NCBI RefSeq assembly: GCF_003369835.1
Contig: NZ_QPMJ01000001.1
Coordinates: 558,001 to 622,000 of the forward strand
Direction: 5' to 3'
Origin: Halorussus rarus
Lineage (GTDB): Archaea > Halobacteriota > Halobacteria > Halobacteriales > Haladaptataceae
DNA: 64,000 bases
The position numbers and the translations under genes are program-made. Of this stretch, positions 1 to 64,000 are shown piece by piece; positions within the stretch are counted from its first letter, which is position 1, and every line of letters begins with the position of its first letter. A model generated the notes under the pieces. The model did not search any database, was not told the DNA's origin, and saw nothing but the letters and a program-made list of their open reading frames with translations.

Positions 1-731
1 CCGTCGAGATTGCCGTACACTTCAACAGTCTCGAAGCCGACGCCTTTCAGGAGTTGCGAGAGCTCGTAGGCCGAATACAGCCTGTGTGAGACCGTGAACT
101 CCTTCGTCTCCCCATCTTCGACCACTATCCACCGGTTCTCCATCCAGTTCCAGTCGTCGGTGACCTCGTGCTCCTCGAGGACGTACGCTCCGTCGCGCTC
201 GTTCCACGTCCGCTTCTCGAACTTCCCCGCGAGCACCTCCTTGCTCGTCAGGTTCAGCAGGAGGCGCCCGCCGGGCTTCAACGATTCGTAGAAGTTCCGG
301 GCGGTGCGCTCGTCGTCGGCGCGGTCCTCGAAGTAGCCGAAGGAGGTGTAGACGTTGACGACCGCGTCGAACGCCCCGGGGCGGCGGAACTCCCGCATGT
401 CGGCCTGCCGGAACTCGACGTTCTGACCGACTGTGTCGTCTCCGTCTGCTTCATCCTCGCCGACCTCCCGAGCGCGGTCGCGCGCGGCGTCGAGGTACGC
501 TTGGGTGACGTCGACGCCAGTCACGCGATACCCTCGACGCGCGAACTCCGCGGCGTGACGGCCGACCCCGCAAGGGACGTCCAGCACTCGCGCGCCCGGT
601 TCGACGTCGAGCAGCGCGAGCACCTGGTCGACCTGTTCGGTCGCCTCCGCGACCTTCTCGGGCGAGAACAGGTACTCTCGGAACGTCTCCCAGAACGCCG
701 GGTCCTCGTGCCAGGGTGGTTGCTCGCCCAT
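1..731 (-). CDS. class I SAM-dependent methyltransferase, 3' end cut by window edge
   Basis: Reading from an ATG at 731 gives a protein opening MGEQPPWHEDPAFWETF that stays open to position 1, so the C-terminus lies outside the window. Motif I (VLDVPCGVGRHA) is followed by GVDVTQAYLDAAR, the usual SAM-binding beta1-loop and acidic beta2 end. NVYTSFGYF and LKPGGRLLLN match later strands of a Rossmann-like methyltransferase of the Methyltransf_11/25 type. The substrate cannot be told. It is transcribed away from the Mut7-C/PolX pair and is separated from it by 94 bp. Confidence 0.8.
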   Translation of the reverse strand, partial: MGEQPPWHEDPAFWETFREYLFSPEKVAEATEQVDQVLALLDVEPGARVLDVPCGVGRHAAEFARRGYRVTGVDVTQAYLDAARDRAREVGEDEADGDDTVGQNVEFRQADMREFRRPGAFDAVVNVYTSFGYFEDRADDERTARNFYESLKPGGRLLLNLTSKEVLAGKFEKRTWNERDGAYVLEEHEVTDDWNWMENRWIVVEDGETKEFTVSHRLYSAYELSQLLKGVGFETVEVYGNLD

Positions 732-825
732 ACCGGACGCAGGCCGTCCCCCGACGTGTCTTCCCCGGTCGTGCAGGTGCTTCTGCCGGTCAGGGGACGA
801 CATCGAGACGGGAGACGCGAGTCCT

Positions 826-1338
826 TCAGAGCTCCGACAACGTCACTTCCACGTCGTCCCAGTGGCTCCCCTTCCAGAAGTGCCGGCCGCACGCCGGGCA
901 CTGCCAGACGTCCGTCTCGCCGACGTCGGGCGCGTAGCCGGGCGTCTCGGCGCCCGACTCGACCGTCACGAGTTCGGCGTTGCACTCCGAACAGCGGGCC
1001 GGCTCCGACAGGCCGAGCGCGAACTCCGCGCCGGCCAACTCCCGGAGCTGTTCGGTCACGTCTCGGGATTCGAGCAGAACGCCGTCGGCCTGCCCGGCCA
1101 GTCGGGCGTCCCTGGTGACCAGCAGGCGATCCTCCGCGTCCGCGAGGTCGAGCAGTCGGTCGTCGGCCTCGATTCCCCTGTCGAGGGCGTACGCCGCGTC
1201 GTAGCCCGCCATCCGGAGGTACGTCGCCAGCTTCCCCAGCATCACGTCGAGCAGGAGGCGGGTGTCGACCGGCGAGCGCGGACCGCCGGTTTCCCCGGCG
1301 ACGGGTGTCGATTCGGCGCCCGACTCCTCGCCCGCCAT
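826..1338 (-). CDS. Mut7-C RNase-domain protein (PIN-like fold plus zinc ribbon)
   Basis: The protein is 170 aa. Residues about 27-110 carry the Mut7-C pattern (LLDVMLGKLATYLRMAGYD, then LVTRDARL), the PIN-like fold named after Caenorhabditis MUT-7. A C-terminal zinc ribbon has two Cys pairs (CSEC and CPAC) and ends in FWKGSHW, typical of the archaeal/bacterial DUF82 proteins. Acidic residues in DVMLGK and TRDARL would be the metal-binding nuclease residues, so an RNase role is inferred from the family. Its ATG lies 1 nt after the PolX stop, so translational coupling is likely. Confidence 0.85.
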   Translation of the reverse strand: MAGEESGAESTPVAGETGGPRSPVDTRLLLDVMLGKLATYLRMAGYDAAYALDRGIEADDRLLDLADAEDRLLVTRDARLAGQADGVLLESRDVTEQLRELAGAEFALGLSEPARCSECNAELVTVESGAETPGYAPDVGETDVWQCPACGRHFWKGSHWDDVEVTLSEL

Positions 1339-1339
1339 C

Positions 1340-3127
1340 TCAGTGGAGGAACTCCCGGACGCCGTCGGCGTCGCGGGCGTTGAGCACGTCGTCGGCCTGC
1401 GCCCACCCGCGGCGAGCGGTGTGGACGCCGTACCGGACGTTCGCGTACTCCGGCGGCGAGTGGGCGTCGGTGTCGATGGCGATGGTCGCGCCCTCCTCGA
1501 CGGCCTGCTTGACCGCGCTCCCCCAGAGGTCGAGCCGGTAGGGGCTGCTGTTGATTTCCAGGGCGGTGTCGTGGTCGGCGGCCGCCCGGGCCACCTCGTC
1601 GACGTCGAACTCCAGGCCGGGCCGCTGGTGTATCATCCGGCCGCTCGGGTGGCCGACGATGTCGACGCTCGGGTGCTCGATGGCCGCGACGAGGCGGTCG
1701 GTCCCGTCGCCCTCCAGCGCGCTGTGGGGCGAGGCGACCACGCAGTCGAGGTCCGCCAGCAGGTCGTCGCCGACGCTGATGGTCCCGTCCTCGGCGATGT
1801 TGGCCTCGACGCCCGCGAAGACGGTGACGGGGAGGTCGTCCGCGGCGTCACGAATCTCGGCCAACTGCTCGCGCAGTTCCTCGTCGTCGAGGCCGACGCC
1901 GCCGACCATCCCCGGCCCGGTCGCGTGGTCCGAGACGCAGACGTAGTCGTGGCCGAACTCGGCCGCGGCCTCGGCCATCCGCTCGACGGTGTACTCGCCG
2001 TCGGACCACGTGGTGTGGAGGTGGAGGTCGCCCCGGACGTCGCCCTCGTCGACGAGGTCGGGCAGGTCGTCGTTCGCGGCGGCGTCGATCTCCCCGCGGT
2101 CCTCGCGCATCTCCGGTTCGATGGAGGGCAGCCCCAGCGCCTCGTACATCCCCGCCTCGGTCTCGCCGGCGATGCGCTCGCCGACGCGCTGACTTCCGTC
2201 GGACTCGTCCGACGACGTTCGTGAACCGTCGGTTCCCTCACCCGAATCGGGGTCCTCGACCTCACTCACGTCGAAGACGCCGTACTCGTTGATCTTGAGG
2301 TCGCGCTCGATGGCGTAGTTCCGGAGCCGGATGTTGTGCTGCTTGCTGCCGGTGAAGTACTGGAGCGCCGACCCGAACTCCGCGGGCACCACGACCCGGA
2401 GGTCGACCCGCTGGCCGTCCGAGCGCACGCTGGCCTTGTCGGTGCCGGCCTCGATGACCTCGTCGGCCTCGCCCCAGTCGGTGAACGCGTCGATGACCGC
2501 CTGCCGGTCGTCGCTGCCGACCAGCACGTCGATGTCGCCGATGGTGGGCTTCCACCGACGGAGCGACCCCGCGAGCTCGCACCGGCCCGCCTCGGGAATC
2601 GACTCGAAGAACTCCAGGGCGGCCTCCCCCACCGGCCGGGCGTCGCCCAGCAGCTCCCGGCCCTGGGACTGGCGGGCGAACTCGATGCCCTCCAGGATGT
2701 TCTGCTCGGTCTTCCGGCCGAACCCCGAGACCTCCCGGATCTCGCCCTCGCGGGCGGCGTTCTCCAGGTCGTCCAGGTCCTGCACCCCGAGTGCCTCGTA
2801 GAGGTCTCCGACAGTTCTGGGGCCGATGCCCTCGACCGAGGTCAGCTCGGCCATCTCGACCGGCAGCTCCTCTCGCTTCTCCTCGAGCTGCTCGAAGGTG
2901 CCTGTCTCGACTGCCTCCACCACCTTCTTCGAGATGGACTCGCCGACGTCCTGGATGGACTGGACCGCCTCCGGGCCGTCGGCGGCCACCTCCTCGACGT
3001 CCGCGGGGGAGTCCCGGATGCTCTCGGCCGCCCGGCGGTAGGTCCGGTGCTTGTAGTCGACGCCCTGGGCCTCCAGGATGTCGGCGTACTCTTCGAGCAG
3101 GCTCGCGATCTCGTCGTTTCGTCTCAT
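1340..3127 (-). CDS. polX: family X DNA polymerase with PHP domain (PolX)
   Basis: The protein is 595 aa from ATG 3127 (MRRNDEIASLLEEYADILE). It has an N-terminal HhH 8-kDa-like region (EGIGPRTV and VSGFGRKTEQNILEGIE), then a nucleotidyltransferase palm with GSLRRWKPTIGDIDVLVG, whose two Asp bind metal. The C-terminal PHP domain begins HLHTTWSDGEYTVERM, with later SDHA, HSAL and DTDAH metal ligands. The architecture and length match archaeal/bacterial PolX in base-excision or gap-filling repair. A low-complexity acidic linker (DPDSGEGTDGSRTSSDESDG) of about 40 residues separates palm and PHP, a halophile-style insertion. In-frame extensions upstream of 3127 have shadow composition and were rejected. 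Confidence 0.93.
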   Translation of the reverse strand: MRRNDEIASLLEEYADILEAQGVDYKHRTYRRAAESIRDSPADVEEVAADGPEAVQSIQDVGESISKKVVEAVETGTFEQLEEKREELPVEMAELTSVEGIGPRTVGDLYEALGVQDLDDLENAAREGEIREVSGFGRKTEQNILEGIEFARQSQGRELLGDARPVGEAALEFFESIPEAGRCELAGSLRRWKPTIGDIDVLVGSDDRQAVIDAFTDWGEADEVIEAGTDKASVRSDGQRVDLRVVVPAEFGSALQYFTGSKQHNIRLRNYAIERDLKINEYGVFDVSEVEDPDSGEGTDGSRTSSDESDGSQRVGERIAGETEAGMYEALGLPSIEPEMREDRGEIDAAANDDLPDLVDEGDVRGDLHLHTTWSDGEYTVERMAEAAAEFGHDYVCVSDHATGPGMVGGVGLDDEELREQLAEIRDAADDLPVTVFAGVEANIAEDGTISVGDDLLADLDCVVASPHSALEGDGTDRLVAAIEHPSVDIVGHPSGRMIHQRPGLEFDVDEVARAAADHDTALEINSSPYRLDLWGSAVKQAVEEGATIAIDTDAHSPPEYANVRYGVHTARRGWAQADDVLNARDADGVREFLH

Positions 3128-3147
3128 GGTTGGGGGAGCGGAGTATC

Positions 3148-3585
3148 TCAGAGCCGTCCGCGGCTGCTGGCGTCCTCGCGGCCGAGCGCCTGCTTGAGGA
3201 ACGACATCCACCGCTTGCGGTCGGCGGCCTCCTGGACCTCGGCCTCGCGCTCGAGGTCGGTCGGGCCCAGGCTCTCGAGGGCGTTGAGCGCGCGGTCGAT
3301 GCCGACGACGGCGTTGACCAGCTCCTCGCCCTCCGCGCGGGTGATGTCGCCCTCCTCGAGCAGCTGCTTGCGCTGGAGGCGCTCGCGCCGGAGGTTCTTC
3401 TTCGCCCGGTCGACCCGGTCGCGCTCGCCCGCGGGCACGGTGTCCCGGCGCTTGATCTCGAAGACGAACTCCCGGAGGTCGATCGACTCGCCCTGCACGT
3501 CGATGGTCTCGGGGATGTCCGCGCCGACGGTCGCGCCCTCGCGCTCGACGCGCTCCAGCAGTTGTTTTCGCTCGTACTCCTTCAC
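3148..3585 (-). CDS. conserved haloarchaeal protein, likely DUF5788 family
   Basis: A GTG at 3585 gives 145 aa opening MKEYERKQLLERVEREGATV. Charged and mostly helical, it contains EFVFEIKRRDTVPAGERDRV, RAKKNLRRERLQRK and a C-terminal helix WMSFLKQALGRE. No catalytic motif, transmembrane segment or Cys cluster is visible. It resembles the uncharacterised haloarchaeal DUF5788 family as I remember it. GGAGG sits only a base or two before the GTG, too close for a normal Shine-Dalgarno, so a leaderless start is as likely. It lies 20 bp upstream of PolX on the same strand and may be co-transcribed. Confidence 0.72.
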   Translation of the reverse strand: MKEYERKQLLERVEREGATVGADIPETIDVQGESIDLREFVFEIKRRDTVPAGERDRVDRAKKNLRRERLQRKQLLEEGDITRAEGEELVNAVVGIDRALNALESLGPTDLEREAEVQEAADRKRWMSFLKQALGREDASSRGRL

Positions 3586-3668
3586 GCCTCCCACTCGGGG
3601 CGCCAGCGTCAAAAATTCGCCGGGAACGCCAACTTCCGCGAGCGGCCACGTCGGACGTGCCGACCGTC

Positions 3669-3872
3669 TCACTCCGAGCGGGGCTGACTGACCCAGTAGT
3701 AGAGGACGACGATCGGTGTGCCGAAGAGAGCGAGGGTCCCCAGCAGGTCCCACAGGAGCTCGGTCGGGCCGGTCCCGAACGGAAGGGTGACGACGACGGC
3801 GTACAGCACCGTTCCACCGAGAAGTGCGGCCATCCCGCGAATCGCGTCGGCTCGCCCCGGGAGCAGTCCCAT
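3669..3872 (-). CDS. small two-TM membrane protein
   Basis: The protein is 67 aa from ATG 3872 (MGLLPGRADAIRGMAALLGG). Two hydrophobic stretches (LLGGTVLYAVVVTLPF and LLGTLALFGTPIVVLYYW) predict two membrane spans, followed by a short polar tail WVSQPRSE. A GTG at 3947 would add 25 residues of unpersuasive sequence, so the ATG is preferred. No family is recognised. It is separated from the DUF5788 gene by 83 bp and may belong to the same minus-strand group. Confidence 0.6.
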   Translation of the reverse strand: MGLLPGRADAIRGMAALLGGTVLYAVVVTLPFGTGPTELLWDLLGTLALFGTPIVVLYYWVSQPRSE

Positions 3873-4024
3873 CTCGGTTTCTCGATACGTCCTCGGAACG
3901 CCTACTCGTTTCGGTGCGTCCGAGACGCGGGCGAGGCCTGCCGACACATGCGCCCCGGAAATAATCGCCCGGCGGCGTATGACTCGGTCGAAAGCCTACG
4001 TGCGTGGAGTGACTACGGTGGGCC

Positions 4025-4717
4025 ATGAAGAAGCCCGGCGAAGTGTTCGCGGACGCGAGCCTCTACGACCCCGGCATCGAGGCCATCGTCCCGCGGTACG
4101 ACGAGCTCCACGACGCCGTCCTGAACGCCCCGCCCCACGACCGGAGCGAGGAGATCCGCGTGCTCGAACTCGGCGCGGGGACCGGCGAGCTCACCACCAA
4201 GCTCCTGACCCGATTCCCCCAGAGCAGCGTCCTCGCGGTCGACCACAGCGACCAGATGCTCGACGAGGCCGAGCGCAAGCTCGAGACGTTCGGCGACCGC
4301 GCGACGCTCGAACGCGGCGCCTTCCCCGACGACTACCCCACTGTCGAGGGGGAGTACGACCTCGTCGTCTCGTCGCTGGCGGTCCACCACCTCGACGAGG
4401 ACGCCAAGCGGGAGCTGTTCGACGCCGTGTTCGCGTCGCTCGCGCCCGGCGGCTGGTTCATCAACGGCGACGTGGTCGAGTTCGACGCCCCGCACCTGGA
4501 GACGCTGGCGGGCGAGATGATCGAGAACTGGGTCCGGTCGAAGGGGTGGCACGAGGAGGCGTTCATGGACGAGTGGGAGGCCAGCGACGACTACGACGAC
4601 CCCTCGACGCTGACCGACCAGCTGGTCTGGCTCCGGGAGGCCGGGTTCGAGGCGGTCACGTCGGTCTGGCAGTACTACAACTTCGCGGTGTACGCCGGCG
4701 GGAACCCGGAGGGGTGA
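4025..4717 (+). CDS. class I SAM-dependent methyltransferase
   Basis: The protein is 230 aa from ATG 4025. Motif I (VLELGAGTGELTTKLL), motif II (AVDHSDQMLDEAE) and VVSSLAVHHLD plus LAPGGWFINGD (motifs III/IV) place it among Methyltransf_11/25-like small-molecule methyltransferases. The C-terminal part (LVWLREAGFEAVTSVWQYY) is the usual closing beta-hairpin. The substrate is unknown. It stands alone, diverging from the minus-strand repair group. Confidence 0.85.
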   Translation: MKKPGEVFADASLYDPGIEAIVPRYDELHDAVLNAPPHDRSEEIRVLELGAGTGELTTKLLTRFPQSSVLAVDHSDQMLDEAERKLETFGDRATLERGAFPDDYPTVEGEYDLVVSSLAVHHLDEDAKRELFDAVFASLAPGGWFINGDVVEFDAPHLETLAGEMIENWVRSKGWHEEAFMDEWEASDDYDDPSTLTDQLVWLREAGFEAVTSVWQYYNFAVYAGGNPEG

Positions 4718-4930
4718 CCGGTTCCAGCAGAGTGAACGAGCCGATCGTCTGTCGACGCTAGTGGCGGTCGCCCCGCCGGGAGACCCCCGGCGGAGACGCG
4801 CCGGATGGCTTCCAGCCCGGCGGGCGCTGACCTGACGGCGTTCCGAGAGGCGCCCCGCCAGTCCACATCGTTCCGGCGCGAAACGGGACGACCCAAATCC
4901 CTTTCAGGTCCGCCCCCCAAGAGTCCGACA

Positions 4931-5869
4931 ATGGCGAAGTGTGACGTGTGTAGCGAACACGAGAACATGCCGTACAATTGCCGCCGGTGCGGCGGCACGT
5001 TCTGCTCGGCCCACAGGCTCCCGGAGAGCCACGACTGTCCGGGGCTGAACGAGTGGAACGACCCCGACGGCGTGTTCGACAGTGGCTTCGACGAGAGCGT
5101 GAACGACGACGGGCGGTCGTCTGGTGGTCTCACGGATAGAATCAACCTCGACACCGGTCCCGGCGGTCCGCTGGGCTACTTCCGCGGGAACATGGCCTAC
5201 GTGTTCCTCGGGGCGATGTGGATCTGGTTCGCCTTCCAGTGGGGCGTCGCGCCGTTCCTGCTCGGCATCGGCCCGGGCTCGTTTACGTGGTACAACATCT
5301 TCACCCTGAACTCCGAGAACATCTTCTACGTCTGGCCCTGGGTCACCTCGGTGTTCTCCCACGGCGGATTCGCCCACATCGCGCTCAACTCCATCGTGCT
5401 GTACTTCTTCGGTCCGGTGGTCGAGCGCCGCATCGGGAGCAACAAGTTCGCCGCGCTGTTCCTGGTCAGCGGCGCGATCGCCGGGCTCGCCCAGGTGGGC
5501 GCGACGATGTACCTCTCGCCCGGCGTGTTCGCCCCGGTGCTCGGCGCCAGCGGCGCCATCGCCGCCGTCCTGGGCGTGCTGACCATCCTGAACCCCAACC
5601 TCACCATCTACCTCTACTTCATCATCCCCATGCCGCTCTGGCTGGCGACCACGCTGTTCGTCGGCTACTCGGCGTTCGTCAGCGCCTCCGGCGGCATCGG
5701 CGCGGGCGGGGTCGCCCAGCTGGCACACCTCGCCGGCGTGGCCATCGGGGTGCTCTACGGCATCAAGCTCAAGCGCGACGGCGAGCGCGCCCCCCAGGAG
5801 CTCCAGCTCGGCGGCGGCCGCGGCCCGGGCGGTCCCGGCGGCCCCGGCGGTCCGGGCGGACGATTCTAA
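4931..5869 (+). CDS. rhomboid family intramembrane serine protease with N-terminal AN1-like zinc finger
   Basis: The protein is 312 aa from ATG 4931. Residues 1-40 are a zinc finger with spaced Cys/His (CDVC, CRRC, CSAH, HDC) like AN1 fingers. After a polar linker come six or so membrane spans from residue 85. SHGGFAHIALNSIVLYFFG is the TM2 signature, GASG carries the nucleophile (Ser208) and AQLAHLAG supplies the TM6 His (His266). These are the two catalytic residues of rhomboids, which cleave membrane protein segments. The tail is a Gly/Pro-rich repeat (GGPGGPGGPGG). An upstream in-frame extension to 4805 was rejected because the finger begins exactly at MAKCDVC. Confidence 0.92.
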   Translation: MAKCDVCSEHENMPYNCRRCGGTFCSAHRLPESHDCPGLNEWNDPDGVFDSGFDESVNDDGRSSGGLTDRINLDTGPGGPLGYFRGNMAYVFLGAMWIWFAFQWGVAPFLLGIGPGSFTWYNIFTLNSENIFYVWPWVTSVFSHGGFAHIALNSIVLYFFGPVVERRIGSNKFAALFLVSGAIAGLAQVGATMYLSPGVFAPVLGASGAIAAVLGVLTILNPNLTIYLYFIIPMPLWLATTLFVGYSAFVSASGGIGAGGVAQLAHLAGVAIGVLYGIKLKRDGERAPQELQLGGGRGPGGPGGPGGPGGRF

Positions 5870-5893
5870 CGCGTCGAGCCCTTCGGTTCTTCC

Positions 5894-6727
5894 ATGACGC
5901 CGGTTCATCCCGAGTTCGTTCCCGACCCGACGCTCTCCCGCGAGGAGATGGAGCAGCTCCAGCGCGACCTGGCCGCGGAGGCGCTCTTCGCGGACGACTT
6001 CGAGTTCGACCCCGCTACGGTTCGGGCCGGTTCGAGCGATAACACCGACGCGACGCAGACCGCGCTGGGCGAGCAGGGTGGCACCTCTTCCGACGAACCG
6101 CCCGTCGTCGTCGGCGTCGACCAGGCGTTCGTCGACGCCTTCTCCGAGGACACGCTCGCGGTCAGCGCCATCGTCGCGACGCGGGGCGGCGAGGTGGTCG
6201 AGCGCGTCCACGCGGTCGAACCCACCGAGATACCCTACATCCCCGGGCTGCTCTCGTTCCGCGAGGGCGGGGCCATCCTCGCGGCGTTCGAGGAGCTGTC
6301 GGTAGAGCCGGACCTCGCGGTCGTCGACGGCAGCGGTCGCATCCACTTCCGTCAGGCGGGCATCGCCACCCACATCGGGGTCGCCCTCGACCTGCCCGCG
6401 GTCGGCGTCGCCAAGAGCCTGCTCTGCGGCCGACCCCGCGAGTCGCTCGACGACCACCTGCCCCGGGGCGCCCGCGTCGCCGTCGAGGCCGACGACAGCG
6501 TCGACGCGCCCGAGGGGACGGTCATCGGCTACGCCTACCAGTCCCGCCAGTACGACAACCCCCAGAAGCGCCACGTCAACCCCCTCTTCGTGAGCCCGGG
6601 CCACCGCGTCGGCGCCGAGACGACGACCGACCTCGTCGAGCGGCTCTGCGCGGGCTACAAGCTCCCCGAACCCACCCGGCTCGCCGACAGCTACGCCGAC
6701 GAGGTGAAGGCCGAGGTCGCCAGGTAG
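5894..6727 (+). CDS. nfi: endonuclease V (deoxyinosine 3' endonuclease)
   Basis: The protein is 277 aa. Endonuclease V cuts one strand near deoxyinosine in DNA, starting repair of deaminated adenine. The catalytic Asp region reads VVGVDQAF, the Glu lies in IPYIPGLLSFREGG, and the second Asp lies in VVDGSGRIHFRQAGIATHIG, equivalent to the family's DGxG block. AVGVAKSLLCGRP follows as in other members. It is about 50 residues longer than the E. coli enzyme because of an N-terminal extension and an insertion near residue 55. It follows the rhomboid gene by 24 bp and could share its transcript. Confidence 0.93.
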   Translation: MTPVHPEFVPDPTLSREEMEQLQRDLAAEALFADDFEFDPATVRAGSSDNTDATQTALGEQGGTSSDEPPVVVGVDQAFVDAFSEDTLAVSAIVATRGGEVVERVHAVEPTEIPYIPGLLSFREGGAILAAFEELSVEPDLAVVDGSGRIHFRQAGIATHIGVALDLPAVGVAKSLLCGRPRESLDDHLPRGARVAVEADDSVDAPEGTVIGYAYQSRQYDNPQKRHVNPLFVSPGHRVGAETTTDLVERLCAGYKLPEPTRLADSYADEVKAEVAR

Positions 6728-6819
6728 GATTCGCGGTCGGGGACCACCCCACCGGCAGACGCTCGACTGGATACTCTCCCCGAAAGCACCCGGCCTACTC
6801 GCGCTCGTCAGGGTGGACT

Positions 6820-6931
6820 GAAAGGGGCCGGCCGGTCGCGTTTACCTGGTCGTCTGCGCGACCCCTATCCGGAGCGAGCGTAGCGAGCGGAGGATATGTC
6901 GCGCAGCGACCGCGACCGGCCGGGGGCTTTC
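6820..6931. repeat. nested imperfect palindrome, about 112 bp, intergenic
   Basis: The outer arms are 6820-6840 (GAAAGGGGCCGGCCGGTCGC plus G) and 6911-6931, whose reverse complement matches at all but three central positions. An inner pair, GTCGTCTGCGCGAC against GTCGCGCAGCGAC, pairs with one or two bulges. The centre is GGAGCGAGCGTAGCGAGCGGAG, itself nearly self-complementary. It fills much of the 337-bp gap between endonuclease V and the SDR gene. It could form a large cruciform or an RNA hairpin. It does not share the boxes of the five-copy family described elsewhere. Confidence 0.75.
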
Positions 6932-7030
6932 TGAACCGTATCCTCCGTCGAGGTTATCGATTCCCGTACTCGGTTTGAGAAAGCGAGCGTTACAATCTCA
7001 CCTCAACCCACTCCTGCGCTCCGGAGCGAC

Positions 7031-7040
7031 GAAATTTATC
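7031..7040 (+). promoter_or_regulatory. TATA-like box for the SDR gene
   Basis: GAAATTTATC is an AT-rich island in GC-rich DNA, 25-34 nt before the GTG at 7065. That spacing fits a leaderless haloarchaeal promoter and supports the chosen start over the upstream in-frame extension. Confidence 0.55.
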
Positions 7041-7064
7041 TGTCCGCACCCCGACAGTGCACCC

Positions 7065-7898
7065 GTGACCGAAACCGTTCTCATCACCGGTTGCTCGTCG
7101 GGTATCGGACGCGAGACCGCCCACGCCTTCCTCGAAGACGGGTGGGACGTGTACGCCACCGCCCGGAACCCCGCCGACGTGGAGACGTTAGGCGAGGCCG
7201 GAGCCGAAATCGCCTCGCTCGACGTGACCGACGAAGACGACGTGGAGCGCGTGGTCGACCGCATCGTCGACGAGGAGGGCCGCATCGACTGCCTCGTCAA
7301 CAACGCTGGCTACGCCCAGCTCGGGCCGGTCGGGGACGTCACCGCCGAGAGCGTCGCGGACCAGTTCGCGGTGAACGTCTTCGGACCCCACCGGCTGATC
7401 CGCGAAGTCCTGCCCCACATGCGCGAGCGCCGGACCGGCACCGTCGTCAACGTCTCCAGCGTGTCCGGTCGGCTCGCCACGCCGGGCATGGGCATCTACA
7501 ACGGCTCGAAGTTCGCGATAGAGGGCATCAGCGACGCGCTCCGGCCCGAGGTCTCGGAGTACGGCATCGACGTGGTGCTGGTCGAGCCCGGCCCGGTCGA
7601 CACCGCGTTCGCCGAGCGCGCCTCCGAGGAGATCGAGGGCATCGAGCGCTCGGACGCCTACGACGACCTCTACGCCGTCCTGGACGACACCGAGGCCATC
7701 GGCGGGGGCGGGCCGGGCGCGGTCCAGCCCCGCGAGGTGGCCGAGACCATCCTCGACGCCGCGAACCTCACCGACCCCGCTGCGCGCTACCCCGTGGGAC
7801 AGGTGGCGAAGGTGGCGATGCTGGGGCGGTTCGTGCCCGATAAACTGCGGGACAAGTTCTATCGGTTGGCGCTCTCGCTGATGTCGCGGGTGAGCTGA
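7065..7898 (+). CDS. short-chain dehydrogenase/reductase (SDR)
   Basis: The protein is 277 aa from GTG 7065 (MTETVLITGCSSGIGRETA). It has the nucleotide-binding motif TGCSSGIG, the NNAG motif (LVNNAGYAQLGP), the catalytic Ser in VVNVSSVSGR and YNGSKFA giving Tyr-x-x-x-Lys. These are the classical NAD(P)-dependent SDR residues. Its overall shape resembles the retinol-dehydrogenase-like or 3-oxoacyl reductase classes; the substrate is not deducible. The 341-bp gap after it holds repeat copy A. Confidence 0.92.
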   Translation: MTETVLITGCSSGIGRETAHAFLEDGWDVYATARNPADVETLGEAGAEIASLDVTDEDDVERVVDRIVDEEGRIDCLVNNAGYAQLGPVGDVTAESVADQFAVNVFGPHRLIREVLPHMRERRTGTVVNVSSVSGRLATPGMGIYNGSKFAIEGISDALRPEVSEYGIDVVLVEPGPVDTAFAERASEEIEGIERSDAYDDLYAVLDDTEAIGGGGPGAVQPREVAETILDAANLTDPAARYPVGQVAKVAMLGRFVPDKLRDKFYRLALSLMSRVS

Positions 7899-7990
7899 AG
7901 AAAAACTGTTCAAATACCGACCGAGAGAGAACTGCCAGACTGTTCTTCGGAATCTACCCTCTACCGGGAGAACGGCAACTCGTGGAGACG

Positions 7991-8151
7991 AGCTAGCTAC
8001 AGCCGTCACCCGTGTACCGCACACCACCGCACCGCAACCGCCCCGCGACAGCCTCACGCCTCCCCAGCCTCCTGCGGTGCTCGGCCGAAGGCCTGCGCTC
8101 CTCGTCCCTCGCGCAGAGATGGCGCGACACGAGGTCGCGCCAGCGCGCGCC
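7991..8151 (+). repeat. dispersed structured intergenic element, copy A
   Basis: 161 bp. It starts AGCTAGCTACAGCCGTCAC and ends CAGCGCGCGCC. Internal boxes CCTCCCCAGCCTC and CTCGTCCCTCGC are shared with the other four copies. The terminal hairpin is TGGCGCGAC (8120-8128), loop ACGAG, GTCGCGCCA (8134-8142), perfectly paired and abutting the 3' box. GGCC-GAA-GGCC forms a smaller internal hairpin. It begins 93 bp after the SDR stop and ends 89 bp before the ATG at 8240, pointing the same way as that gene. Confidence 0.9.
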
Positions 8152-8239
8152 AGTCACAAAGTCGATGAAGCGATAGCCGCTTCCCTGCTTCCCGGCGCTC
8201 GTCGCCGGAGTTATCCCGTCCTCGCACCTACACCGGCGC

Positions 8240-9136
8240 ATGAACGTCGCGATACTGGGCTGTGGCTACGTCGGCCTCGAACTCGGACGCCAGTTGACCG
8301 AGCGCGGCCACGACGCGGTCGGGGTCCGGCGCTCGGACGACGGCATCGAAGCAATCGAGGACGCCGGCTTCGAGGCGGTCCGAGCCGACGTGACCGACGC
8401 CGACTCGCTGGACGCGGTGCCCGACGTCGACGCCGCGGTGTTCGCTGCGAGCTCCGGCGGGCGGGACGCGGCGGCTGCGCGCGAGGTGTACGTCGAGGGG
8501 CTCCGGACCGTCATCGATCACTTCGGTGGTCGCGAGGACCCGCCGGACAGGCTGGTCTACACCTCCAGCACCGGCGTCTACGGCGACCACGGCGGCGACT
8601 GGGTCAACGAGGAGACGGCCCTGGAACCCACGACCGAGAAGACCGAGGTGCTGGCCGAGGCCGAGCGCGTCGCCCTTGAGGACGCGCCCGACCGTGGCAT
8701 CGACGGCACCGTCGCGCGCCTCGCGGGCATCTACGGGCCGGATCGGACCCGACTGGAGCGCTACCTGGAGGGACCGGTCACCGAGGGCTACCTCAACATG
8801 ATCCACCGCGACGACGCCGCCGGCGCGGTCCGACACCTGCTCACGGAGGACCTCGCGCGCGGCGAGGTCGTGCTGGTGGTCGACGACGAACCCGTCTCGA
8901 AGTGGGAGTTCGCCGACTGGCTGGCCGGCGAGTGCGGCGAGGAGCGCCCGCCCAAGCAGACCACCGAGGAGCGCATCGACGAGGGAGACCTCTCCGAGCG
9001 GGCGAAACGACGAATACTGACGAGCAAGCGGTGCTCTAACGAGCGATTACGCGGTCTCGGCTATCAGTTCTCCTATCCGACCTATCGGGACGGATACCAC
9101 GCGGAAATCGCGGCATACCGCGACCGCTCGGCGTGA
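8240..9136 (+). CDS. NAD(P)-binding epimerase/dehydratase-like protein (extended SDR, YeeZ-like)
   Basis: The protein is 298 aa. The N-terminal Rossmann motif is GCGYVGLELGRQL. VYTSSTGVYGDHGG supplies the Ser/Thr-Tyr region, but the Lys four residues after the Tyr is not obvious, as in atypical SDRs. ARLAGIYGPDR and NMIHRDDAA are typical of NAD-dependent epimerase/dehydratases. The family includes YeeZ-type proteins of unknown substrate. A TATA-like GTTATCC about 30 nt before the ATG suggests a leaderless transcript starting downstream of repeat A. Confidence 0.85.
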   Translation: MNVAILGCGYVGLELGRQLTERGHDAVGVRRSDDGIEAIEDAGFEAVRADVTDADSLDAVPDVDAAVFAASSGGRDAAAAREVYVEGLRTVIDHFGGREDPPDRLVYTSSTGVYGDHGGDWVNEETALEPTTEKTEVLAEAERVALEDAPDRGIDGTVARLAGIYGPDRTRLERYLEGPVTEGYLNMIHRDDAAGAVRHLLTEDLARGEVVLVVDDEPVSKWEFADWLAGECGEERPPKQTTEERIDEGDLSERAKRRILTSKRCSNERLRGLGYQFSYPTYRDGYHAEIAAYRDRSA

Positions 9137-9197
9137 AAGCCTCACTTATCCTCGTATCGGGAAAATTTCTTGTTCGTCCGGGTAGTCAGGTCGTAGC

Positions 9198-10388
9198 ATG
9201 CAACTGCCGGTCATTCCGGAACTGCGGGTCCGGGACGTGCTCCAGGCCGCCGAGTACTACGGCCTGAGCTCGCCCGAACTCGCGGGGGCCGTCGCGCTCG
9301 GGGCGGTCGCGCTGGTGGCGTCGCTGTGGCTCGTCGTCCGGTGGCTCCGGCGACCGATGGGCGCGCGGCTCAAGCGCGCGCTGGGAAAGCGCGACGAGGT
9401 CGCGATCCTGATGCACCCCAATCCGGACCCCGACGCGATGGCGTGCGCCATCGGGGTCGCCCATCTCGCCAACGAGGTCGGGACCGACGCCGCTCTCCAG
9501 TTCCCCGGCCAGATCCGCCACCAGGAGAACCGCGCGTTCCGGACGGTGCTGGACCTCGAACTCGAGCAGATCGACCACGTCCGGGACCTCGCGGCCGAGG
9601 ACGTCGTCCTGGTCGACCACAACACCCCGAGAGGGTTCGAGGGGGCCGAGCGGCTCGAACCCTACGCGGTCGTCGACCACCACCCCGGCAACGGGACCGG
9701 CGAGCGGTTCACCGACCAGCGCACCGACTACGGCGCCTGCGCCACCATGGTCGCCGAGTACCTCGAGGACGTGGGCGGCACGCCGGTCGGCCCGGACGAG
9801 TCCGAGGAGGACGTCGACGGTCTCGTCGTGCCCGCCGAGGTGTCGACCGGCCTGCTCTACGGCGTCCAGTCGGACACCAAGCACCTCACCAGCGGTTGCA
9901 CCGGCGCGGAGTTCCAGGCCGCGGCCTACCTCTACGAGGGCGTCGACGAGGACCTGCTCGACCGCATCGCCAATCCCCAGGTCAGCGCCGAGGTGCTCGA
10001 GGTCAAGTCGAAGGCCATCTCGGGCCGGGACGTCCGCGGGTCGTTCGCGGTCAGCGACGTCGGCCGCATCAACAACGCCGACGCCATCCCGCAGGCCGCC
10101 GACGAGCTCCTCCAGCTCGAGGGCGTGACCGCGGTGGTCGTCTACGGCCGGCGCGACGAGACGGTCCACCTCTCGGGCCGGTCGCGCGACGACCGGGTCC
10201 ACATGGGCAAGGCCCTCGAGACCGTCGCCGAGGACATCCCCGGCGCGAGCGCCGGCGGTCACGCCCGGATGGGCGGCGGCCAGGTGCCGGTCGACGGCGC
10301 GGCCTACGCCAGCGGGGCGGAGGCCGCGATGTGGTCGCAGGCCGAACTCGGCGACGACGTCTTCGCCGCGCTCAACGGCGACGTCTGA
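9198..10388 (+). CDS. membrane-anchored DHH/DHHA1 phosphoesterase
   Basis: The protein is 396 aa. A hydrophobic span (about 26-50) anchors the N-terminus. The DHH domain then shows MHPNPDPDA (His73, Asp77, Asp79), VLVDHN (Asp140-His141) and VVDHHPGN (Asp160-His-His162), the Mn ligands of the family. DHHA1 ends with SAGGHARMGGG. Such proteins hydrolyse short oligonucleotides or cyclic dinucleotides; which applies here is not shown. All ligands are intact. A paralogue at 22906-24024 has lost most of them. Confidence 0.9.
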   Translation: MQLPVIPELRVRDVLQAAEYYGLSSPELAGAVALGAVALVASLWLVVRWLRRPMGARLKRALGKRDEVAILMHPNPDPDAMACAIGVAHLANEVGTDAALQFPGQIRHQENRAFRTVLDLELEQIDHVRDLAAEDVVLVDHNTPRGFEGAERLEPYAVVDHHPGNGTGERFTDQRTDYGACATMVAEYLEDVGGTPVGPDESEEDVDGLVVPAEVSTGLLYGVQSDTKHLTSGCTGAEFQAAAYLYEGVDEDLLDRIANPQVSAEVLEVKSKAISGRDVRGSFAVSDVGRINNADAIPQAADELLQLEGVTAVVVYGRRDETVHLSGRSRDDRVHMGKALETVAEDIPGASAGGHARMGGGQVPVDGAAYASGAEAAMWSQAELGDDVFAALNGDV

Positions 10389-10474
10389 CCCTATTCTGCT
10401 CTTCTCTCCTTCCTCCTCTCGCCTCCCTTCCGGAACCCTCCGGGCTTATCCCCCTCGGAGCGTTACTCCCGAGC

Positions 10475-11563
10475 ATGGCCACCGACGACGGCACCTACCG
10501 GTACAAGCAGGAGCACGGCGACGACTTCGGCCGGACCTACTTCCGGCTGTTCGACGGGCTCGCCGTCTCGAGCATCGGCGTCGGCACGTACCTCGGCGAG
10601 CCGACGGACGCGGTCGACAGCCAGTACCGCGACGCCATCGCGACCGCCCTCGAGGGCGGCATCAACGTCGTCGACACCGCGATAAACTACCGGTGCCAGC
10701 GCAGCGAGCGGGCGGTCGGGCGGGCCATCGAGGACGCCGACGTCGACCGCGACGCGGTGTTCGTCTCGACCAAGGGCGGGTTCGTCCCCTTCGACGGCGA
10801 GCGCCCCGACGACCCCGGCGAGTACGTCAAACGCGAGTTCGTAGATACGGGGCTGGTCGACCGCGAGGACCTCGCGCGCGGGAGCCACGCCATCGCGCCC
10901 GACTTCGTCGACGCCATGCTCGACCGGTCGCTGGAGAACCTCGGGGTCGACGAGATCGACCTCTACTACGTCCACAACCCCGAGACCCAGCTGCACGCCC
11001 GGTCGCGCGAGGACGTCTACGACCAGCTCGAGGCGACGTTCACCCGGCTCGAGGAGCGCGCCGCGGCGGGCGACATCTCGAAGTACGGCGTGGCGACGTG
11101 GAACGCGTTCCGCGTCCCCGAGGGCGACGACCGGTACCTCTCGCTCTCGGAGATCATCTCCCGCGCCCGCGCCGCAGCCAAGGCCGCGGAGAACACCGCG
11201 ACTCACCTCCGAGCGATCCAGCTACCGTTCAACGTCGTGATGGCCGACGCCTTCACCGTCGAGTCCCAGCAGGGTCCGGAGGGGCCACAGAGCCCGCTCT
11301 GGTTCGCCCACGAGGCGGGCCTGAACGTCTTCACCAGCGCCAGCATCGCGCAGGGCGACCTCGCGCGCGAGCTCCCGGCGGAGGTCGCCGAGCGACTGGA
11401 GGGCGACTCCACCGTCCAGCGCGCCATCAACTTCGCCCGGAGCGCGCCCGGCGTGACCAGTTCGCTGGTCGGGATGAGCGACCCCGAACACGTCGCGGAG
11501 AACCTCGGCGCGGGGCGGTTCGACCCGATGGGCGCCGACGCGTTCGACCGGGTGTTCGAGTAG
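10475..11563 (+). CDS. aldo/keto reductase
   Basis: The protein is 362 aa from ATG 10475. The (beta/alpha)8 AKR motifs are GVGTYLGEP, GINVVDTAINY (catalytic Asp and Tyr), FVSTKGGF (Lys), DLYYVHNPE (His) and the C-terminal NADPH-binding SSLVGMSDPEHV. The insertion around VPFDGERPDDPGEYVKREF is typical of a long archaeal subgroup. The substrate is unknown. It starts 86 bp after the DHH gene, behind a T/C-rich stretch. Confidence 0.9.
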   Translation: MATDDGTYRYKQEHGDDFGRTYFRLFDGLAVSSIGVGTYLGEPTDAVDSQYRDAIATALEGGINVVDTAINYRCQRSERAVGRAIEDADVDRDAVFVSTKGGFVPFDGERPDDPGEYVKREFVDTGLVDREDLARGSHAIAPDFVDAMLDRSLENLGVDEIDLYYVHNPETQLHARSREDVYDQLEATFTRLEERAAAGDISKYGVATWNAFRVPEGDDRYLSLSEIISRARAAAKAAENTATHLRAIQLPFNVVMADAFTVESQQGPEGPQSPLWFAHEAGLNVFTSASIAQGDLARELPAEVAERLEGDSTVQRAINFARSAPGVTSSLVGMSDPEHVAENLGAGRFDPMGADAFDRVFE

Positions 11564-11634
11564 CCGGCCGGTCCGCGGTCTCGCCGGCGACGCCGCACCT
11601 GATCGCCCCGACCACTCGCCCCCTGCCAGTCAGC

Positions 11635-11952
11635 CTATCCGCCGGTCGTCCGCCACCGTGCGTCGGCCCGCGACTCCCACGCGCGGCCGCACTCGGGACA
11701 GGACCGTTCGACGGACTCACCGTCGGCGCGCGCCACGCGCTCGCCGCCGTTCGACCGCCCGACCGCCGCGGAGTCGGACCGCGAGACACCTTCGTCGGTG
11801 CGCGCTATTTCGCCGGCGTCGTCCGATTGCACCGCGCGCTCCCCGTCGTCGGCCCGCACCTCCAGCAAGCGGTGACAGATGCGACACGAGAACCGCCCGC
11901 GGGCGTCCTTCCCGACCTCCCCGTCCCAGAGCCCGCGCCGAAGTGATTTCAT
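11635..11952 (-). CDS. zinc-finger protein, HVO_0758-like, with long acidic insertion
   Basis: The protein is 105 aa from ATG 11952, opening MKSLRRGLWDGEVGKDARGR, the signature I remember from the short HVO_0758 zinc-finger family. Two knuckles, CRIC and CPEC, would bind one zinc. In the family they are close together; here about 50 acidic, Ser/Asp/Glu-rich residues separate them. Role unknown. It diverges from the MFS gene at 12046 with 93 bp between the starts. Confidence 0.7.
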   Translation of the reverse strand: MKSLRRGLWDGEVGKDARGRFSCRICHRLLEVRADDGERAVQSDDAGEIARTDEGVSRSDSAAVGRSNGGERVARADGESVERSCPECGRAWESRADARWRTTGG

Positions 11953-12045
11953 GATTACACGAGTACGACGGAGACGAACGAAAAGCTTGGGGGTGTCCTG
12001 TCCGGATTCGGAAGGTTTGACTGTACCCTCGGAGTAGCTCCGGGC

Positions 12046-13242
12046 GTGTCTCGTGGTCGGGTCTTCGCGTCGATGTGTTCGGTCGTCTTCCTGGTCAACC
12101 TCGCCCGGGTGGTGTTCGCGCCCCTGCTCGAACCGCTGTCGGCGGCGTTCGCGCTCACCGAGTCGACGGCGGGGCTGGTCGCCACGCTGGCGTGGCTGGG
12201 GAGCGCGCTCCCCCGGATTCCGACCGGCTACCTGCTGACCCGGGTCGACCGCCACCTGGTCGTGCTCGGGTCGGGAGCGCTGCTGACCGGGGCGTCGGCG
12301 TTCATGACCGTCGCCGGCTCGGTGCCGGCGCTCGGCGCCGGCGCGTTCCTGATGGGGGCGTCGAGCGGCGCGTACTTCATCGCCGCCAACCCGCTCATCA
12401 CCGAGCTCTACCCCGAGCGGGTCGGCCGGACGCTCGGCATCCACGGCACCGCGAGCCAGGTCGCGGCGGTCGTCGCGCCCGCGTTCGCCGGCGCGGTCGT
12501 GGTCGCGGCCACCTGGCGCGAGGTGTTCGCCGCGATCGCGGTCGTGGCGGCGGTCGCGACCGTCCTCTTCTACCGGGCCGCCAGCCGGACCGACATGCCC
12601 GACGCCGGAGCCGCCGACCGCGACCTGCTGTCGGCCGCCCGGCGGCAGTGGCCCATCATCGTGAGCGGGGTGGCCATCCTGGGCGCGACCGGCCTGGTCT
12701 GGAACGGCCTGTTCAACTTCTACGTCACGTACGTCACCGCGACCAAGGGCGTGGGCGTCGGGACCGCCAACACCCTGCTGACCGTCGTGTTCGCGGCGGG
12801 CGTCCCCGCCTTCTGGGTCACCGGCCGGCTGGCCGATCGGCTGCCGTACGTCCCGCTCATGCTCTCGATTCTCGGCGGGTTCATCGCCTGCCTGTTCGCG
12901 CTGACCGCGGTCGAGGGCCTGGTCGCGCTCGCGGTCGTCACCGCGGTGCTGGGCTACGTCGTCCACAGCCTCTTCCCCGCGCTCGACACCTACCTGCTCG
13001 ACTCGCTGCCCGACGAGAACCGCGCGAGCGCCTACGCCCTGTACAGCGGGTCGATGATGGTCGTCCAGGCGATGGGGAGCGTGGCGGTCGGGTCGCTGGT
13101 CGACGCCGGGTTCGGCTTCGACGCGGTGTTCCGGGGCATGGGCGGCGTGCTCGTCGTGATCCTGGTCGTGCTGGTCGTGCTCTGGTCGGCGGACGTGCTC
13201 CCGACAGGCGGCCGGGGCGCGAGCGCGGCCCGGGGCGATTGA
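12046..13242 (+). CDS. MFS transporter
   Basis: The protein is 398 aa from GTG 12046, with twelve hydrophobic segments. The loop 2-3 region reads RIPTGYLLTRVDRHLVV, and YPERVGRTLGIHG lies in the central loop. WVTGRLADRLPYVPLM is the second-half version of the MFS motif A, after a polar central loop near residue 190. The family covers sugar-phosphate, nitrate and drug carriers; the substrate cannot be assigned. An ATG 27 nt further in is a less likely alternative start. Confidence 0.85.
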   Translation: MSRGRVFASMCSVVFLVNLARVVFAPLLEPLSAAFALTESTAGLVATLAWLGSALPRIPTGYLLTRVDRHLVVLGSGALLTGASAFMTVAGSVPALGAGAFLMGASSGAYFIAANPLITELYPERVGRTLGIHGTASQVAAVVAPAFAGAVVVAATWREVFAAIAVVAAVATVLFYRAASRTDMPDAGAADRDLLSAARRQWPIIVSGVAILGATGLVWNGLFNFYVTYVTATKGVGVGTANTLLTVVFAAGVPAFWVTGRLADRLPYVPLMLSILGGFIACLFALTAVEGLVALAVVTAVLGYVVHSLFPALDTYLLDSLPDENRASAYALYSGSMMVVQAMGSVAVGSLVDAGFGFDAVFRGMGGVLVVILVVLVVLWSADVLPTGGRGASAARGD

Positions 13243-13352
13243 CGAGCCAGTCCGACCGCGTCCGCCCCAAGTCCCCGTCGGGGACGCATCTCCGCCGGCA
13301 ACGACCGCCGAGTCCCCCTGCTTTTCAACCCCTCCGTCCCAACGCCAACCCG

Positions 13353-14456
13353 ATGGAGTACGGACAGGAGCGCGTCGCCACCCTGCACGACCTGACCGGC
13401 CGGGTCCCCGACGCCCCGACCGACCGCGCGGCGGTGGTCGTCCCCATGACCGAGCGCGAGTACGCCGACCTCGCGGCCGAGCGCGTGCTCTCGGAACTGG
13501 AGGCGGTCGCGCCCGGCGAGGTGGTCGTCGCGCTGCGCGCGCCGCCCGGGAAGGTCCCGGCGTTCTGCGACTGGCTGGCCGGCTTCGACCTGCCGCTGTC
13601 GGTTGTGTGGGCCAACGGCCCCGGCGTCACCGACCTGCTGGGCGAGCGCGGCCTCAACGGCCGGGCCGGCAAGGGTCGGGACGTCTGGCTGGCGCTCGGG
13701 GTCGCCGCGGCCGACCGCGAGTACGTGGTCGTCCACGACGCCGACGCCAAGACCTACGAGGCCGGCGACGTCTCGCGGCTGCTGTTCCCGCTGAGCCGGG
13801 GCTACGACTTCTCGAAGGGCTACTACGCCCGTGTCGAGAACGACCGGCTCTACGGCCGGCTCTGCCGGCTGTTCTACGCGCCGCTAGTCCGGGCGCTCGC
13901 CGACGCCCACCCCGAGGCGGCGGTGCTGGACTACCTCGGGGCGTTCCGGTACGCGCTGGCCGGGGAGTTCGGCGCGACCGCCGCGTTCGCCCGCGAACTC
14001 CGGGCCGAGCGCCACTGGGGGCTGGAGGTCGGTACCCTCGGCGAGGCGTTCGCCCACGCCGGGTTCGCCGGCACCGCGCAGGTCGACCTCGGCCGGTACG
14101 AGCACGACCACCGCGCGGTCTCTGGTCCGACCGGGCTCTCGGACATGAGCCGCCACGTCGGCCGAGCGCTGCTCCGGGCGGTCGAGTCCCACGGGGTCGA
14201 CCCCGACTACGACACCTTGCCCGAGCGCTACCGCGCGGTCGCCGAGGGGCTGGTCGAGCAGTACGCCGCCGACGCCGGGTTCAACGGCCTCGACTACGAC
14301 CGGGGCGAGGAGCGCGCCCAGGTCGACGCCTACGCCGAGGCGGTCGCCCCGCCGGGCGAGGACCGGCGGCTGCCGGCGTGGCGCGAGGCCGACCTGACCG
14401 CCGACGAGGTGCTCGCGGCGTCCCGGGCCGACGTCGCCGACGCCCGGAGTTCGTGA
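13353..14456 (+). CDS. GT-A glycosyltransferase, glucosyl/mannosyl-3-phosphoglycerate synthase-like
   Basis: The protein is 367 aa. VVVPMTEREYADLAAERVL precedes a GT-A fold with ARGKGRDVW-type text (GRAGKGRDVWLAL) and VVVHDADAKTYEAGDV, where DAD is the metal-binding DxD. FSKGYYARVENDRLYGRLCRLFYAPL and the following region resemble GpgS/MpgS (GT81/GT55) proteins, which make glucosyl- or mannosyl-phosphoglycerate, precursors of compatible solutes. A true GpgS function is inference. It is followed by the Get3-like ATPase after 87 bp. Confidence 0.75.
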   Translation: MEYGQERVATLHDLTGRVPDAPTDRAAVVVPMTEREYADLAAERVLSELEAVAPGEVVVALRAPPGKVPAFCDWLAGFDLPLSVVWANGPGVTDLLGERGLNGRAGKGRDVWLALGVAAADREYVVVHDADAKTYEAGDVSRLLFPLSRGYDFSKGYYARVENDRLYGRLCRLFYAPLVRALADAHPEAAVLDYLGAFRYALAGEFGATAAFARELRAERHWGLEVGTLGEAFAHAGFAGTAQVDLGRYEHDHRAVSGPTGLSDMSRHVGRALLRAVESHGVDPDYDTLPERYRAVAEGLVEQYAADAGFNGLDYDRGEERAQVDAYAEAVAPPGEDRRLPAWREADLTADEVLAASRADVADARSS

Positions 14457-14543
14457 GGCCGGGGCCGATCCGGCGACGATTCGACACCCCCGCGACGCGA
14501 CCGACCGACGAGTACACAAGTCCGGGCTGCCAACCCCCGCCCG

Positions 14544-15689
14544 ATGAGCGAACTCGACGTCGAGGCGGTCGACCACATCGACGAGAGCGACGTGCCGGTG
14601 GGCGTCGACGCGCCCGAGTACGTCCTCTACGGCGGGAAGGGCGGCGTCGGCAAGACCACGATGGCGGCCGCGACCGGGCTGGCCAGCGCCCGGGACGGCA
14701 CCGCGACGCTGGTGGTCTCGACCGACCCGGCCCACTCGCTGTCCGACACCTTCGAGACCGACATCCCGGCGGCCCCCGAGCGCATCCGTGATGACGTCCC
14801 GTTGTTCGCGGCCGAGATCGACCCCGAGGCCGCGATGGAGGAGGGCCAGGCGATGTTCGGCGGCGCGGCCGGCGGTGGGGGCGCCGGCGCCCCCGGAGGC
14901 GCAGGCGATGCCGCCCCGGGCGACTCCGCGGACGCCACCCCGGGCCCCGGTGGTGACGACCAGTCCGGACCACTCGGCGGCCTCGGCGGGATGCTCGGCG
15001 ACGGGAACCCGATGGACGCGCTGCTGGGCGGGCCGATGCCCGGCGCCGACGAGGCCGCGGCGATGCAGAAGCTGCTGGAGTTCATGGACGACCCGCGGTT
15101 CGACCGCGTGGTCGTCGACACCGCGCCGACCGGCCACACCCTCCGGCTGCTCGAGCTCCCGGAGCTGATGGACACCATGATCGGCCGCATCATGAAGCTC
15201 AAGCAGAAGTTCGAGGGGATGATGGAGGGGATGAAGGGGATGTTCGGCGCCGAGAACGCCGACCCCCAGCAAGGGCTCGACGACCTCGACGAACTCAGCG
15301 ACCGCATCGAGCGCCTCCGCGCGACGCTGCGGGACCCGAGCCAGACCGACTTCCGCGTCGTGCTGGTGCCCGAGGAGATGAGCGTCTTCGAGTCCGAGCG
15401 GCTCCTGCAGCAACTCTCGGAGTTCGAGGTGCCGGTCGGCACCGTGGTGGTCAACAAGGTGATGGAGGACCTCGCGGACGTGACCGACGCCGACGTCGAC
15501 CCCGAGGCGTTCGTGGCGCCGAACCTCGACACCTGCGAGTTCTGCCAGCGCCGGTGGCAGGTCCAGCAGGACGCCCTGTCCCGGGCCCAGGACGTCTTCC
15601 GCGGCCACGACGTCAAGCGCGTCCCGCTGCTGGCCGACGAGGTCCGGGGCGAGCGCATGCTGGCGCTCGTGGCGTCGTGCCTGGAGTGA
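14544..15689 (+). CDS. ArsA/Get3 family ATPase with glycine-rich insertion
   Basis: The protein is 381 aa. The deviant P-loop GGKGGVGKTT (residues 31-40), VSTDPAHSLSDTFE (switch I), DTAPTGHTLRLLELPE (switch II) and a C-terminal CEFC metal motif mark the Get3/ArsA family. Met-rich helices (MEGMKGMFG) recall the hydrophobic client groove of Get3, which delivers tail-anchored proteins. A low-complexity Gly/Ala/Pro insertion of about 70 residues sits before the Met-rich GGMLGDGNPMDALLGG segment. No arsenite genes are near, so a chaperone role is more likely than arsenite efflux. Confidence 0.85.
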   Translation: MSELDVEAVDHIDESDVPVGVDAPEYVLYGGKGGVGKTTMAAATGLASARDGTATLVVSTDPAHSLSDTFETDIPAAPERIRDDVPLFAAEIDPEAAMEEGQAMFGGAAGGGGAGAPGGAGDAAPGDSADATPGPGGDDQSGPLGGLGGMLGDGNPMDALLGGPMPGADEAAAMQKLLEFMDDPRFDRVVVDTAPTGHTLRLLELPELMDTMIGRIMKLKQKFEGMMEGMKGMFGAENADPQQGLDDLDELSDRIERLRATLRDPSQTDFRVVLVPEEMSVFESERLLQQLSEFEVPVGTVVVNKVMEDLADVTDADVDPEAFVAPNLDTCEFCQRRWQVQQDALSRAQDVFRGHDVKRVPLLADEVRGERMLALVASCLE

Positions 15690-15770
15690 CCCCGATTCGC
15701 GAGCGAGAGTTCGGCTCTCGGCTCCCGCCGAAGTGAAACCCCTTTTACTCGCGCGCCCCTCCGATGCAGT

Positions 15771-16205
15771 ATGCTCTACGACGACATCGCGGACCCCGAA
15801 GCGACCTCGGCGGCGGACCTCCGGGCCGACTACGCGTCCGAACTGGCCGGCGTGATCGAGGCGCGCGGGGTCGACGCGGTCGCCGACGAGACCGGTGTCG
15901 CCGGCGAGACGCTCGAGGCGATCGCCGCGGAAGACGCCGACGCGGCCGACGACATCACGCTGGAGGACGCCGCGGCCGTCGTGGCGCTGAGCGACGAGTC
16001 CCCGGACGCCGACGCCATCGTCGCGGAGGTCCGGGACAACCTCCTGCTGGGGATGACGACCGCGGTCCTCGACGTCGACACCATCGCCGCCGAGATGGAC
16101 GACATGGACGCCAAGCAGGTCCACCAGAAGGTCGAGGGGCGCGCGCCCATGACGCTGGCCGAGTACGCGACGCTCCACCACTTCATCGCGAGTCGACAGC
16201 GGTAG
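15771..16205 (+). CDS. conserved haloarchaeal protein, likely DUF5791
   Basis: The protein is 144 aa, acidic and all-helical. The C-terminal block LLLGMTTAVLDVDTIAAEMD, VHQKVEGRAPMTLAEYATLHH looks like a small helix-turn-helix or HMG-like helical module and is what I remember of the uncharacterised DUF5791 family. No catalytic residues are evident. It follows the Get3 gene by 81 bp, behind a TATA-like TTTTACT at about 15743. Downstream lies repeat copy B. Confidence 0.7.
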   Translation: MLYDDIADPEATSAADLRADYASELAGVIEARGVDAVADETGVAGETLEAIAAEDADAADDITLEDAAAVVALSDESPDADAIVAEVRDNLLLGMTTAVLDVDTIAAEMDDMDAKQVHQKVEGRAPMTLAEYATLHHFIASRQR

Positions 16206-16278
16206 TCTCGGAGTTTGCTTGGGGGTCTCTTCTCGGAGAATTCCTCGCCTGCTCGCGCCGTGTTGTGAGTGACACGAC

Positions 16279-16475
16279 AGCTAGCTACTGCCGTCACCGA
16301 TGAGTTTCCGCAACCGCGACCGCAAACCTCACCCCTCCCCAGCCTCCTGCGGTGCTCGGCCAAAGGCCTGCGCTCCTCGTCCCTCACACACTTGGCGGGC
16401 CACGAGGGCCCGCCGTGGGAGCGAAGCTCCCACGAGCCTGCGGTCGCTCCGCTCACGCAGACGCCAGCGCGCGCC
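16279..16475 (+). repeat. dispersed structured intergenic element, copy B
   Basis: 197 bp with the 5' block AGCTAGCTACTGCCGTCAC, box CCTCCCCAGCCTCCTGCGGT and 3' box CAGCGCGCGCC. The main hairpin is GGCGGGCC-ACGAG-GGCCCGCC, with the same loop as copy A. It is followed by a second perfect hairpin GTGGGAG-CGAAG-CTCCCAC, absent from A, D and E. It lies between convergent genes: 73 bp after the stop at 16205 and 59 bp before the end of the minus-strand DUF7286 gene. A 63-codon reading frame inside it is not conserved between copies. Confidence 0.9.
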
Positions 16476-16534
16476 GAGTCGGGAGTTCTGACGAGCGCGA
16501 TGTGGTCGAGACGGTCCCGTCCTCGCTTCATCAC

Positions 16535-19500
16535 TCAGCCCGACGACCACCCCGGAGAGGTCTCGTCGCGGTTCCCGTCCCGGTCCCCGACGCCGGGCGC
16601 ACCCGGCGGGACGACCACCACCACGACTGTTTCGGTCTCGAACTCGACCGGGGTCGTGCGCCCGACCACCTCCGACGCCCCGTCGCCGTCCCAGTCGAGG
16701 CGGACGGTCGCCCGCTCTCGGACGTACGTCACCGACTCACCGGGCGGCCCCTGCGGCGCGCTGACCGCGAACCGGGCGTACTCTCCCTCGACCGACACCG
16801 TCCAGACGTTGACCGTCGCGTACCAGTAGCCAGGTACGGGCGCGACCGGCAGTCCGGCCGGCATCGTCCCGAGGGTCTCGTTGAACCACCGCCCGCTCGC
16901 CGCCTCGGTCGCGTTGGCGAGCCCGGATCCCACCGCGCGCTGGAGTTCGCTCTTCACCGCGCGCCGGACCGCGCTCCCCGTCCGGTTCACCTGCGACCGT
17001 CGGGGCCCCGTCACGTTCCGGCGGACCGACTCCAGCGCCAGGTCCGCCCCGAGTCGCACCCAGTCCCGGCGGTCGGACCGCCGGAGCGCGGCGTGCCGGC
17101 GCGCCAACGCCGCAGCGATGGTGTTGGCCGCCGACCCGTTGGCGACCGCCAGCGCGCGCCCGGCGGTCGTGGGCCACCGCGCAAGCCCGGCTTCGACCGA
17201 CGCGCGCCGCTCCGTCTCCGACAGTTCGACCCGCGACAGCGCCAGCTCCGCGACCAGTCCCTCCCGGACCTCCGCCATCGACGCCGCGAGCGAGGTCTGC
17301 AACGCGTCGCGGCGTCGCGCGAGGCTCCGGTTCTCGGTCTCGGTCAGCGTCCGGTTGGCCGCCCGGAGCGCCAGCGCGGCGCTCCGGAGGTCTGTGCGCC
17401 CCGATTCGCTCCCGTCGAGGAGTTCCGACGCCACCGTCTCGGCCGCGTCGCCGTACGGTACCGCGAAGACGTTCCGGTTCCTGGCCCCCAGTGAATGGGT
17501 CTGTTCGCCCGCGGGAATCGCGGTCACCTGCTCGCCGTCGACCGCCGCCAGCGTGAGGTACGGCGGCGACCCCGCGACGCTCAGGTTCAGCGGCCGGCCG
17601 GGCCCGTCGGCGGGCAGCGGTCGGGGTTCCGTTCGAGGCGACGACGTCGCCTCCGTCATCCACGCGCGCAGGATCCGCCGCGCCCGGCCCAGCGAGCTCC
17701 CGACGTCCCGGAGCGCCCGCGAGACGCCGGTTCGGGTCGCGTTCGCCCGCTCGGCCCGCGATACGAGCCGCTCGGCCACCCTGTCGAGGTACGCCGCCCG
17801 GGCCGCGACGCGAGCCCGGTCGGCGACGCCGTCGTACCGCGGAGGCGCGTCGAGGAGTTCCGCACGCCGACTCCGAAGCTCGCGGGCGAGCGCGACCGCG
17901 GGCGGTTCGCCGGCGACTGCACGAGTCCGCGGGACCTCGACCGAGACGTTCCGGACCCGTTCGCGGAGCGCCGCGAGGTCGCGGTAGACCCACCGCCGCA
18001 GGTCCGACGGTCGGCGGCCGGCGACCCGCTCGGGTCGGGTGTCGAGAGTGCCGACCACCGCGCGCCGGGCCAGCGCGTCGAAGCCCCCGCGCTCGGCGAC
18101 CAGCCGCTCGGTCGCCCGCGCCGGCAGGTCCCGGAGGTTGGGCCCGTCGAGCGCGCCGCCGCGCTCGTGGACGTCCGCGACCGGCCGGTCCGGTGGAGCG
18201 GGTGCCGATTCGACTGTGGCGGCCCCGGCGCCGTGGTCGCCCGCGACGCCGACGCCGACCGCGTACGTCTCGGTCCAGCGCCGGACGGTCCGGGTGCTCT
18301 CGTTGCCGCGCGTCCACTCGGCGACGAGCGAGTGCGTTCGGACGACTCGCCTGGACCCCGCGCCGAGCAGGTGCCGGTCCCCGGGCGCGTCGGGCCGCGG
18401 TCCGGTTCCGGATTCGACGTCAGTCGTCGTTCTGACGTCGCTCGACCGGAGGGTCCAGTTCGGGCCGGGAGCGTCGGGCTCGGGGTCCGGGTCGCCCTCG
18501 GTCCGCACCTTCCGAACCGCGGCCACGAGGCGGACGTCGGTCGCGTACGCCGACCGCAGGACGTCGACGAGACCGGACCCGTTGGCGCCGGCGACGAGGT
18601 TCGCGAAGGCCCGGTCCGCCGTCCGATCGATCCCGGCCCGGAGCAGCGGGGGCGAGGCGTCGCGCTCGCCTGCGACGCCGCCGGGAATGGGATTCTCGCG
18701 CTGGTAGCGCCGGGCGGCCGCGAGCAGCCGGTCGGACCACGCGGTTCCGTAGTGCTCGTTCGCACCCGCGAGCAGGTCAGTGGCGCCGACCCTGGCGCTG
18801 GCCCAGCCGAGCGCCCGCCGACCGCGGGGGTCGCTGGCGCCGAACGCGGCCCGCTGCTCGCGCAGGACGGCGCCGTTGGTCGCGAGTTCGACGTGGCGGT
18901 TGGCCACTACGTTCTGGATCGGTGCGCCGCCGTACTGGGCGTACCCCCGGGCCCAGGCCAGCGCGTAGAGTCTGGCCGTGAGCCGCCGGCCGAGCCCCGG
19001 GGCGAGCGGACCGCGGCCGAGTCGCGCCTCGAACCGCTCCGTTCGTTCGTGGAGCGCCAGCGCGGGGGTCGCGACGACCAGTTCGGGCGAGACTCGCTCG
19101 CGTTCGATCAACCGGCCGCCTCGCGTCGCGGTGACCGTGACGTTCCGGATTCGGACTCGCAACCCGGCGTTCCCTCCGCTCCCGGCGCCGCCGGCCGGTT
19201 CGATTGCGACCCGGCGCTTGGCCCGTCGGAGCGACGAGGCGTTCCGGACCGGCGGCAGCGAGACCGCGGCGGTGACGCGCCCCGACTGACCGCTACCGGG
19301 CCCGCGTGCGCCGGTGCGCTTCCCGCCGACGCTCACGTCCACCGACCGCAGCGCCTCGCGGGCCGCGAGGTAGGTTCGAACGCGGAGGTAGTCGCGGAAC
19401 GGCGACGAGGCGTTCAGCGCCCGACCCGCCGGGGCGTCGGCGACCGCCGTCACCGGCTGGTGGGCTGCCCGGCGGGCGGCGCGGGTCGCGGCGGCGCGGA

Positions 19501-19672
19501 TGGCGGTGCTCGCGGCCGCGGTGGCCCGGTCCACGGCGACGCCGACCGAGTCGTCGGTCGCGGGCGCCGGCCCGCCGGCCAGCGTCGCGCTGAGTCCGGC
19601 GCTCCCGACGAGCAGAACGACGCCGACCAGCGCGAACGGGACCCGCGCCCGCCGGTCCTCGGCGAGGTTCAC
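16535..19672 (-). CDS. large membrane-anchored extracellular protein of pilus/secretion-like cluster (likely DUF7286)
   Basis: The protein is 1045 aa from GTG 19672, chosen because GTGA overlaps the upstream stop by 4 nt as at the previous junction; a GTG at 19681 is the alternative. One N-terminal hydrophobic span (VPFALVGVVLLVGSAGLSAT) is followed by a long Arg/Ala-rich exterior part. A conserved C-terminal block reads PVPGYWYATVNVWTVSVEGE and ARFAVSAPQGPP, near a hydrophobic run ETVVVVVVPPG. It resembles the uncharacterised haloarchaeal DUF7286 proteins found with TadA/TadC-like genes. Last gene of a four-gene minus-strand operon; a surface or scaffold role is inferred. Confidence 0.75.
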   Translation of the reverse strand: MNLAEDRRARVPFALVGVVLLVGSAGLSATLAGGPAPATDDSVGVAVDRATAAASTAIRAAATRAARRAAHQPVTAVADAPAGRALNASSPFRDYLRVRTYLAAREALRSVDVSVGGKRTGARGPGSGQSGRVTAAVSLPPVRNASSLRRAKRRVAIEPAGGAGSGGNAGLRVRIRNVTVTATRGGRLIERERVSPELVVATPALALHERTERFEARLGRGPLAPGLGRRLTARLYALAWARGYAQYGGAPIQNVVANRHVELATNGAVLREQRAAFGASDPRGRRALGWASARVGATDLLAGANEHYGTAWSDRLLAAARRYQRENPIPGGVAGERDASPPLLRAGIDRTADRAFANLVAGANGSGLVDVLRSAYATDVRLVAAVRKVRTEGDPDPEPDAPGPNWTLRSSDVRTTTDVESGTGPRPDAPGDRHLLGAGSRRVVRTHSLVAEWTRGNESTRTVRRWTETYAVGVGVAGDHGAGAATVESAPAPPDRPVADVHERGGALDGPNLRDLPARATERLVAERGGFDALARRAVVGTLDTRPERVAGRRPSDLRRWVYRDLAALRERVRNVSVEVPRTRAVAGEPPAVALARELRSRRAELLDAPPRYDGVADRARVAARAAYLDRVAERLVSRAERANATRTGVSRALRDVGSSLGRARRILRAWMTEATSSPRTEPRPLPADGPGRPLNLSVAGSPPYLTLAAVDGEQVTAIPAGEQTHSLGARNRNVFAVPYGDAAETVASELLDGSESGRTDLRSAALALRAANRTLTETENRSLARRRDALQTSLAASMAEVREGLVAELALSRVELSETERRASVEAGLARWPTTAGRALAVANGSAANTIAAALARRHAALRRSDRRDWVRLGADLALESVRRNVTGPRRSQVNRTGSAVRRAVKSELQRAVGSGLANATEAASGRWFNETLGTMPAGLPVAPVPGYWYATVNVWTVSVEGEYARFAVSAPQGPPGESVTYVRERATVRLDWDGDGASEVVGRTTPVEFETETVVVVVVPPGAPGVGDRDGNRDETSPGWSSG

Positions 19673-20220
19673 GCCGACCACGTCCTGACGGTCAGCCGGA
19701 CGCCTCGAACCGCGAAGCGAGCCGCGTGGACGTCTGCCTCAGGGGGCGGCGCGTCGCCCGCGACGACGCGACCGTGGGGAGTACCGGAGAGGGCTGACGC
19801 GTTCCGCTGTGCGATCACCTGCACGCCGCCGTCGAGTCGCCGGAGCGCGCGGTCGACTCTCGCCGTGACCGCCCGGACGAAGCTAATCGCGTCGGCGGTC
19901 GACCGCGCGGCCGGTGGCGCGCGGGAGCCAGTGGCGTCCGCGGTGGCCGCGCTCGCGAGCAGTCCCGCGAGGGTGTCGTGGACGGTTCGGTTACGTGCGG
20001 TCGACCCGCTTTCGGCGCCCATCGCTGCCTCGGTGTCCGCGCCGTCTGCCTCGTAGGTCACCCGGGCGGTGCTCGTCGCCAGTAGTTCCGCGGCCTCGTC
20101 GGCGGTGTCGGGGTCGGCGGCGGTCGACGGGCCGGTCGGCGTGCCGGCGAGAGTCAGCGCGCTCGCCGAGACCAGCAGGAGACAGAGCGCGGCGTCGAGG
20201 ACGGTGCTGACGGCCCTCAC
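19669..20220 (-). CDS. pilin-like protein of secretion cluster (likely DUF7284)
   Basis: The protein is 183 aa from GTG 20220, whose GTGA overlaps the previous stop. It opens MRAVSTVLDAALCLLLVSAS, close to the RAVSPV start of haloarchaeal type IV pilins, where cleavage by the PibD-type prepilin peptidase follows Arg-Ala or similar. A single hydrophobic helix then leads to an acidic exterior domain ending RFAVRGVRLTVRTWSA. Pilin-like processing is inferred from this N-terminus. The family name is from memory. An in-frame extension upstream was rejected. Confidence 0.72.
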   Translation of the reverse strand: MRAVSTVLDAALCLLLVSASALTLAGTPTGPSTAADPDTADEAAELLATSTARVTYEADGADTEAAMGAESGSTARNRTVHDTLAGLLASAATADATGSRAPPAARSTADAISFVRAVTARVDRALRRLDGGVQVIAQRNASALSGTPHGRVVAGDAPPPEADVHAARFAVRGVRLTVRTWSA

Positions 20221-20630
20221 GTCCACACCTCCGCGCGGAGCCGGCCGGGTCCGAGCCGACCGGGACCGACCCGGACGCTCACTGCGAGGGTGGCCGCGTC
20301 GGCGCGCGCCGGCGGAGTCGGTCCCGCTCGCCACGTCCGGCCGGCCGTCGAGAGGGTCAGGTTGACCGAGTACCCGTCGGGGGCGGCGCGCAGGCCGGCG
20401 GCGAGCGCATCGGGGTCCGCGACGCTTGCCGGACCGACCGCGCGCTCGGCGCGCTCGACGGTCGGCTCGGCGAGGTTCCGGTCGGGCGTCGGCACGGTCG
20501 CGTCGAGGACGCCCGCGTAGGCGGCGAGCGCGGCCCCGACCGCGAAGACCGCGACCAGCGCCGCCAGGGGTTCGACCTGGCCCCGGGTCAGTCGCAGAGA
20601 CTCGTCCGAGCTACCCGACGAGCGTGACAT
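20217..20630 (-). CDS. pilin-like protein of secretion cluster (likely DUF7285)
   Basis: The protein is 137 aa. LTRGQVEPLAALVAVFAVG resembles a class III (prepilin) signal: a basic residue and Gly, then a polar start with Glu, then one hydrophobic helix. The rest is an exterior domain with beta-type text (YSVNLTLSTAGRTW). It overlaps the upstream gene by 20 bp and the downstream gene by 4 bp, so the order 20611, 20217, 19669, 16535 is one operon. Family assignment to DUF7285 is from memory. Confidence 0.72.
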   Translation of the reverse strand: MSRSSGSSDESLRLTRGQVEPLAALVAVFAVGAALAAYAGVLDATVPTPDRNLAEPTVERAERAVGPASVADPDALAAGLRAAPDGYSVNLTLSTAGRTWRAGPTPPARADAATLAVSVRVGPGRLGPGRLRAEVWT

Positions 20631-21075
20631 CGACGCCCTCCCAGACGACTCGCCGGACGGTCAGTCGCTCGCGCGGGCGCCACGTAGGCGTCCGATGTCG
20701 CGCAGCGGCTGCGGCCCGCCGGAGGTCGGTCGGCGCGCCGAAGGCCCGCTCCGGGGGCGTCCCGCGGAGCACGTCCCAGAGCGCGGTGTCGGGTCGGACC
20801 GGGGTCACGGGACCGAAGCCGAAGGTGGCGTGGCCGGTCGCGCCGTCGTCCCGGAGCCAGAGCCGGTACGGGCCGACCTTCGCGGCGTCGACCGACAGCG
20901 GGTGGACGCCGGTCGCGGCGTGGTCGCCCGCCGCCACGGCGTCGACGGTGTCGGCCGCGCCGGCGGCGTCCGGCGGGGGCGCTCGGGGCAGGGTCGCGGC
21001 CAGGCCGACCGCGGCGGTGCCGGCCACCGCGAGGCCGACCCAGAGGTACCACGTCTCGACTGGTGCGTCGAACAT
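20611..21075 (-). CDS. membrane-anchored protein of secretion cluster (likely DUF7283)
   Basis: The protein is 154 aa from ATG 21075, opening MFDAPVETWYLWVGLAVAGT with one hydrophobic span (WVGLAVAGTAAVGLAATLP). The exterior part has paired blocks KVGPYRLWLRDDGATGHATF and a DRR-rich middle, ending RRVVWEGVDVTLVG. First gene of the four-gene operon; its TATA box (21101-21106) and leader match those of the ATPase and coiled-coil genes of the other half of the cluster. Confidence 0.72.
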   Translation of the reverse strand: MFDAPVETWYLWVGLAVAGTAAVGLAATLPRAPPPDAAGAADTVDAVAAGDHAATGVHPLSVDAAKVGPYRLWLRDDGATGHATFGFGPVTPVRPDTALWDVLRGTPPERAFGAPTDLRRAAAAARHRTPTWRPRERLTVRRVVWEGVDVTLVG

Positions 21076-21106
21076 GGGCCGGGTTCGTCCCGTCTTCCGG
21101 TTTAAA
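21073..21106 (-). promoter_or_regulatory. TTTAAA promoter and start region shared with 29097 and 30477
   Basis: On the minus strand TTTAAACCGGAAGACGGGAC leads into CGAACCCGGCCCATG. The first T of TTTAAA lies exactly 31 nt before the A of the ATG, as in the two plus-strand promoters of the same cluster. Identity with the ATPase promoter is close to complete over the 34 nt. The spacing implies leaderless mRNA. Confidence 0.75.
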
Positions 21107-21158
21107 CCCTCGCGCGGTCAGTCAATCACTCCCCGGCTAGGTGGACCAGTCAGGGTCC

Positions 21159-21356
21159 GGCGCGCGCTGGCGCGGCCGCCGTGCCGCGCCAGTGCGTGCG
21201 AGGGACGAGCGAACGCAGTCTTGCTGAGCGAAGCGAAGCAAGGCTCGGAAGACGAGCAAAGCGAGTCTTCCGGTGTGAGCGAGGAGGCTGGGGAGGTGTG
21301 AGGCTCGCGGTCGCGGTGCGGTTGCGGAAATTCAGTTGTGACGGCAGTAGCTAGCT
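21159..21356 (-). repeat. dispersed structured intergenic element, copy C
   Basis: 198 bp on the minus strand. The 5' block AGCTAGCTACTGCCGTCAC is at 21356-21338 and the 3' box CAGCGCGCGCC ends at 21159. The terminal hairpin is CTGGCGCGGC/GCCGCGCCAG, ten perfect pairs. The variable middle holds its own hairpins: CGGAAGAC/GTCTTCCG around an 11-nt loop, and CTTGCT/AGCAAG. It starts 79 bp after the phosphohydrolase stop and ends 84 bp before the start at 21075, pointing at that gene. Confidence 0.9.
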
Positions 21357-21434
21357 TCACTCGGCGTCTTACTCTGCGCGAGGGAACTACGGTTCGATAG
21401 AAACAGCTCACGAAAAGGACGAAGAATCAGTTCC

Positions 21435-22778
21435 TCAGACCAGGCTCTTCCCGTCGAACTCGCCGGCGTCGTACTCCATCTCCATCAGGTCCAGGATCGT
21501 CGGCGCGATGTCGTAGAGGTCGACGTCGCGGACGGTCGCCTCGGGGTCGTCGACGAACAGCGAGGCGTTGTCGAAGCTGTGCATCCCGTTGCGGGGGCCC
21601 TGGCCGAACACGTCGTCGTGGCCCTTGAAGCCGGCCTTGAGGTCGAAGCCGTAGTTCGGGATGGCGACGAGGTCGGGCGCGATGTCCTCGTGGTCGCCGT
21701 GGAACGCCTCCTCCTTCTCGACCACGCGGTCGCAGACCTTCCGGCCGTCGGGGCCCTCGAGGTTCTCGAGGGCCTCCTTGAGCTGGGCGCGCTTGTCCTC
21801 GTACTCGCTCTCGGGGACGCTCCCGCGGGGCTCGCGGCCCTCGAGGTTGATGTAGAACCGGCCCGGGATGAGCGAATAGGCCTCGGTGTCGTCGCTGATG
21901 TCGCCCAGTTCCTCGTGGTCGTCGTCCTCGTAGGAGAGCCACCCCTCCTGCTCGAGCCAGGTGTTGGCGTAGAACTCGTAGTCGAGCGAGGTGAACCCGT
22001 GGTCCGAGGCGACCAGCATCGTCACGTCGTCGGGGAGGTTCTGGCGGATCTCGCCGAGGTAGCGGTCGACCTTCCGGTAGAAGTCGACGAACTCCTCCTT
22101 GTACTCGCCGTCCTCCTCGTAGTGCTTGTAGAGGAAGTGGTTGACACGGTCGGTGGTCATGAACACGCCGAAGAACAGGTCCCAGTCGTCCTGCTGGATG
22201 TAGTGCTTGAACGCCTCGTACCGGGCGTCCAGGGTCTCGTGGGCGTTCTCGATGAACTCGGACTTGTCCTCGTCGTGGCCCAGCTTGGGGTTGGCGTCGA
22301 TCTTGTAGTCGATAGACTGGAGGTAGTCCCGGAGCTCGTCGGGGTACGACGCCTTGTCGACGCCGGGCGAGAGGAAGCCCGAGACCATCCGCTGGACGTT
22401 GCGCTGGGGCGGGAACGTGACCGGGACGTTCAGCACGGTCGCGTCCCGACCGGCCTCCTGCACGCGGTCCCAGAGCCGGGTCGCCTGGACGTCCCGGCCC
22501 ATCGGGACGTAGGTCTCGTACGAGCCGATCTCGCGGTCCTGGAAGCCGTACACGCCGGTCTGCCCGGGGTTCACGCCGGTCGTGAGCGCGGGCCAGCAGG
22601 CCGACGACTCGGGCGGCACGATGCTGTCGATCGGGCCGGACGCGCCCTCGTCGGCGAGCGCCGCGAGGTGCTCGAACTCGTTGAAGTGATCCTCGAGGAA
22701 GCTGTACGGCACGCCGTCGATTCCGAAGAAGGCGACGCGGGGCTTGTCGTCGCCACGGAGTTTGTCGAAGAGACCCAT
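21435..22778 (-). CDS. alkaline-phosphatase-superfamily phosphodiesterase/phosphohydrolase
   Basis: The protein is 447 aa from ATG 22778 (MGLFDKLRGDDKPRVAFFGI). AFFGIDGVPYSFLE gives the first metal Asp, and PPESSACWPALTTG contains the Ser/Thr nucleophile region. MTTDRVNHFLYKHY and VASDHGF supply further metal ligands (Asp/His), and the final His lies in RNGMHSFDNASLF. This is the type I phosphodiesterase/nucleotide pyrophosphatase branch, which can act on nucleotides, phosphoglycerates or lipid-linked substrates. The substrate is open. Upstream codons to 22805 look like a shadow extension. Confidence 0.88.
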   Translation of the reverse strand: MGLFDKLRGDDKPRVAFFGIDGVPYSFLEDHFNEFEHLAALADEGASGPIDSIVPPESSACWPALTTGVNPGQTGVYGFQDREIGSYETYVPMGRDVQATRLWDRVQEAGRDATVLNVPVTFPPQRNVQRMVSGFLSPGVDKASYPDELRDYLQSIDYKIDANPKLGHDEDKSEFIENAHETLDARYEAFKHYIQQDDWDLFFGVFMTTDRVNHFLYKHYEEDGEYKEEFVDFYRKVDRYLGEIRQNLPDDVTMLVASDHGFTSLDYEFYANTWLEQEGWLSYEDDDHEELGDISDDTEAYSLIPGRFYINLEGREPRGSVPESEYEDKRAQLKEALENLEGPDGRKVCDRVVEKEEAFHGDHEDIAPDLVAIPNYGFDLKAGFKGHDDVFGQGPRNGMHSFDNASLFVDDPEATVRDVDLYDIAPTILDLMEMEYDAGEFDGKSLV

Positions 22779-22905
22779 GTACCCGAATAGAAGAACGGCA
22801 TACAAGAAGTTTCTTTTCGTACGGGCGGCTTTCGACGTGAACGACGATGAAGGATTCTCCGGGGCGATGACGGTCCTCGGAGAACGGCCCGCGAACGCTC
22901 GGTGA

Positions 22906-24024
22906 CTACGAGCTCTCGAACGCCTCGAACAGCGCCTTCCGGGTGCTGGCGTCGATGAGCATGTCCAGCGTCTCCTCGTGGTCGCCGTCGACCTTCGCGA
23001 ACAGCCCCAGCGGGACCCTGGCGGTCGCGGCGTCGGTGTTCCCGCCGGTCGTCTCGCTCGTGCCGAACGCCGAGTCGAGGATGTCGACCGCGTTGGTCCG
23101 GACGTCCTCGGCCCGACAGGAGACGACGATGGTCTGCTCGTGGAGCCCGAACACCGCCGCGGTCGAGACCCCTTCGAGCCGGAGCATCGTGTCGGCGGCC
23201 TCGTCGAGCGCCGACACCGAGGGCACCGCCCCGACGTTGGTCACCGCGAAGCTCGCCCGGCGCTCGCGGTTGGCGATGGCATCGCTGATGACGTCGAAGG
23301 TGTCGCCGCTCATGCCCGGCGACCGGAGGTCCTCGATGCGGCCGAGGTCGGCGTACGCGTGGAGGAAGCCCGCCGCCTCGTAGTCGTGCTCGCCGTTGGC
23401 CCGGCGGAACTCCCGGGTGCCGGCCCGGACGCCGTGGAGCAGCGCGGTGGCGATCCGCTGGTCGGGCACGGCGCCCTCCGACTCCAGCAGCCGCGTCACG
23501 GTCGTCGAGGTCGCGCCGTCGCCGGTCGGCGTGACCGTCAGGATGTTCTCCTCGGCGGTCGGCCGGTGGCGGACCACCGCGACCACCGGCGGGTTGTTCG
23601 AGAGCCGCGGGACCGCGCCGCCGCCGCCGACCGCGATAGCGGCGTCGGCGTCGGTCAGCTCCTCGGCCCCCTCGTCGCCGACGACCGCGAGTTCGAGGTC
23701 GAAGATGTTGCAGAACGTCTTGCTGTCCTCGCCCGTCACGGGACCCTCGGCGAACAGCTGGGCGGTGACGCCCCACTCGGAGCAGAGCGACTGGAGCCCC
23801 ATCGCGGCCGCCAGCGCGTCGATGCTCGGTCCCTCGGGGACGACGAGCGCGACCCGGTTCTGTCCGGCGACCGTCTCGCGAAGGGCGTCTATCGGTTCGT
23901 CGTCGTCCCCTCGGCGCCAGTCGGTCAGCGACTGGGCGGCGTAGAGGACCAGTCCGCCCGAGAGCAACAGCGCCGCGGACACGGCGACCGTCTCTGCGTC
24001 GCCGAACGGGGACCCTAATGCCAT
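22906..24024 (-). CDS. DHH-fold pseudoenzyme, paralogue of the DHH phosphoesterase
   Basis: The protein is 372 aa with one N-terminal membrane span (about 13-31). It aligns along its length with the protein at 9198-10388, for example NIFDLELA with TVLDLELE and FAVTNVGAVPSVSALDEAAD with the DHHA1 linker. The metal motifs are gone: VPEGPSIDA replaces MHPNPDPDA (His to Pro, first Asp to Ser), AIAVGGGG replaces VLVDHN, VVRHRP replaces VVDHHP, and TGGN replaces AGGH. Catalysis is therefore unlikely; a nucleotide-binding or structural role is inferred. The frame is intact with normal codon use, so it is not a decaying pseudogene. Confidence 0.85.
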   Translation of the reverse strand: MALGSPFGDAETVAVSAALLLSGGLVLYAAQSLTDWRRGDDDEPIDALRETVAGQNRVALVVPEGPSIDALAAAMGLQSLCSEWGVTAQLFAEGPVTGEDSKTFCNIFDLELAVVGDEGAEELTDADAAIAVGGGGAVPRLSNNPPVVAVVRHRPTAEENILTVTPTGDGATSTTVTRLLESEGAVPDQRIATALLHGVRAGTREFRRANGEHDYEAAGFLHAYADLGRIEDLRSPGMSGDTFDVISDAIANRERRASFAVTNVGAVPSVSALDEAADTMLRLEGVSTAAVFGLHEQTIVVSCRAEDVRTNAVDILDSAFGTSETTGGNTDAATARVPLGLFAKVDGDHEETLDMLIDASTRKALFEAFESS

Positions 24025-24197
24025 CGATTCGGCGTTGTTCAGGCCAGCGTCAAATAGTTTCGGGGGTTAGCCCCGGACCTCTCCGCATCGAGATACGTCT
24101 CGAATCAGTCAACAGGCCCACCGCGGGCCGCTCCGCGAGGTGGTCGGGAAGCGTTCGACACCGGTTGGGAACCGAGCGGACGCCGCTCGCGCCGGCG

Positions 24198-24731
24198 TCA
24201 GGCGAACTTCTCCTCGTAGAGGTCCATCGCGTGCTCGACGGCGTCCATCGCGGCCTGCCGGTCCTCCCAGCCCAGCGTCTCGGTCTCCTTGCCCGCCTCC
24301 AGGTTCTTGTAGGTCTCGAAGAACTCGGAGATTTCGTCCTTCTGCTGCTCGGTGAGGTCGTCGACGTCCTGGACGCCGTCGTACCGGGGGTCCTCGCTGG
24401 GGACCGCGATGACCTTGTCGTCCTGCTCGCCGTCGTCGTCCATCTTCATCAGCGCGACCGGCCGGGCCTCGATGACGCAGCCGGGGAACGTCTGGTCCTC
24501 GACGAGCACCAGCACGTCGAAGGGGTCCTCGTCGTCGTAGTAGGACTGCGGGATGAAGCCGTAGTCGCTCGGGTAGTGGACGTTGCTGTGGAGGACGCGG
24601 TCGAGCACGACGCCGGGGATGTCCTTGTCGTACTCGTACTTATTGCGCTCGCCTTTGAGGCACTCCACGACCGCGTAGATCTCCTCGGGCGGGTTCGGTC
24701 CGGTCTCCAGATCTTCCCAGAGGTTCGCCAT
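24198..24731 (-). CDS. ppa: inorganic pyrophosphatase (family I)
   Basis: The protein is 177 aa from ATG 24731 (MANLWEDLETGPNPPEEIY). Family I signatures are visible: ECLKGERNKYEYDKD, HSNVHYPSDYGFIPQSYYDD with the catalytic Tyr and Asp, EDPFDVLVLVEDQTFPGC and AVPSEDPRYDGVQDVDDL. It hydrolyses pyrophosphate to phosphate in the cytoplasm, pulling biosynthetic reactions forward. Length is normal. A 16-residue upstream extension is not supported. Confidence 0.96.
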   Translation of the reverse strand: MANLWEDLETGPNPPEEIYAVVECLKGERNKYEYDKDIPGVVLDRVLHSNVHYPSDYGFIPQSYYDDEDPFDVLVLVEDQTFPGCVIEARPVALMKMDDDGEQDDKVIAVPSEDPRYDGVQDVDDLTEQQKDEISEFFETYKNLEAGKETETLGWEDRQAAMDAVEHAMDLYEEKFA

Positions 24732-24960
24732 TGTTGCAGTCCGGGAATCCGTCCGAAGTCGGGAAAGTCCTTTCGGCATCGCGCTCGGAGGGTGATCGTC
24801 GCCGAACGCTGGCCATCACCGGACGAGACGACGGTCGCTGGCCGGAAGACCCAAACTGCGTGACACCTCTCGTCGATTCTCGGCCGATAGCTTAACTTTC
24901 ATAATAAGTGGTGGTACAACCGCCGGATAGCCTACGAAACGACCGGGCGAGTGAGGAAGG

Positions 24961-24970
24961 ATTAAATACT
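24961..24970 (+). promoter_or_regulatory. TATA-like box for PadR gene
   Basis: ATTAAATACT, 19-28 nt before the ATG at 24989. It favours that ATG as a leaderless start over the ATG at 24974, which would be too close to the box. Confidence 0.5.
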
Positions 24971-24988
24971 GGCATGACAAACCGGAGG

Positions 24989-25357
24989 ATGTCAGAGTCT
25001 ATGTCAGAGGCACAGACACTCACAGAGACGAGTACCGCGCGTAATCTCACCGCCTTCCAGCGGAACATCCTGACCATCCTCTCGGAGGAACCGATGTACG
25101 GGCTCGCCATCAAGCGCGAGCTCGAGGACTACTACGGCGAGGAGGTCAACCACGGGCGGCTGTACCCCAACCTCGACACCCTCGTCGAGAAGGGCTACGT
25201 CGAGAAGAGCGAACTTGACAAGCGAACCAACCAGTACGAACTCACCGACGAGGGGCTCGCAGTGGTCGTCGACGCCCTCCAGTGGACCCTCGGGAAGTTC
25301 GTCAACGACGAGGAGCGCGCCGAGCAGGTCCGGGAACTCGTCGCCGACAACGAGTAA
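24989..25357 (+). CDS. PadR family transcriptional regulator
   Basis: The protein is 122 aa from ATG 24989 (MSESMSEAQTL); ATGs at 24974 and 25001 are alternatives. The winged helix reads LTAFQRNILTILSEEPMYGL, AIKRELEDYYGEEVNHGRLY, PNLDTLVEKGYVEKSELDKR and YELTDEGL, the PadR pattern, with a C-terminal dimerisation helix. It is the kind often called phenolic-acid repressor, although archaeal members act on other targets. It converges with the RNase HI operon. Its own target is not visible. Confidence 0.9.
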   Translation: MSESMSEAQTLTETSTARNLTAFQRNILTILSEEPMYGLAIKRELEDYYGEEVNHGRLYPNLDTLVEKGYVEKSELDKRTNQYELTDEGLAVVVDALQWTLGKFVNDEERAEQVRELVADNE

Positions 25358-25374
25358 CGACCTCCCACAGCCCG

Positions 25375-26028
25375 TTACTCGTCGACGGCCTCGAACACGA
25401 GGTCGATAGACTCCTCGACGGCCGCACGCTGTTCTTCGGTCGGCCACGCGTTCCGCGGGAAGTACTCCGCGAGGAACTCCTCTATCTCGCCGCTGGTCGC
25501 CGACTCGACCGGCCGGGCGTAGTGGTTGCCCATGAAGTCGGCGAACGCGGCCGCGTTGTCGCCGTGGACGTCGCCGTGGGCCTCGCGTACTCGGGCCGCG
25601 ATCTCGCGGTTGTGCTCCTCGACCGTCTCCCACTCGTCGGGGTCGCCCGGCCCGGACAGCGACACCTCGACCGCCCGGCCGGTGTCCTCGATGCGGTCGG
25701 TCCGGATGCGTACTTCGGCGGTTTCACCGCCTTCGCCTCGTTGCTCCTCCGGAGCGACGCGCTCGACCCACTCGTCGGGGTGGAGGACCAGGGTCGCGCC
25801 GGTGTCGTCCTCCCGGACGCGCGCCAGATAGTCGTGTTCGGCGAGCAGGTCGCCCCGTTCCTCGCGGTATGCGTCGGCCTCGGCGTCGTCGACCGCGTCG
25901 CGCGCGCGATGGGTCAGTCGCTCGGCGCGCTCGACGACCTCCTCGGGAAGCGTGTCGTCTTCGGAACTAGGAGTCGTCTCACCGTCGTCGGAGCTGTCTG
26001 AATCGGTAGCACTGTCGGGATCAGGCAT
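25375..26028 (-). CDS. RnhA operon protein (likely DUF7108)
   Basis: The protein is 217 aa. An acidic, disordered Ser/Asp-rich N-terminus (about 27 residues) precedes a helical region (VVERAERLTHRARDAVDDAE) and a block LVLHPDEWVERVAPEEQ. The C-terminal half (FADFMGNHYARPVESATSGE, EFLAEYFPRNAWPT) looks conserved. It overlaps the RNase HI gene by 8 bp, and this pairing recurs in haloarchaea under the label RnhA operon protein. No function is established from sequence. Confidence 0.75.
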   Translation of the reverse strand: MPDPDSATDSDSSDDGETTPSSEDDTLPEEVVERAERLTHRARDAVDDAEADAYREERGDLLAEHDYLARVREDDTGATLVLHPDEWVERVAPEEQRGEGGETAEVRIRTDRIEDTGRAVEVSLSGPGDPDEWETVEEHNREIAARVREAHGDVHGDNAAAFADFMGNHYARPVESATSGEIEEFLAEYFPRNAWPTEEQRAAVEESIDLVFEAVDE

Positions 26029-26614
26029 CGTCGAGGGCCTCGTTGGCCAGTTTGTCGGCGCGCTCGTTTATCTCTCTCGGGACGTGGCTGAGCTCCCAGT
26101 CGTCGAACGCCGCGAGCAGTTCGCGGACCGTGACCCGGTGCTCGCGGAGGTCGGGGTCGTTGGTGTCCCACGCGCCCGTGACCTGCTTGACGATGAGCTC
26201 CGAGTCGCCCTTCACCTCGACCGAGTCGAAGCCGTAGTCGCGGGCCGCCCGGACCCCGCGGATCAGCGCCTCGTACTCGGCCTGGTTGTTGGTCGCGCGC
26301 CCGATAGTCTCGCCGCCCTCGGCCGCGATACCGTCGCTGGTGACGATGACCCAGCCCGCGGCGGCCGGCCCCGGGTTCCCGCGGCTCGCGCCGTCGAAGT
26401 AGACGTAGGCGTGGCCGCCCGCGTCTCGGAGCAGCGCCTCGATATCCTGGGGGTTCGAGCCCTGCACGACGACCTTTCCGTCGTAGGCGACCGCGTTCGC
26501 GTCGCCGTGCGTCGCGCGCCACCGCTCGTGGTCGGAGTTGCCCGCCGACACGTCGGCACCGGCGTCGGCCAGTTTCTCGCGCGCAGCCTCCACGTCGCAC
26601 TCGATGACGGGCAT
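26021..26614 (-). CDS. rnhA: ribonuclease HI
   Basis: The protein is 197 aa. A roughly 65-residue N-terminal domain precedes the RNase H fold. The first catalytic Asp lies in YFDGASRGNPGPAAAGWVI, the Glu in NNQAEYEALIRGV, the second Asp in VKGDSELIVKQV and the last in INERADKLANEA. It degrades RNA in RNA-DNA hybrids during replication and repair. This is the compact archaeal type I enzyme without the basic loop. It starts 204 bp from the divergent TFB gene. Confidence 0.94.
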   Translation of the reverse strand: MPVIECDVEAAREKLADAGADVSAGNSDHERWRATHGDANAVAYDGKVVVQGSNPQDIEALLRDAGGHAYVYFDGASRGNPGPAAAGWVIVTSDGIAAEGGETIGRATNNQAEYEALIRGVRAARDYGFDSVEVKGDSELIVKQVTGAWDTNDPDLREHRVTVRELLAAFDDWELSHVPREINERADKLANEALDDA

Positions 26615-26818
26615 GCGGTCTCCTCCACGGCAGCCGCATAAACCCTTTCCGGATGGCGGTCCGTAGTGACGGACGTCTCCGCTCGGCCGAGCGGGGACGA
26701 GTGCCGCCAGCCCGCCGATATCGGACGGACGCCGCGAATTTGGCGGGACGACCCCCGATTAAGGACCCGTTACCGGCCGAGGGTTTAAGTGCGTCCACAC
26801 TACTACTATAAAAGTGCG

Positions 26819-27784
26819 ATGACACGGTCCACTCGCCAGCGGGAGCGCCAAGCCGAGGCGGAGCAAACGGAGGACGAGTCAGAGGGTGTACGGGAGTGCC
26901 CCGAGTGCAACTCTGACAACCTCGTGAAAAGTTCCGACAGGGCGGAACTCGTGTGTGAAGACTGCGGACTGGTCGTCGAGGAGGAGCAGATCGACCCCGG
27001 TCCCGAGTGGCGCGCGTTCAACCACCAGGAGCGCCAGGAGAAGTCCCGCGTCGGGGCCCCGACCACCCAGACGATGCACGACAAGGGGCTGACGACCACC
27101 ATTGACTGGAAGGACAAGGACGCGTACGGTCGCTCGATCTCCTCGAAGAAGCGCAGCCAGATGCACCGCCTGCGCAAGTGGCAGGAGCGCATCCGGACCA
27201 AGGACGCGGGCGAGCGCAACCTCCAGTTCGCGCTCAGCGAAATCGACCGCATGGCCTCGGCACTCGGCGTCCCGCGGTCGGTCCGTGAGGTCGCCAGCGT
27301 CATCTACCGGCGGGCGCTCAAGGAGGACCTCATCCGGGGGCGCTCCATCGAGGGCGTCGCCACCAGCGCGCTCTACGCGGCCTGTCGAAAGGAGGGCATC
27401 CCGCGAAGCCTCGAAGAGATCTCGGAGGTATCGCGCGTCGAACGCAAGGAGATCGGTCGAACCTACCGGTACATCTCCCAGGAGCTCGGCCTGGAGATGA
27501 AACCCGTCGACCCGAAGAAGTACGTCCCGCGGTTCTGTTCGGAACTCGAACTCAGCGAGGAGGTCCAGACCAAGGCCAACGAGATCATCGAGACCACCGC
27601 CGAGGAAGGGCTCCTCTCGGGCAAGTCGCCGACCGGCTACGCGGCGGCGGCGATCTACGCGGCGTCGCTGCTCTGCAACGAGAAGAAGACCCAGCGCGAG
27701 GTCGCCGACGTCGCCCAGGTCACCGAGGTCACCATCCGGAACCGCTACCAGGAACAGATCGAGGCGATGGGCATCCACAGCTAG
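26819..27784 (+). CDS. tfb: transcription initiation factor TFB
   Basis: The protein is 321 aa from ATG 26819. The zinc ribbon has [10 protein letters not shown] and LVCEDCG, followed by the B-finger region [20 protein letters not shown]. Two cyclin-like repeats follow (from [17 protein letters not shown] and from [20 protein letters not shown]). TFB recruits RNA polymerase to TBP-TATA complexes; haloarchaea carry several paralogues for different gene sets. A TTTAAGT box at about 26784 gives a short leader; TATAAAAG at 26806 is too close to the start. Confidence 0.96.
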
Positions 27785-27893
27785 GGTCTCGGCCGCCGAC
27801 CGACTTCTCGCGGTTTCCAGTCCCGACTGTCGCCGACGGAGGACTGTCAGCCTCTTCGTCGCGGAAAATCGAGGGAGCGCGGCGAGAGCGCCG

Positions 27894-28973
27894 CTAGATC
27901 AGGTCGTCGAGTTGGTCGTTGTGGAACTGCTCGGCCGGGTCCCGGTCGGGCTCGTCGGCCTCCTTGCTCGCCTGCTTGGCTCGCTCGAGGAACTCCTCGA
28001 TGCGCTCGGAGCGTTCGACGCCTCCGAGCAGGATGAGCGCCGCCAGCCGGCCGCTGTCGAGCGGGAAGTCCCCGCCCCGGACTTGGAGGCTGCCGGTCTC
28101 CTCCTCGACCCACTTTCGCGCGCGCTCGACGCCCTTCCGCGGGATGGTCTCCGGTTGTCCGGCGACGACCAGCAGGCCCGAGTCCGCCTCGACGGCGTTC
28201 GGGAGGCTGAGGTTGCTGAGGAGGGCGCGACGGGTGATGGAGGTGACGGTGTTGATGTTCGCCTCGGCGTCCTCGGCCGCCTCGGCGCTGGCGAACCCGA
28301 GCGTGGCGATGCCGCCCGAACGGAGCGTGTTGATGACCTCGCTGGAGTCGACCACGCTCTCGCCGACCCCTTCGACGGCCTCGCCCGAGGCGAACAGCAG
28401 GCCGACGCGCTGGGCGATGTTCTGGTTGATCTTCTCGAATGCTTCGCCGACGCTCTCGCCGGAGGTGTGCCAGGCGTCGTTGTCGATGAGGAGGGTCGCG
28501 TCGGCCTCGCGTACCAGGGTCTTGAGCGACCGGCCGGCGTTGGCCTGGTACATCGCGCCCTCGCCCCGGCCGGGGAGGACGCCGAGGCCGTAGACGGGCA
28601 TCTCGTAGACCTGGTTGAGTTCGTGGGCGAGCACCGGCGCGCCGCCCGACCCGGTCCCGCCGCCGAGGCCGGCGACGACGAAGATGGCCTCGGCCTGCGC
28701 GGTGATGCGCCCGTCGAGGGCGTCCATCACTTCGGTCGCGTCGCTCTGCATCACTTCGGCGCCGAGTTCGTTGTCGCCGCCGACGCCGTGGCCCTTCACG
28801 CGCTCCTGGCCGACGAGGACGGTATCGAGGTCGAGCTCTCGGAGGTCCGCCTCGGCCGAGTTGACCGCGAGGGCCCCCTGGACCGCGCCGAAACCCATCC
28901 GCTGGTCGTACTCGGCCAGGCGCTGGGTGAGCTTCCCCCCGGCCTGTCCGACACCAATCAGGACGACTTTCAT
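27894..28973 (-). CDS. cetZ: tubulin/FtsZ-superfamily protein CetZ
   Basis: The protein is 359 aa from ATG 28973. MKVVLIGVGQAGGKLTQRL and the GTP-binding loop VVAGLGGGTGSGGAP are diagnostic. ALAVNSAEADL and GVLPGRGEGAMYQANAGRSL follow as in CetZ rather than FtsZ. CetZ proteins shape haloarchaeal cells and affect motility. The C-terminal tail is acidic (ADEPDRDPAEQFHNDQLDDL). Which CetZ subgroup it belongs to needs a tree. It diverges from the coiled-coil gene at 29128; the upstream part of the long reading frame is a shadow. Confidence 0.93.
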   Translation of the reverse strand: MKVVLIGVGQAGGKLTQRLAEYDQRMGFGAVQGALAVNSAEADLRELDLDTVLVGQERVKGHGVGGDNELGAEVMQSDATEVMDALDGRITAQAEAIFVVAGLGGGTGSGGAPVLAHELNQVYEMPVYGLGVLPGRGEGAMYQANAGRSLKTLVREADATLLIDNDAWHTSGESVGEAFEKINQNIAQRVGLLFASGEAVEGVGESVVDSSEVINTLRSGGIATLGFASAEAAEDAEANINTVTSITRRALLSNLSLPNAVEADSGLLVVAGQPETIPRKGVERARKWVEEETGSLQVRGGDFPLDSGRLAALILLGGVERSERIEEFLERAKQASKEADEPDRDPAEQFHNDQLDDLI

Positions 28974-29096
28974 GGGCGTTGAGTTGAATTGACGGCTAAT
29001 CAACTTTCCGGCGTCGACCGAGCGCTGGCGCGCGGAAATCGACCGTCGGGACCGCGTGGCCGCTGGTCGACGACCCGGATACGGGCCCGGCGAAGG

Positions 29097-29130
29097 TTTA
29101 AATCCGAGACCGAGGCGAACCGGAGCCATG
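29097..29130 (+). promoter_or_regulatory. TTTAAA promoter and start region of coiled-coil gene
   Basis: TTTAAATCCGAGACCGAGGC then GAACCGGAGCCATG. The TATA-to-ATG distance is identical to that at 21073-21106 and 30477-30510. About two thirds of the 34 positions match the ATPase promoter, including TTTAAA, CCGAG, CGAA and GCCATG. Confidence 0.65.
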
Positions 29131-29730
29131 TCCGACGCGACCGACGCCGACACCGACGAACTCGACCGCCGGCTCCGCGCGGTCGAGCGCGCGCTGACCG
29201 ACGACGACCGCGCGCTCACGGAGCTGCGGGACGCGGCGGAACTGACCCGCGACCTCGACCGGCTCGCCGACAGAGTCGACGACGCGACCGAGCGCCTCGA
29301 CGACCTCGACGCCGCCACCCAGGCGCTCCGGGGCTACGTCGGCAGCGTCCGCGCGGTCGACGAGTCGGTCGAGCGCCGGGCCGACGCCGCACTGGCGAAG
29401 GCCGAGGCGGTCGAGGATCGCCTGGCGGACGTCGAGTCGAAGGTGACGGACGAAAAGCAGGTTCGGGCGGGCGAAACGCGAGCGGACGGTGCGATGCCCG
29501 CGACGCAGTCGCCGGGCGGTGGCGGACTGGGAAGCGGTTCGGATTCCAAGGCCGAACCGGCCGTGCGCGACCGCCGACCTCGCTCCGGCCGACCGTGCGA
29601 CTGCGAATCGCGCCGGGCGACTTCGCGGGGCCGACCGGGACCTGACGCCGATGCGGACGCCCGCGAAGCCGGCCGCGACGACTCGAGCCTGCTCGACCGC
29701 CTGTCGGCGTCACTTCGAGGTCTGATGTAG
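29128..29730 (+). CDS. coiled-coil protein of secretion cluster (likely DUF7310)
   Basis: The protein is 200 aa. Residues about 10-115 are heptad-rich and charged (LDRLADRVDDATERLDDLDA, RADAALAKAEAVEDRLADVE), predicting a long coiled coil. The middle is disordered (Gly/Ser and Arg-rich, with DCESR), and a short amphipathic C-terminal helix ends SLLDRLSASLRGLM. No signal peptide is seen, so it is probably cytoplasmic. Its stop overlaps the next start (TAGTG), showing coupling with the DUF7311-like gene. Confidence 0.7.
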   Translation: MSDATDADTDELDRRLRAVERALTDDDRALTELRDAAELTRDLDRLADRVDDATERLDDLDAATQALRGYVGSVRAVDESVERRADAALAKAEAVEDRLADVESKVTDEKQVRAGETRADGAMPATQSPGGGGLGSGSDSKAEPAVRDRRPRSGRPCDCESRRATSRGRPGPDADADAREAGRDDSSLLDRLSASLRGLM

Positions 29731-30224
29731 TGCTCCGCCTGGTCCTCGCGGCCGCGCTCGCGGTGGCGCTGGTCGCGGCCGTCACGCCCGCGCTCGACGA
29801 CGCGCGAGCGACCCGGACCGAACGCCTCGCCGGGCGCGAACTCGACCGGGTCGGGGCGGCCGCGGCGAGCCTCGCTCGCGAGGAATCGCCCGGTGCACGC
29901 CGGACGCTCGACCTGTCGCTGCCCACTGGCTCGCCGACCGCGGCCCCGCTGACGTTCGTCGCACTCGGTGGGTTACCGGACGGCGAATCGACAGCGAGCG
30001 ACGCCGCCGGTCGCGACGTGTTGGCCTTCCGGGTCGCGGGTGGACGACGACACGTCCGTCGGGTCGCGGTCGACCTGCGGGTCGTCCGGGACGGGCGAAT
30101 TTCGGAGGACGACCGGACCATCGTCCTCCGCAGCGGCGGGTCCTACGCGGTGACGCTCCGTCTCGTTCGCTCGGACGGGCGTCGGATCGTGGTGGTTTCG
30201 GTAGGGTCGTCTGGGGAACTGTAG
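29730..30224 (+). CDS. membrane-anchored pilus-like protein (likely DUF7311)
   Basis: The protein is 164 aa from GTG 29730, opening MLRLVLAAALAVALVAAVTP followed by DDARATRTERLAGREL, one N-terminal helix leading into a polar amphipathic helix as in TadE/pilin-like proteins. The rest is a beta-rich exterior domain (GRISEDDRTIVLRSGGSYAV). It lies one base into the previous stop. Repeat copy D separates it by 284 bp from the ATPase gene it would normally precede. Confidence 0.68.
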   Translation: MLRLVLAAALAVALVAAVTPALDDARATRTERLAGRELDRVGAAAASLAREESPGARRTLDLSLPTGSPTAAPLTFVALGGLPDGESTASDAAGRDVLAFRVAGGRRHVRRVAVDLRVVRDGRISEDDRTIVLRSGGSYAVTLRLVRSDGRRIVVVSVGSSGEL

Positions 30225-30284
30225 CGTGCTCTTGGTATAGTCTGGAAGTATCACGACCGAGCAGAGGGTGAAGAATCGGTGAGA

Positions 30285-30433
30285 AGCTAGCTACTGCCGT
30301 CACCGATGAATTTCCGCACAGCACCGCCCGCACTGCGACCGCGGGCCTCACCCCTCCCCAGCCTCGGCGGCCGCCTGAACGCGGCCGCCTCCCTCGCACG
30401 CCTGGCGGACCCCAGGGTCCGCCAGCGCGCGCC
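30285..30433 (+). repeat. dispersed structured intergenic element, copy D
   Basis: 149 bp, the shortest copy. It has the 5' block AGCTAGCTACTGCCGTCAC, box CCTCCCCAGCCTC and 3' box CAGCGCGCGCC. The middle is replaced by a perfect hairpin GGCGGCCGC-CTGAAC-GCGGCCGCC, and the terminal hairpin is TGGCGGACC-CCAG-GGTCCGCCA. It begins 61 bp after the stop at 30224 and ends 75 bp before the ATPase ATG, pointing at it. No protein-coding frame with a conserved start is shared with other copies. Confidence 0.9.
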
Positions 30434-30476
30434 GGAATCGGTAGGTTGGCACCGCAGACCGGACCCCGTACGAGAC

Positions 30477-30510
30477 TTTAAACCCGAGGACGGGACGAAT
30501 CCCGGCCATG
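30477..30510 (+). promoter_or_regulatory. TTTAAA promoter and start region of ATPase gene
   Basis: TTTAAACCCGAGGACGGGAC then GAATCCCGGCCATG, nearly the same 34 nt as at 21073-21106 on the minus strand. The TATA-like box is 26-31 nt before the ATG, so the mRNA is probably leaderless. Confidence 0.75.
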
Positions 30511-32475
30511 CGAAACCCGCTCGCGCGATTCCGCGACGCAGAGCCCGAATGCGCCTGCGAGCCCGCTTTCGAGGGCGACCGCCTGGTGGTCGACGCGGCG
30601 GACTGCCCCGGCGCGGGCGACCTCACGGCCGAACCGGCGTGCCGCGAGTCGGTCGTCGGCGCGTTAGCCGACCGCGAGGCCGAGTCGGTCGTGACCCGGA
30701 CCGACCGGCTCGAACGCGCCTACGAGGGCGAGTCGGCCGCGCTCCTCGTCGCCGCCGGCCGGTTCGTCGAGCGCGGAGCGTTCTACGACCGGTCGCTCGC
30801 CGACCGGGCGATGCGCGACCCGCTCGGTGCCGCCAGGGCGGCGGTCGGGCGCGCCGGGCCGGTGGGAGCCATCGTCGCCGAGACGAGTCTCGCCGAGTTC
30901 GCCCAGCGCGCGGAGGGGTACGCCGACGCGCTCCGGCCGTTCGTCGGCCCGCCGATAGCGAGGGCTCGCGTCGCGCCCGACCCGCCGCCGGACGCCGCCT
31001 TCGCGTCGACCCGCCGGCTCGCCACCGGTGCGACCGTCCGGGTCTACGCCGACGACCGCGCGCTCCGGACCTACCACCTCGAGCCGGTCGAACACGGCTT
31101 CGACGACGCCGCGCTCGGGGTCCTCGCCGAGGCCTACGAACTTCTCGCCGAGGGCGGGGTCCCCGCCGGCGAGCGGGCGCCGGGCCGGGCGGTCCGGGAG
31201 GTCGCCGGTCCCGACGCGCCGGTCGAGGCGCTCGCGGCCGCGCTCCACAAGCACACCCGCGGGTACGGCGTCCTCGCGGACTTCTTCGCCGACCCCGACG
31301 TCTCGGACGTGTTCGCCACCGCTCCGGTCGACGGGAACCCGATCCGCGTGACGGTCGACGGCGAGCGCATGCGGACCAACGTCCGGCTCACCGACGCCGG
31401 CGCGCGGGCGCTGGCCTCGCGGTTCCGCCGGTCGAGCGGCCGGGCGTTCTCGCGGGCCGCCCCCACGCTCGACGCGACCGCCGACCTCGACGCTGGGGCC
31501 TACGTCCCCGCCGCGGACGACGAGGGAGAGAACGGTTCCGGTCCGCGCACCGCTACCGCCGACGGCACGGTCCGGGTCGCGGGCGTCACCGACCCCGTGA
31601 GCGACGGCCCCGGATTCGCGTTCCGGGCTCACGACGCCACGCCCTGGACGCTGCCCGCCCTCGTGGCCAACGACACCGTCTCTGCACGGGCGGCCGCCCT
31701 GCTCTCGCTCGCGGCCGAGCGCGCCGCGGCCGGTCTCGTCGCCGGGCCCCGCGGCGCGGGCAAGACCACCTTGCTGGGCGCGCTCTGCTGGGAGCTCCCG
31801 GCCGCGACCAGAACCGTCGTCATCGAGGACACGCCCGAACTCCCCGTCTCGGCGCTCCAGCGCCGCGGCCGGGACGTCCAACCCCTCCGGACCGAGTCGG
31901 GCGACGGGCCTGGCCTCGAACCCCCTGCGGCGCTCCGGACAGCGCTCCGCCTCGGGGAGGGCGCGCTGGTGGTCGGCGAGGTCCGGGGCGAGGAGGCCGC
32001 GGTGCTCTACGAGGCGATGCGGGTCGGCGCGAGCGGCGACGCGGTGCTGGGCACCATCCACGGCGACGGCGGCACGGGGGTCCGAGAGCGCGTCGTCTCG
32101 GACCTCGGCGTCCCGGCCTCCTCGTTCGCGGTGACCGACCTCGTGGTGACGCTCGAAGCGATTCCCACCCCCGAGGGGAAGCGCCGGCGAGTGAAGGCCA
32201 TCGAGGAGGTCGTCGACGGCGAGCGGTTCGCCGCCCTCTTCGAGGTCGGAGCGGCCGACGCCCAGACGAACCCGGACGGCGAACCCGGGGCGACGGGGCG
32301 GATCGACCGCGGGAACAGTCGGCTCGTGGCGTCGCTCGCGGCGGCCGGCGAGTCCTACGCCGACGTGCGCGCGGCGCTCGCAGACCGTCGGGAGCTGCTC
32401 TCGCGACTGGCCCGCGAAGGGCGGACCGACCCGAGCGCCGTGGTTTCGGCCTACGCCGACCGGAGGGAGACGTGA
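30508..32475 (+). CDS. type II/IV secretion system ATPase (TadA/PilB-like)
   Basis: The protein is 655 aa. A variable N-terminal domain (to about residue 230) precedes the N2 domain (HKHTRGYGVLADFFADPDVS, typical of archaeal secretion ATPases). The motor has Walker A GPRGAGKTT (about 412-420), an Asp box IEDTPELP, Walker B with ALVVGEVRGEE and a His box GTIHGD. It would power assembly or secretion by the pilin-like proteins of the cluster from the cytoplasmic face. Its stop overlaps the TadC-like start (GTGA). Confidence 0.92.
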   Translation: MRNPLARFRDAEPECACEPAFEGDRLVVDAADCPGAGDLTAEPACRESVVGALADREAESVVTRTDRLERAYEGESAALLVAAGRFVERGAFYDRSLADRAMRDPLGAARAAVGRAGPVGAIVAETSLAEFAQRAEGYADALRPFVGPPIARARVAPDPPPDAAFASTRRLATGATVRVYADDRALRTYHLEPVEHGFDDAALGVLAEAYELLAEGGVPAGERAPGRAVREVAGPDAPVEALAAALHKHTRGYGVLADFFADPDVSDVFATAPVDGNPIRVTVDGERMRTNVRLTDAGARALASRFRRSSGRAFSRAAPTLDATADLDAGAYVPAADDEGENGSGPRTATADGTVRVAGVTDPVSDGPGFAFRAHDATPWTLPALVANDTVSARAAALLSLAAERAAAGLVAGPRGAGKTTLLGALCWELPAATRTVVIEDTPELPVSALQRRGRDVQPLRTESGDGPGLEPPAALRTALRLGEGALVVGEVRGEEAAVLYEAMRVGASGDAVLGTIHGDGGTGVRERVVSDLGVPASSFAVTDLVVTLEAIPTPEGKRRRVKAIEEVVDGERFAALFEVGAADAQTNPDGEPGATGRIDRGNSRLVASLAAAGESYADVRAALADRRELLSRLAREGRTDPSAVVSAYADRRET

Positions 32476-34205
32476 GCCGGGCGTCCGAGGCCCGGAGTCC
32501 GCCCGACCGCGTCGACGTCCGTCTGATTCGCCGTCTCGCCAGCCTCCACCCGTGGCCGGTCGAGCCCGGCGAGGACCTTCCGCGGGCGCTCTCGTACCTC
32601 GACGCCGGCGTCGACGCCGAGACGACGGTCCGGGCCGGCTACGGCGCCGCAACGCTCGTCGGACTCCTCGGGCTCCCCGCAGTTGCGCTCGCGCCGGGCC
32701 GACTCCGCGCGGCCGTCGCGGCCGGAGTAGTCGCCCTCTCGTGCGGCGTGGCCTACGCCGCGAAGCGGGGTCCCGTCGCGCTGGCGACCGCCCGGCGGAC
32801 CGCCGCGCTCGGGGCCGCTCCGGCACTCGTCGCGCGAGCGGTGCTACGGATGCGGATCGAACCCGCGACCGAGCGCGCGGCGGCGTTCGCGGCCCGGGGG
32901 GAGGGCCGACTCGCCGACAGCCTCGGCGAGCACGTTCGACAGGCCGACGGGACCCCCGAGTCGGGACTCGCCGCGTTCGGCGCGGCGTGGGCCGACTGGA
33001 ACCCGCCGCTTCGCCGGGCCGCGCTGCTCGTGGAGGCGGCGGCCGACGCGCCCGCGGGCGAGCGCGGGGCGACGCTCGACCGGGCGATGGACGCGATACT
33101 CGACGGCACCCGCGACCGGATGGCCGCGTTCGCCGAGTCGGTCCGCGGCCCGACGAACGCCCTCTACGCCTTCGGGGTCCTGCTCCCGCTCGCGCTGGTC
33201 GCGGTCCTCCCCGCGGCCTGGGTGGCTGGCGTCCCGCTCTCGGTTCCCGCGCTGGTGGTCCTCTACGATCTGCTGTTACCGGCACTGCTCGTCGGAGCCG
33301 GCTCCTGGCTGCTGGTCCGCCGGCCCGCCGCGTTCCCGCCGCCCGCGGTGTCCCGGGACCACCCCGACGTCCCCGACCGACGGCTGCTCGCCCCGGCGGT
33401 CGGGGTCGGCGCTGGCCTGCTCGCCGGAATCGCGACCGCGACCGCGTCGCTCCCGAACTGGACCCGGTGGCCGGCGTCCGTCGGCGCTGCGGTCGGTGCG
33501 GCCCTCGTGATCCGGTACCGGCCGGTGAAACGCGTCCGTGACGACGCCCGCGCGGTGGAGGTCAACCTGACCGACGCGCTCTACCTGGTCGGCCGGCGGG
33601 TCAGCGACGGCGCCGCGGTCGAGGCCGCCGTCGCGGACGCCGCGCCCGAGGTCGCGGGTCGAACCGGCGAGATCCTGACCGAGGCCGCGGGCGTCCAGCG
33701 CCGCCTCCGGGTCGGCGTCCGCGAGGCGTTCCTGGGCGAGCACGGCGCGCTCGCCGACGTGCCGAGCCCGCAGGGCCGGAGCGTGGCCGCGCTGCTGGCC
33801 GTGGCCGCTCGCGAGGGCCGGCCCGCCGGGCGCGCGGTGGTCGCGATGGCCGACCACGTCGACGACCTCCAGCGCGTCGAGCGCGAGGCCCGGCGGGAAC
33901 TCGCGAGCGTGACCGGGACGCTCCGGAACACCGCGGCCGTCTTCGGCCCGCTGGTCGGCGGCGCCACGGTCGCGCTCGCCGACGGGATGGCCGCCGGGAC
34001 GCTGGGCGAACCCCTCCCGACCGCGGCGCTCGGCCTCGCCGTGGGAACCTACGTCCTGCTGTTGGCCGCCGTCCTGACGACGCTGGCGACCGGCCTGGAG
34101 CGGGGATTCGACCGCGCCCTGGTCGGCTACCGGGTCGGGCTGGCGCTGCTCGCCGCGGTGGGGTCGTTCTTCGCCGGATACGTCGGGGCGGGGTTCGCGC
34201 TGTAA
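32472..34205 (+). CDS. type II secretion system F family membrane protein (TadC/PilC-like)
   Basis: The protein is 577 aa from GTG 32472, which overlaps the ATPase stop by 4 nt. Two T2SSF modules each combine cytoplasmic helices with membrane spans. Module 1 lies near residues 100-260 with spans such as FGVLLPLALVAVLP. Module 2 lies near 360-560 (VNLTDALYLVGRRVSDGAAV through NTAAVFGPLVGG), ending in two hydrophobic segments. This is the usual inner-membrane platform partner of TadA-like ATPases in archaea. Confidence 0.88.
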   Translation: MSRASEARSPPDRVDVRLIRRLASLHPWPVEPGEDLPRALSYLDAGVDAETTVRAGYGAATLVGLLGLPAVALAPGRLRAAVAAGVVALSCGVAYAAKRGPVALATARRTAALGAAPALVARAVLRMRIEPATERAAAFAARGEGRLADSLGEHVRQADGTPESGLAAFGAAWADWNPPLRRAALLVEAAADAPAGERGATLDRAMDAILDGTRDRMAAFAESVRGPTNALYAFGVLLPLALVAVLPAAWVAGVPLSVPALVVLYDLLLPALLVGAGSWLLVRRPAAFPPPAVSRDHPDVPDRRLLAPAVGVGAGLLAGIATATASLPNWTRWPASVGAAVGAALVIRYRPVKRVRDDARAVEVNLTDALYLVGRRVSDGAAVEAAVADAAPEVAGRTGEILTEAAGVQRRLRVGVREAFLGEHGALADVPSPQGRSVAALLAVAAREGRPAGRAVVAMADHVDDLQRVEREARRELASVTGTLRNTAAVFGPLVGGATVALADGMAAGTLGEPLPTAALGLAVGTYVLLLAAVLTTLATGLERGFDRALVGYRVGLALLAAVGSFFAGYVGAGFAL

Positions 34206-34282
34206 AGGCGGCTTCGTCCGCGGAAGCGTCGTGGAGACCGGGCGAGTAAGGTTCAAATCGCTCGGGTGCAAAGGGTCGACGA

Positions 34283-35596
34283 ATGCGTCTCGACGAGTAC
34301 ATCGAGGGCCTCGGCCCGGACGAGGACGACCGCAAGCGCCGGCTCGCCGAGGAGAAGTCCTACGAGATTCTCGACTACGTCGAGGAGGTCGAGGACCGCT
34401 TCGCCGAGGTCACCCAGGGCGACTCGCTGGTGGGGTCGACCTCGCCCTCGGTGTTCGTCGGGCGGTCGAACTACCCGAACGTCTCGACCGGCATCCTCTC
34501 GCCGGTCGGCGAGGAGGAGCGGGCCGCCGAGTTCGCCACCAGCGGCGAGTGGTACGACAGGGGTCTCGACATCGACAACGTGCTCCAGTACCGGACCGGC
34601 CTGCTCAACTCAAACCACGCGGCGAACGTCGACAACGTCGCCGACGCCTGGGACGGGTTCGTCGGCACCCAGCGCGAAGTCGCCATCGCCGACCGGCCGG
34701 TCGACGTCGAGATCGGCCTCTCGGACTCGCTGGACCTCGACCTCGACGTCGACGACGTCACCACGCCGACAGGACCCTCGGCCCGGGCGACCTCCGCGGA
34801 CCTGACCGAGAACCCCCACGTTCCCCGGCCGGTGAAGAAGACCCTCGAGGACGACGACTGGCAGGCCCAGGGCGCGATGACCTACCTCTACCGCCGGGGG
34901 TTCGACGTGTACGAGATCAACGACATCCTCTCGGCGGGCGCGCTCGGCCGGGGGCGGAACCGCCGCCTCGTCCCGACCCGGTGGTCCATCACCGCGGTCG
35001 ACGACACGATCGGTCAGTTCCTCCGGGGGCAGATCCAGACCAACCCGAGCGTCGACGAGACCCAGGTCTGGGTCAACGAGTACGTCGGCAACCGCTACTG
35101 GGTGATTCTCACGCCCGGCCAGTGGGAGTTCGAACTGGTCGAGATGAAGGCGCCCGGCAGCATCTGGAACCAGGACCCGACCGGCGAGACGTGGATGGGA
35201 GCCGCCCACGAGGGGTTCGAGGGCCGGACCGGCTACGTCGACGAGACCGCCGGGGCCTACTACGCCTCCCGGCTCGGAGTGCTCGAGCACCTCGAATCCG
35301 TCGGCCGGCAGGCCAAGTGCCTGGTGCTCCGGGAGGTCTCGGACGACTACTGGGCGCCGGTCGGCGTCTGGCAGATCCGCGAGAGCGTCCGCAACGCATT
35401 CGAGGGCGCCCCCGGGAGCGCCACCGACAGGGGGCTCGGCGAGAACGACGATCTCGCCGGCGAGTACGGCGAGGCCGAGACGTTCCACGGCGCGGTCCGC
35501 GAGATCGCGCCCCAGCTCCCGGTCTCGCTGGCCGCCCTCCGCCGGAAGTCCCACCTGCTGTCGGGCCTGCAGGCGAACCTCGCGGACTTCTCCTGA
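34283..35596 (+). CDS. nreA: DNA repair protein NreA with C-terminal PIP box
   Basis: The protein is 437 aa from ATG 34283. It has the NreA family's characteristic blocks: SPSVFVGRSNYPNVSTGILS, LSDSLDLDLDVDDVTTPTGP and LTENPHVPRPVKKTLEDDDW. It ends QANLADFS, matching the PCNA-interacting Q-x-x-L-x-x-F type PIP box described for NreA. NreA proteins contribute to resistance against DNA-damaging agents and act through PCNA. The length is typical. Confidence 0.92.
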   Translation: MRLDEYIEGLGPDEDDRKRRLAEEKSYEILDYVEEVEDRFAEVTQGDSLVGSTSPSVFVGRSNYPNVSTGILSPVGEEERAAEFATSGEWYDRGLDIDNVLQYRTGLLNSNHAANVDNVADAWDGFVGTQREVAIADRPVDVEIGLSDSLDLDLDVDDVTTPTGPSARATSADLTENPHVPRPVKKTLEDDDWQAQGAMTYLYRRGFDVYEINDILSAGALGRGRNRRLVPTRWSITAVDDTIGQFLRGQIQTNPSVDETQVWVNEYVGNRYWVILTPGQWEFELVEMKAPGSIWNQDPTGETWMGAAHEGFEGRTGYVDETAGAYYASRLGVLEHLESVGRQAKCLVLREVSDDYWAPVGVWQIRESVRNAFEGAPGSATDRGLGENDDLAGEYGEAETFHGAVREIAPQLPVSLAALRRKSHLLSGLQANLADFS

Positions 35597-35652
35597 CTCC
35601 TGGTCGTCGGGGCGTGCCAAGACTTATTCCGCTTCTCGGTCCATCTTCGACC

Positions 35653-35874
35653 ATGGTTCCCCTGCAGGTCGCCGTCCCCGGCGGCGTGGAACTGCTCGTC
35701 ATCCTCCTCGTCGCCCTGATCGTGTTCGGGGTCCCGGTCGTCCTGGCCGGCGTCGGGCTCTACCTCTACCGGCAGTCGAAGTCCGACCGGCCCGCCGGCG
35801 AGGAAATCGAGTCGCTCCGCCGGGAGGTCGAGCGCCTCCGCGAGGAGATAAACCGGCTGGACGACGAGAAGTAG
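35653..35874 (+). CDS. small membrane protein with coiled-coil tail (TatA-like in layout)
   Basis: The protein is 73 aa. A short exterior start MVPLQVAVPGG leads into one span (LLVILLVALIVFGVPVVLAG), then a charged heptad helix SLRREVERLREEINRLDD. This is the layout of TatA/TatB-type proteins, and similar haloarchaeal proteins are sometimes labelled that way, but the Phe-Gly hinge of TatA is not clear. Function unknown. A TTATTCC box about 27 nt upstream suggests a leaderless start. Confidence 0.68.
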   Translation: MVPLQVAVPGGVELLVILLVALIVFGVPVVLAGVGLYLYRQSKSDRPAGEEIESLRREVERLREEINRLDDEK

Positions 35875-35891
35875 CTGCGCGTCGGTATCAC

Positions 35892-36344
35892 CTACGCCGT
35901 GTCCAGATTCGCCCAGGCCTCCTCGACCAGGCCGCCCGTCTCGGCCACGATGTCGTCCCACACCTCGTCGTCGGGCGCCATCCCGACCAGTCGCGCGATG
36001 CGCATGATACTGACGTGGTAGACCACCTGCGTGCCGGGCTCCTCCTCCCAGATCACCACGTTACACGGGAACAGCCCGCCGATGCGGTTCTCGCTCGCCT
36101 CCAGCGCCCGGTCGGCCACGCCGGGATTGCACGCCCCCAGCACGTAGTAGGGGTCGTGGTCGGCGCCCTCGACCTTCTCGTTGAGCAGTTCCGACGGGGA
36201 GAACTCCTCCGGCACGCCGAAGCCGGCGTCGGTGAACGCCTCGCGGACGTGTTCGACGGCTTCCTCGTGTTCCATCTCCAGAGTTGCCCGCTTCTCGCCG
36301 ATGTCTGCGGCGTCGAGCTGCGTGGGGTCTATTGGAAGACTCAT
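35892..36344 (-). CDS. DUF302 domain protein
   Basis: The protein is 150 aa. The DUF302 signature is clear: HEEAVEHVREAFTDAGFGVP at the start and YYVLGACNPGVADRALEASE, IGGLFPCNVVIWEEEPGTQV in the middle. These small alpha/beta proteins have an unknown role; a few bind ligands or oxidised lipids. The Cys in ACNP and PCNV are family-conserved. It lies alone, converging with the gene at 35653. Confidence 0.88.
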   Translation of the reverse strand: MSLPIDPTQLDAADIGEKRATLEMEHEEAVEHVREAFTDAGFGVPEEFSPSELLNEKVEGADHDPYYVLGACNPGVADRALEASENRIGGLFPCNVVIWEEEPGTQVVYHVSIMRIARLVGMAPDDEVWDDIVAETGGLVEEAWANLDTA

Positions 36345-36428
36345 ACAAGACTCATTACGCGGCGGAGCCGGAAAAGTCCGCCCATCCGGGCCGTCCCAGC
36401 CGGAGTCGTGTGGAAGCAGCGTCCGCCC

Positions 36429-37109
36429 TCACAGCGGCACCGGCAGCCACCGCAGCCACCGGACGACCTGCTCCGGCGGGAATATCGGCGGGTGGAGCAC
36501 CAGCCAGTCCAGCAGCCCGAGGCCGAGGCCGTGGGCGACCACCGACGGGAGGATGGAGTTGCTCTTGTAGTCGACCGCGCCGAACAGCACGTCGGTTGGG
36601 CCCGACAGCATGAGTTCGATGGGCGGCTTGTACATGTGGTGGAACGCGTACACCACGGGGCTGATGAACACGCTCTTGAAGCCGATCTCCCGGACCCCGA
36701 CGCAGAGCAGCCCCCGGTAGTACGTCTCCGCCGCCAGCGCGATGACGAACTGCGCGACGACGTGCGGGAGGAACTCCCCGAGCGCGGCGCTCGTCCGCCA
36801 CATCGGGTAGTAGCCGCGTATCGTCGGGAGCGACGACCCGACCACGTAGAACGGGAGCACGAACAGCGACAGCAGGACGGTGTTGCGGATCGCGGTCCGG
36901 TCGACCCGGTAGCCGATGGTGCGGCCGTGCCGGACCGCCAGCCCGAGCGGCGCGAGGATGTAGACGACGGTGTCTCGGACGAGTCGCTCGTTCAGGCCCC
37001 GCACGTCCCAGGCCATCCACGCGACGGTCAGGACTGCGCCGGCGAGGAGCGCGCGCTGGACCCAGCTCAGCCGGGCGACGCCCCGGCGGACCGCCCGAGC
37101 GACTGACAC
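36429..37109 (-). CDS. CPBP family intramembrane metalloprotease-like protein
   Basis: The protein is 226 aa from GTG 37109 (MSVARAVRRGVARLSWVQRA), six or so spans. Motif 1 reads AETYYRGLL, where the family norm is EExxxR, so the first Glu is Ala here. Motif 2 has AFHHMY and motif 3 VVAHGLGLGLLDW. The remaining His and Glu could still bind metal, but activity is less certain than for canonical members. It starts 1 nt after the stop of the acidic DUF5789-like gene and is probably co-translated. Confidence 0.8.
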   Translation of the reverse strand: MSVARAVRRGVARLSWVQRALLAGAVLTVAWMAWDVRGLNERLVRDTVVYILAPLGLAVRHGRTIGYRVDRTAIRNTVLLSLFVLPFYVVGSSLPTIRGYYPMWRTSAALGEFLPHVVAQFVIALAAETYYRGLLCVGVREIGFKSVFISPVVYAFHHMYKPPIELMLSGPTDVLFGAVDYKSNSILPSVVAHGLGLGLLDWLVLHPPIFPPEQVVRWLRWLPVPL

Positions 37110-37110
37110 G

Positions 37111-37404
37111 CTACTCGTCGGCCGTCGGGATCGGTCCGGTGCCGGCCTCCGCGCGGACCTCTTCGAGGAACTCCTGGCGGCTCTCGAAGTACGTCTCGTC
37201 GACCGCGGCCAGCAGGTCGCCCAGTTCGCGCGGGCCGTCGGGCGTCCGGACCGACGTCTCCTCGCTCTCCTTCCGGAGTATCTCGCTCTTCTGGACCGGC
37301 CAGTGGAGTCGAGAGGCGACGCGAACGAGCGGCGCGCCCTCGACGGGTTCGCCCTCGCCGAGTTCGACGGCTGGTTCTTCCTCTTCCTCGTTGTCGTCGG
37401 CCAT
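37111..37404 (-). CDS. small acidic protein, likely DUF5789
   Basis: The protein is 97 aa, very acidic (MADDNEEEEEPAVELGEGEP). A conserved core reads APLVRVASRLHWPVQKSEIL, VRTPDGPRELGDLLAAVDET, and it ends GTGPIPTADE. This matches the haloarchaeal DUF5789 proteins as I remember them. No enzymatic motif. Operon partner of the CPBP gene. Confidence 0.72.
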   Translation of the reverse strand: MADDNEEEEEPAVELGEGEPVEGAPLVRVASRLHWPVQKSEILRKESEETSVRTPDGPRELGDLLAAVDETYFESRQEFLEEVRAEAGTGPIPTADE

Positions 37405-37474
37405 ACGGCCGGATTCGAATCCCTCGGGATTAGAGCTTTCGGAACGACCGTTCGCGCGCCGAGGCCCGCAAATC

Positions 37475-37530
37475 GGCGCCGGCGGCTGGCGGACGCGGCG
37501 CCGGCGGCTGGCGGACGCGGCGCCGGCGGA
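37475..37530. repeat. tandem repeat, 22-bp unit, about 2.5 copies
   Basis: The unit GGCGCCGGCGGCTGGCGGAC (plus GC) occurs at 37475-37496 and 37497-37518 without mismatch, and a 12-bp partial copy follows. It lies between the DUF5789-like and HalOD1 genes. GGCGCCGG is itself palindromic at its core. Confidence 0.85.
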
Positions 37531-37540
37531 TCGGCGTCAG

Positions 37541-37852
37541 TCAGTCGCGGACGACGACGTAGCCGTCGCTGTAGACGGTCACTTCGTAGCCGCGCAGGTC
37601 GAATACGACGCGGCCGCTCCCCCGCGGCGCGCCGTCGTATCGGTCGCTGAAGAGGCTGTCGAGGGCGTCGGGGTCGATCTTGTCGTAGAGCGGCGTCCCG
37701 AGTTCGGCCGGGTCGACGTCGGCGGCGTCGGCGACGGCGTCGATGACCGCCGCGCTGAGCGGCCGGTCGCGGTCGGTCGGCGCGCGCTCGGCTGTCGCGC
37801 GGTCGGTGAAATCGGGCGTCTCGTCGAGGTTCTCGGCGGCGTTTTCGCTCAT
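37541..37852 (-). CDS. HalOD1 output-domain protein
   Basis: The protein is 103 aa from ATG 37852. A 30-residue acidic lead precedes the HalOD1 fold: LSAAVIDAVADAADVDPAEL, PLYDKIDPDALDSLF and VVFDLRGYEVTVYSDGYVVV. HalOD1 is a small haloarchaeal domain, often the output part of signalling proteins; stand-alone copies like this are common and of unknown target. Confidence 0.85.
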   Translation of the reverse strand: MSENAAENLDETPDFTDRATAERAPTDRDRPLSAAVIDAVADAADVDPAELGTPLYDKIDPDALDSLFSDRYDGAPRGSGRVVFDLRGYEVTVYSDGYVVVRD

Positions 37853-37960
37853 TTGTCGTCTTCCTCCGTTCGATCGAAGATACGGGACGTTGCCGCAGCA
37901 ATCTACAAAAAATCTCCGCATCAATTTGAATTGGTTATTCGTTTATCAGAATCGAGTTGC

Positions 37961-38548
37961 TCACTCCAGTCCGTAGTCTCCGCCGTACTTCAGGAAGAAG
38001 TACGCGAGGGCGACGACCGAGACCATCGCCGCCACGGTGACGATGCCGACGACGCGGGCGCTCTCCGGGAGGTCCGGGAGCGCTCCGCCGCCGTCGCCGC
38101 CCTCGCCCGCGTCGGCCGAGACCGTGAGCTCCGCGACCATCCCGGCCGTCTCGTGCGGGATGCAGAAGTAGCCGTACGTCCCCTCGACCTCGAAGGTGTG
38201 CTGGTACGTCTCGCCGCCCGCGACATCGCCCTCCGGGTAGGCGTTCCGGGCGGCCTGCTCGCCGTCGAACCCGCCCGAGGCGAAGTACGCCGCGTCCTCG
38301 GGGATCTCGTCCTCGTAGGCGGTCACGGAGTGGCCGACGGTGCCGACGTTGTCCCAGACGACGGTCGTTCCGGGCGCGACCGTCGCCTCGTCCGGGTCGA
38401 ACACGAGGTTGTCGGTCATGTCGATCGTCCGCTGTGCGCCCTGCGTGCGCGCCGCGGCCCTGCCCTCGGCGTACGACGAGACGGCGGCGCCCGCGGACGC
38501 ACCGAGGAACCCGCGTCGAGTAACGGCGGTCGAACTGTCTTTCCCCAT
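37961..38548 (-). CDS. halocyanin-like blue copper protein, Tat-exported, C-terminal TM
   Basis: The protein is 195 aa. A Tat signal (TRRGFLGASAG) starts it. The cupredoxin fold carries the four type 1 copper ligands: His in TVGHSVTAY, Cys and His in YGYFCIPHETAGM, and Met in the same block. After a Gly/acid linker, a C-terminal span (VGIVTVAAMVSVVALAYFFL) anchors it to the membrane, exterior side out. It would carry electrons between membrane complexes. A 27-residue insertion lies after the first His. Confidence 0.93.
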   Translation of the reverse strand: MGKDSSTAVTRRGFLGASAGAAVSSYAEGRAAARTQGAQRTIDMTDNLVFDPDEATVAPGTTVVWDNVGTVGHSVTAYEDEIPEDAAYFASGGFDGEQAARNAYPEGDVAGGETYQHTFEVEGTYGYFCIPHETAGMVAELTVSADAGEGGDGGGALPDLPESARVVGIVTVAAMVSVVALAYFFLKYGGDYGLE

Positions 38549-38587
38549 CGCGCGCCTCTACGACCCGGAGTGTAAAACCGTTAACTT

Positions 38588-39874
38588 TTATTCGGGCGAA
38601 TCGGCGGCGATTCGCCGGATCGCCCCGGCGAGCACGTCCACGCCGATCGGGATCGTCTCCTCGTCGACGTCGAACGTCGCGGTGTGGTGGCCGCCGGGGT
38701 GGTCGGTGCCGACGCCGACGTAGGCGGCCTTGCCGCCGTTTCGCTGGACCGCTCGCATCAGGTAGGTCGCGTCCTCGCTGCCGCCGAGTTCGTCGCGCTC
38801 GACCACGCTGTCGACGCCGTCGGTCTCGCCCGCCACGTCGCCGACGACCGAGACGAGCTCGGCGTCGCTCTCGGCGCTGGGGGCCTCGCCGTTGGTCGCG
38901 ATCTCGACGTCGCAGCCGTGCATCTCGGCGGCCGACTCGATGGTCCGCTCGGCGCGCTCGACCATGTAGTCCTTGAGCTCGGTGGTCTCGCCCCGGACCT
39001 CGCCCTCGATGTACGCCTCCTCCGGGATGATGTTCGTCGCGGTGCCGCCGCCGACCTGGCCGGCGTTGACCCGGGTCGCGCCGTCCTCGTGGCGCGGGAT
39101 GGCGTAGAGGTTCTGGACCGCGGTCGCCATCGCCTGGACCGCGTTCTCGCCCTCGTTGGGCTCGCCGCCCGCGTGGGCGGGTTCGCCCGCGAACTCCGCC
39201 CGGAAGTGGCTCACCGCGAGGAAGCCGTCCATCCCCGCGACGATCTCGCCGGTCGGGTGGTCGAGGCCGACGTGGGCCGCCAGCAGGTAGTCGACGTCGG
39301 CGAGGTGGTCGCTCTCGGCCATCGACTTCCCGCCCGCGATCATCTCCTCGCCGGGCTGGAAGAACACCTTCAGCGTGCCCTCGAAGTCGCTGTCCTTCAC
39401 CGCCTCGATGACCCCGAGCCCGATGGTCGCGTGGGCGTCGTGGCCGCAGGCGTGCATCGCGCCCTCGTGCTCCGACCGGAACCCCTGGGCGACCGGCGCG
39501 TGGCCCTCGTCGGTCGACTCCGCTCGGAGGAGGCCGTCGATGTCCACGCGGAGGCCGACGGTCGGGCCCTCGCCGCGTTCGAGGACCGCGACCGCGCCGG
39601 TGTACCCGCCCTCCAGTCGGTCGAGGACGTCCTCGTCGGCGCCGGCCTCACGGGCCCGCTCGTACCACTCCTCGAGTTCCTCGTCGTCCGGGACCGCCAT
39701 GCGCTCGTCCTCGGCGATGGCGTCCGGCCCGACGTGGAGGGCGTCCACGCCGATGCGCTCGAGTTCCGCGACGATGCGCGCGGTGGTGTAGAACTCCCGC
39801 CACGCGGGCTCGGGGTGGCGGTGGAGGTCGCGTCGGATCTCGACCAGTCGGTCGCGTTCGGCCTGTCGGCTCAT
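38588..39874 (-). CDS. M20 family amidohydrolase (AbgA-like)
   Basis: The protein is 428 aa from ATG 39874 (MSRQAERDRLVEIRRDLHRHPE). The metal site is seen in ACGHDAHATIG, FFQPGEE (catalytic Glu), AAHVGLDHPTGE and the final His in GTDHPGGHHTATFD. The insert DDEELEEWYERAREAGADED is typical of the aminobenzoyl-glutamate hydrolase A branch. It probably hydrolyses an N-acyl amino acid or peptide-like amide. A CTTAAG box 25-30 nt upstream suggests a leaderless mRNA; the earlier in-frame start is a shadow. Confidence 0.9.
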   Translation of the reverse strand: MSRQAERDRLVEIRRDLHRHPEPAWREFYTTARIVAELERIGVDALHVGPDAIAEDERMAVPDDEELEEWYERAREAGADEDVLDRLEGGYTGAVAVLERGEGPTVGLRVDIDGLLRAESTDEGHAPVAQGFRSEHEGAMHACGHDAHATIGLGVIEAVKDSDFEGTLKVFFQPGEEMIAGGKSMAESDHLADVDYLLAAHVGLDHPTGEIVAGMDGFLAVSHFRAEFAGEPAHAGGEPNEGENAVQAMATAVQNLYAIPRHEDGATRVNAGQVGGGTATNIIPEEAYIEGEVRGETTELKDYMVERAERTIESAAEMHGCDVEIATNGEAPSAESDAELVSVVGDVAGETDGVDSVVERDELGGSEDATYLMRAVQRNGGKAAYVGVGTDHPGGHHTATFDVDEETIPIGVDVLAGAIRRIAADSPE

Positions 39875-39966
39875 GTGGGGTCCCAGGAGCGCACGGGGCT
39901 TAAGTGCTTGAGGCCCGGCAAGCCGGACGCCGAATTGCGTGCGTTCATGTGGCTCCGCTGGATAGC

Positions 39967-41562
39967 ATGGACCGAGACATGGCGGACACGGGAGCCGACG
40001 AGCCACCGGAGGAATCGGTCGCCGAGGAACTGGCCGACGCCAGGCGGGCGCGGACGGGGGACCGCATCGAGTTCCGCGGCGGGCCCGCGGCCAGCGCGAT
40101 CCCCATCGGACTGTTCATCCTGTGGGCCATCTTCCAGAGCGGCGTCCTGCGGGTGAGCGACACGACCGGCCTGGTGGTCGGGATGCTGGTGTCGCTAATC
40201 GTCGGGATGTTCTTCGCGAGGGGCGACTGGAAGACCTACGCAAACACTATCTTCGAGGGGATGACCCAGCGCGTGGCCGCGACCGCCATCGTGGCGTGGC
40301 TCTGGGCGGGCATGTTCGCCGAGACGATACAGGTCGGGGGCTTCGTCGGCGGCCTCGTCTGGGCCGCCGAGGCGCTGTCGGTCGGCCCGGCGCTGTTCCC
40401 GGCGGTCACGTTCGTGCTGGCGGCGCTGCTGGCGACCGGCATCGGGACGGGCTACGGGACCGTCATCGCGTTCACGGGCCTGTTCTTCCCGGCGGGCGTG
40501 CTGCTGGGAGCGAATCCGACGCTGCTGTTCGGGGCCATCCTCTCGGGCGCGGTGTTCGGCGACAACCTCGCGCCGGTCTCGGACACGACCATCGTGAGCG
40601 CGGTGACCCAGGACGCCGACATCGGCGGCGTGGTCGCCTCGCGGTTCAAGTACGCCCTGCTCGCGGCCGTTCCGGCGTTCGCGGGCTACCTGGTCGCCGG
40701 GTCGGTGATGGCCGGTGCCGACGTCGCGGGGAGCGCCGACGTGCTGGCCGGCCAGGCCGAGCCGCTCGGGCTGGTCCACCTCGCGTCCATCGGCGTCGTC
40801 ATCGCCACCGCCGTCAGCGGGCGCCACATCGTGGAGGCCATCTCGTGGGGGCTGGTGGTCGCGGTGGCCGCGAACCTCCTGTTCGGCCTCGCGTCGCCCG
40901 CCGAACTGCTGCTGTTCCGGGCGCCCGCGGACGTGACACTCGCCCGGAGCCTCTCGGCGCTCCCGGTCGTGACGACCGTCCCGCCGACGTCCGACCGGGT
41001 CGCGGTCTCGGGCGCCTTCTACGACGGCGCGGCCGGCTTCTTCCCGCTCATCGTCCTGACGCTGCTCATCGTGGCCGGCGCCCGCATCATGATCCGGGGC
41101 GGCGGCTTCGAGGCCATCCAGGACTGGCTGCTCTCGCGGGTGGCCACCAGCGTCCGCCGGGCCGAGACCACGATGGTGCTGGGCACGGCGTCGGTCAACG
41201 CGATGATCACCATCAACACCGCCGCGGAGATCGCCATCGCGCCGTACGTCGCCCGCATCGGCGAGCGGTTCAACGTCAACGGCTACCGCCGGGCCAACAT
41301 CCTCGACGCCAACACGTCGGCGCTGGGCTACATCTTCCCGTGGGCGGGCGGCGTGCTCGTGGGCTACACCGAGATGCGGGGGCTGGTCGGCGCCGAGGAG
41401 TTCGGGTGGTTCACCCGCGAACTGCTGGTCAACCCCGTCGAGGTGTTCCCCTTCGTCTTCCACGGCTGGCTCCTGTTCGGGGTGTTCGTCGTCTCGGCGC
41501 TGACCGGCTTCGGACTGGAGTACACCACCGACCGCGAGTCCGAGGAGGTGGCCCGGGTATGA
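39967..41562 (+). CDS. Na+/H+ antiporter NhaC-family protein
   Basis: The protein is 531 aa from ATG 39967; ATG 39979 is an alternative. After a 35-residue acidic cytoplasmic lead come about a dozen spans. GIGTGYGTVIAFTGLFFPAG and LSGAVFGDNLAPVSDTTIVS match NhaC, whose conserved Asp in GDNLAPxSDTT is implicated in ion exchange. Later blocks are TASVNAMITINTAAEIAIAP and GYIFPWAGGVLVGY. It would exchange internal Na+ (or amino acids) for protons. Coupled to a small downstream gene by ATGA. Confidence 0.92.
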   Translation: MDRDMADTGADEPPEESVAEELADARRARTGDRIEFRGGPAASAIPIGLFILWAIFQSGVLRVSDTTGLVVGMLVSLIVGMFFARGDWKTYANTIFEGMTQRVAATAIVAWLWAGMFAETIQVGGFVGGLVWAAEALSVGPALFPAVTFVLAALLATGIGTGYGTVIAFTGLFFPAGVLLGANPTLLFGAILSGAVFGDNLAPVSDTTIVSAVTQDADIGGVVASRFKYALLAAVPAFAGYLVAGSVMAGADVAGSADVLAGQAEPLGLVHLASIGVVIATAVSGRHIVEAISWGLVVAVAANLLFGLASPAELLLFRAPADVTLARSLSALPVVTTVPPTSDRVAVSGAFYDGAAGFFPLIVLTLLIVAGARIMIRGGGFEAIQDWLLSRVATSVRRAETTMVLGTASVNAMITINTAAEIAIAPYVARIGERFNVNGYRRANILDANTSALGYIFPWAGGVLVGYTEMRGLVGAEEFGWFTRELLVNPVEVFPFVFHGWLLFGVFVVSALTGFGLEYTTDRESEEVARV

Positions 41563-41825
41563 CCGTCCGCGAGAAGTACCTCGCCGGCCTGGGCTTCCGG
41601 ACGAACACGCCCTCGTTCGCGCCGGGCCAGGAGATCTCGGCGTTCGTGACGGGGTACGACGGCGACGTTCCGGTCGTCCGGGTCGGCGACACCGTCCTGC
41701 GCGTCGACGACGCGCCGGCGGACGCGCTCGACACCCGGGTCAGGCTCCGCGTCGAGGAGTTCGACGAGTCGGCTCATCGCGGCCGGGCGAGCTACCTGGA
41801 GACGGTCGGCGAGTCGTCGTTCTGA
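41559..41825 (+). CDS. small protein coupled to NhaC, likely DUF7513
   Basis: The protein is 88 aa from ATG 41559, whose ATGA overlaps the NhaC stop. It has a TRAM/OB-like beta pattern: EISAFVTGYDGDVPVVRVGD, TVLRVDDAPADALDTRVRLR, ending RASYLETVGESSF. The TRAM-like layout suggests an RNA-binding or ribosome-associated role, and the family looks like DUF7513. The coupling to an antiporter may be incidental. Confidence 0.75.
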   Translation: MTVREKYLAGLGFRTNTPSFAPGQEISAFVTGYDGDVPVVRVGDTVLRVDDAPADALDTRVRLRVEEFDESAHRGRASYLETVGESSF

Positions 41826-41929
41826 GCGGACGCGGTCGCTCGTCTCCGGGAGTGCTCCCGTCGGGGGTACTCGATTCGAGACTGGCCGATCCGAGGATAG
41901 CGTTCGCGAGGAGGATATCGGGGCGGCGG

Positions 41930-42256
41930 TCAGGCCATCTGCTCGATCTGTTCGAGTTCGACCTCGACGTGGACGCCGTCGGGGAAGTCGAACTCGGCGA
42001 CCTGCCGGGCCAGCGCGTTGTGGCCGACGATCTCCATCTGTCGGGTGTACACCGTGTAGTCCCAGGATCGGAACTGTCGGTTCTCGTCGCCCGACGTCGA
42101 CTTGTACTGCGGTACCGTGAACTGTTCTGGCGGGGCGGAGTGCGGGCCGCGGAGCTCCGCGCCCTTCCGCTCGGCGGTCGAGCGGATCTCGTCCACCACG
42201 TTCTCCAGCGCGGGGCGGTTGCCGCTCTGGAGCCGGATTCTTGTTACGAAGGTCAT
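41930..42256 (-). CDS. ribosomal protein S10 (uS10) family paralogue
   Basis: The protein is 108 aa from ATG 42256. MTFVTRIRLQSGNRPALENV, AERKGAELRGPHSAPPEQFT and SWDYTVYTRQMEIVGHNALA follow the uS10 fold (beta-alpha-beta, the GPxxxP turn, then the tRNA-side loop). True archaeal uS10 lies with EF-1A; this stand-alone copy has changed residues in the loop, so a ribosome-associated or other RNA-binding role is inferred. Divergent from the Nudix gene. Confidence 0.82.
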   Translation of the reverse strand: MTFVTRIRLQSGNRPALENVVDEIRSTAERKGAELRGPHSAPPEQFTVPQYKSTSGDENRQFRSWDYTVYTRQMEIVGHNALARQVAEFDFPDGVHVEVELEQIEQMA

Positions 42257-42427
42257 GGCTGGGGGTTCGGTGTCGAAGTTGTTCTGCGTCGAACTACGTA
42301 AATCGTCTGCTCTTCGCGCGGGTCCGCCGGCCGGTCCCGCACGACGAATCTCCGTCCCGCGCTGACCCGTTTGCGAAGCACCGCTCTCCGACATTCTCTT
42401 AACGCACCGCCGTATATACTCCAGTAA

Positions 42428-42865
42428 ATGACGGTTGAAGCCACGTCCGCGGGTGCGATCCTCTACAGGGATACCCGCGACCGCCGCGAATACCTCCTCC
42501 TCAAGTCCCGTCCGGGCGACTGGGAGTTCCCCAAGGGCGGGGTGGAGGGGGACGAAGAGCTACAGCAGACGGCCATACGCGAAGTGAAAGAAGAGGCCGG
42601 AATCAAGGACTTCCGGCTGCTCGACGGTTTCCGCGACGATTACGACTACGTCTTCGAGGCCAACGGCAACACCATCCACAAGACGGTCCACCTGTTCGTC
42701 GCCAAGTCCTACGAGGCGAGCGCGGAGCTCTCCCACGAGCACCGCGACCACCAGTGGCGCGACTACGAGCAGGCCATCAACACCATCACGCAGGACGGAC
42801 CCCGCGAGATCCTCGAGGACGCCCACGAGTTCCTCAACGAGAAGGAGGAGAACGGCGACGTCTGA
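42428..42865 (+). CDS. Nudix hydrolase (diadenosine tetraphosphatase-like)
   Basis: The protein is 145 aa. The Nudix box is complete: GGVEGDEELQQTAIREVKEE then AGI, with the metal-binding Glu residues in place. SAGAILYRD at the start and FPKGGVE resemble Ap4A/5'-nucleosyl tetraphosphatases. It hydrolyses a nucleoside polyphosphate or similar compound. A TTAACG box about 27 nt before the ATG gives a leaderless promoter. Confidence 0.94.
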   Translation: MTVEATSAGAILYRDTRDRREYLLLKSRPGDWEFPKGGVEGDEELQQTAIREVKEEAGIKDFRLLDGFRDDYDYVFEANGNTIHKTVHLFVAKSYEASAELSHEHRDHQWRDYEQAINTITQDGPREILEDAHEFLNEKEENGDV

Positions 42866-43041
42866 GGGCGTCGCCGCGGCGCTTCCGCGCCGGTCGGGCC
42901 GCGCAGGACCCGGTCGACGGTCGACCGGCTGCCGACCCCGCCGAGCGGCGCCGCCCTCCGGCCGCCGACGCTGCGACTGTTCTCGTCCGAGCTCCGGCGT
43001 CGACCGAACCACTTAGGCCGACCCCGCACCTGGCCCCGAGC

Positions 43042-44139
43042 GTGAGCGACGCCGACGACGGCGCGCCGGCAGCGGGCGCCGACCCGGAGTTCGTCTTCGA
43101 GCTGCGGACCTGCCGGTGGGTCGAGCGCGCGTGGCCGCCCGGCGAGAGCGCGGCCGGCGAGGCCGGCGCCGACGCGGAGGGCCCCGGCTGCCCGGCCATC
43201 GTCGCCCGCCAGCTCGGCACGAAGCGCCGGCGGTGGGACACCCTGGTCGTGGAGGTCGACCCCGACGCCCTCCGGCGGCGGGCGAGCTTCGGCGCCCGCC
43301 GGCTCGACTCGGACCTGCTGGACGTGATTCCCCACGCGCCGGCCGACTGGGAGTGGTACCGGGACGCGCTCCCGGACCCCGGCTACCCCTGGCGGTACGT
43401 CCGCGAGTCCATCCACCGCGCCGACGACCGCGGCATCCTGGACGTCCGCCGGCGGAACAACCGCATCCAGATCCGCCGGAGGTGGGCCTACCCCGACTGG
43501 GTCCGGCGCATCGTCGCGGTCGAGAACAAGCCCGACCTCGACGCCAGCGCGGCCCGGGACCTCGCCGCGCAACTGGAGTACGACGTGGCGCTCGCGCTGG
43601 CCGACGAGGTGTGGGTCGCCACCCGCGCGACCGGCGAGCGCGTCGAACCCGCGCTGCTGGAGAGCGTCCCGGTGGAGGCCGGCATCCTGACGCTCGATTT
43701 CGAGACCGGGGAGGACAGCGTCGAGTGGTTCCCTCGCGGACTCGACGTCGAGGCGCCGGGCACGCGCATCCTCGAACGCGGCGAGGAGACGAAGTACGGC
43801 AGTTCGGCCTCGCGGTTCGAGTACGCCGACCCGGAGTGGAAGGCCCACAAGCGGCTGGAGATCGCCGAGCGCGCCTACGAGAAGGGGTGGCGGGCCTTCG
43901 CCGAGACGATGCGCCCGGACTGCCGGCACTTCGAGCTCCGACGCGACGGCCGGACGCTGCTGCCGTACTGCGCCGCCAAGGACTGCCACCAGACCAGTTC
44001 CGAGTGCTCGGGGTCGTGCCCGGAGTTCTCGCCGGAGCCGCCCCAGTGGCGGACCAAGGGGTGGCCCATCGAGGGCGGGCCCGGCAAGGGGATCCGGAAG
44101 CTCCTGGAGGACCGACGGGAGCGGAATCGCCCCGACTGA
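43042..44139 (+). CDS. DUF5787-like protein, possible PD-(D/E)XK nuclease with Cys cluster
   Basis: The protein is 365 aa from GTG 43042. The middle contains YPDWVRRIVAVENKPDLD, giving Asp152, Glu161 and Lys163 in the order of a PD-(D/E)XK nuclease core, followed by a helix DLAAQLEYDVALALADEVWV. The C-terminus carries Cys294, 310, 315, 322 and 326 (CAAKDCHQTSSECSGSC), a possible Fe-S or zinc site as in Cas4/AddB-type nucleases. The nuclease reading is inference; the gene matches what I recall of DUF5787. It stands between a Nudix gene and a helix-turn-helix-like gene. Confidence 0.72.
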   Translation: MSDADDGAPAAGADPEFVFELRTCRWVERAWPPGESAAGEAGADAEGPGCPAIVARQLGTKRRRWDTLVVEVDPDALRRRASFGARRLDSDLLDVIPHAPADWEWYRDALPDPGYPWRYVRESIHRADDRGILDVRRRNNRIQIRRRWAYPDWVRRIVAVENKPDLDASAARDLAAQLEYDVALALADEVWVATRATGERVEPALLESVPVEAGILTLDFETGEDSVEWFPRGLDVEAPGTRILERGEETKYGSSASRFEYADPEWKAHKRLEIAERAYEKGWRAFAETMRPDCRHFELRRDGRTLLPYCAAKDCHQTSSECSGSCPEFSPEPPQWRTKGWPIEGGPGKGIRKLLEDRRERNRPD

Positions 44140-44176
44140 TTCCCCCGTGATGGCCGTCGGTCGGATTACCGCCGAC

Positions 44177-44677
44177 TCACTCCGAGACCGATACCTCGAC
44201 CTCGTCGCGCTCGACGGCCAGTTTGAACGTCGGCACGGTCCGGTAGACGACCTCCACGACGCCCTTCCGGCGGAGCGACTGGAGCGCCGACCGCACGTCC
44301 TCGGCCTCGGGGTCGACGTCGTACTCCGCGCGGAGCTTCTGGAGGACCGACACCACGCTCTCCGAGTCCTCGTCGGGGCCGGCGACGACCTCGAACACCT
44401 GCTGCTGGAGCTCGGGCACCCGGATGGCCGACGGCGCGCCCTCCTCCTCGTCGCCGACGACGCCCGGTTCGACGTCGACGAGCTCGTTGGCCTCGTTGGT
44501 CGCCCGGATGAGGCTGTTGTCGTCGCGGTAGTAGTAGTCCTTGAGTTCGCTCTCGAGGTACTGGTGGACCTCGCTCCCGCTCTCGAGACCCCATCGCTCC
44601 TGCAGTTCGGCGTTCTTGGTCGGCTGGAGCTCGACGAGGTCGGCGAGTCGCTCCTGTGCCTCCTCCGAGAGAGTCAT
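44177..44677 (-). CDS. conserved haloarchaeal protein, likely DUF5797 (winged-helix-like)
   Basis: The protein is 166 aa. The N-terminal half resembles a winged helix (AQERLADLVELQPTKNAELQ, GSEVHQYLESELKDYYYRDD). A second helical module follows (VVSVLQKLRAEYDVDPEAED, VRSALQSLRRKGVVEVVYRT). It may be a DNA-binding regulator, but no target is evident. It converges with the DUF5787-like gene with 37 bp between stops. Confidence 0.72.
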   Translation of the reverse strand: MTLSEEAQERLADLVELQPTKNAELQERWGLESGSEVHQYLESELKDYYYRDDNSLIRATNEANELVDVEPGVVGDEEEGAPSAIRVPELQQQVFEVVAGPDEDSESVVSVLQKLRAEYDVDPEAEDVRSALQSLRRKGVVEVVYRTVPTFKLAVERDEVEVSVSE

Positions 44678-44799
44678 CGGGCGGCGTTAGGACGGGGGGA
44701 TATTTCCGCTTTCCGGAAGGTCGGACGCTCGCGGTGGTCGGGTCGCGGGGGTTTCGGTCTCGGGTTTCCAGTGAGTTCGCGAAGCGCGTTGCGGTCGTC

Positions 44800-44849
44800 C
44801 GGAGTTGCGGGAGGGCGAGGGTAGTGATCGGAGTTGCGGGAGGGCGAGG
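44800..44849. repeat. direct repeat, 21-bp unit, two copies
   Basis: CGGAGTTGCGGGAGGGCGAG(G) at 44800-44820 and again at 44829-44849, without mismatch, separated by 8 bp. The second copy ends 2 bp before the 5' block of repeat copy E, so the direct repeat abuts the element. Confidence 0.88.
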
Positions 44850-44851
44850 AT

Positions 44852-45003
44852 AGCTAGCTACAGCCGTCACAACTGAATTACCGCAACCGCACAGCGACCG
44901 CGACAGCCTCGTGCCTCCCCAGCCTCCTGCGGTGCTCGCTTCGCTGTGCTCCTCGTCCCTCGCGCACCTCGGCGGACCCCCTGTGGGTCCGCCAGCGCGC
45001 GCC
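44852..45003 (+). repeat. dispersed structured intergenic element, copy E
   Basis: 152 bp with the 5' block AGCTAGCTACAGCCGTCAC, box CCTCCCCAGCCTCCTGCGGT, box CTCGTCCCTCGC and 3' box CAGCGCGCGCC. The terminal hairpin is GGCGGACCC-CCTGT-GGGTCCGCC. It lies in a divergent gap, 175 bp from the start of the minus-strand gene and 96 bp before the enoyl-CoA hydratase ATG at 45099, pointing at the latter. The remaining part of the 421-bp gap holds only the direct repeat and a TATA-like GGATTATTCC. Confidence 0.9.
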
Positions 45004-45098
45004 GAATCATGTGTTCCGGTGCTCGATATTCACAGAAATCATCAGGTGCTTGTCCGAATCTCGGAAGGATTATTCCGCGCGGCGCCGTGGGGAGTGGT

Positions 45099-45875
45099 AT
45101 GTCCGACTGGGAGACCATCGCGCTCGACTACGAGGACGACGTGGCGACCCTGACCGTCGACCGCCCCGACCGACTCAACGCGCTCAACGTCGACACCCTC
45201 GAAGCCCTGGACGAGGCGCTCGGCGAGGTCGAGGACGAGCGGCCGGGCGCGGTCGTCGTCACCGGCGCGGGCGACGACGCCTTCGTCGCCGGCGCGGACA
45301 TCAGCTACATGCAGGACCTCTCGACGCCCGAGGCCCAGGCGTACGCCGAACTCGGCCACCGGGTCACGAACCGGATCGAGCAGTTCCCCGCACCGGTCAT
45401 CGCCGCGGTCAACGGCTACGCCTTCGGCGGCGGGTGCGAGCTCGCGCTGGCGGCCGACCTCCGGGTCGCCAGCGAGAACGCGGTCATGGGTCAGACCGAG
45501 ATCGATCTGGGCATCATCCCCGGCTGGGGCGGCAGCCAGCGCCTCCCCCGGCTGGTCGGCGACGAGATGGCGCGCCGCCTCATCTTCTTCGGCGAGCGCA
45601 TCGACGCCCAGGACGCCAACGAGCACGGCCTCGTCGGCGAGATCGTCGCGACCGACCAGCTCGACGACCACGTCCACGAGCTCGCGGCCGACCTCGCGGC
45701 CAAGCCGACCTACGCGCTGGCGGCCGCCAAGGAGGCGCTCAACCAGTCCCACGAGATGAGCCAGGAGGCCGGCCTGCGCTACGAGCGCCGGCTCTGGAGC
45801 GGCCTGTTCGGCACCCGCGACCAGCGCGAGGGGATGGAGGCGTTCCTGGAGGACCGCGAACCGGACTGGGAGTAG
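45099..45875 (+). CDS. enoyl-CoA hydratase/isomerase family protein
   Basis: The protein is 258 aa. Crotonase motifs are AFVAGADISYMQDL (oxyanion hole), AVNGYAFGGGCELALAADLR and QTEIDLGIIPGWGGSQRLPR, where Glu of EIDLGIIP is one catalytic Glu; the second lies in FGGGCELA. It hydrates enoyl-CoA in fatty acid or amino acid breakdown, cytoplasmic. No other beta-oxidation gene is nearby. TTATTCC 23-29 nt upstream gives a leaderless promoter after repeat E. Confidence 0.93.
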   Translation: MSDWETIALDYEDDVATLTVDRPDRLNALNVDTLEALDEALGEVEDERPGAVVVTGAGDDAFVAGADISYMQDLSTPEAQAYAELGHRVTNRIEQFPAPVIAAVNGYAFGGGCELALAADLRVASENAVMGQTEIDLGIIPGWGGSQRLPRLVGDEMARRLIFFGERIDAQDANEHGLVGEIVATDQLDDHVHELAADLAAKPTYALAAAKEALNQSHEMSQEAGLRYERRLWSGLFGTRDQREGMEAFLEDREPDWE

Positions 45876-45877
45876 GC

Positions 45878-47161
45878 CTAATCCTGCGGCGCGGCCGAAA
45901 TCAGCTCGTCCGCCTCCGAGACGGTCTCCTCGACCTGCGTGTACACCAGCACCAGTCCCAGCGCTGCCAGCGCCGCGCCGAACGCGAACGGCCAGACGAA
46001 CCCGAACGTGACGAGGAAGCCCGAGGCCAGCGGGCCGATGGCGGTCCCGAGCCCGAACGCCATTGTGAGCACCGAGAGCGTGGTTCCCGACTGGCCCTCC
46101 TTGGCCAAATCGCCGGCCAGCGCCAGCGCCGGGGCGAACACCAGCGCCACCGCGACGCCCTGGACGAACCGGGCGGCGACCATCGCGGCCGGGGTGGCGA
46201 CGTACCCCTGGGCGAGCAGCGACGGGACGAGCACGACGAACCCGGCGACGAGGAATGGTCGGCGGCCGTACCGGTCGCTGGCACGGCCGATGGGCACCTG
46301 GAAGACGACGTTCGCGATGACCACCGCCGCGAACTCGACGCTGAACAGCACCGACCCCTGCGAGAGCCGGGTCGAGAGCTGGGGTTCTAGCGTGGCGAAC
46401 AGCCCGATGCCGATGGCCATGAACAGCGTCGCGACCCCGAGGGTGAACACCGGGTCGAGCCCGGCGTTGTCGGGGTCGGTCACCGACACCGCGAGGTCGT
46501 CGCCCGCGCTCGCTGCGGTCCGCTCGGGGTCCTCGACGAAGGCGGCCACGAGCGCGAAGCTGACCGCGGCGCCGAGCGCGGCGACGCCGAAGGCCGCGAC
46601 GAACCCCGAGACGGTGCCGACGGGCGTCCCGTAGGGGCCGTATTCCAGCAGGAACCCCGCGATCAGCGGGCCGAAGCCGAAGCCGATGAGCCGGAAGGTG
46701 TTGAACACCCCGAAGTTGTTGCCCCGGGTCGCGTCGGTCGCGAGTTCGTTGACCAGCGCGACCGTCGCGGGGATTGCCAGCGCCGCGCCGACGCCCTGGA
46801 GCATCCGGAGCGCGAGTATCGCGGCGTAGCTGTCGGCGAAGACGTACGCCCCGCTGGCGACCCCGAGCAGCGCGAGGCCGACCAGGATGAACGCCCGTCG
46901 CTTGCCGGTCCGGTCGGAGAGCCGCCCGGCGAACGGCTGGCCGAAGCTGTTGAGGAAGCCGAACAGCGAGAGCGCGACCCCGATGAGCACCGACTGGGCG
47001 ACCGCGACCCCGAGCAACTCGCCCCCGCCGCCGGGCACGTCCAGGATCACCTCGTCGAGGAATTGCGGCAGGACGACGATGAGGAAGGAGTTGCCGACCG
47101 AGTCTATCATCCGGGCGAACGCGAGGGTCAGCACCCGCCGGTCGGTCCCGAGCAGCGCCAT
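45878..47161 (-). CDS. MFS transporter
   Basis: The protein is 427 aa from ATG 47161 (MALLGTDRRVLTLAFARMID); a GTG at 47203 could add 14 residues. Twelve spans with two motif A copies: SFGQPFAGRLSDRTGKRRAF and VPIGRASDRYGRRPFLV. ALRMLQGVGAALAIP is motif B-like, as in drug/H+ antiporters. The substrate is unknown. It converges with the enoyl-CoA hydratase with only 2 bp between the stops. Confidence 0.88.
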   Translation of the reverse strand: MALLGTDRRVLTLAFARMIDSVGNSFLIVVLPQFLDEVILDVPGGGGELLGVAVAQSVLIGVALSLFGFLNSFGQPFAGRLSDRTGKRRAFILVGLALLGVASGAYVFADSYAAILALRMLQGVGAALAIPATVALVNELATDATRGNNFGVFNTFRLIGFGFGPLIAGFLLEYGPYGTPVGTVSGFVAAFGVAALGAAVSFALVAAFVEDPERTAASAGDDLAVSVTDPDNAGLDPVFTLGVATLFMAIGIGLFATLEPQLSTRLSQGSVLFSVEFAAVVIANVVFQVPIGRASDRYGRRPFLVAGFVVLVPSLLAQGYVATPAAMVAARFVQGVAVALVFAPALALAGDLAKEGQSGTTLSVLTMAFGLGTAIGPLASGFLVTFGFVWPFAFGAALAALGLVLVYTQVEETVSEADELISAAPQD

Positions 47162-47348
47162 TCGTCGGAACGAGGGCGCGTGCGGGGAAGACGGTTGCGG
47201 CACCGGCTGCGTCCGATAACAGTCTACGTGAGTGGCGTCGGAACCACCCTCCCGCCCGGACTATGCGTAATTTTAACACACCTCGCGTGGTAGGTTCACG
47301 CTCTCCATCCGGTCGCCGGCGCCGCGCCGCCGACCCGGAGTCCCACCG

Positions 47349-47477
47349 ATGACCAAGATAGAGTGCCAGAACTGCGGACGGAAGGCGACGGTCGACAGCG
47401 ACCAGCGGGCGTCCGACGCCCCGATGCGGTACTGTCGGCGCTGCGGCGAGGAGCTCCCGCCGCGCGAGGAGTGGTGA
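47349..47477 (+). CDS. very small zinc-ribbon protein (42 aa)
   Basis: ATG 47349 to TGA 47475-47477 gives MTKIECQNCGRKATVDSDQR, then a middle ASDAPMRYCRRCGEELPPRE and a final EW. Two Cys pairs (CQNC, CRRC) with 20-odd residues between them form a zinc ribbon. Short, charged and codon-normal. Function unknown; similar tiny zinc-finger proteins are frequent in haloarchaea and some affect stress or swarming behaviour. Confidence 0.72.
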   Translation: MTKIECQNCGRKATVDSDQRASDAPMRYCRRCGEELPPREEW

Positions 47478-47603
47478 GCAGGCCGCCCGGGGACGACCGA
47501 GTGCCGGACGCGGACCGCGCGAGTAGCCACTGGGAATCGACGACCTCTCGACCGCGACCCCCGTCACCGAACTGATTTCTCCTCGCCGCCCGAACCGCCG
47601 CGC

Positions 47604-48245
47604 ATGGAGAAGACCGCCATCGACGACGCGGACTCGGCGGCGTTCGACGAGGGCGTCGACCGCCGGTCGCTGGCCGAGGCGCTCGGCGCGACGGACCTCG
47701 CCCTGAACCACTACCGCGTCCCGCCCGGAGAGGAGTTCCCGAGCGGCCTCCACGCCCACGGCGACCAGGAGGAGGTGTTCGTCGTCCTCGACGGCGAGGC
47801 GACCTTCGAGACGCTCGCCCCCCGAGACGAGGGCGGCGGCGACCAGCAGGTCTCGGAGTGGACGGCCGCGGCAGTCACCGCAGCCGCGGGCGAGGCAGTC
47901 CGGTTCGCGCCCGGCGAGTACCAGTCGGGCCGGAACGCCGGCGACGAGGACCTGGTGGCGCTCGCGCTCGGCGCACCCCGGGACAGCGAGGACGTGCGGA
48001 TCCCGCTGGCCTGCCCCGAGTGCGGCCACGACTACCTCGGGCCGGAAGCGGGCGAGGACGGGGAGGTCCGACTCGTCTGTCCGGCCTGCGGCGCCGAGCA
48101 CGCGCCCGACGGCTGTCCGGACTGCGGGAGCGAGATGCGGGCCGCGCTCGGCGGGTCGGCGGACGGTCCGTCCGCGGTGCGCTCCGAGACGGTCGCGGTC
48201 TGCCCGGACTGCGGCGCGGAGGCGGCGACCCCGTTCCGGTCGTGA
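47604..48245 (+). CDS. cupin protein with C-terminal zinc ribbons
   Basis: The protein is 213 aa. Cupin half: LNHYRVPPGEEFPSGLHAHG, DQEEVFVVLDGEATFE (His, His, Glu and Gly turn) and FAPGEYQSGRN. After residue 130 come two or three Cys pairs (CPECGHDYL, CPACGAEHA, CPDCGSEM, CPDCGAEA), a double zinc ribbon. The fusion may let the protein bind metal and a small ligand; no enzyme activity is evident. Confidence 0.85.
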   Translation: MEKTAIDDADSAAFDEGVDRRSLAEALGATDLALNHYRVPPGEEFPSGLHAHGDQEEVFVVLDGEATFETLAPRDEGGGDQQVSEWTAAAVTAAAGEAVRFAPGEYQSGRNAGDEDLVALALGAPRDSEDVRIPLACPECGHDYLGPEAGEDGEVRLVCPACGAEHAPDGCPDCGSEMRAALGGSADGPSAVRSETVAVCPDCGAEAATPFRS

Positions 48246-48279
48246 CCCGGTCCGGGTCCGTCGCGCCGGTCGACGTGCG

Positions 48280-49173
48280 TCAGTTTCCGACCGCGTCGCC
48301 CTCGACGGCGGTCACGTCGACGTTCTCGTCCAGCACGATGCGGAGTTCGTCGCCGTCGCACGAGACCGTCACCTCGACCCGCCACGGGTCCTCCGAGCGC
48401 ACGGCGACCGGGTCGGTGGCGGAGACGAACTCCAGCTCCCAGAGCGGTCGGCTGGTCACGTCGACGCCCCGAGCGTGGAAGAACGACACGACGGCGGGGT
48501 GGTAGAGGACGTTCTCGCCGGGCGTGGTGAACATGAACCCCTGACAGTTCTCGCAACTGCGGGCGACGAACACCGCCGACTCCTCTCCGCCGGTCAGCGT
48601 GTCGCTCTCGACGCGCTGGAACTCGCCGGGCATCGGTCCCGCGCACCACTTGCAGACGCCCCGGTTGAACAGCATGATGTTGTGGCGGCTCCACTGGTCG
48701 AACGCTCCCAGTAGCTCCTCGCCGTCCCAGTGCTCGACCGCGGTCGGCGGGAACGGGACGTCCTGGAACTCCCGGTCGCAGTCTGGGCACGCGATCCGGA
48801 GTCGGGCGTCCTCGTACCGGACTTCGAGCCCCGACCCGCATTCGGGACAGCCGCTGTCCGGCTCGACGTCGCCGACGTCGGTCTCGTCCGTGAAGAAGCC
48901 GGCCACGACCGTCCGGTACAGCAGGTCGCCGGGGTACGTCAGCGAGTAGCCGTCGTCGCGCTCCCGGACGAACCGGCCGACCAGCTTCTGGAGGTGGTAG
49001 TTGAACTTTCCGCTGTCGCGGATCCCCGCCCGGTCGCGGAGCTCCGAGAAGCTGAGGACGCCCTCGTACTCCTCGTAGGGGGCCTCGGCCAGCGCCCGGA
49101 GGATCGTCATCCGGGTCCCGTCGGCGACCAGCCCGAACGCCTCGGCGGGGTCGAGTCCGTCGGCCTCGCTCAT
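48280..49173 (-). CDS. ArsR-type winged-helix protein with zinc-binding C-terminal region
   Basis: The protein is 297 aa from ATG 49173. The winged helix is EAFGLVADGTRMTILRALAE, LSFSELRDRAGIRDSGKFNY and HLQKLVGRFVRERDDGYSLT, in the DUF7347/ArsR style. Zinc-binding pairs follow (CPECGSGLE, CPDCDREF, CKWCAGPM, CENCQGFMF). It is a probable regulator. A TATTTAG box at 49197-49204, 24-31 nt upstream, supports a leaderless mRNA. Confidence 0.85.
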   Translation of the reverse strand: MSEADGLDPAEAFGLVADGTRMTILRALAEAPYEEYEGVLSFSELRDRAGIRDSGKFNYHLQKLVGRFVRERDDGYSLTYPGDLLYRTVVAGFFTDETDVGDVEPDSGCPECGSGLEVRYEDARLRIACPDCDREFQDVPFPPTAVEHWDGEELLGAFDQWSRHNIMLFNRGVCKWCAGPMPGEFQRVESDTLTGGEESAVFVARSCENCQGFMFTTPGENVLYHPAVVSFFHARGVDVTSRPLWELEFVSATDPVAVRSEDPWRVEVTVSCDGDELRIVLDENVDVTAVEGDAVGN

Positions 49174-49316
49174 ACGGCCCACTCCGCTCGCGGCCCCTAA
49201 ATAGCCACTCCCGCTGCGGAAGCCATCTCCAGTGGGGCCGAGCGTCCCGCGGCGACCGCGGTCGGCTCCGGTCGCGAAGGGGCAGGGATTAGTCGCTCGA
49301 CTCCGAACGCCAGCGC

Positions 49317-50510
49317 ATGGAGACCACCGACGCGTTCGTCGGCCTGACGTGTGTCGACTGCGGCGAGACGTTCGACGCCGGGGAAGCGACCCACCGCTGT
49401 CCCGACTGCGGGGGCATCCTGGACCCGGATTACGACTACGACGACATCGAACTGACTCGCGAGGACCTCGCGTCCCGGTCGTTCGAGTCGATGTGGCGCT
49501 ACGAGGAGCTGCTGCCGTTCCCGCGGAGCGCCGCGGTCACGATGGACGAGGGCGCGACCCAGCTGGTGGAGTGCCCGAACCTCGCCGACGAACTCGGGGT
49601 CGGCCGGGTGCTGTTCAAGGACGAGGGCCGCAACCCGACCGGGACGTTCAAGGACCGGGGCCAGACCGCGGCGATGACGGCGGCGGTCCAGCACGGCGCG
49701 ACCGACGTGGCGCTCAACTCGGCGGGCAACGCCGGCCAGGCGGCCGCGGCTTACGCCGCCCGGGCGGGGCTCGACTCCCACGTCTTCCTGCCCTCGCGGG
49801 CCGGGTTCACCAACAAGGCGATGGTCAACGTCCACGGCGGCGACCTGACCGTCGTCGAGGGCCGCATCGGCGACGCCGGCGCGGCCTACGAGGACGCGAT
49901 GGCGGAACACGACGACTGGTACTCGGTCAAGACGTTCGTCACCCCGTACCGCCACGAGGGCAAGAAGACGATGCTGTACGAGGTCGTCGAGCAGAACGAC
50001 TGGGAGGTGCCCGACGCCGTCGTCTACCCGACCGGCGGCGGCGTCGGCCTGGTCGGGATGCACAAGGCCGCCAAGGAGCTGCGCGACCTGGGCCTCACCG
50101 ACGAGCTCCCGGCGATGTACGCGGCCCAGTCGGCGGGCTGCGCGCCCGTCGTGGAGGCGTTCGAGGAGGGCAAGGACGTCCACGAAGTCTGGGAGACCCC
50201 CGACACTATCTGCGGCGGCATCGAGATCCCCGACCCGGGCGCGAGTCCGCTCATCCTCGACGCGCTGCGCGAGAGCGACGGCGGCGCGGTCGCCACCAGC
50301 GACGAGGACATCCTCGACAGCGCCATCGCGGTCGCCCAGCACGAGGGCCTGGAGATGGGCGCGACCTGCGCGGCGGCGGCCAGCGGGGCGTGGGAGCTCG
50401 CCCGGCGGGGCGAGTTCGACGAGGACGACACCGTGGTGCTGCTCAACACCGGCGCGGGCAACAAGGACGACGACGTGCTCCGCAGCCACCTGATGGGCAA
50501 GGGCATCTGA
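49317..50510 (+). CDS. thrC: threonine synthase
   Basis: The protein is 397 aa. An N-terminal zinc ribbon (CVDC, CPDC) is followed by the fold II PLP enzyme. The Schiff-base Lys is in RNPTGTFKDRG (Lys112), and the phosphate loop is VVYPTGGGVGLVG. NSAGNAGQAAAAYAARAGL matches threonine synthase and the related Thr/Ser dehydratases. It converts O-phosphohomoserine to threonine. The zinc ribbon is common in archaeal ThrC. Confidence 0.88.
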   Translation: METTDAFVGLTCVDCGETFDAGEATHRCPDCGGILDPDYDYDDIELTREDLASRSFESMWRYEELLPFPRSAAVTMDEGATQLVECPNLADELGVGRVLFKDEGRNPTGTFKDRGQTAAMTAAVQHGATDVALNSAGNAGQAAAAYAARAGLDSHVFLPSRAGFTNKAMVNVHGGDLTVVEGRIGDAGAAYEDAMAEHDDWYSVKTFVTPYRHEGKKTMLYEVVEQNDWEVPDAVVYPTGGGVGLVGMHKAAKELRDLGLTDELPAMYAAQSAGCAPVVEAFEEGKDVHEVWETPDTICGGIEIPDPGASPLILDALRESDGGAVATSDEDILDSAIAVAQHEGLEMGATCAAAASGAWELARRGEFDEDDTVVLLNTGAGNKDDDVLRSHLMGKGI

Positions 50511-50611
50511 GGGGAGAATCGTAGAGCCGCGGCGGGCCCGATAACGGCGGGCGCGTCGCTCGATTCGAGCGGAGGGAGACGCGAAGCCCGAGCGCCCTGA
50601 TACGTCCCCTT

Positions 50612-50737
50612 CTACTGTTCGACGCTGACCGGGTCCTCCGAGATGATCCAGGCGTCGGGCGATTCCTTCGACCGGAGTTCGAGGCGGCCGTTGTGGAAGT
50701 GAGCGGTGACACGTTCGCTCGACTCGGTCTCTGACAT
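50612..50737 (-). CDS. very small protein (41 aa), likely DUF7331-like
   Basis: ATG 50737 gives MSETESSERVTAHFHNGRLE then LRSKESPDAWIISEDPVSVE and a final Q. The pattern of a short polar lead, then ELRSKESPDAWI resembles tiny haloarchaeal DUF7331 proteins as I remember them. An ATG at 50767 is 10 codons upstream, but it sits directly next to the TATA element and would leave no leader spacing, so 50737 is preferred. Confidence 0.6.
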   Translation of the reverse strand: MSETESSERVTAHFHNGRLELRSKESPDAWIISEDPVSVEQ

Positions 50738-50766
50738 CCTGTCCGGCGCTACGCCGGACCCGGCCA

Positions 50767-50786
50767 TTACTATACGCCGTCTACTC
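50767..50786 (-). promoter_or_regulatory. promoter/operator motif 1 of the metal-regulator neighbourhood
   Basis: Minus strand GAGTAGACGGCGTATAGTAA, 30-49 nt before the ATG at 50737. The TATA part (GTATAGTAA) and the TAGACGGC part recur at 51066-51088. A looser copy, CGAGTAGACTCCGCGTATC, lies at 50812-50830. Confidence 0.6.
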
Positions 50787-50868
50787 GCGGGACACAGGCG
50801 GTCTACCGGTCGATACGCGGAGTCTACTCGGGCGTAAGCGGGACCGGACCGCGAAAAACGGACGACGG

Positions 50869-51039
50869 TCAGTAGTAGTACACTTCGAACTCGCTGCCGC
50901 AGTTGCCGCAGTCGACAGTCGTTCCGGTGAGTCGGTCGGGGTCGCTGAACCGCGGGTCGGGCTCGCCGCCGTCGGTGGCGACCGCGGCGACCCGACCGTC
51001 GCAGTTCGGACACCCGATGCTCGTCTCGATGCGCGACAT
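50869..51039 (-). CDS. small zinc-ribbon protein (56 aa)
   Basis: ATG 51039 gives MSRIETSIGCPNCDGRVAAV, a middle containing DPRFSDPDRLTGTTVDCGNC and a tail GSEFEVYYY. Two Cys pairs (CPNC, CGNC) mark a zinc ribbon. It is preceded by the promoter motif at 51066-51088 and divergent from the DtxR-type gene at 51248. Function unknown; shared promoter text suggests a link to metal supply. Confidence 0.75.
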   Translation of the reverse strand: MSRIETSIGCPNCDGRVAAVATDGGEPDPRFSDPDRLTGTTVDCGNCGSEFEVYYY

Positions 51040-51065
51040 GCTCCGGAGATACCCCGTGCCGGCGG

Positions 51066-51088
51066 TTAGTTATACGCCGTCTAAACTC
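51066..51088 (-). promoter_or_regulatory. promoter/operator motif 2 of the metal-regulator neighbourhood
   Basis: Minus strand GAGTTTAGACGGCGTATAAC(TAA), 27-49 nt before the ATG at 51039. It matches motif 1 in TAGACGGCGTATA and TAA at the same distances. The TTTAGAC part also occurs in the DtxR gene's own leader. Confidence 0.62.
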
Positions 51089-51216
51089 GAAACAGGCGGG
51101 GCGTGGGAGCCGTCCGTCTCGTCGTAGCCACCCGGTACCGGCGGGGTGGTCGGTCGGTGCGCAGGCCGCGGTTCCCGACGGCGAGGCGGCCGCCGAACTG
51201 GAACGGGACAAATATA

Positions 51217-51236
51217 AGTTTTAGACGCCACTAAAT
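51217..51236 (+). promoter_or_regulatory. possible operator over the DtxR-type gene start region
   Basis: AGTTTTAGACGCCACTAAAT lies between the TATA element (AATATAAG, 51211-51218) and the ATG at 51248. It is an imperfect palindrome TTTAG-ACGCCA-CTAAA, in a place suited to repressor binding and autoregulation. Confidence 0.55.
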
Positions 51237-51247
51237 CGGAACAACGA

Positions 51248-51991
51248 ATGCTGAGCGACGTGATGGAAGACTACCTGAAGTCGATATACGCCCTCCAGAA
51301 GGAGGACGGCGGGCCGGTCTCGACCTCGGCCATCGCCGACTACCTCGACGTGACGTCGCCGACGGTCACGAGCATGGTCGAGAAGCTCGAGGACCGGGGA
51401 CTGGTCGAGCGCGAGAAGTACAAGGGGGTCGAGCTCACCGAGGAGGGCGAGACGGTGGCGCTGGAGGTGGTGCGCCACCATCGGCTGCTCGAGTCGTACC
51501 TGACCGAGCACCTGGACTACGCGTGGAGCGAGGTCCACGAGGAGGCCGACACGCTCGAGCACCACATCAGCGAGGAGTTCGAGCAGCGGGTCGCCGAGGC
51601 GCTGGGCGACCCCGAGGTCGACCCCCACGGCGACCCCATCCCGGGCGCCGACCTCACCCCGCCGGAGGCCGACGACACCACGCCGCTCTCCGAGCACGAC
51701 GCCGGCGACCGCCTCGTGGTCGCGCGCGTCAGCGACCGCGACGAGGAGGAACTCCGCTACCTCGCGGACGCGGGGGTCGCGCCGGGCACCGAACTCTACG
51801 TCGCCGACGTGGCGCCGTTCGGGATGGTGACCGCCCGGCTCGGCGGCGAGGGCGGCTCCGAGCAGAGCCTGCCCGAGAACGTCGCCCGCTCCATCCGGGT
51901 CCGGCCCGCGGGGGATGAGGACGGCGACGGGAGTGACCGCGACAGCCTCGAGAACGGGCCCGGCGGGGACGCCCGGGGCGTCAGACCCTGA
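51248..51991 (+). CDS. DtxR/MntR-family metal-dependent regulator with FeoA-type C-terminal domain
   Basis: The protein is 247 aa. The winged helix reads VMEDYLKSIYALQKEDGGPV, STSAIADYLDVTSPTVTSMV and EKLEDRGLVEREKYKGVELT. The metal and dimer domain shows VVRHHRLLESYLTEHLDYAW and EADTLEHHISEEFEQRVAEA, with His/Glu ligands of the DtxR family. A C-terminal SH3/FeoA-like domain starts near GDRLVVARVSDRDEEELRYL. It senses Fe or Mn and represses uptake genes. The tail after residue 215 is low-complexity. Confidence 0.92.
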   Translation: MLSDVMEDYLKSIYALQKEDGGPVSTSAIADYLDVTSPTVTSMVEKLEDRGLVEREKYKGVELTEEGETVALEVVRHHRLLESYLTEHLDYAWSEVHEEADTLEHHISEEFEQRVAEALGDPEVDPHGDPIPGADLTPPEADDTTPLSEHDAGDRLVVARVSDRDEEELRYLADAGVAPGTELYVADVAPFGMVTARLGGEGGSEQSLPENVARSIRVRPAGDEDGDGSDRDSLENGPGGDARGVRP

Positions 51992-51999
51992 CGGCGGTC

Positions 52000-52020
52000 C
52001 TGTCGGAGAGACAGCTTTTT
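52000..52020 (+). terminator. short hairpin with T run after DtxR gene
   Basis: CTGTC-GGAGA-GACAG is followed by C and TTTTT, 9 nt after the DtxR stop. It could end that transcript. The T run also lies at TATA distance (28-32 nt) from the LysE start, so it may instead be part of a promoter. Confidence 0.4.
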
Positions 52021-52047
52021 CTCGGCGGCCTCCCGTACGTTCGGTCG

Positions 52048-52740
52048 ATGCTCGACGCAGTCGTCTCGGGGCTGGCCGGCGTCGCCTTGGGCCTGTCGCT
52101 GGCGGCCCCGCCGGGGCCGATGAACGCGGTCATCGCCGAGGAGAGCGTGTTGCGTGGCTGGGGCTCGGGGTTCCGGGCGGGCCTCGGCGCGATGTCGGCC
52201 GACGCCTGCTTCTTCGCGCTCGCGCTGCTCGGCGTGGTCGCGGTGGTCAGGGACGCGCAGGCCGTCCAGGGCGCGCTGTTCGCCGCGGGCGGCCTGCTGA
52301 TGCTGTACTTCGCCTACGGCGCGGCCAGCGACGCCAGCGAGGCGTTCGGCGCCGACGCCGCGGCCGGCGAGACCGGCCCGACCGCCGCGGACGGCGCCGG
52401 GAGCCGCGGGGACAGCAGGGGCTTCCGGAAGGCGTTCGCGCTGGCGCTGACCAACCCCTACCAGATCCTGTGGTGGCTCACGGCCGGGGTCGGCCTGCTC
52501 GACCCCGGGACGTTCGCCGTCGACGCGCTGGGCGGCCTGACCGTCTCGACCGGCAGCCCGGTCATCGTCGTGGGGTTCTTCGGCGGCATCGCGCTCTGGA
52601 TCACCGGGTTCCCGGCCGCGCTGGTGTCGGTCGGCCGGCGCGTCGACGCGTTCGCGCCGGCCGTCGCCTACCTGAGCGCCCTCGTGCTCGCGCTCGCGGG
52701 CCTGTCGTTCCTCTCGAAGGCGGTCGGGATGGTGGTGTAG
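52048..52740 (+). CDS. LysE-type amino acid exporter
   Basis: The protein is 230 aa. The N-terminus SGLAGVALGLSLAAPPGPMN is the LysE/RhtB signature (helix with P-x-P). Five or six spans are seen; a polar Gly/Asp-rich loop of about 40 residues sits in the middle before RGFRKAFALALTNPYQILWW, the second signature. It would export an amino acid or a related small molecule. It follows the DtxR-type gene by 56 bp. Confidence 0.85.
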   Translation: MLDAVVSGLAGVALGLSLAAPPGPMNAVIAEESVLRGWGSGFRAGLGAMSADACFFALALLGVVAVVRDAQAVQGALFAAGGLLMLYFAYGAASDASEAFGADAAAGETGPTAADGAGSRGDSRGFRKAFALALTNPYQILWWLTAGVGLLDPGTFAVDALGGLTVSTGSPVIVVGFFGGIALWITGFPAALVSVGRRVDAFAPAVAYLSALVLALAGLSFLSKAVGMVV

Positions 52741-52859
52741 GTCGGCGGGACGAGCGGCTCGCGAGACTCCGATTCCGACGGACGGCACCTAAAACGATGT
52801 TCACCCGCAGGTGACCGGCTCGCGTCCGCGCGGGCCCGGCGTCGGCGACTGCCCCGCGC

Positions 52860-53570
52860 TCAGGGCCGTCGCTGGGTCCGACGGTCCGGCGACGTCTCGC
52901 AGTCCATCTCGGGGACCTCGCCCTCGAGCCACTCGCGGAACCACTTGACCCGCTTGAGGCGCTCGTGGGCGATGCCCTCGGCGGCGTCGGTCTGGACGCG
53001 CTTTGCGGCGTCCTTGCCCCGTTCCATCACTCGGTCGACCATCTCGGCGGCGTCCATGTGGGTCCGGGCCTCGTACCCCATCCGGAGCAGCATCAGCGCG
53101 GTGCCGTTCGCGCCGACCTTGTCGAGCAGGTCGGCCTCGATGAGACACTGGGTCTCCTTCGGCAGGTCGGTCAGGTCGCCCTGGTAGGAGTGGTTCTCGA
53201 CCGCCTTGCACACCTCCTCGATGAACGACTCCGGGAAGTCGCCGTGGGTCTCGAGGTACTTCCGGGCGATGCGCGCGCCCTCCTCGGCGTGGACGTCCTG
53301 GTCGGCGTCGAGCTTGGCGATGTCGTGGAACAGCGCCGCGACCCGCGCCACGTCGACGTTCGCGCCCTCCTTCTCGGCGATGGTGCACGCGAGGTCGACC
53401 ACGTTGAGGATGTGGTTGAACCGGTACTCCGCGGAGTGCCAGGGGTACCACCGCATCCGGCCGCCGCCGTCCTCGTTCTCCACGCTCGCCGCGAGATACT
53501 CGTACACGAAGTCCTTCATCTCGTCGAATTCGGCCTCGGAGACGGGCGACTCCTTAATTTCGACGCCCAC
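52860..53570 (-). CDS. HD-domain phosphohydrolase
   Basis: The protein is 236 aa from GTG 53570. The HD signature is NHILNVVDLACTIAEKEG, VARVAALFHDIAKLDADQDV (HD), VENHSYQG and EADLLDKVG. Such proteins hydrolyse nucleotides or nucleotide signals; the substrate is unknown. GAGGTGG lies about 5-11 nt before the GTG, and a TATA box GTTTATACGA at 53611-53620 sits 42-50 nt upstream, so this mRNA probably has a short leader with a Shine-Dalgarno, unlike most genes here. Confidence 0.88.
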   Translation of the reverse strand: MGVEIKESPVSEAEFDEMKDFVYEYLAASVENEDGGGRMRWYPWHSAEYRFNHILNVVDLACTIAEKEGANVDVARVAALFHDIAKLDADQDVHAEEGARIARKYLETHGDFPESFIEEVCKAVENHSYQGDLTDLPKETQCLIEADLLDKVGANGTALMLLRMGYEARTHMDAAEMVDRVMERGKDAAKRVQTDAAEGIAHERLKRVKWFREWLEGEVPEMDCETSPDRRTQRRP

Positions 53571-53825
53571 GGAACCACCTCGGTTCGAAGCTGTCCGTCT
53601 TCATTGTTACTCGTATAAACGAATGATTGACTCTTTAGGCTTACGACGATAGAACCTCGGTCGAAAACGGCAATTTCTCGGGCCTCGGTCCGACGTTCTC
53701 CGGCCTTCGGCGACCGGTCGTCGGCCCGGCGTCGTCTCCTCTCCGCGATACGTCGCCGGCGGTCGCGCGGTCGAACCGTGCCGCGCAGCTCGAGACCCGC
53801 GACGGCCCGCGCGAGTCGAGCAGTC

Positions 53826-54551
53826 CTACGGCGCGCGCAGTTCGAACTCGATGCGCTCGGTCGCCTCGCCCTTCGACTCCCGGCCGGTTATCTCGACGCG
53901 GCCGAGGTCATCGAGGCTGTCGACGTGGGTACCGCCGCAGGGGCAGTAGTCGAAGTCCTCGATCTCGACCACCCGGAGCGGGTCGACGTGTTCGGGGATG
54001 CGGTCGAGCAGCGCCCGACCCTCGTCGGTGCGCTCCTCGACCTCCTCGCGGGGGCGTTCGGCCTTCGTCACCGCGAGGTCGCGCCCGATGGCCTCGTTCG
54101 CGAGCCGCTCGATGCGCTCGACGTCCGCGTCGTCGAGGTCGACGGGCTCGAAGTCGATGCGCGACCGGTCGGCGTAGATCTGGTTGCCCGCGGTCGTCGC
54201 GCCGTACTCGTCGAGCACCACGCGCGAGACGACGTGCTGGGCGGTGTGCATCCGGCGGTGGGCCTCGCGGCGCTCCTCGTCGACGCTCCCTCGCGCAGTG
54301 TCGCCCGGTTCGGGCAGGTCGCCCTCGACCTCGTCGACGTAGTGGCGCACGTCGCCGTGGTTCTTCCGGACCTTCGTGACGTCGGCCCGGCCGCCGTCCC
54401 ACGACAGCTCGCCGCGGTCGGCGGGCTGGCCGCCGCCCTCGGGGTAGAAGTACGTCCCGTCGAGGACGACGTAGTCGTCGGTCGCCTCGGTCACGGTCGC
54501 CTCGAACTCGGTCACGTCGTCCTCGTCGGGGAGGTAGCGTTGCTCGGTCAC
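53826..54551 (-). CDS. alaX: alanyl-tRNA editing protein AlaX
   Basis: The protein is 241 aa from GTG 54551. The editing-domain motifs are FYPEGGGQPADRGEL, MHTAQHVVSRV (HxxxH) and CPCGGTHVDSLDDLG (CxxxH), which coordinate zinc. It hydrolyses mischarged Ser- or Gly-tRNA(Ala) in trans. The size and the presence of the beta-barrel domain I fit the AlaX-M class. TTAATGC about 26 nt upstream acts as the TATA box, inside the end of the upstream gene. Confidence 0.93.
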   Translation of the reverse strand: MTEQRYLPDEDDVTEFEATVTEATDDYVVLDGTYFYPEGGGQPADRGELSWDGGRADVTKVRKNHGDVRHYVDEVEGDLPEPGDTARGSVDEERREAHRRMHTAQHVVSRVVLDEYGATTAGNQIYADRSRIDFEPVDLDDADVERIERLANEAIGRDLAVTKAERPREEVEERTDEGRALLDRIPEHVDPLRVVEIEDFDYCPCGGTHVDSLDDLGRVEITGRESKGEATERIEFELRAP

Positions 54552-54583
54552 GGGCGGGAGAAAGTGGCCGAGCGGCTTAATGC

Positions 54584-54877
54584 TTAGTTGAGCCAGCCGG
54601 CGACCCGCCGTCGGAGCCGCGCGAACAGCGGCGTCCGGCGGGGGTCATCGCTGTCGGTCCGCGGTCGGTCGGTCGAGCGGTCCGGCTGTTCGTCGACGGG
54701 GGACGCGACGGGGCGGGCCTGTTCGCGCGACCGGAACAGGTCGCGGGTCGCGAGGGCGAACAGCGACGCGCCGAGCAGGGTCCAGCAGACGACGCGGCTC
54801 CGCCGGGCTCGTCGGGCGAACACGTATCCGGCGCCGACGAGCGGAACCGCTGCGGCTATCACCCACGTGGGGTCCAT
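54584..54877 (-). CDS. small membrane protein
   Basis: The protein is 97 aa from ATG 54877 (MDPTWVIAAAVPLVGAGYVF). Two short hydrophobic segments (VIAAAVPLVGAGYVFA and RVVCWTLLGASLFALAT) are followed by an Arg/Asp/Pro-rich cytoplasmic tail. No family recognised. It ends 33 bp before the AlaX start; the promoter of AlaX lies in this overlap zone. Confidence 0.6.
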   Translation of the reverse strand: MDPTWVIAAAVPLVGAGYVFARRARRSRVVCWTLLGASLFALATRDLFRSREQARPVASPVDEQPDRSTDRPRTDSDDPRRTPLFARLRRRVAGWLN

Positions 54878-55127
54878 CGCTCTCCGGTCGGGTGGAAGTG
54901 GTCGAGTCGGTGCGTCCGGATGGGGGCCATGCGTGCGCAAGCGCGACCCGTAGCGGCTTTGTTATGCGTTGCCTGAGGACGCGGTCCGTCGCGCTGCGGT
55001 TCCGGTCGCGGTTCCCGACAAAGACGGTAAAGAGCGTTTGTCGCGATGTAAGCTGTGGCAATCGGTCGGGGTTTCGGTTCCTCGGCCGGCCGGTCCGGGA
55101 CCGCCCGACCACTCGGAAGTGGGGTCG

Positions 55128-55337
55128 TCAGCCCATCGCGATCGAGACCGCCACCAGTCCGGCGAGGATGCAGACGAGACCGACCCGGCGCTTGTGTCGG
55201 GCCAGCGCGGCCTCGGGTTCGGGCGGCGCGTTCAGCAGGTCCGACTGGACCGCCAGCACCGCCCGCGGGAAGCAGTAGTCGACCAGTCCCCACGCGACCA
55301 GGACGACGCCGAGCGCGAGCCTCAGGGGGACGGACAT
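55128..55337 (-). CDS. small two-TM membrane protein
   Basis: The protein is 69 aa, opening MSVPLRLALGVVLVAWGLVD with a first span, then YCFPRAVLAVQSDLLNAPPE, and a second span (VGLVCILAGLVAVSIAMG). Conserved-looking Pro/Tyr/Cys residues sit at the membrane edge. No family is recognised. The 250-bp stretch between it and the gene at 54877 shows no further gene. Confidence 0.62.
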   Translation of the reverse strand: MSVPLRLALGVVLVAWGLVDYCFPRAVLAVQSDLLNAPPEPEAALARHKRRVGLVCILAGLVAVSIAMG

Positions 55338-55453
55338 GGAGTGTACCTAGTCGGCACTGAGTACGAAATACTTACCGGGAACGAGCCGACAAGTCGGCGG
55401 TCGGAGCGGACTCGCGCCGACGCCGACTCGCTCGGAACGCGCCCGCCGCCCGC

Positions 55454-56863
55454 TCACCCGGCGACCACGGGCCGCGAGATGATCCACAGCGACAGCACGG
55501 TGTAGCCGACCATGACCGCGACCAGCGGGAGGTGGGCCCGGCGGGCCCGCGCCGGCGTCCCGTACCGGCGGACGGCGACCTCGTGGGCGGCGACCACGGC
55601 CGCGACGTGGCCGACCACGATGAGCAGCACCTGCGACCCCCAGAAGACCGGGACCGACAGCCAGCCGAGCAGGCTGACGGTCGCCTCGGAGCCGACCGCG
55701 CGGAGTCCGAGCTCGGCTGCCTGCGCGAGGTTGCGGACTACGTAGGGGTAGTTGTGCGCGAGCTCGTAGGCGACCGCGATGGGGACGACCGTGGGTGCGA
55801 ACGCCCGCGCGGTCGAGACGGCCGACGCGCCCGTCCCGCCCAGGCGTTCGACGGCCGCCGCCGCACCGACGAAGCCGAGCACGAACGCGACGAGTCCGGC
55901 GACGTACAGCAGGACGCCGGTTGACACGCCCGTACCGAGCGCGTCCGCGACCACGAACAGGAGCCGCTGGTACTCCGGGGTACCAGTGAACCCGTCGAAG
56001 CTCACGGTGTAGACCATCGCGACGACGAAGGTGAGGACGCCCGGCTCGACGGCCGGCGTCGTACAGCCCGCCCACGGGAATCGGGTCTCCGCCGCGTAGC
56101 CGTCGTCCCGGGCGCGGACGCGAAGCGGCGCGACGCGTCCGAACTGCCGGTACAGCACCTCGAAGACGTCGGCGCGCCGGAACCACTCCCGGCCGAAGGC
56201 GACCCCGCCGAGCACCATGACGACCGCGTAGAGCGCGACCAGTCCCGCCGTGAGCCGGGGCGAGCGCGGAATCACGGTGAGGTTCTCGACCACCCCGACG
56301 AGGGCGACGAAGCCGAGGACGGCGGGCCAGACGCCCCAGGCCGCCGGATACGCGCGGAGTGCGACGCGGCCGCCTTCGAGCGCCTCGAGGAGCGCGTGGA
56401 CGCCGCGCCACGGCGAGAGCGCCCGCCACGGACTCCCGACAAGCATCGCGACGAGTCCGACGCCCTTGAGCCAGAGCGGCCACGCGAACACGGTGGCGAC
56501 GTTCTCGGCGGCGACCTGTCGGCCCGCGAGTCCCCGGACGACCGCGAAGACGACCGCCGCGGCGAACCCGACGCGTCCGGCCGCCCGGAGCCACCGCATC
56601 GCCCCGGGGGAGGCCCGACCGACCGTCCGGGTCGCGCTCGGGGCGAGTTCCCCGTTTCGGCCGAGCCACGCGGCCGTGAGGCCGACCGTCGCGCCGGCGC
56701 CGACGAACAGGACGGCGAGCGGGATGGGCGAGTCGAACCGCGTCCCGCCGACGTCGTGGGCGGCGGCGACGCCGGCGAACGCGGCGATGCACGCGAACGC
56801 GACGGGGACTGCGAGCCCGGCGAGGACCCCGACCGAACGCCCCGCCCGTCGCGTCCAACTCAT
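55454..56863 (-). CDS. polytopic membrane protein (fenitrothion-hydrolase-like label family)
   Basis: The protein is 469 aa from ATG 56863, with about eleven or twelve spans. After a signal-like helix, AAHDVGGTRFDSPIPLAVLF resembles the AHG-DLPIP start of actinobacterial membrane proteins that are labelled fenitrothion hydrolase by transfer. Repeated motifs include WLKGVGLVAMLVGSPWRALS and AYPAAWGVWPAV. An intramembrane pair YELAHNYPYVV carries His, Asn and Tyr. Real function unknown. Divergent from the propeller gene at 56966. Confidence 0.7.
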   Translation of the reverse strand: MSWTRRAGRSVGVLAGLAVPVAFACIAAFAGVAAAHDVGGTRFDSPIPLAVLFVGAGATVGLTAAWLGRNGELAPSATRTVGRASPGAMRWLRAAGRVGFAAAVVFAVVRGLAGRQVAAENVATVFAWPLWLKGVGLVAMLVGSPWRALSPWRGVHALLEALEGGRVALRAYPAAWGVWPAVLGFVALVGVVENLTVIPRSPRLTAGLVALYAVVMVLGGVAFGREWFRRADVFEVLYRQFGRVAPLRVRARDDGYAAETRFPWAGCTTPAVEPGVLTFVVAMVYTVSFDGFTGTPEYQRLLFVVADALGTGVSTGVLLYVAGLVAFVLGFVGAAAAVERLGGTGASAVSTARAFAPTVVPIAVAYELAHNYPYVVRNLAQAAELGLRAVGSEATVSLLGWLSVPVFWGSQVLLIVVGHVAAVVAAHEVAVRRYGTPARARRAHLPLVAVMVGYTVLSLWIISRPVVAG

Positions 56864-56965
56864 ACCGTAGTGCGGGCGAGTCGCGCGGAAGTAACTGCTG
56901 GTACGCGCGTCGAATCCCGCCCGCCACATCGGCAGCCTTTATCCCGGGTACCCGCAACTCGGCAC

Positions 56966-58219
56966 ATGCGCATTCGGACGGTCGCGGTCGTTCTCGCGGT
57001 GCTCGCCGGCCTGCTCGGCGCGGCCGCGGTCGGCCTCGGCGTCTTCGGCGGGGAGAGCACGACCCTAACCGCCGAGTGGGTGAGCGGGACGGGCCGCGAG
57101 GTGACCTCGAACCACCACGCGGTCGCGGCGGGCCGACCGGGCGGCCGGGGGATGGTGTACGCGCCGGTGAGCGGTCGGGCGAACACCACCCAGTGCGCCC
57201 TCTACGGGCTCTCGGCCGCAAACGGGTCGACCGACTGGACGTACGCGGTGCCGCCGGCCGACTGCACGATACACTCGGTGGCCGACCCGACGCTGGCCGA
57301 CTACGACGACGACGGCACCGTCGAGGTGCTGGCCGGCACGACCGAGCGGGCGGTGGTCGCCGTCGACCCGGCGACCGGCGCGGTCGAGTTCCGGCGCGAC
57401 CTGGGCTCGTACGGCTACTCGAAACCGGTGGTGACCGACTTCGTCGGCGACGACGCGAAGGAGATCATCGTCGTCGACGCTCACGGGACGGTCTACGTTC
57501 TCCGGCCGAACGGGTCGGAAGTCTGGTCGAAAAAGCTCGACCGGTACACCTGGGGCCAGCCGGCGGTCGCCGACTTCGACGACGACGGCGACCCGGAGCT
57601 GACGGTCGGCGTCGGCGGGGAGGGCCACCTCTACCTGTTCGAGCGGAACGGCACGGTCGCGTGGCGGCGAACCGACTCGCTCGGCGGGTCGATAACGTGG
57701 TTGACGACGGGACAGGCCGACGGGGACCCGGCGCGGGAGATCGTCACCGCGACCGCCGCGGGCGGCGTCGCGATGTTCGACGGGACGGACGGTCGCGTCG
57801 AGTGGGAACGCGACTTCGGCCGACTCGCCGCCGTCCGCGCCCTCGGCGACGGCGACGGTGACGGCGCACCCGAGGTGTACGCGGTCGCCCGCGACGGGAA
57901 GCTCCGGAGCATCGCCGTCGCCACGGGGGACGTCGAGTGGACGACGACGCTGACGACCGCGGACGTCCAGATGATGCCCCCGCCGTCGCTCGGCGACGTC
58001 GACGGCGACGACTCGCCGGAGCTGGTCGCGGCGACGAACGACGGGACCGTCGCCGTCGTCGACCCGGTCGGGGGCGACGTGGTGGCCCGCTACGAGCGCG
58101 ACGTCCCCGTCTTCGCGCCGCCGACGCTCGCGGACGTCGACGCCGACGGTCGCTCGGAGGCGTTCGTCATCTACGGCGACGGGCGGGTCGTGGCGCTCTC
58201 GGTTCCCGAAGGCGGATAG
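56966..58219 (+). CDS. membrane-anchored beta-propeller (FG-GAP/PQQ-like) protein
   Basis: The protein is 417 aa. The N-terminal hydrophobic stretch (VAVVLAVLAGLLGAAAVGLG) acts as signal or anchor. The rest is a set of blade repeats with Asp-rich loops, such as LADYDDDGTVEVLAG, VADFDDDGDPELTVG and LGDVDGDDSPELVAA, typical of Ca-binding FG-GAP loops combined with PQQ-like GTVYVLRPNG turns. It is an exterior binding or scaffold protein rather than a dehydrogenase. TTTATC at about 56938 gives a leaderless start. Confidence 0.85.
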   Translation: MRIRTVAVVLAVLAGLLGAAAVGLGVFGGESTTLTAEWVSGTGREVTSNHHAVAAGRPGGRGMVYAPVSGRANTTQCALYGLSAANGSTDWTYAVPPADCTIHSVADPTLADYDDDGTVEVLAGTTERAVVAVDPATGAVEFRRDLGSYGYSKPVVTDFVGDDAKEIIVVDAHGTVYVLRPNGSEVWSKKLDRYTWGQPAVADFDDDGDPELTVGVGGEGHLYLFERNGTVAWRRTDSLGGSITWLTTGQADGDPAREIVTATAAGGVAMFDGTDGRVEWERDFGRLAAVRALGDGDGDGAPEVYAVARDGKLRSIAVATGDVEWTTTLTTADVQMMPPPSLGDVDGDDSPELVAATNDGTVAVVDPVGGDVVARYERDVPVFAPPTLADVDADGRSEAFVIYGDGRVVALSVPEGG

Positions 58220-58321
58220 GCTCGATTCCGGCGCACGGTCGACGTTCCGCGACCGGCAGGCCGCCGCTCGCAATGTACCACCGTCCGGGGGAACCGAACC
58301 AACTCCGACGAGCGCCCGGAT

Positions 58322-59527
58322 TCAGTCGGCCGCGACGCTCGCCGACGACTGGCCGCCCAGCCGGCGCGCCGATTCGACCGAGTAGACCAGGCTACCGGTG
58401 AACAGGACGACGCTCGCGATGATGAACAGCGAACTCAGCGGCGACGCCGTGTCGACGAACACCCAGTAGATGGGGGCCGCGACCGACGGGCCGGCCGCCA
58501 GCACGGCGACCTTCGCGACGAGCGGGCCGCAGCACCCGCAGGTGCACGACCCGACGACCACGCCGGTGCCGGCGGTGCCCTCGGCCATCCCGGCCCGCTC
58601 GCCGAGCCGCCACTGGCGGGCGATCAGCGCGGCGTTCAGCCCGACGAGCCCGCCGAGCGTCCCGACCACGACGGCGATACCGGCCGAGAACGCGAAGAAC
58701 AGCGGGATCTCCGGCAGCGCAACCTCGAGCGTCGGCCACTGGACCAGCTGGTAGGCCGCCGGCAGGACCTCGACGGTCGTCTCGTGGGGCGCGCCCTCCT
58801 CCCAGAAGAAGGTCACGAACCCGCTGGTCGCCATGAAGAACAGCGCGACGACCAGGCCGACGCCGAGTCCGAACCGGCGGGCGACCGGGTCGCGCAGGAC
58901 CGACGCGAGCACGTCCCCGGCGTCGGTCCAGACGACGTACCCCACGAGGACCGGCGTGGCCAGCACGACGGCGTAGCCCAGCGGGTGGGTGTAGCTCCCG
59001 GGACCGGGGACGAGCTCGGGGTACGAGACCCACAGCCCCATCAGGATTCCCAGGAACGTGTAGCGGGGCCGGGTCGGCCACCGGAGCAGCCCGAGCACGA
59101 GACTCGCGACCGCGACGGCGAGGCCGACCACCAGCGACAGCGGCCGGTACCACGACCGCGGGAACGGCATCGTCTGCGCGGTGTACGTGGGGTCGGACGC
59201 CAGTCCCTCCCAGAGGACGGTCCCGAGGCCGGCCGCGATGAGCCCGAACAGCACGCCGTAGAGCGCGGTCGTCGGCGCGAGCCGGCCCCGCCGCTTCAGC
59301 AGGACGCTGCCGACCACCGCGGCGACGCCGCCCAGAACGACGAGCACCGCGTGCCACTGGGTGAGCCCCGACGAGTGGGTCCCGCCGTGCGCCGAGGCGC
59401 GCGGCACCCGCGTGAGGACCAGTAGCAGCACCAGCGCGACCGAGAGCTGCCGTGCCGAACGACGGAACCGCGGCTCGGTCCGGGAGATCTCGGCCGTCTC
59501 CGGTCGCGGCGTCGATGGCAGTCGCAC
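58322..59527 (-). CDS. polytopic membrane protein with CxCxCC motif
   Basis: The protein is 401 aa from GTG 59527. A signal-like helix ends RASAHGGTHSSGL, then about nine spans follow. Near the C-terminus is VVVGSCTCGCCGPLVAKVAV, a cluster of four Cys at a membrane edge. HGGTHS after the signal and WEEGAPHETTVEVLP give candidate His ligands. The family is not recognised. The Cys cluster and its place near a copper-protein-rich genome segment hint at metal handling, but that is inference only. Confidence 0.72.
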   Translation of the reverse strand: MRLPSTPRPETAEISRTEPRFRRSARQLSVALVLLLVLTRVPRASAHGGTHSSGLTQWHAVLVVLGGVAAVVGSVLLKRRGRLAPTTALYGVLFGLIAAGLGTVLWEGLASDPTYTAQTMPFPRSWYRPLSLVVGLAVAVASLVLGLLRWPTRPRYTFLGILMGLWVSYPELVPGPGSYTHPLGYAVVLATPVLVGYVVWTDAGDVLASVLRDPVARRFGLGVGLVVALFFMATSGFVTFFWEEGAPHETTVEVLPAAYQLVQWPTLEVALPEIPLFFAFSAGIAVVVGTLGGLVGLNAALIARQWRLGERAGMAEGTAGTGVVVGSCTCGCCGPLVAKVAVLAAGPSVAAPIYWVFVDTASPLSSLFIIASVVLFTGSLVYSVESARRLGGQSSASVAAD

Positions 59528-59621
59528 ACACGAACTTCTGTTCTCCGATAGAATTACTTTACGGACTGCCGAGCGGCCGAGTCGGTTCCGGGCACTCCGG
59601 CAGTCGCGTCGGTCGAGCGCC

Positions 59622-60881
59622 TCAGTCCTCGAACTGCGAGCGGGCGACCGAGACGGACCGATCGCCGAGCGCGAAGGTCTCGACCGACTCCCGGACGCGT
59701 CGCGAGCGCGGGACCAGCCGGTCGAGGACGGTCGCCGACCCGCGGACGAGCCACGGGGGGACGCGTCGACCGTGGTCGAGCCAGAATGCCAGGCCGTGCG
59801 CGGCGCGTCGCTGGAGCGAGACGACCGACTCGACGGTCGGGCGGCGCCGCGCCTCGAAGCCCCGGAGCGCCTCGTCCGGCAGCGTCTCCCCGTCGTCCGC
59901 GAGCGCACTGACGAGGAGTCCGTGGGCGACGACGGCGTCTTCGACGGCGAGCGGATTGCCCTGGGCGCCGATGGGACTTGCGGTGTGGGCGGCGTCGCCC
60001 AGTAGCAGGAGGCCGTCGTCGGTCCATCCGGGCGCGACGCCCGGCGCGACGTCGAGCAGCGTGGTGTCGCCGAAGCCGTCCAGGTGGGCGTCGATAGCGG
60101 GCCCGAGGCTCGGGTCGACCGCGGCCACCCGATTCCGGAACGCTCCGAACCCCGCTTCCCTGATGGCTGTCCACTCGCCGGCCCGGACCGGGTAGCCGAC
60201 CTGGAGCTCGCCGGCGCCCAGGCCGAAGTACACGAGGATGCCGTCGCGGTCGATGCGGCCCTGCGTGCCGGCGTCGACGGCGCCGGCCGGGAGCTTGAAC
60301 CAGGCCAGGTCGATGGGCGAGTCGAACAGGCCGGGGTCGATGCCGGCGCTCGTCCGGACGGCAGAGTACCGCCCGTCGGCGCCGACCGCGACGCGCGCCT
60401 CGAACGCCACGTCTTCGTCGGCCTCGCGGTCGCGGGCGGTCACCCCCCGGACCGCACCGGACTCGTCCGCGCGGAGGTCGGTGACGGTGGTGGCGGGGTG
60501 GAACGCGAAGCCGTCGTACTCGCTCGCGCGCTCGACGAGGTACTCCAGGAGCGCGGGCTGTTCCATCATGAGCGCGTACGGATACTCCGTGTCGAGCAGG
60601 TCGAAGTCGAGCACCGTGATCCGCTCGCCGTAGAGCGAGAACGCCCCCTCGGCGACGGTCTCGTGGGCGAGATCGAGCACGTCGTCGAGCACGTCCATCT
60701 CGTCGAACAGCCGGATGACGCCGGGGTTCCAGCCGAACCCCCGGTACTCGCGCTCGAAGGAGGCGGCCCGCTCGACGAGCGCCACGTCGACGCCGCTTCT
60801 GGCGAGGAGGTACGCGAGCACGGCGCCGCCGGGCCCGCAGCCGACCACGACGACGTCGGCGGTCACGGTTCGCTCGGACAC
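59622..60881 (-). CDS. FAD-dependent monooxygenase/oxidoreductase (PHBH-type)
   Basis: The protein is 419 aa. The FAD motif VVVGCGPGGAVLAYLLARSG (GxGxxG) starts it, GADGRYSAVRT is the second FAD/NAD motif and LLLGDAAHTASPIGAQG is the ribityl-binding GD motif. These define the p-hydroxybenzoate hydroxylase/UbiH group, which oxidise aromatic or isoprenoid substrates. The substrate is not clear. It ends 95 bp before the start of the CxCxCC membrane gene. Confidence 0.9.
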   Translation of the reverse strand: MSERTVTADVVVVGCGPGGAVLAYLLARSGVDVALVERAASFEREYRGFGWNPGVIRLFDEMDVLDDVLDLAHETVAEGAFSLYGERITVLDFDLLDTEYPYALMMEQPALLEYLVERASEYDGFAFHPATTVTDLRADESGAVRGVTARDREADEDVAFEARVAVGADGRYSAVRTSAGIDPGLFDSPIDLAWFKLPAGAVDAGTQGRIDRDGILVYFGLGAGELQVGYPVRAGEWTAIREAGFGAFRNRVAAVDPSLGPAIDAHLDGFGDTTLLDVAPGVAPGWTDDGLLLLGDAAHTASPIGAQGNPLAVEDAVVAHGLLVSALADDGETLPDEALRGFEARRRPTVESVVSLQRRAAHGLAFWLDHGRRVPPWLVRGSATVLDRLVPRSRRVRESVETFALGDRSVSVARSQFED

Positions 60882-60958
60882 GCCTGCATCTCGTTCTCCG
60901 GGTAGTTATAGTTCGTCTCGGCAGGCGAGCAGTGGCACGGGATGTCGGTCGATAGCTC

Positions 60959-62257
60959 TCAATCGTCGGAGACGGTCCGATCGGGCGTATCGACCGCCGG
61001 TGCCGGCGGTTCGTGTGTGCCGAACTCCGGGTGTGTCTCTTCCATCCACAGATAGACGACCGCGCCGGAGACGAACATCAATACCCCGGTCATGACGAAC
61101 GCGGATTCGAGATTGACGAACTCCATCGAGAGACCGACCAGAATTGCGCCGATACCGTAGCCGGCGTCGCGCCACATCCGGTAGACGCCCATCCCGGTCG
61201 CACGCCAGGTCGGATGGGCGGCGTCGCCCGGAACAGTCATCAGATTCGGGTAGAGCAACGCCATCCCGAGCCCGGAGACACCAGAGAGAATCACCCACGG
61301 GAGATACCCCTCCACGAGGACCATCCCGAGGATACCCGAGCCGGCGAGGACCATCCCGGCGACGACGGGTGGACGGCGACCGATGCGGTCCGCGAGCCCG
61401 CCGGTTGCGATCTGGAGGAAGTACATCGCGCTGTGGACGCCGACGACGAACCCGACCGCTGCGATCCCGAGTCCCCGACTCGTGAGATACAGCGGGACGG
61501 CGAGCCAGAACAGCGTATCAACGAACTTCTCGATGTGGCCCGCCTGTGCCGCGGCGAACAGCGTCCTGTCACCGTAGGTCGCCCGCTTCAGCACCTCGAC
61601 GAACGGGAGGTCCGCGTCGCGGTGATCGTCGTCATCGACCTCTACCCCCGCGAGCTGGACCGTCTCCTCGATCAGGAAGACCGAGATGAGGAACGCCAGT
61701 ACGACCACGGCGGCGAGGAAGTAGAACGGCTCGGGCCGGAGGCTCGCGCGGGCAGCGATGACGCCCGTAATCCAGGCGCCTGCGGCGACGCCGGTGTACC
61801 CGAACGCCTCGTCGATGCCGACCGCGAGCCCTCGCTGCTCGGGACCTGCGATGTCGATCTTGGCGTTGATCGCCATACTCCAGGTCAACGCCTGGTTGAT
61901 GCCCAGCAGGACGTTCCCGACGGTGATCCAGCCCCAGCTCGGCGCGAAGATGAGGATGACCGGGAGCGGCAGTGCAGTCGCCCATCCGAGGACGAGCACC
62001 GGCTTGCGACCGTATTCGCCGCCCCACTTGCCGGCGTAGAGGTTGAGCAGCGCCTTGACGAAGCCGAACGAGACGACGAACGAGCCGATGACGAACAGCG
62101 ACTCGACGCCGAGCACGTCCCGGCCCAGCACGGGCACGACGGCGCGCTCGGAGCCGATGGTCAGTCCCGTCGCGAACACCAGCAGGACGTGCAGCGAGAA
62201 CTGTCCGAGGTGTTCGCGGATTCCCTGTTCGAGTTCGGCGGCGCTCGTGTTTACCAT
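60959..62257 (-). CDS. MFS transporter under divergent control
   Basis: The protein is 432 aa. Twelve spans; motif A copies LYAGKWGGEYGRKPVLVLGW and IATGGLADRIGRRPPVVAGM. An acidic cytoplasmic loop (VEVDDDDHRDADLPFVEVLK) joins the halves. The substrate is unknown, but its control region contains a perfect palindrome, and the HTH-10 regulator is encoded divergently. Some metal or drug exporters are organised this way. Confidence 0.88.
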   Translation of the reverse strand: MVNTSAAELEQGIREHLGQFSLHVLLVFATGLTIGSERAVVPVLGRDVLGVESLFVIGSFVVSFGFVKALLNLYAGKWGGEYGRKPVLVLGWATALPLPVILIFAPSWGWITVGNVLLGINQALTWSMAINAKIDIAGPEQRGLAVGIDEAFGYTGVAAGAWITGVIAARASLRPEPFYFLAAVVVLAFLISVFLIEETVQLAGVEVDDDDHRDADLPFVEVLKRATYGDRTLFAAAQAGHIEKFVDTLFWLAVPLYLTSRGLGIAAVGFVVGVHSAMYFLQIATGGLADRIGRRPPVVAGMVLAGSGILGMVLVEGYLPWVILSGVSGLGMALLYPNLMTVPGDAAHPTWRATGMGVYRMWRDAGYGIGAILVGLSMEFVNLESAFVMTGVLMFVSGAVVYLWMEETHPEFGTHEPPAPAVDTPDRTVSDD

Positions 62258-62262
62258 CGATG

Positions 62263-62279
62263 TTCCCCCGTAGGGGGAA
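62263..62279. promoter_or_regulatory. perfect palindrome in the MFS start region
   Basis: TTCCCCC-GTA-GGGGGAA lies 6-22 nt upstream of the MFS ATG, between it and a TATA-like CTATATGC (minus strand, 62283-62293). That is where a repressor would block the start site. Confidence 0.65.
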
Positions 62280-62296
62280 TACCTGCATATAGGTCC

Positions 62297-62314
62297 TGCC
62301 GGACATGACCGGCA
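62297..62314. promoter_or_regulatory. second inverted repeat between MFS and HTH-10 genes
   Basis: TGCCGG-ACATGA-CCGGCA, perfect arms of 6 bp, 33-50 nt before the HTH-10 ATG at 62347 and beyond the MFS TATA box. A candidate activator or repressor site. Confidence 0.5.
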
Positions 62315-62346
62315 CCGTTAACCCGGACGAGCTCCGATACTCCTGC

Positions 62347-63081
62347 ATGAGCCTGTACGAGGCCTCCTTCCGGGTGAAACACGAGTGTCCCTACCGGGAG
62401 CTCTCGAAACGTCACCCGGACCTCACGATACGCGAGTGGTACCTCAGCGACTGCCAGGTTCTCGAGATCACGGCCGACCGGGCCCCGACGGACGACCTGC
62501 TCGACGAGATCGACCGCCTGGGAACGACGCTCCACGAATCGGTCGACGATTCGGGGCTCCACGTCGTCACGCAGTCCTGCCTCTGCTCGCTCGAGGAATC
62601 GATTCTCGAGCGATTCGAGGAGTTCAACTGCCTGTACCAGCCGCCGACGATCCACCGGCACGGCTGGGAACACTACACGGTGATCGCGTTCGACGAAGCC
62701 GACGTTCGAGCGTTACACCGGAACCTCGAGGAGGACCGTGACATCGAGGTCCTGTCGAAGACGGCGATCGCGGAGCAGCAACTCCCCCACAGTATGCTTG
62801 CGCCGGTCGATCGACTGTTCGACGACGTAACCGACCGGCAACTGGCAGCACTCCAGTTGGCGCTCGAGAACGGCTACTACGAGCAGCCCCGAGAGACCTC
62901 CCTCCGCGACCTGGCCGCGCAGACGTCCGTCGCCCGGTCGACGTACGAGGAGCACCTCCGGAAGGCGGAGAACAAGCTCGTGGGGAACGCCGGGGCGTTC
63001 CTTCGACTGGTGGCGGCGAGCAGCGACGCGAATCCGCTGGCCGTTGATCGGGCGAGCCAACGCGGACAGAGTGCAGACTGA
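62347..63081 (+). CDS. HTH-10 (bacterio-opsin activator-type) transcriptional regulator
   Basis: The protein is 244 aa from ATG 62347 (MSLYEASFRVKHECPYRELS). The sensing region is mixed alpha/beta with Cys residues (HECPYRE, SDCQVLE, QSCLCSLEE, FNCLY), which could bind a metal or sense redox state. The HTH_10 domain reads LTDRQLAALQLALENGYYEQ (here VTDRQL), SLRDLAAQTSVARSTYEEHL and RKAENKLV. It probably controls the divergent MFS gene. A 14-codon extension to 62305 overlaps the inverted repeat and was rejected. Confidence 0.9.
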   Translation: MSLYEASFRVKHECPYRELSKRHPDLTIREWYLSDCQVLEITADRAPTDDLLDEIDRLGTTLHESVDDSGLHVVTQSCLCSLEESILERFEEFNCLYQPPTIHRHGWEHYTVIAFDEADVRALHRNLEEDRDIEVLSKTAIAEQQLPHSMLAPVDRLFDDVTDRQLAALQLALENGYYEQPRETSLRDLAAQTSVARSTYEEHLRKAENKLVGNAGAFLRLVAASSDANPLAVDRASQRGQSAD

Positions 63082-63168
63082 CCTACGGGAGGATGCCCTG
63101 AAGCGGGACTACAGGGTTTTGAGAGTACGGCGAGATACGAACGTCCGGTAGAGAATCCCGGTTCGCCA

Positions 63169-63272
63169 TAGTCCCGGGCGGATTCGAACCGCCGTCATGG
63201 GCTCTCTTCCGCATCGACTCGTAACTCGACACGTCCAAAGGCCCATATGATTGGCCACTACACCACGGGACT
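63169..63272 (-). tRNA. tRNA-Gln (TTG) with about 31-nt intron
   Basis: The acceptor arms AGTCCCG (63272-63266) and CGGGACT (63176-63170) pair fully, and A at 63169 is the discriminator. The T arm is GGCGG-TTCGAAT-CCGCC. The anticodon stem TGGGC/GCCCA encloses C-T-TTG-G, then an extra stretch of about 31 nt, then A; removing it leaves a 7-nt loop with anticodon TTG and a 73-nt tRNA. An intron after position 37 is known for haloarchaeal tRNA-Gln(UUG). CCA is not encoded. Confidence 0.9.
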
Positions 63273-63327
63273 TCGCTCACTTCGTTCGCTGGTCCCGTGA
63301 GCATCGAGAATCCTCGGATTCTCTCAC

Positions 63328-63404
63328 CACCACGGGACTCCTCGTTTCACGCGTCGTCCCGCGTGCCTCGCAGTTCCTTCGGAACTGCTCACCACCACGG
63401 GACT
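63328..63404 (-). repeat. two copies of the tRNA-Gln 5' 12-mer with hairpins
   Basis: AGTCCCGTGGTG, the first 12 nt of the tRNA, recurs at 63339-63328 and 63404-63393 (minus strand), 67 and 65 bp apart. Each copy continues GTGAG into a perfect hairpin (GAGAATCC/GGATTCTC at 63306-63323; GCAGTTCC/GGAACTGC at 63370-63388). They lie in the 415-bp stretch between the HTH-10 and DtxR genes, which otherwise holds only the tRNA. Confidence 0.82.
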
Positions 63405-63496
63405 TCGGCGTGTTCGCACCCGATTCTAGCGCGATGAACCACTTGAACGTATCGCAATCGAAAACCGCCGAGAAATCCGGAGACCGCTCCGCAGAC

Positions 63497-63928
63497 TCAG
63501 TCCGCCTCGCCCTCTTGCCGGACCAGTTCGGCGCACATGTCGGCCTCGGCGTCGAAGCAGTCCGGGCACTGGGGTTCGCGGTCGATGATGGTGTCGAGGC
63601 GCTCGGCGACGGTCTCGTCGATGACGCTCTCTAAGGCCTTCGCCTCGCTCGGGAACTCCTCGACCTCGAGGACGTTGTGGAGGAACCGCTCGATGATGCA
63701 GTAGGTCTGGAGCGCGTCGCGGGCCTGCTCGATGCCCTCGTCGGTGAGGGTGACGCCCTTGTACTTCTCGTGGTCGGCCAGCCCCCGGTCCTGGAGCTTG
63801 CCGATCATCTCGTTGACGCTGGCGGGACTCACGTCGAGTCGGTCGGCGAGCGCCCCGGTCGAGGCCGGACCGTTCTCCATCTGCTGCACGAGATAGATCG
63901 CCTTCAGGTACTGGTCTGCGGTGTTCAT
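63497..63928 (-). CDS. DtxR/MntR-family metal-dependent regulator, short form
   Basis: The protein is 143 aa. MNTADQYLKAIYLVQQMENG, GALADRLDVSPASVNEMIGK and HEKYKGVTLTDEGIEQARDA form the winged helix. The metal domain has CIIERFLHNVLEVEEFPSEA and LESVIDETVAERLDTI. A C-terminal cluster with REPQCPDCFDAEADMCAELV may bind an extra metal. No FeoA domain, unlike the gene at 51248. Its ATG overlaps the upstream stop (ATGA), so it is co-expressed with the truncated gene beyond the window. Confidence 0.9.
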   Translation of the reverse strand: MNTADQYLKAIYLVQQMENGPASTGALADRLDVSPASVNEMIGKLQDRGLADHEKYKGVTLTDEGIEQARDALQTYCIIERFLHNVLEVEEFPSEAKALESVIDETVAERLDTIIDREPQCPDCFDAEADMCAELVRQEGEAD

Positions 63929-64000
63929 TCTCTGGCCTCCATGACCGCGGTCACTTCCTCCACGCCCTCGGCCTCTTCCTCTCGGATCGCCTTCAAGATG
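63925..64000 (-). CDS. C-terminal fragment of a gene cut by window edge
   Basis: The last 24 codons read LKAIREEEAEGVEEVTAVME, ARE, stop. Acidic and helical; the protein cannot be identified from this piece. The ATGA overlap with the DtxR-type gene shows they are co-translated. A ferritin-like or metal-handling partner would fit the context, but that is a guess. Confidence 0.55.
   Translation of the reverse strand, partial: ILKAIREEEAEGVEEVTAVMEARE

Follow-up and report, generated by a model that had tools for sequence, protein, structure and literature searches.

A non-coding intergenic repeat of Halorussus keeps its hairpins paired while whole hairpins are replaced, and is probably a DNA-level element of REP/PATE type

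The 64-kb stretch of the Halorussus rarus genome analysed here (the window) holds five copies, A to E, of a repeat whose terminal hairpins differ in sequence and remain paired. This raises the question whether the preserved complementarity reflects selection on a structure, as RNA or as DNA, or whether hairpins are exchanged as complete units. Covariation is normally taken as proof of a functional RNA. The Halorussus repeat is a test case for separating DNA-hairpin exchange from selection on RNA, because its strong covariation comes with next to no wobbles or half-changed pairs, its hairpins are replaced whole at sites that stay fixed, and the loops of one strand are DNA-like.

The repeat is non-coding and intergenic, typically ~150 nt long (range 100-300 nt). 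Read 5' to 3', the unit opens with GCTAGCTACTGCCGTCAC and a run of ACCGC-like units, which GCCTCACACCTCCCCAGCCTC connects to the middle hairpin slot; TCGTCCCTCGCGCG then leads from this slot to the terminal hairpin, and GCGCGCGCC comes last. The terminal hairpin stands 9 nt from the fixed 3' end GCGCGCGCC, and the conserved 5' tag GCTAGCTAC lies ~100 nt away from the terminal stem. At the 5' end there is only a GCTAGC hexamer, with no hairpin close by. As the two ends differ, terminal inverted repeats are absent. The element edges favour A outside and GCTAGC inside at the 5' boundary, and GCGCGCC inside and GR outside at the 3' boundary; the lengths of duplication at these edges equal those of shuffled pairs, so that no target site duplication (TSD) is found beyond chance.

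Copy A (7992-8151, plus strand) has its middle slot at 8073-8103 and its terminal hairpin, TGGCGCGAC-ACGAG-GTCGCGCCA, at 8120-8142. Copy B (16280-16475, plus strand), from which the question arose, extends from GCTAGCTAC to GCGCGCGCC. It contains a type 1 middle-slot hairpin with fixed mismatches at 16348-16378 (TGCG-GTG-CTC / GGCC-AAA-GGCC / TGCG-CTC-CTC), the terminal hairpin GGCGGGCC-ACGAG-GGCCCGCC at 16394-16414, a nested two-hairpin module (GTGGGAG-CGAAG-CTCCCAC-GAGCC-TGCGGTCGCTCCGCTCACGCA-GAC) that interrupts the terminal hairpin on its 3' side at 16415-16462, and the 3' end GCCAGCGCGCGCC at 16463-16475. Copy C (21159-21355) is on the minus strand, on which its terminal hairpin reads CTGGCGCGGC-ACGGCG-GCCGCGCCAG (21167-21192); a nested CGGAAGAC module lies within its middle slot. 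In copy D (30286-30433, plus strand) the middle slot is GGCGGCCGC/GCGGCCGCC (30366-30389), followed by the terminal hairpin CTGGCGGACC-CCAG-GGTCCGCCAG (30402-30425). Copy E (44853-45003, plus strand), flanked by two divergent promoters, has its middle slot at 44928-44954 and the terminal hairpin GGCGGACCC-CCTGT-GGGTCCGCC at 44971-44993.

The five differing pairs of terminal arms described in the initial annotation are all present in the sequence of copies A to E. The accompanying statement that the hairpin always abuts CAGCGCGCGCC does not hold for copy B, in which the 48-nt module at 16415-16462 splits the 3' arm from GCCAGCGCGCGCC. By itself CAGCGCGCGCC is unspecific, with further exact and one-mismatch matches in the window; an excess of this motif was rejected, as its count is near chance. 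The middle slot needed revision as well: GTGGGAG/CTCCCAC of copy B, listed as a middle-slot variant, has been inserted into the terminal hairpin instead, whereas CGGAAGAC/GTCTTCCG of copy C is an inserted module, like that of B, inside the middle slot. What truly fills the middle slot in A, B and E is a hairpin with mismatches, TGCGNTNCTC...TGCGN'TN'CTC, which had been missed.

In the genome that holds the window (G000, 4.37 Mb), the 5' motif GCTAGCTACWGCCGTCAC has 58 matches with at most two mismatches, compared to none for the reversed control. A sequence-only model yields 73 matches, some of which are two pieces of one interrupted copy, giving ~65-70 copies. The repeat is present in 17 of the 18 Halorussus genomes searched, with copy numbers from 0 to at least 150. 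Genome G009 has no copy, and the element is thus dispensable; this empty state may result from tree error or gene flow. Genome G014 has six copies, and the close relatives of both have about 70 to 115 model matches each; counts in the genomes other than these two start at 33. Among plasmids, only four from Halorussus and one from Haloarcula gave matches. An origin from a virus or phage was rejected, as a comparison with viral contigs and phages gave no match. A literature search, with most subscription papers outside its reach, found no paper on this repeat in Halorussus.

Pairing of the terminal hairpin was assessed in 35 uninterrupted copies, aligned with MAFFT without structural information. 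In this set 91.2% of the cells are paired (82.2% in shuffles), with 54 double-sided changes (17.0 in shuffles) and a covariation score of 0.281 (0.110 in shuffles); these values were reached by none of 500 shuffles and by no slid register, though the shuffles leave the kinship between copies in, and related sequences can exceed them without structure. The eight inner pairs (columns 160-167) account for 46 double-sided changes, three unpaired cells and a single wobble in 280 cells, so that half-changed states are almost absent, and the column pairs 164-167 together employ CG, GC, AU and UA. An anchor-based count of 53 distinct hairpins from several species agrees with the alignment: 194 of 212 cells at positions 5-8 are Watson-Crick pairs, with a few rows misplaced, which makes the remaining mismatch classes unreliable. 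The covariation on which the earlier proposal depended is therefore strong in the 35 aligned copies. That preserved complementarity means selection is nevertheless too strong a conclusion for the terminal hairpin alone, since swapping or templated correction also keeps arms perfect; the claim is better backed by the mismatches and loops of the middle slot.

Among 86 copies from several species, the middle slot follows the pattern TGCG-N4-T-N6-CTC ... TGCG-N4'-T-N6'-CTC. Complementarity between N4 and N6' and between N6 and N4' holds in 161 of 172 cells, where shuffles average 55 and reach 78 at most. Of the 86 copies, 79 have the constant T.T at the centre, and the C.T and T.C positions flanking it are part of the conserved motif. 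The 11 exceptions (C.C 2, G.G 2, A.A 1, T.T 1, C.T 2, A/C 2, T.G 1) are of mixed classes, so that no preponderance of wobbles is seen for either strand. Seen from the minus strand, the fixed mismatches are G.A, A.A and A.G, and the apical triplet of 50 distinct odd-length loops is GNA in 36 and TNC in one. As a wider rule, GNA loops are exceptionally stable in DNA. For the d(GCGAAGC) type of loop, exceptional stability as DNA is documented (PMC10527192). Fixed mismatches beside covarying neighbours, together with the polarity of the loops, are hard to obtain from palindrome correction alone, and these mismatches and one-sided GNA loops are the best evidence here that selection may act on a particular single-stranded fold.

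Predicted folding energies vary between copies. As DNA, the hairpin half folds far better than shuffled sequence in copies D (z -4.5) and E (z -3), and copy A is unexceptional (z -1.1 and -1.4); we believe that G.A mismatches count for little in the energy model. As RNA, copy A folds no better than shuffled sequence, and the minus strand of copy E folds better (z -3.2). The covariation of the middle slot and the GNA polarity point to one strand of the DNA, and not to RNA, as the molecule that folds, a reading of sequence patterns that rests on the scarcity of wobbles, the loop chemistry and the gene context.

The exchange of hairpins could be followed in two closely related genomes, G004 and G015 (branch lengths about 0.03 each), in which most copies occupy shared sites within DNA that is mostly 88-95% identical. 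Excluding L293/L311 as non-orthologous, 22 orthologous pairs were usable. By our reading, the middle slot is swapped for a different hairpin in at least five of the 22 (L264/L302, L295/L283, L299/L344, L306/L332 and L315/L343), while the 5' halves of the elements and the outer DNA still align. Several more pairs show coherently altered terminal arms, for example GGCGCGAC/GTCGCGCC to GGCGCGCC/GGCGCGCC in L297/L298, and in L316/L346 the terminal arms are lengthened symmetrically. Inside a head-to-head pair of copies, a 23-bp spacer is inverted between G004 and G015 (L277 1502-1789, L266 1502-1792). Similar head-to-head pairs occur at C1:630109-630387 of G004 and C2:835985-836293 of G000. In the wider pair G005/G008 the middle hairpin at the site of copy E is swapped, and the two terminal loops read AGTC and GACT. 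Within G000, middle-slot type and terminal-arm type assort independently (p 0.21).

Whole-hairpin exchange at conserved sites is thus observed directly; we infer that it proceeds by conversion, template switching or module insertion. Both arms would change together because the hairpin is replaced as a whole. Concerted evolution in the form of wholesale homogenisation was rejected for the G004/G015 pair, in which orthologues retain copy-specific letters, and near-identical copies at two sites of G003 suggest local conversion. Of the two options initially offered, selection on structure or an exchange of hairpins, the maintained structure and the exchange in two close species are both borne out, and the RNA version of the former is disfavoured.

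About sixteen copies in G000 carry inserted modules at a few recurrent positions inside the element. Each module has two hairpins with GAGCC between them, and the size is often close to 50 nt, as in copy B (48 nt). A related hairpin motif is found in other intergenic sequences with no detectable element (L388, L390, L391, L393), and one nested module is present in G004 only and absent from G015 (L325/L350). Halorussus also has a second intergenic palindromic family, CGACATATCC...GGATAGGGGTCGCTGAGACGAC (L336, L348, L388; about 1400-1600), whose L388 copy seems to hold an insertion of a CGAAAATC-type hairpin.

When G004 is compared with G015, identity in the 5' half of the element is 90-94%, and gaps take up 0-6% of the columns. 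The 60 nt to its left are 82% identical, with 23% gap columns, and the DNA 61-150 nt upstream, largely coding, is 91% identical. The element thus evolves more slowly than its left flank, part of which conversion could explain without selection. A search with concatenated flanks found no clean empty site between these two genomes: the species-specific copies tested represent internal deletion or decay, or replaced sequence. The site of copy E is compact in G009, G013 and G017, of which G009 and G017 share one junction, and no insertion there could be dated. Most other genomes carry the element at this place, so that it must have been either inserted there repeatedly or lost precisely. At this site (44720-45051; L250, L251, L252) the divergent promoters stand back to back in the three compact genomes. 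In most other species they are ~330 bp apart with the element between them, and the flanks are alike in length, not in sequence.

None of 54 copies overlaps a called gene. The orientations of the neighbouring genes (-+ 15, ++ 13, -- 13, +- 13) are evenly distributed, as judged from an in-house codon-usage heuristic that is adequate for counting overlap and orientation, and a role as promoter or terminator was rejected because these four classes are equal. Spacing to the neighbouring genes is tight, at ~79 nt to a stop codon and 132 nt to a start on the left, and 45 nt to a stop and 95 nt to a start on the right. In several species a short gene (15771-16205 in the window) lies between two oppositely oriented elements (L153, L154, L157, L158, L163, L164), and in G000 its orientation relative to its neighbours differs. 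Copies A and B coincide with breaks in gene order, a pattern that would be expected of inversions brought about by inverted copies.

Integron attC sites have variable arms, conserved pairing, one folded strand and extrahelical or mismatched bases that give polarity; their likeness to the Halorussus repeat, which lacks cassette arrays, is by analogy only. Closer parallels are found in REP/BIME sequences, which are likewise intergenic and of high copy number, with a fixed unpaired tag at one end, a GC-rich stem with complementary changes among copies, and head-to-head or tail-to-tail pairs with spacers of 20-100 bp (PMC3733652, PMC2817692); some REPs have GCGaaGC-like centres (PMC2817692). In contrast, REP/BIME units are 20-40 nt long, compared to ~150 nt with two structured slots and a C-rich stretch here, and their GTAG or CGTC tag is directly at the foot of the stem, whereas GCTAGCTAC is ~100 nt off. 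The GTAG and CGTC superfamilies go with RAYT proteins; the Halorussus repeat is archaeal, and no RAYT (Y1) was found in G000. The PATEs of Haloquadratum are haloarchaeal and non-coding, with a palindrome near an end, a conserved terminal oligonucleotide, no TSD and heterogeneous copies, as seen here (PMC3119063). Their near-terminal palindromes resemble those of resident IS605-type elements, whereas in Halorussus only the 3' end has such a palindrome and G000 has no Y1 partner. SMR-A repeats, which insert into palindromes of PATEs in Haloquadratum (PMC3119063), resemble the nested modules in being small, without visible TSD and repeatedly inserted in the palindromes of another repeat, but the modules consist of two hairpins joined by GAGCC. 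Overall the repeat appears most to resemble REP/BIME and PATE plus SMR-A families in the way it works. It is not filed as a member, because the Y1 transposase is absent from G000 and four other copy-rich genomes and a long distance separates the 5' tag from the stem.

We consider it probable, though well short of certain, that the repeat is a non-coding, DNA-level element of REP/PATE type, in which the minus strand folds and hairpins are replaced whole. The fixed 5' tag (GCTAGCTAC...), the C-rich stretch, the mismatch-bearing middle hairpin, the terminal hairpin and the 3' end would form one unit, which most likely works through its minus strand once this is single-stranded. The hairpins formed by this strand would contain G.A/A.A mismatches and GNA mini-loops, which a putative hairpin-reading protein could recognise, and hairpins may be replaced by copy-to-copy conversion, insertion of small modules or template switching. 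We infer the single-stranded form, the protein and the first spread of copies. Against this explanation stand the failure to find a cognate enzyme, the lack of a clean new insertion of the main element between close species, a species that does without any copy, the share of the slow divergence that conversion could account for, and the ordinary fold energy of copy A.

A structured RNA family, or a signal for RNA processing or termination, in which compensatory point mutations maintain hairpins of the transcript, would show the same kind of covariation; RNA often has G.A mismatches and stacked helices, and the copy E minus-strand fold (z -3.2) fits as well. Against it, wobble intermediates are nearly absent from the eight inner pairs (1/280 cells), and hairpins are replaced whole; moreover, the gene context is neutral as to orientation, the RNA fold of copy A equals its shuffles, and Rfam covariance models run on the window matched only a tRNA and nothing in the repeat. 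We therefore regard an RNA function as quite unlikely. It is also unlikely, if slightly less so, that the repeats are neutral palindromes, lacking function and a dedicated protein, that templated (quasi-palindrome) correction and conversion keep perfect. The coupled change of both arms, inverted spacers and loops, the independent assortment of middle and terminal slots and a species without any copy are all in line with this, yet correction would erase the three middle-slot mismatches that persist amid covarying neighbours, the GNA loops are polar by strand, and the 5' tag and CCTCCCC core are more conserved than the left flank.

We see a slim chance that the repeat is a PATE in the strict sense, related to IS200/IS605 but without a transposase of its own, and moved in trans by a Y1 transposase that acts on near-terminal hairpins. 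The absence of terminal inverted repeats and TSD, the terminal hairpin close to one end and the small modules nested in palindromes, like SMR-A in Haloquadratum (PMC3119063), agree with this idea, but the 5' end has no hairpin nearby and no full-length element with GCTAGCTAC/GCGCGCGCC ends was seen. A search for the Y1 transposase (PF01797), positive in five control genomes, gave no match in G000, and mobilisation by IS200/IS605 was rejected on this ground; Y1 is absent from seven other Halorussus genomes as well, four of them with more than 100 copies. The profile for Y2 HUH transposases of IS91/Helitron-like rolling-circle elements (PF04986) had no match anywhere, with the controls silent too.

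Within the favoured DNA-level reading, it is conceivable but doubtful that a candidate enzyme, neither Y1 nor any other recognised HUH transposase, reads the folded minus strand and swaps whole hairpins in place from copy to copy, with the two-hairpin modules as mobile cargo. If enzyme-driven exchange of this kind were true, species free of copies would have lost the enzyme and the elements alike. The range of copy numbers within one genus, from 0 to at least 150, offers a route to the missing enzyme via the presence and absence of genes, and G014 and G009, nearly or fully free of the element, provide a natural contrast for such a search.

Elsewhere in the window, the 104-nt tRNA recognised by Rfam at 63169-63272 (minus strand), missed by ARAGORN, probably contains an intron.
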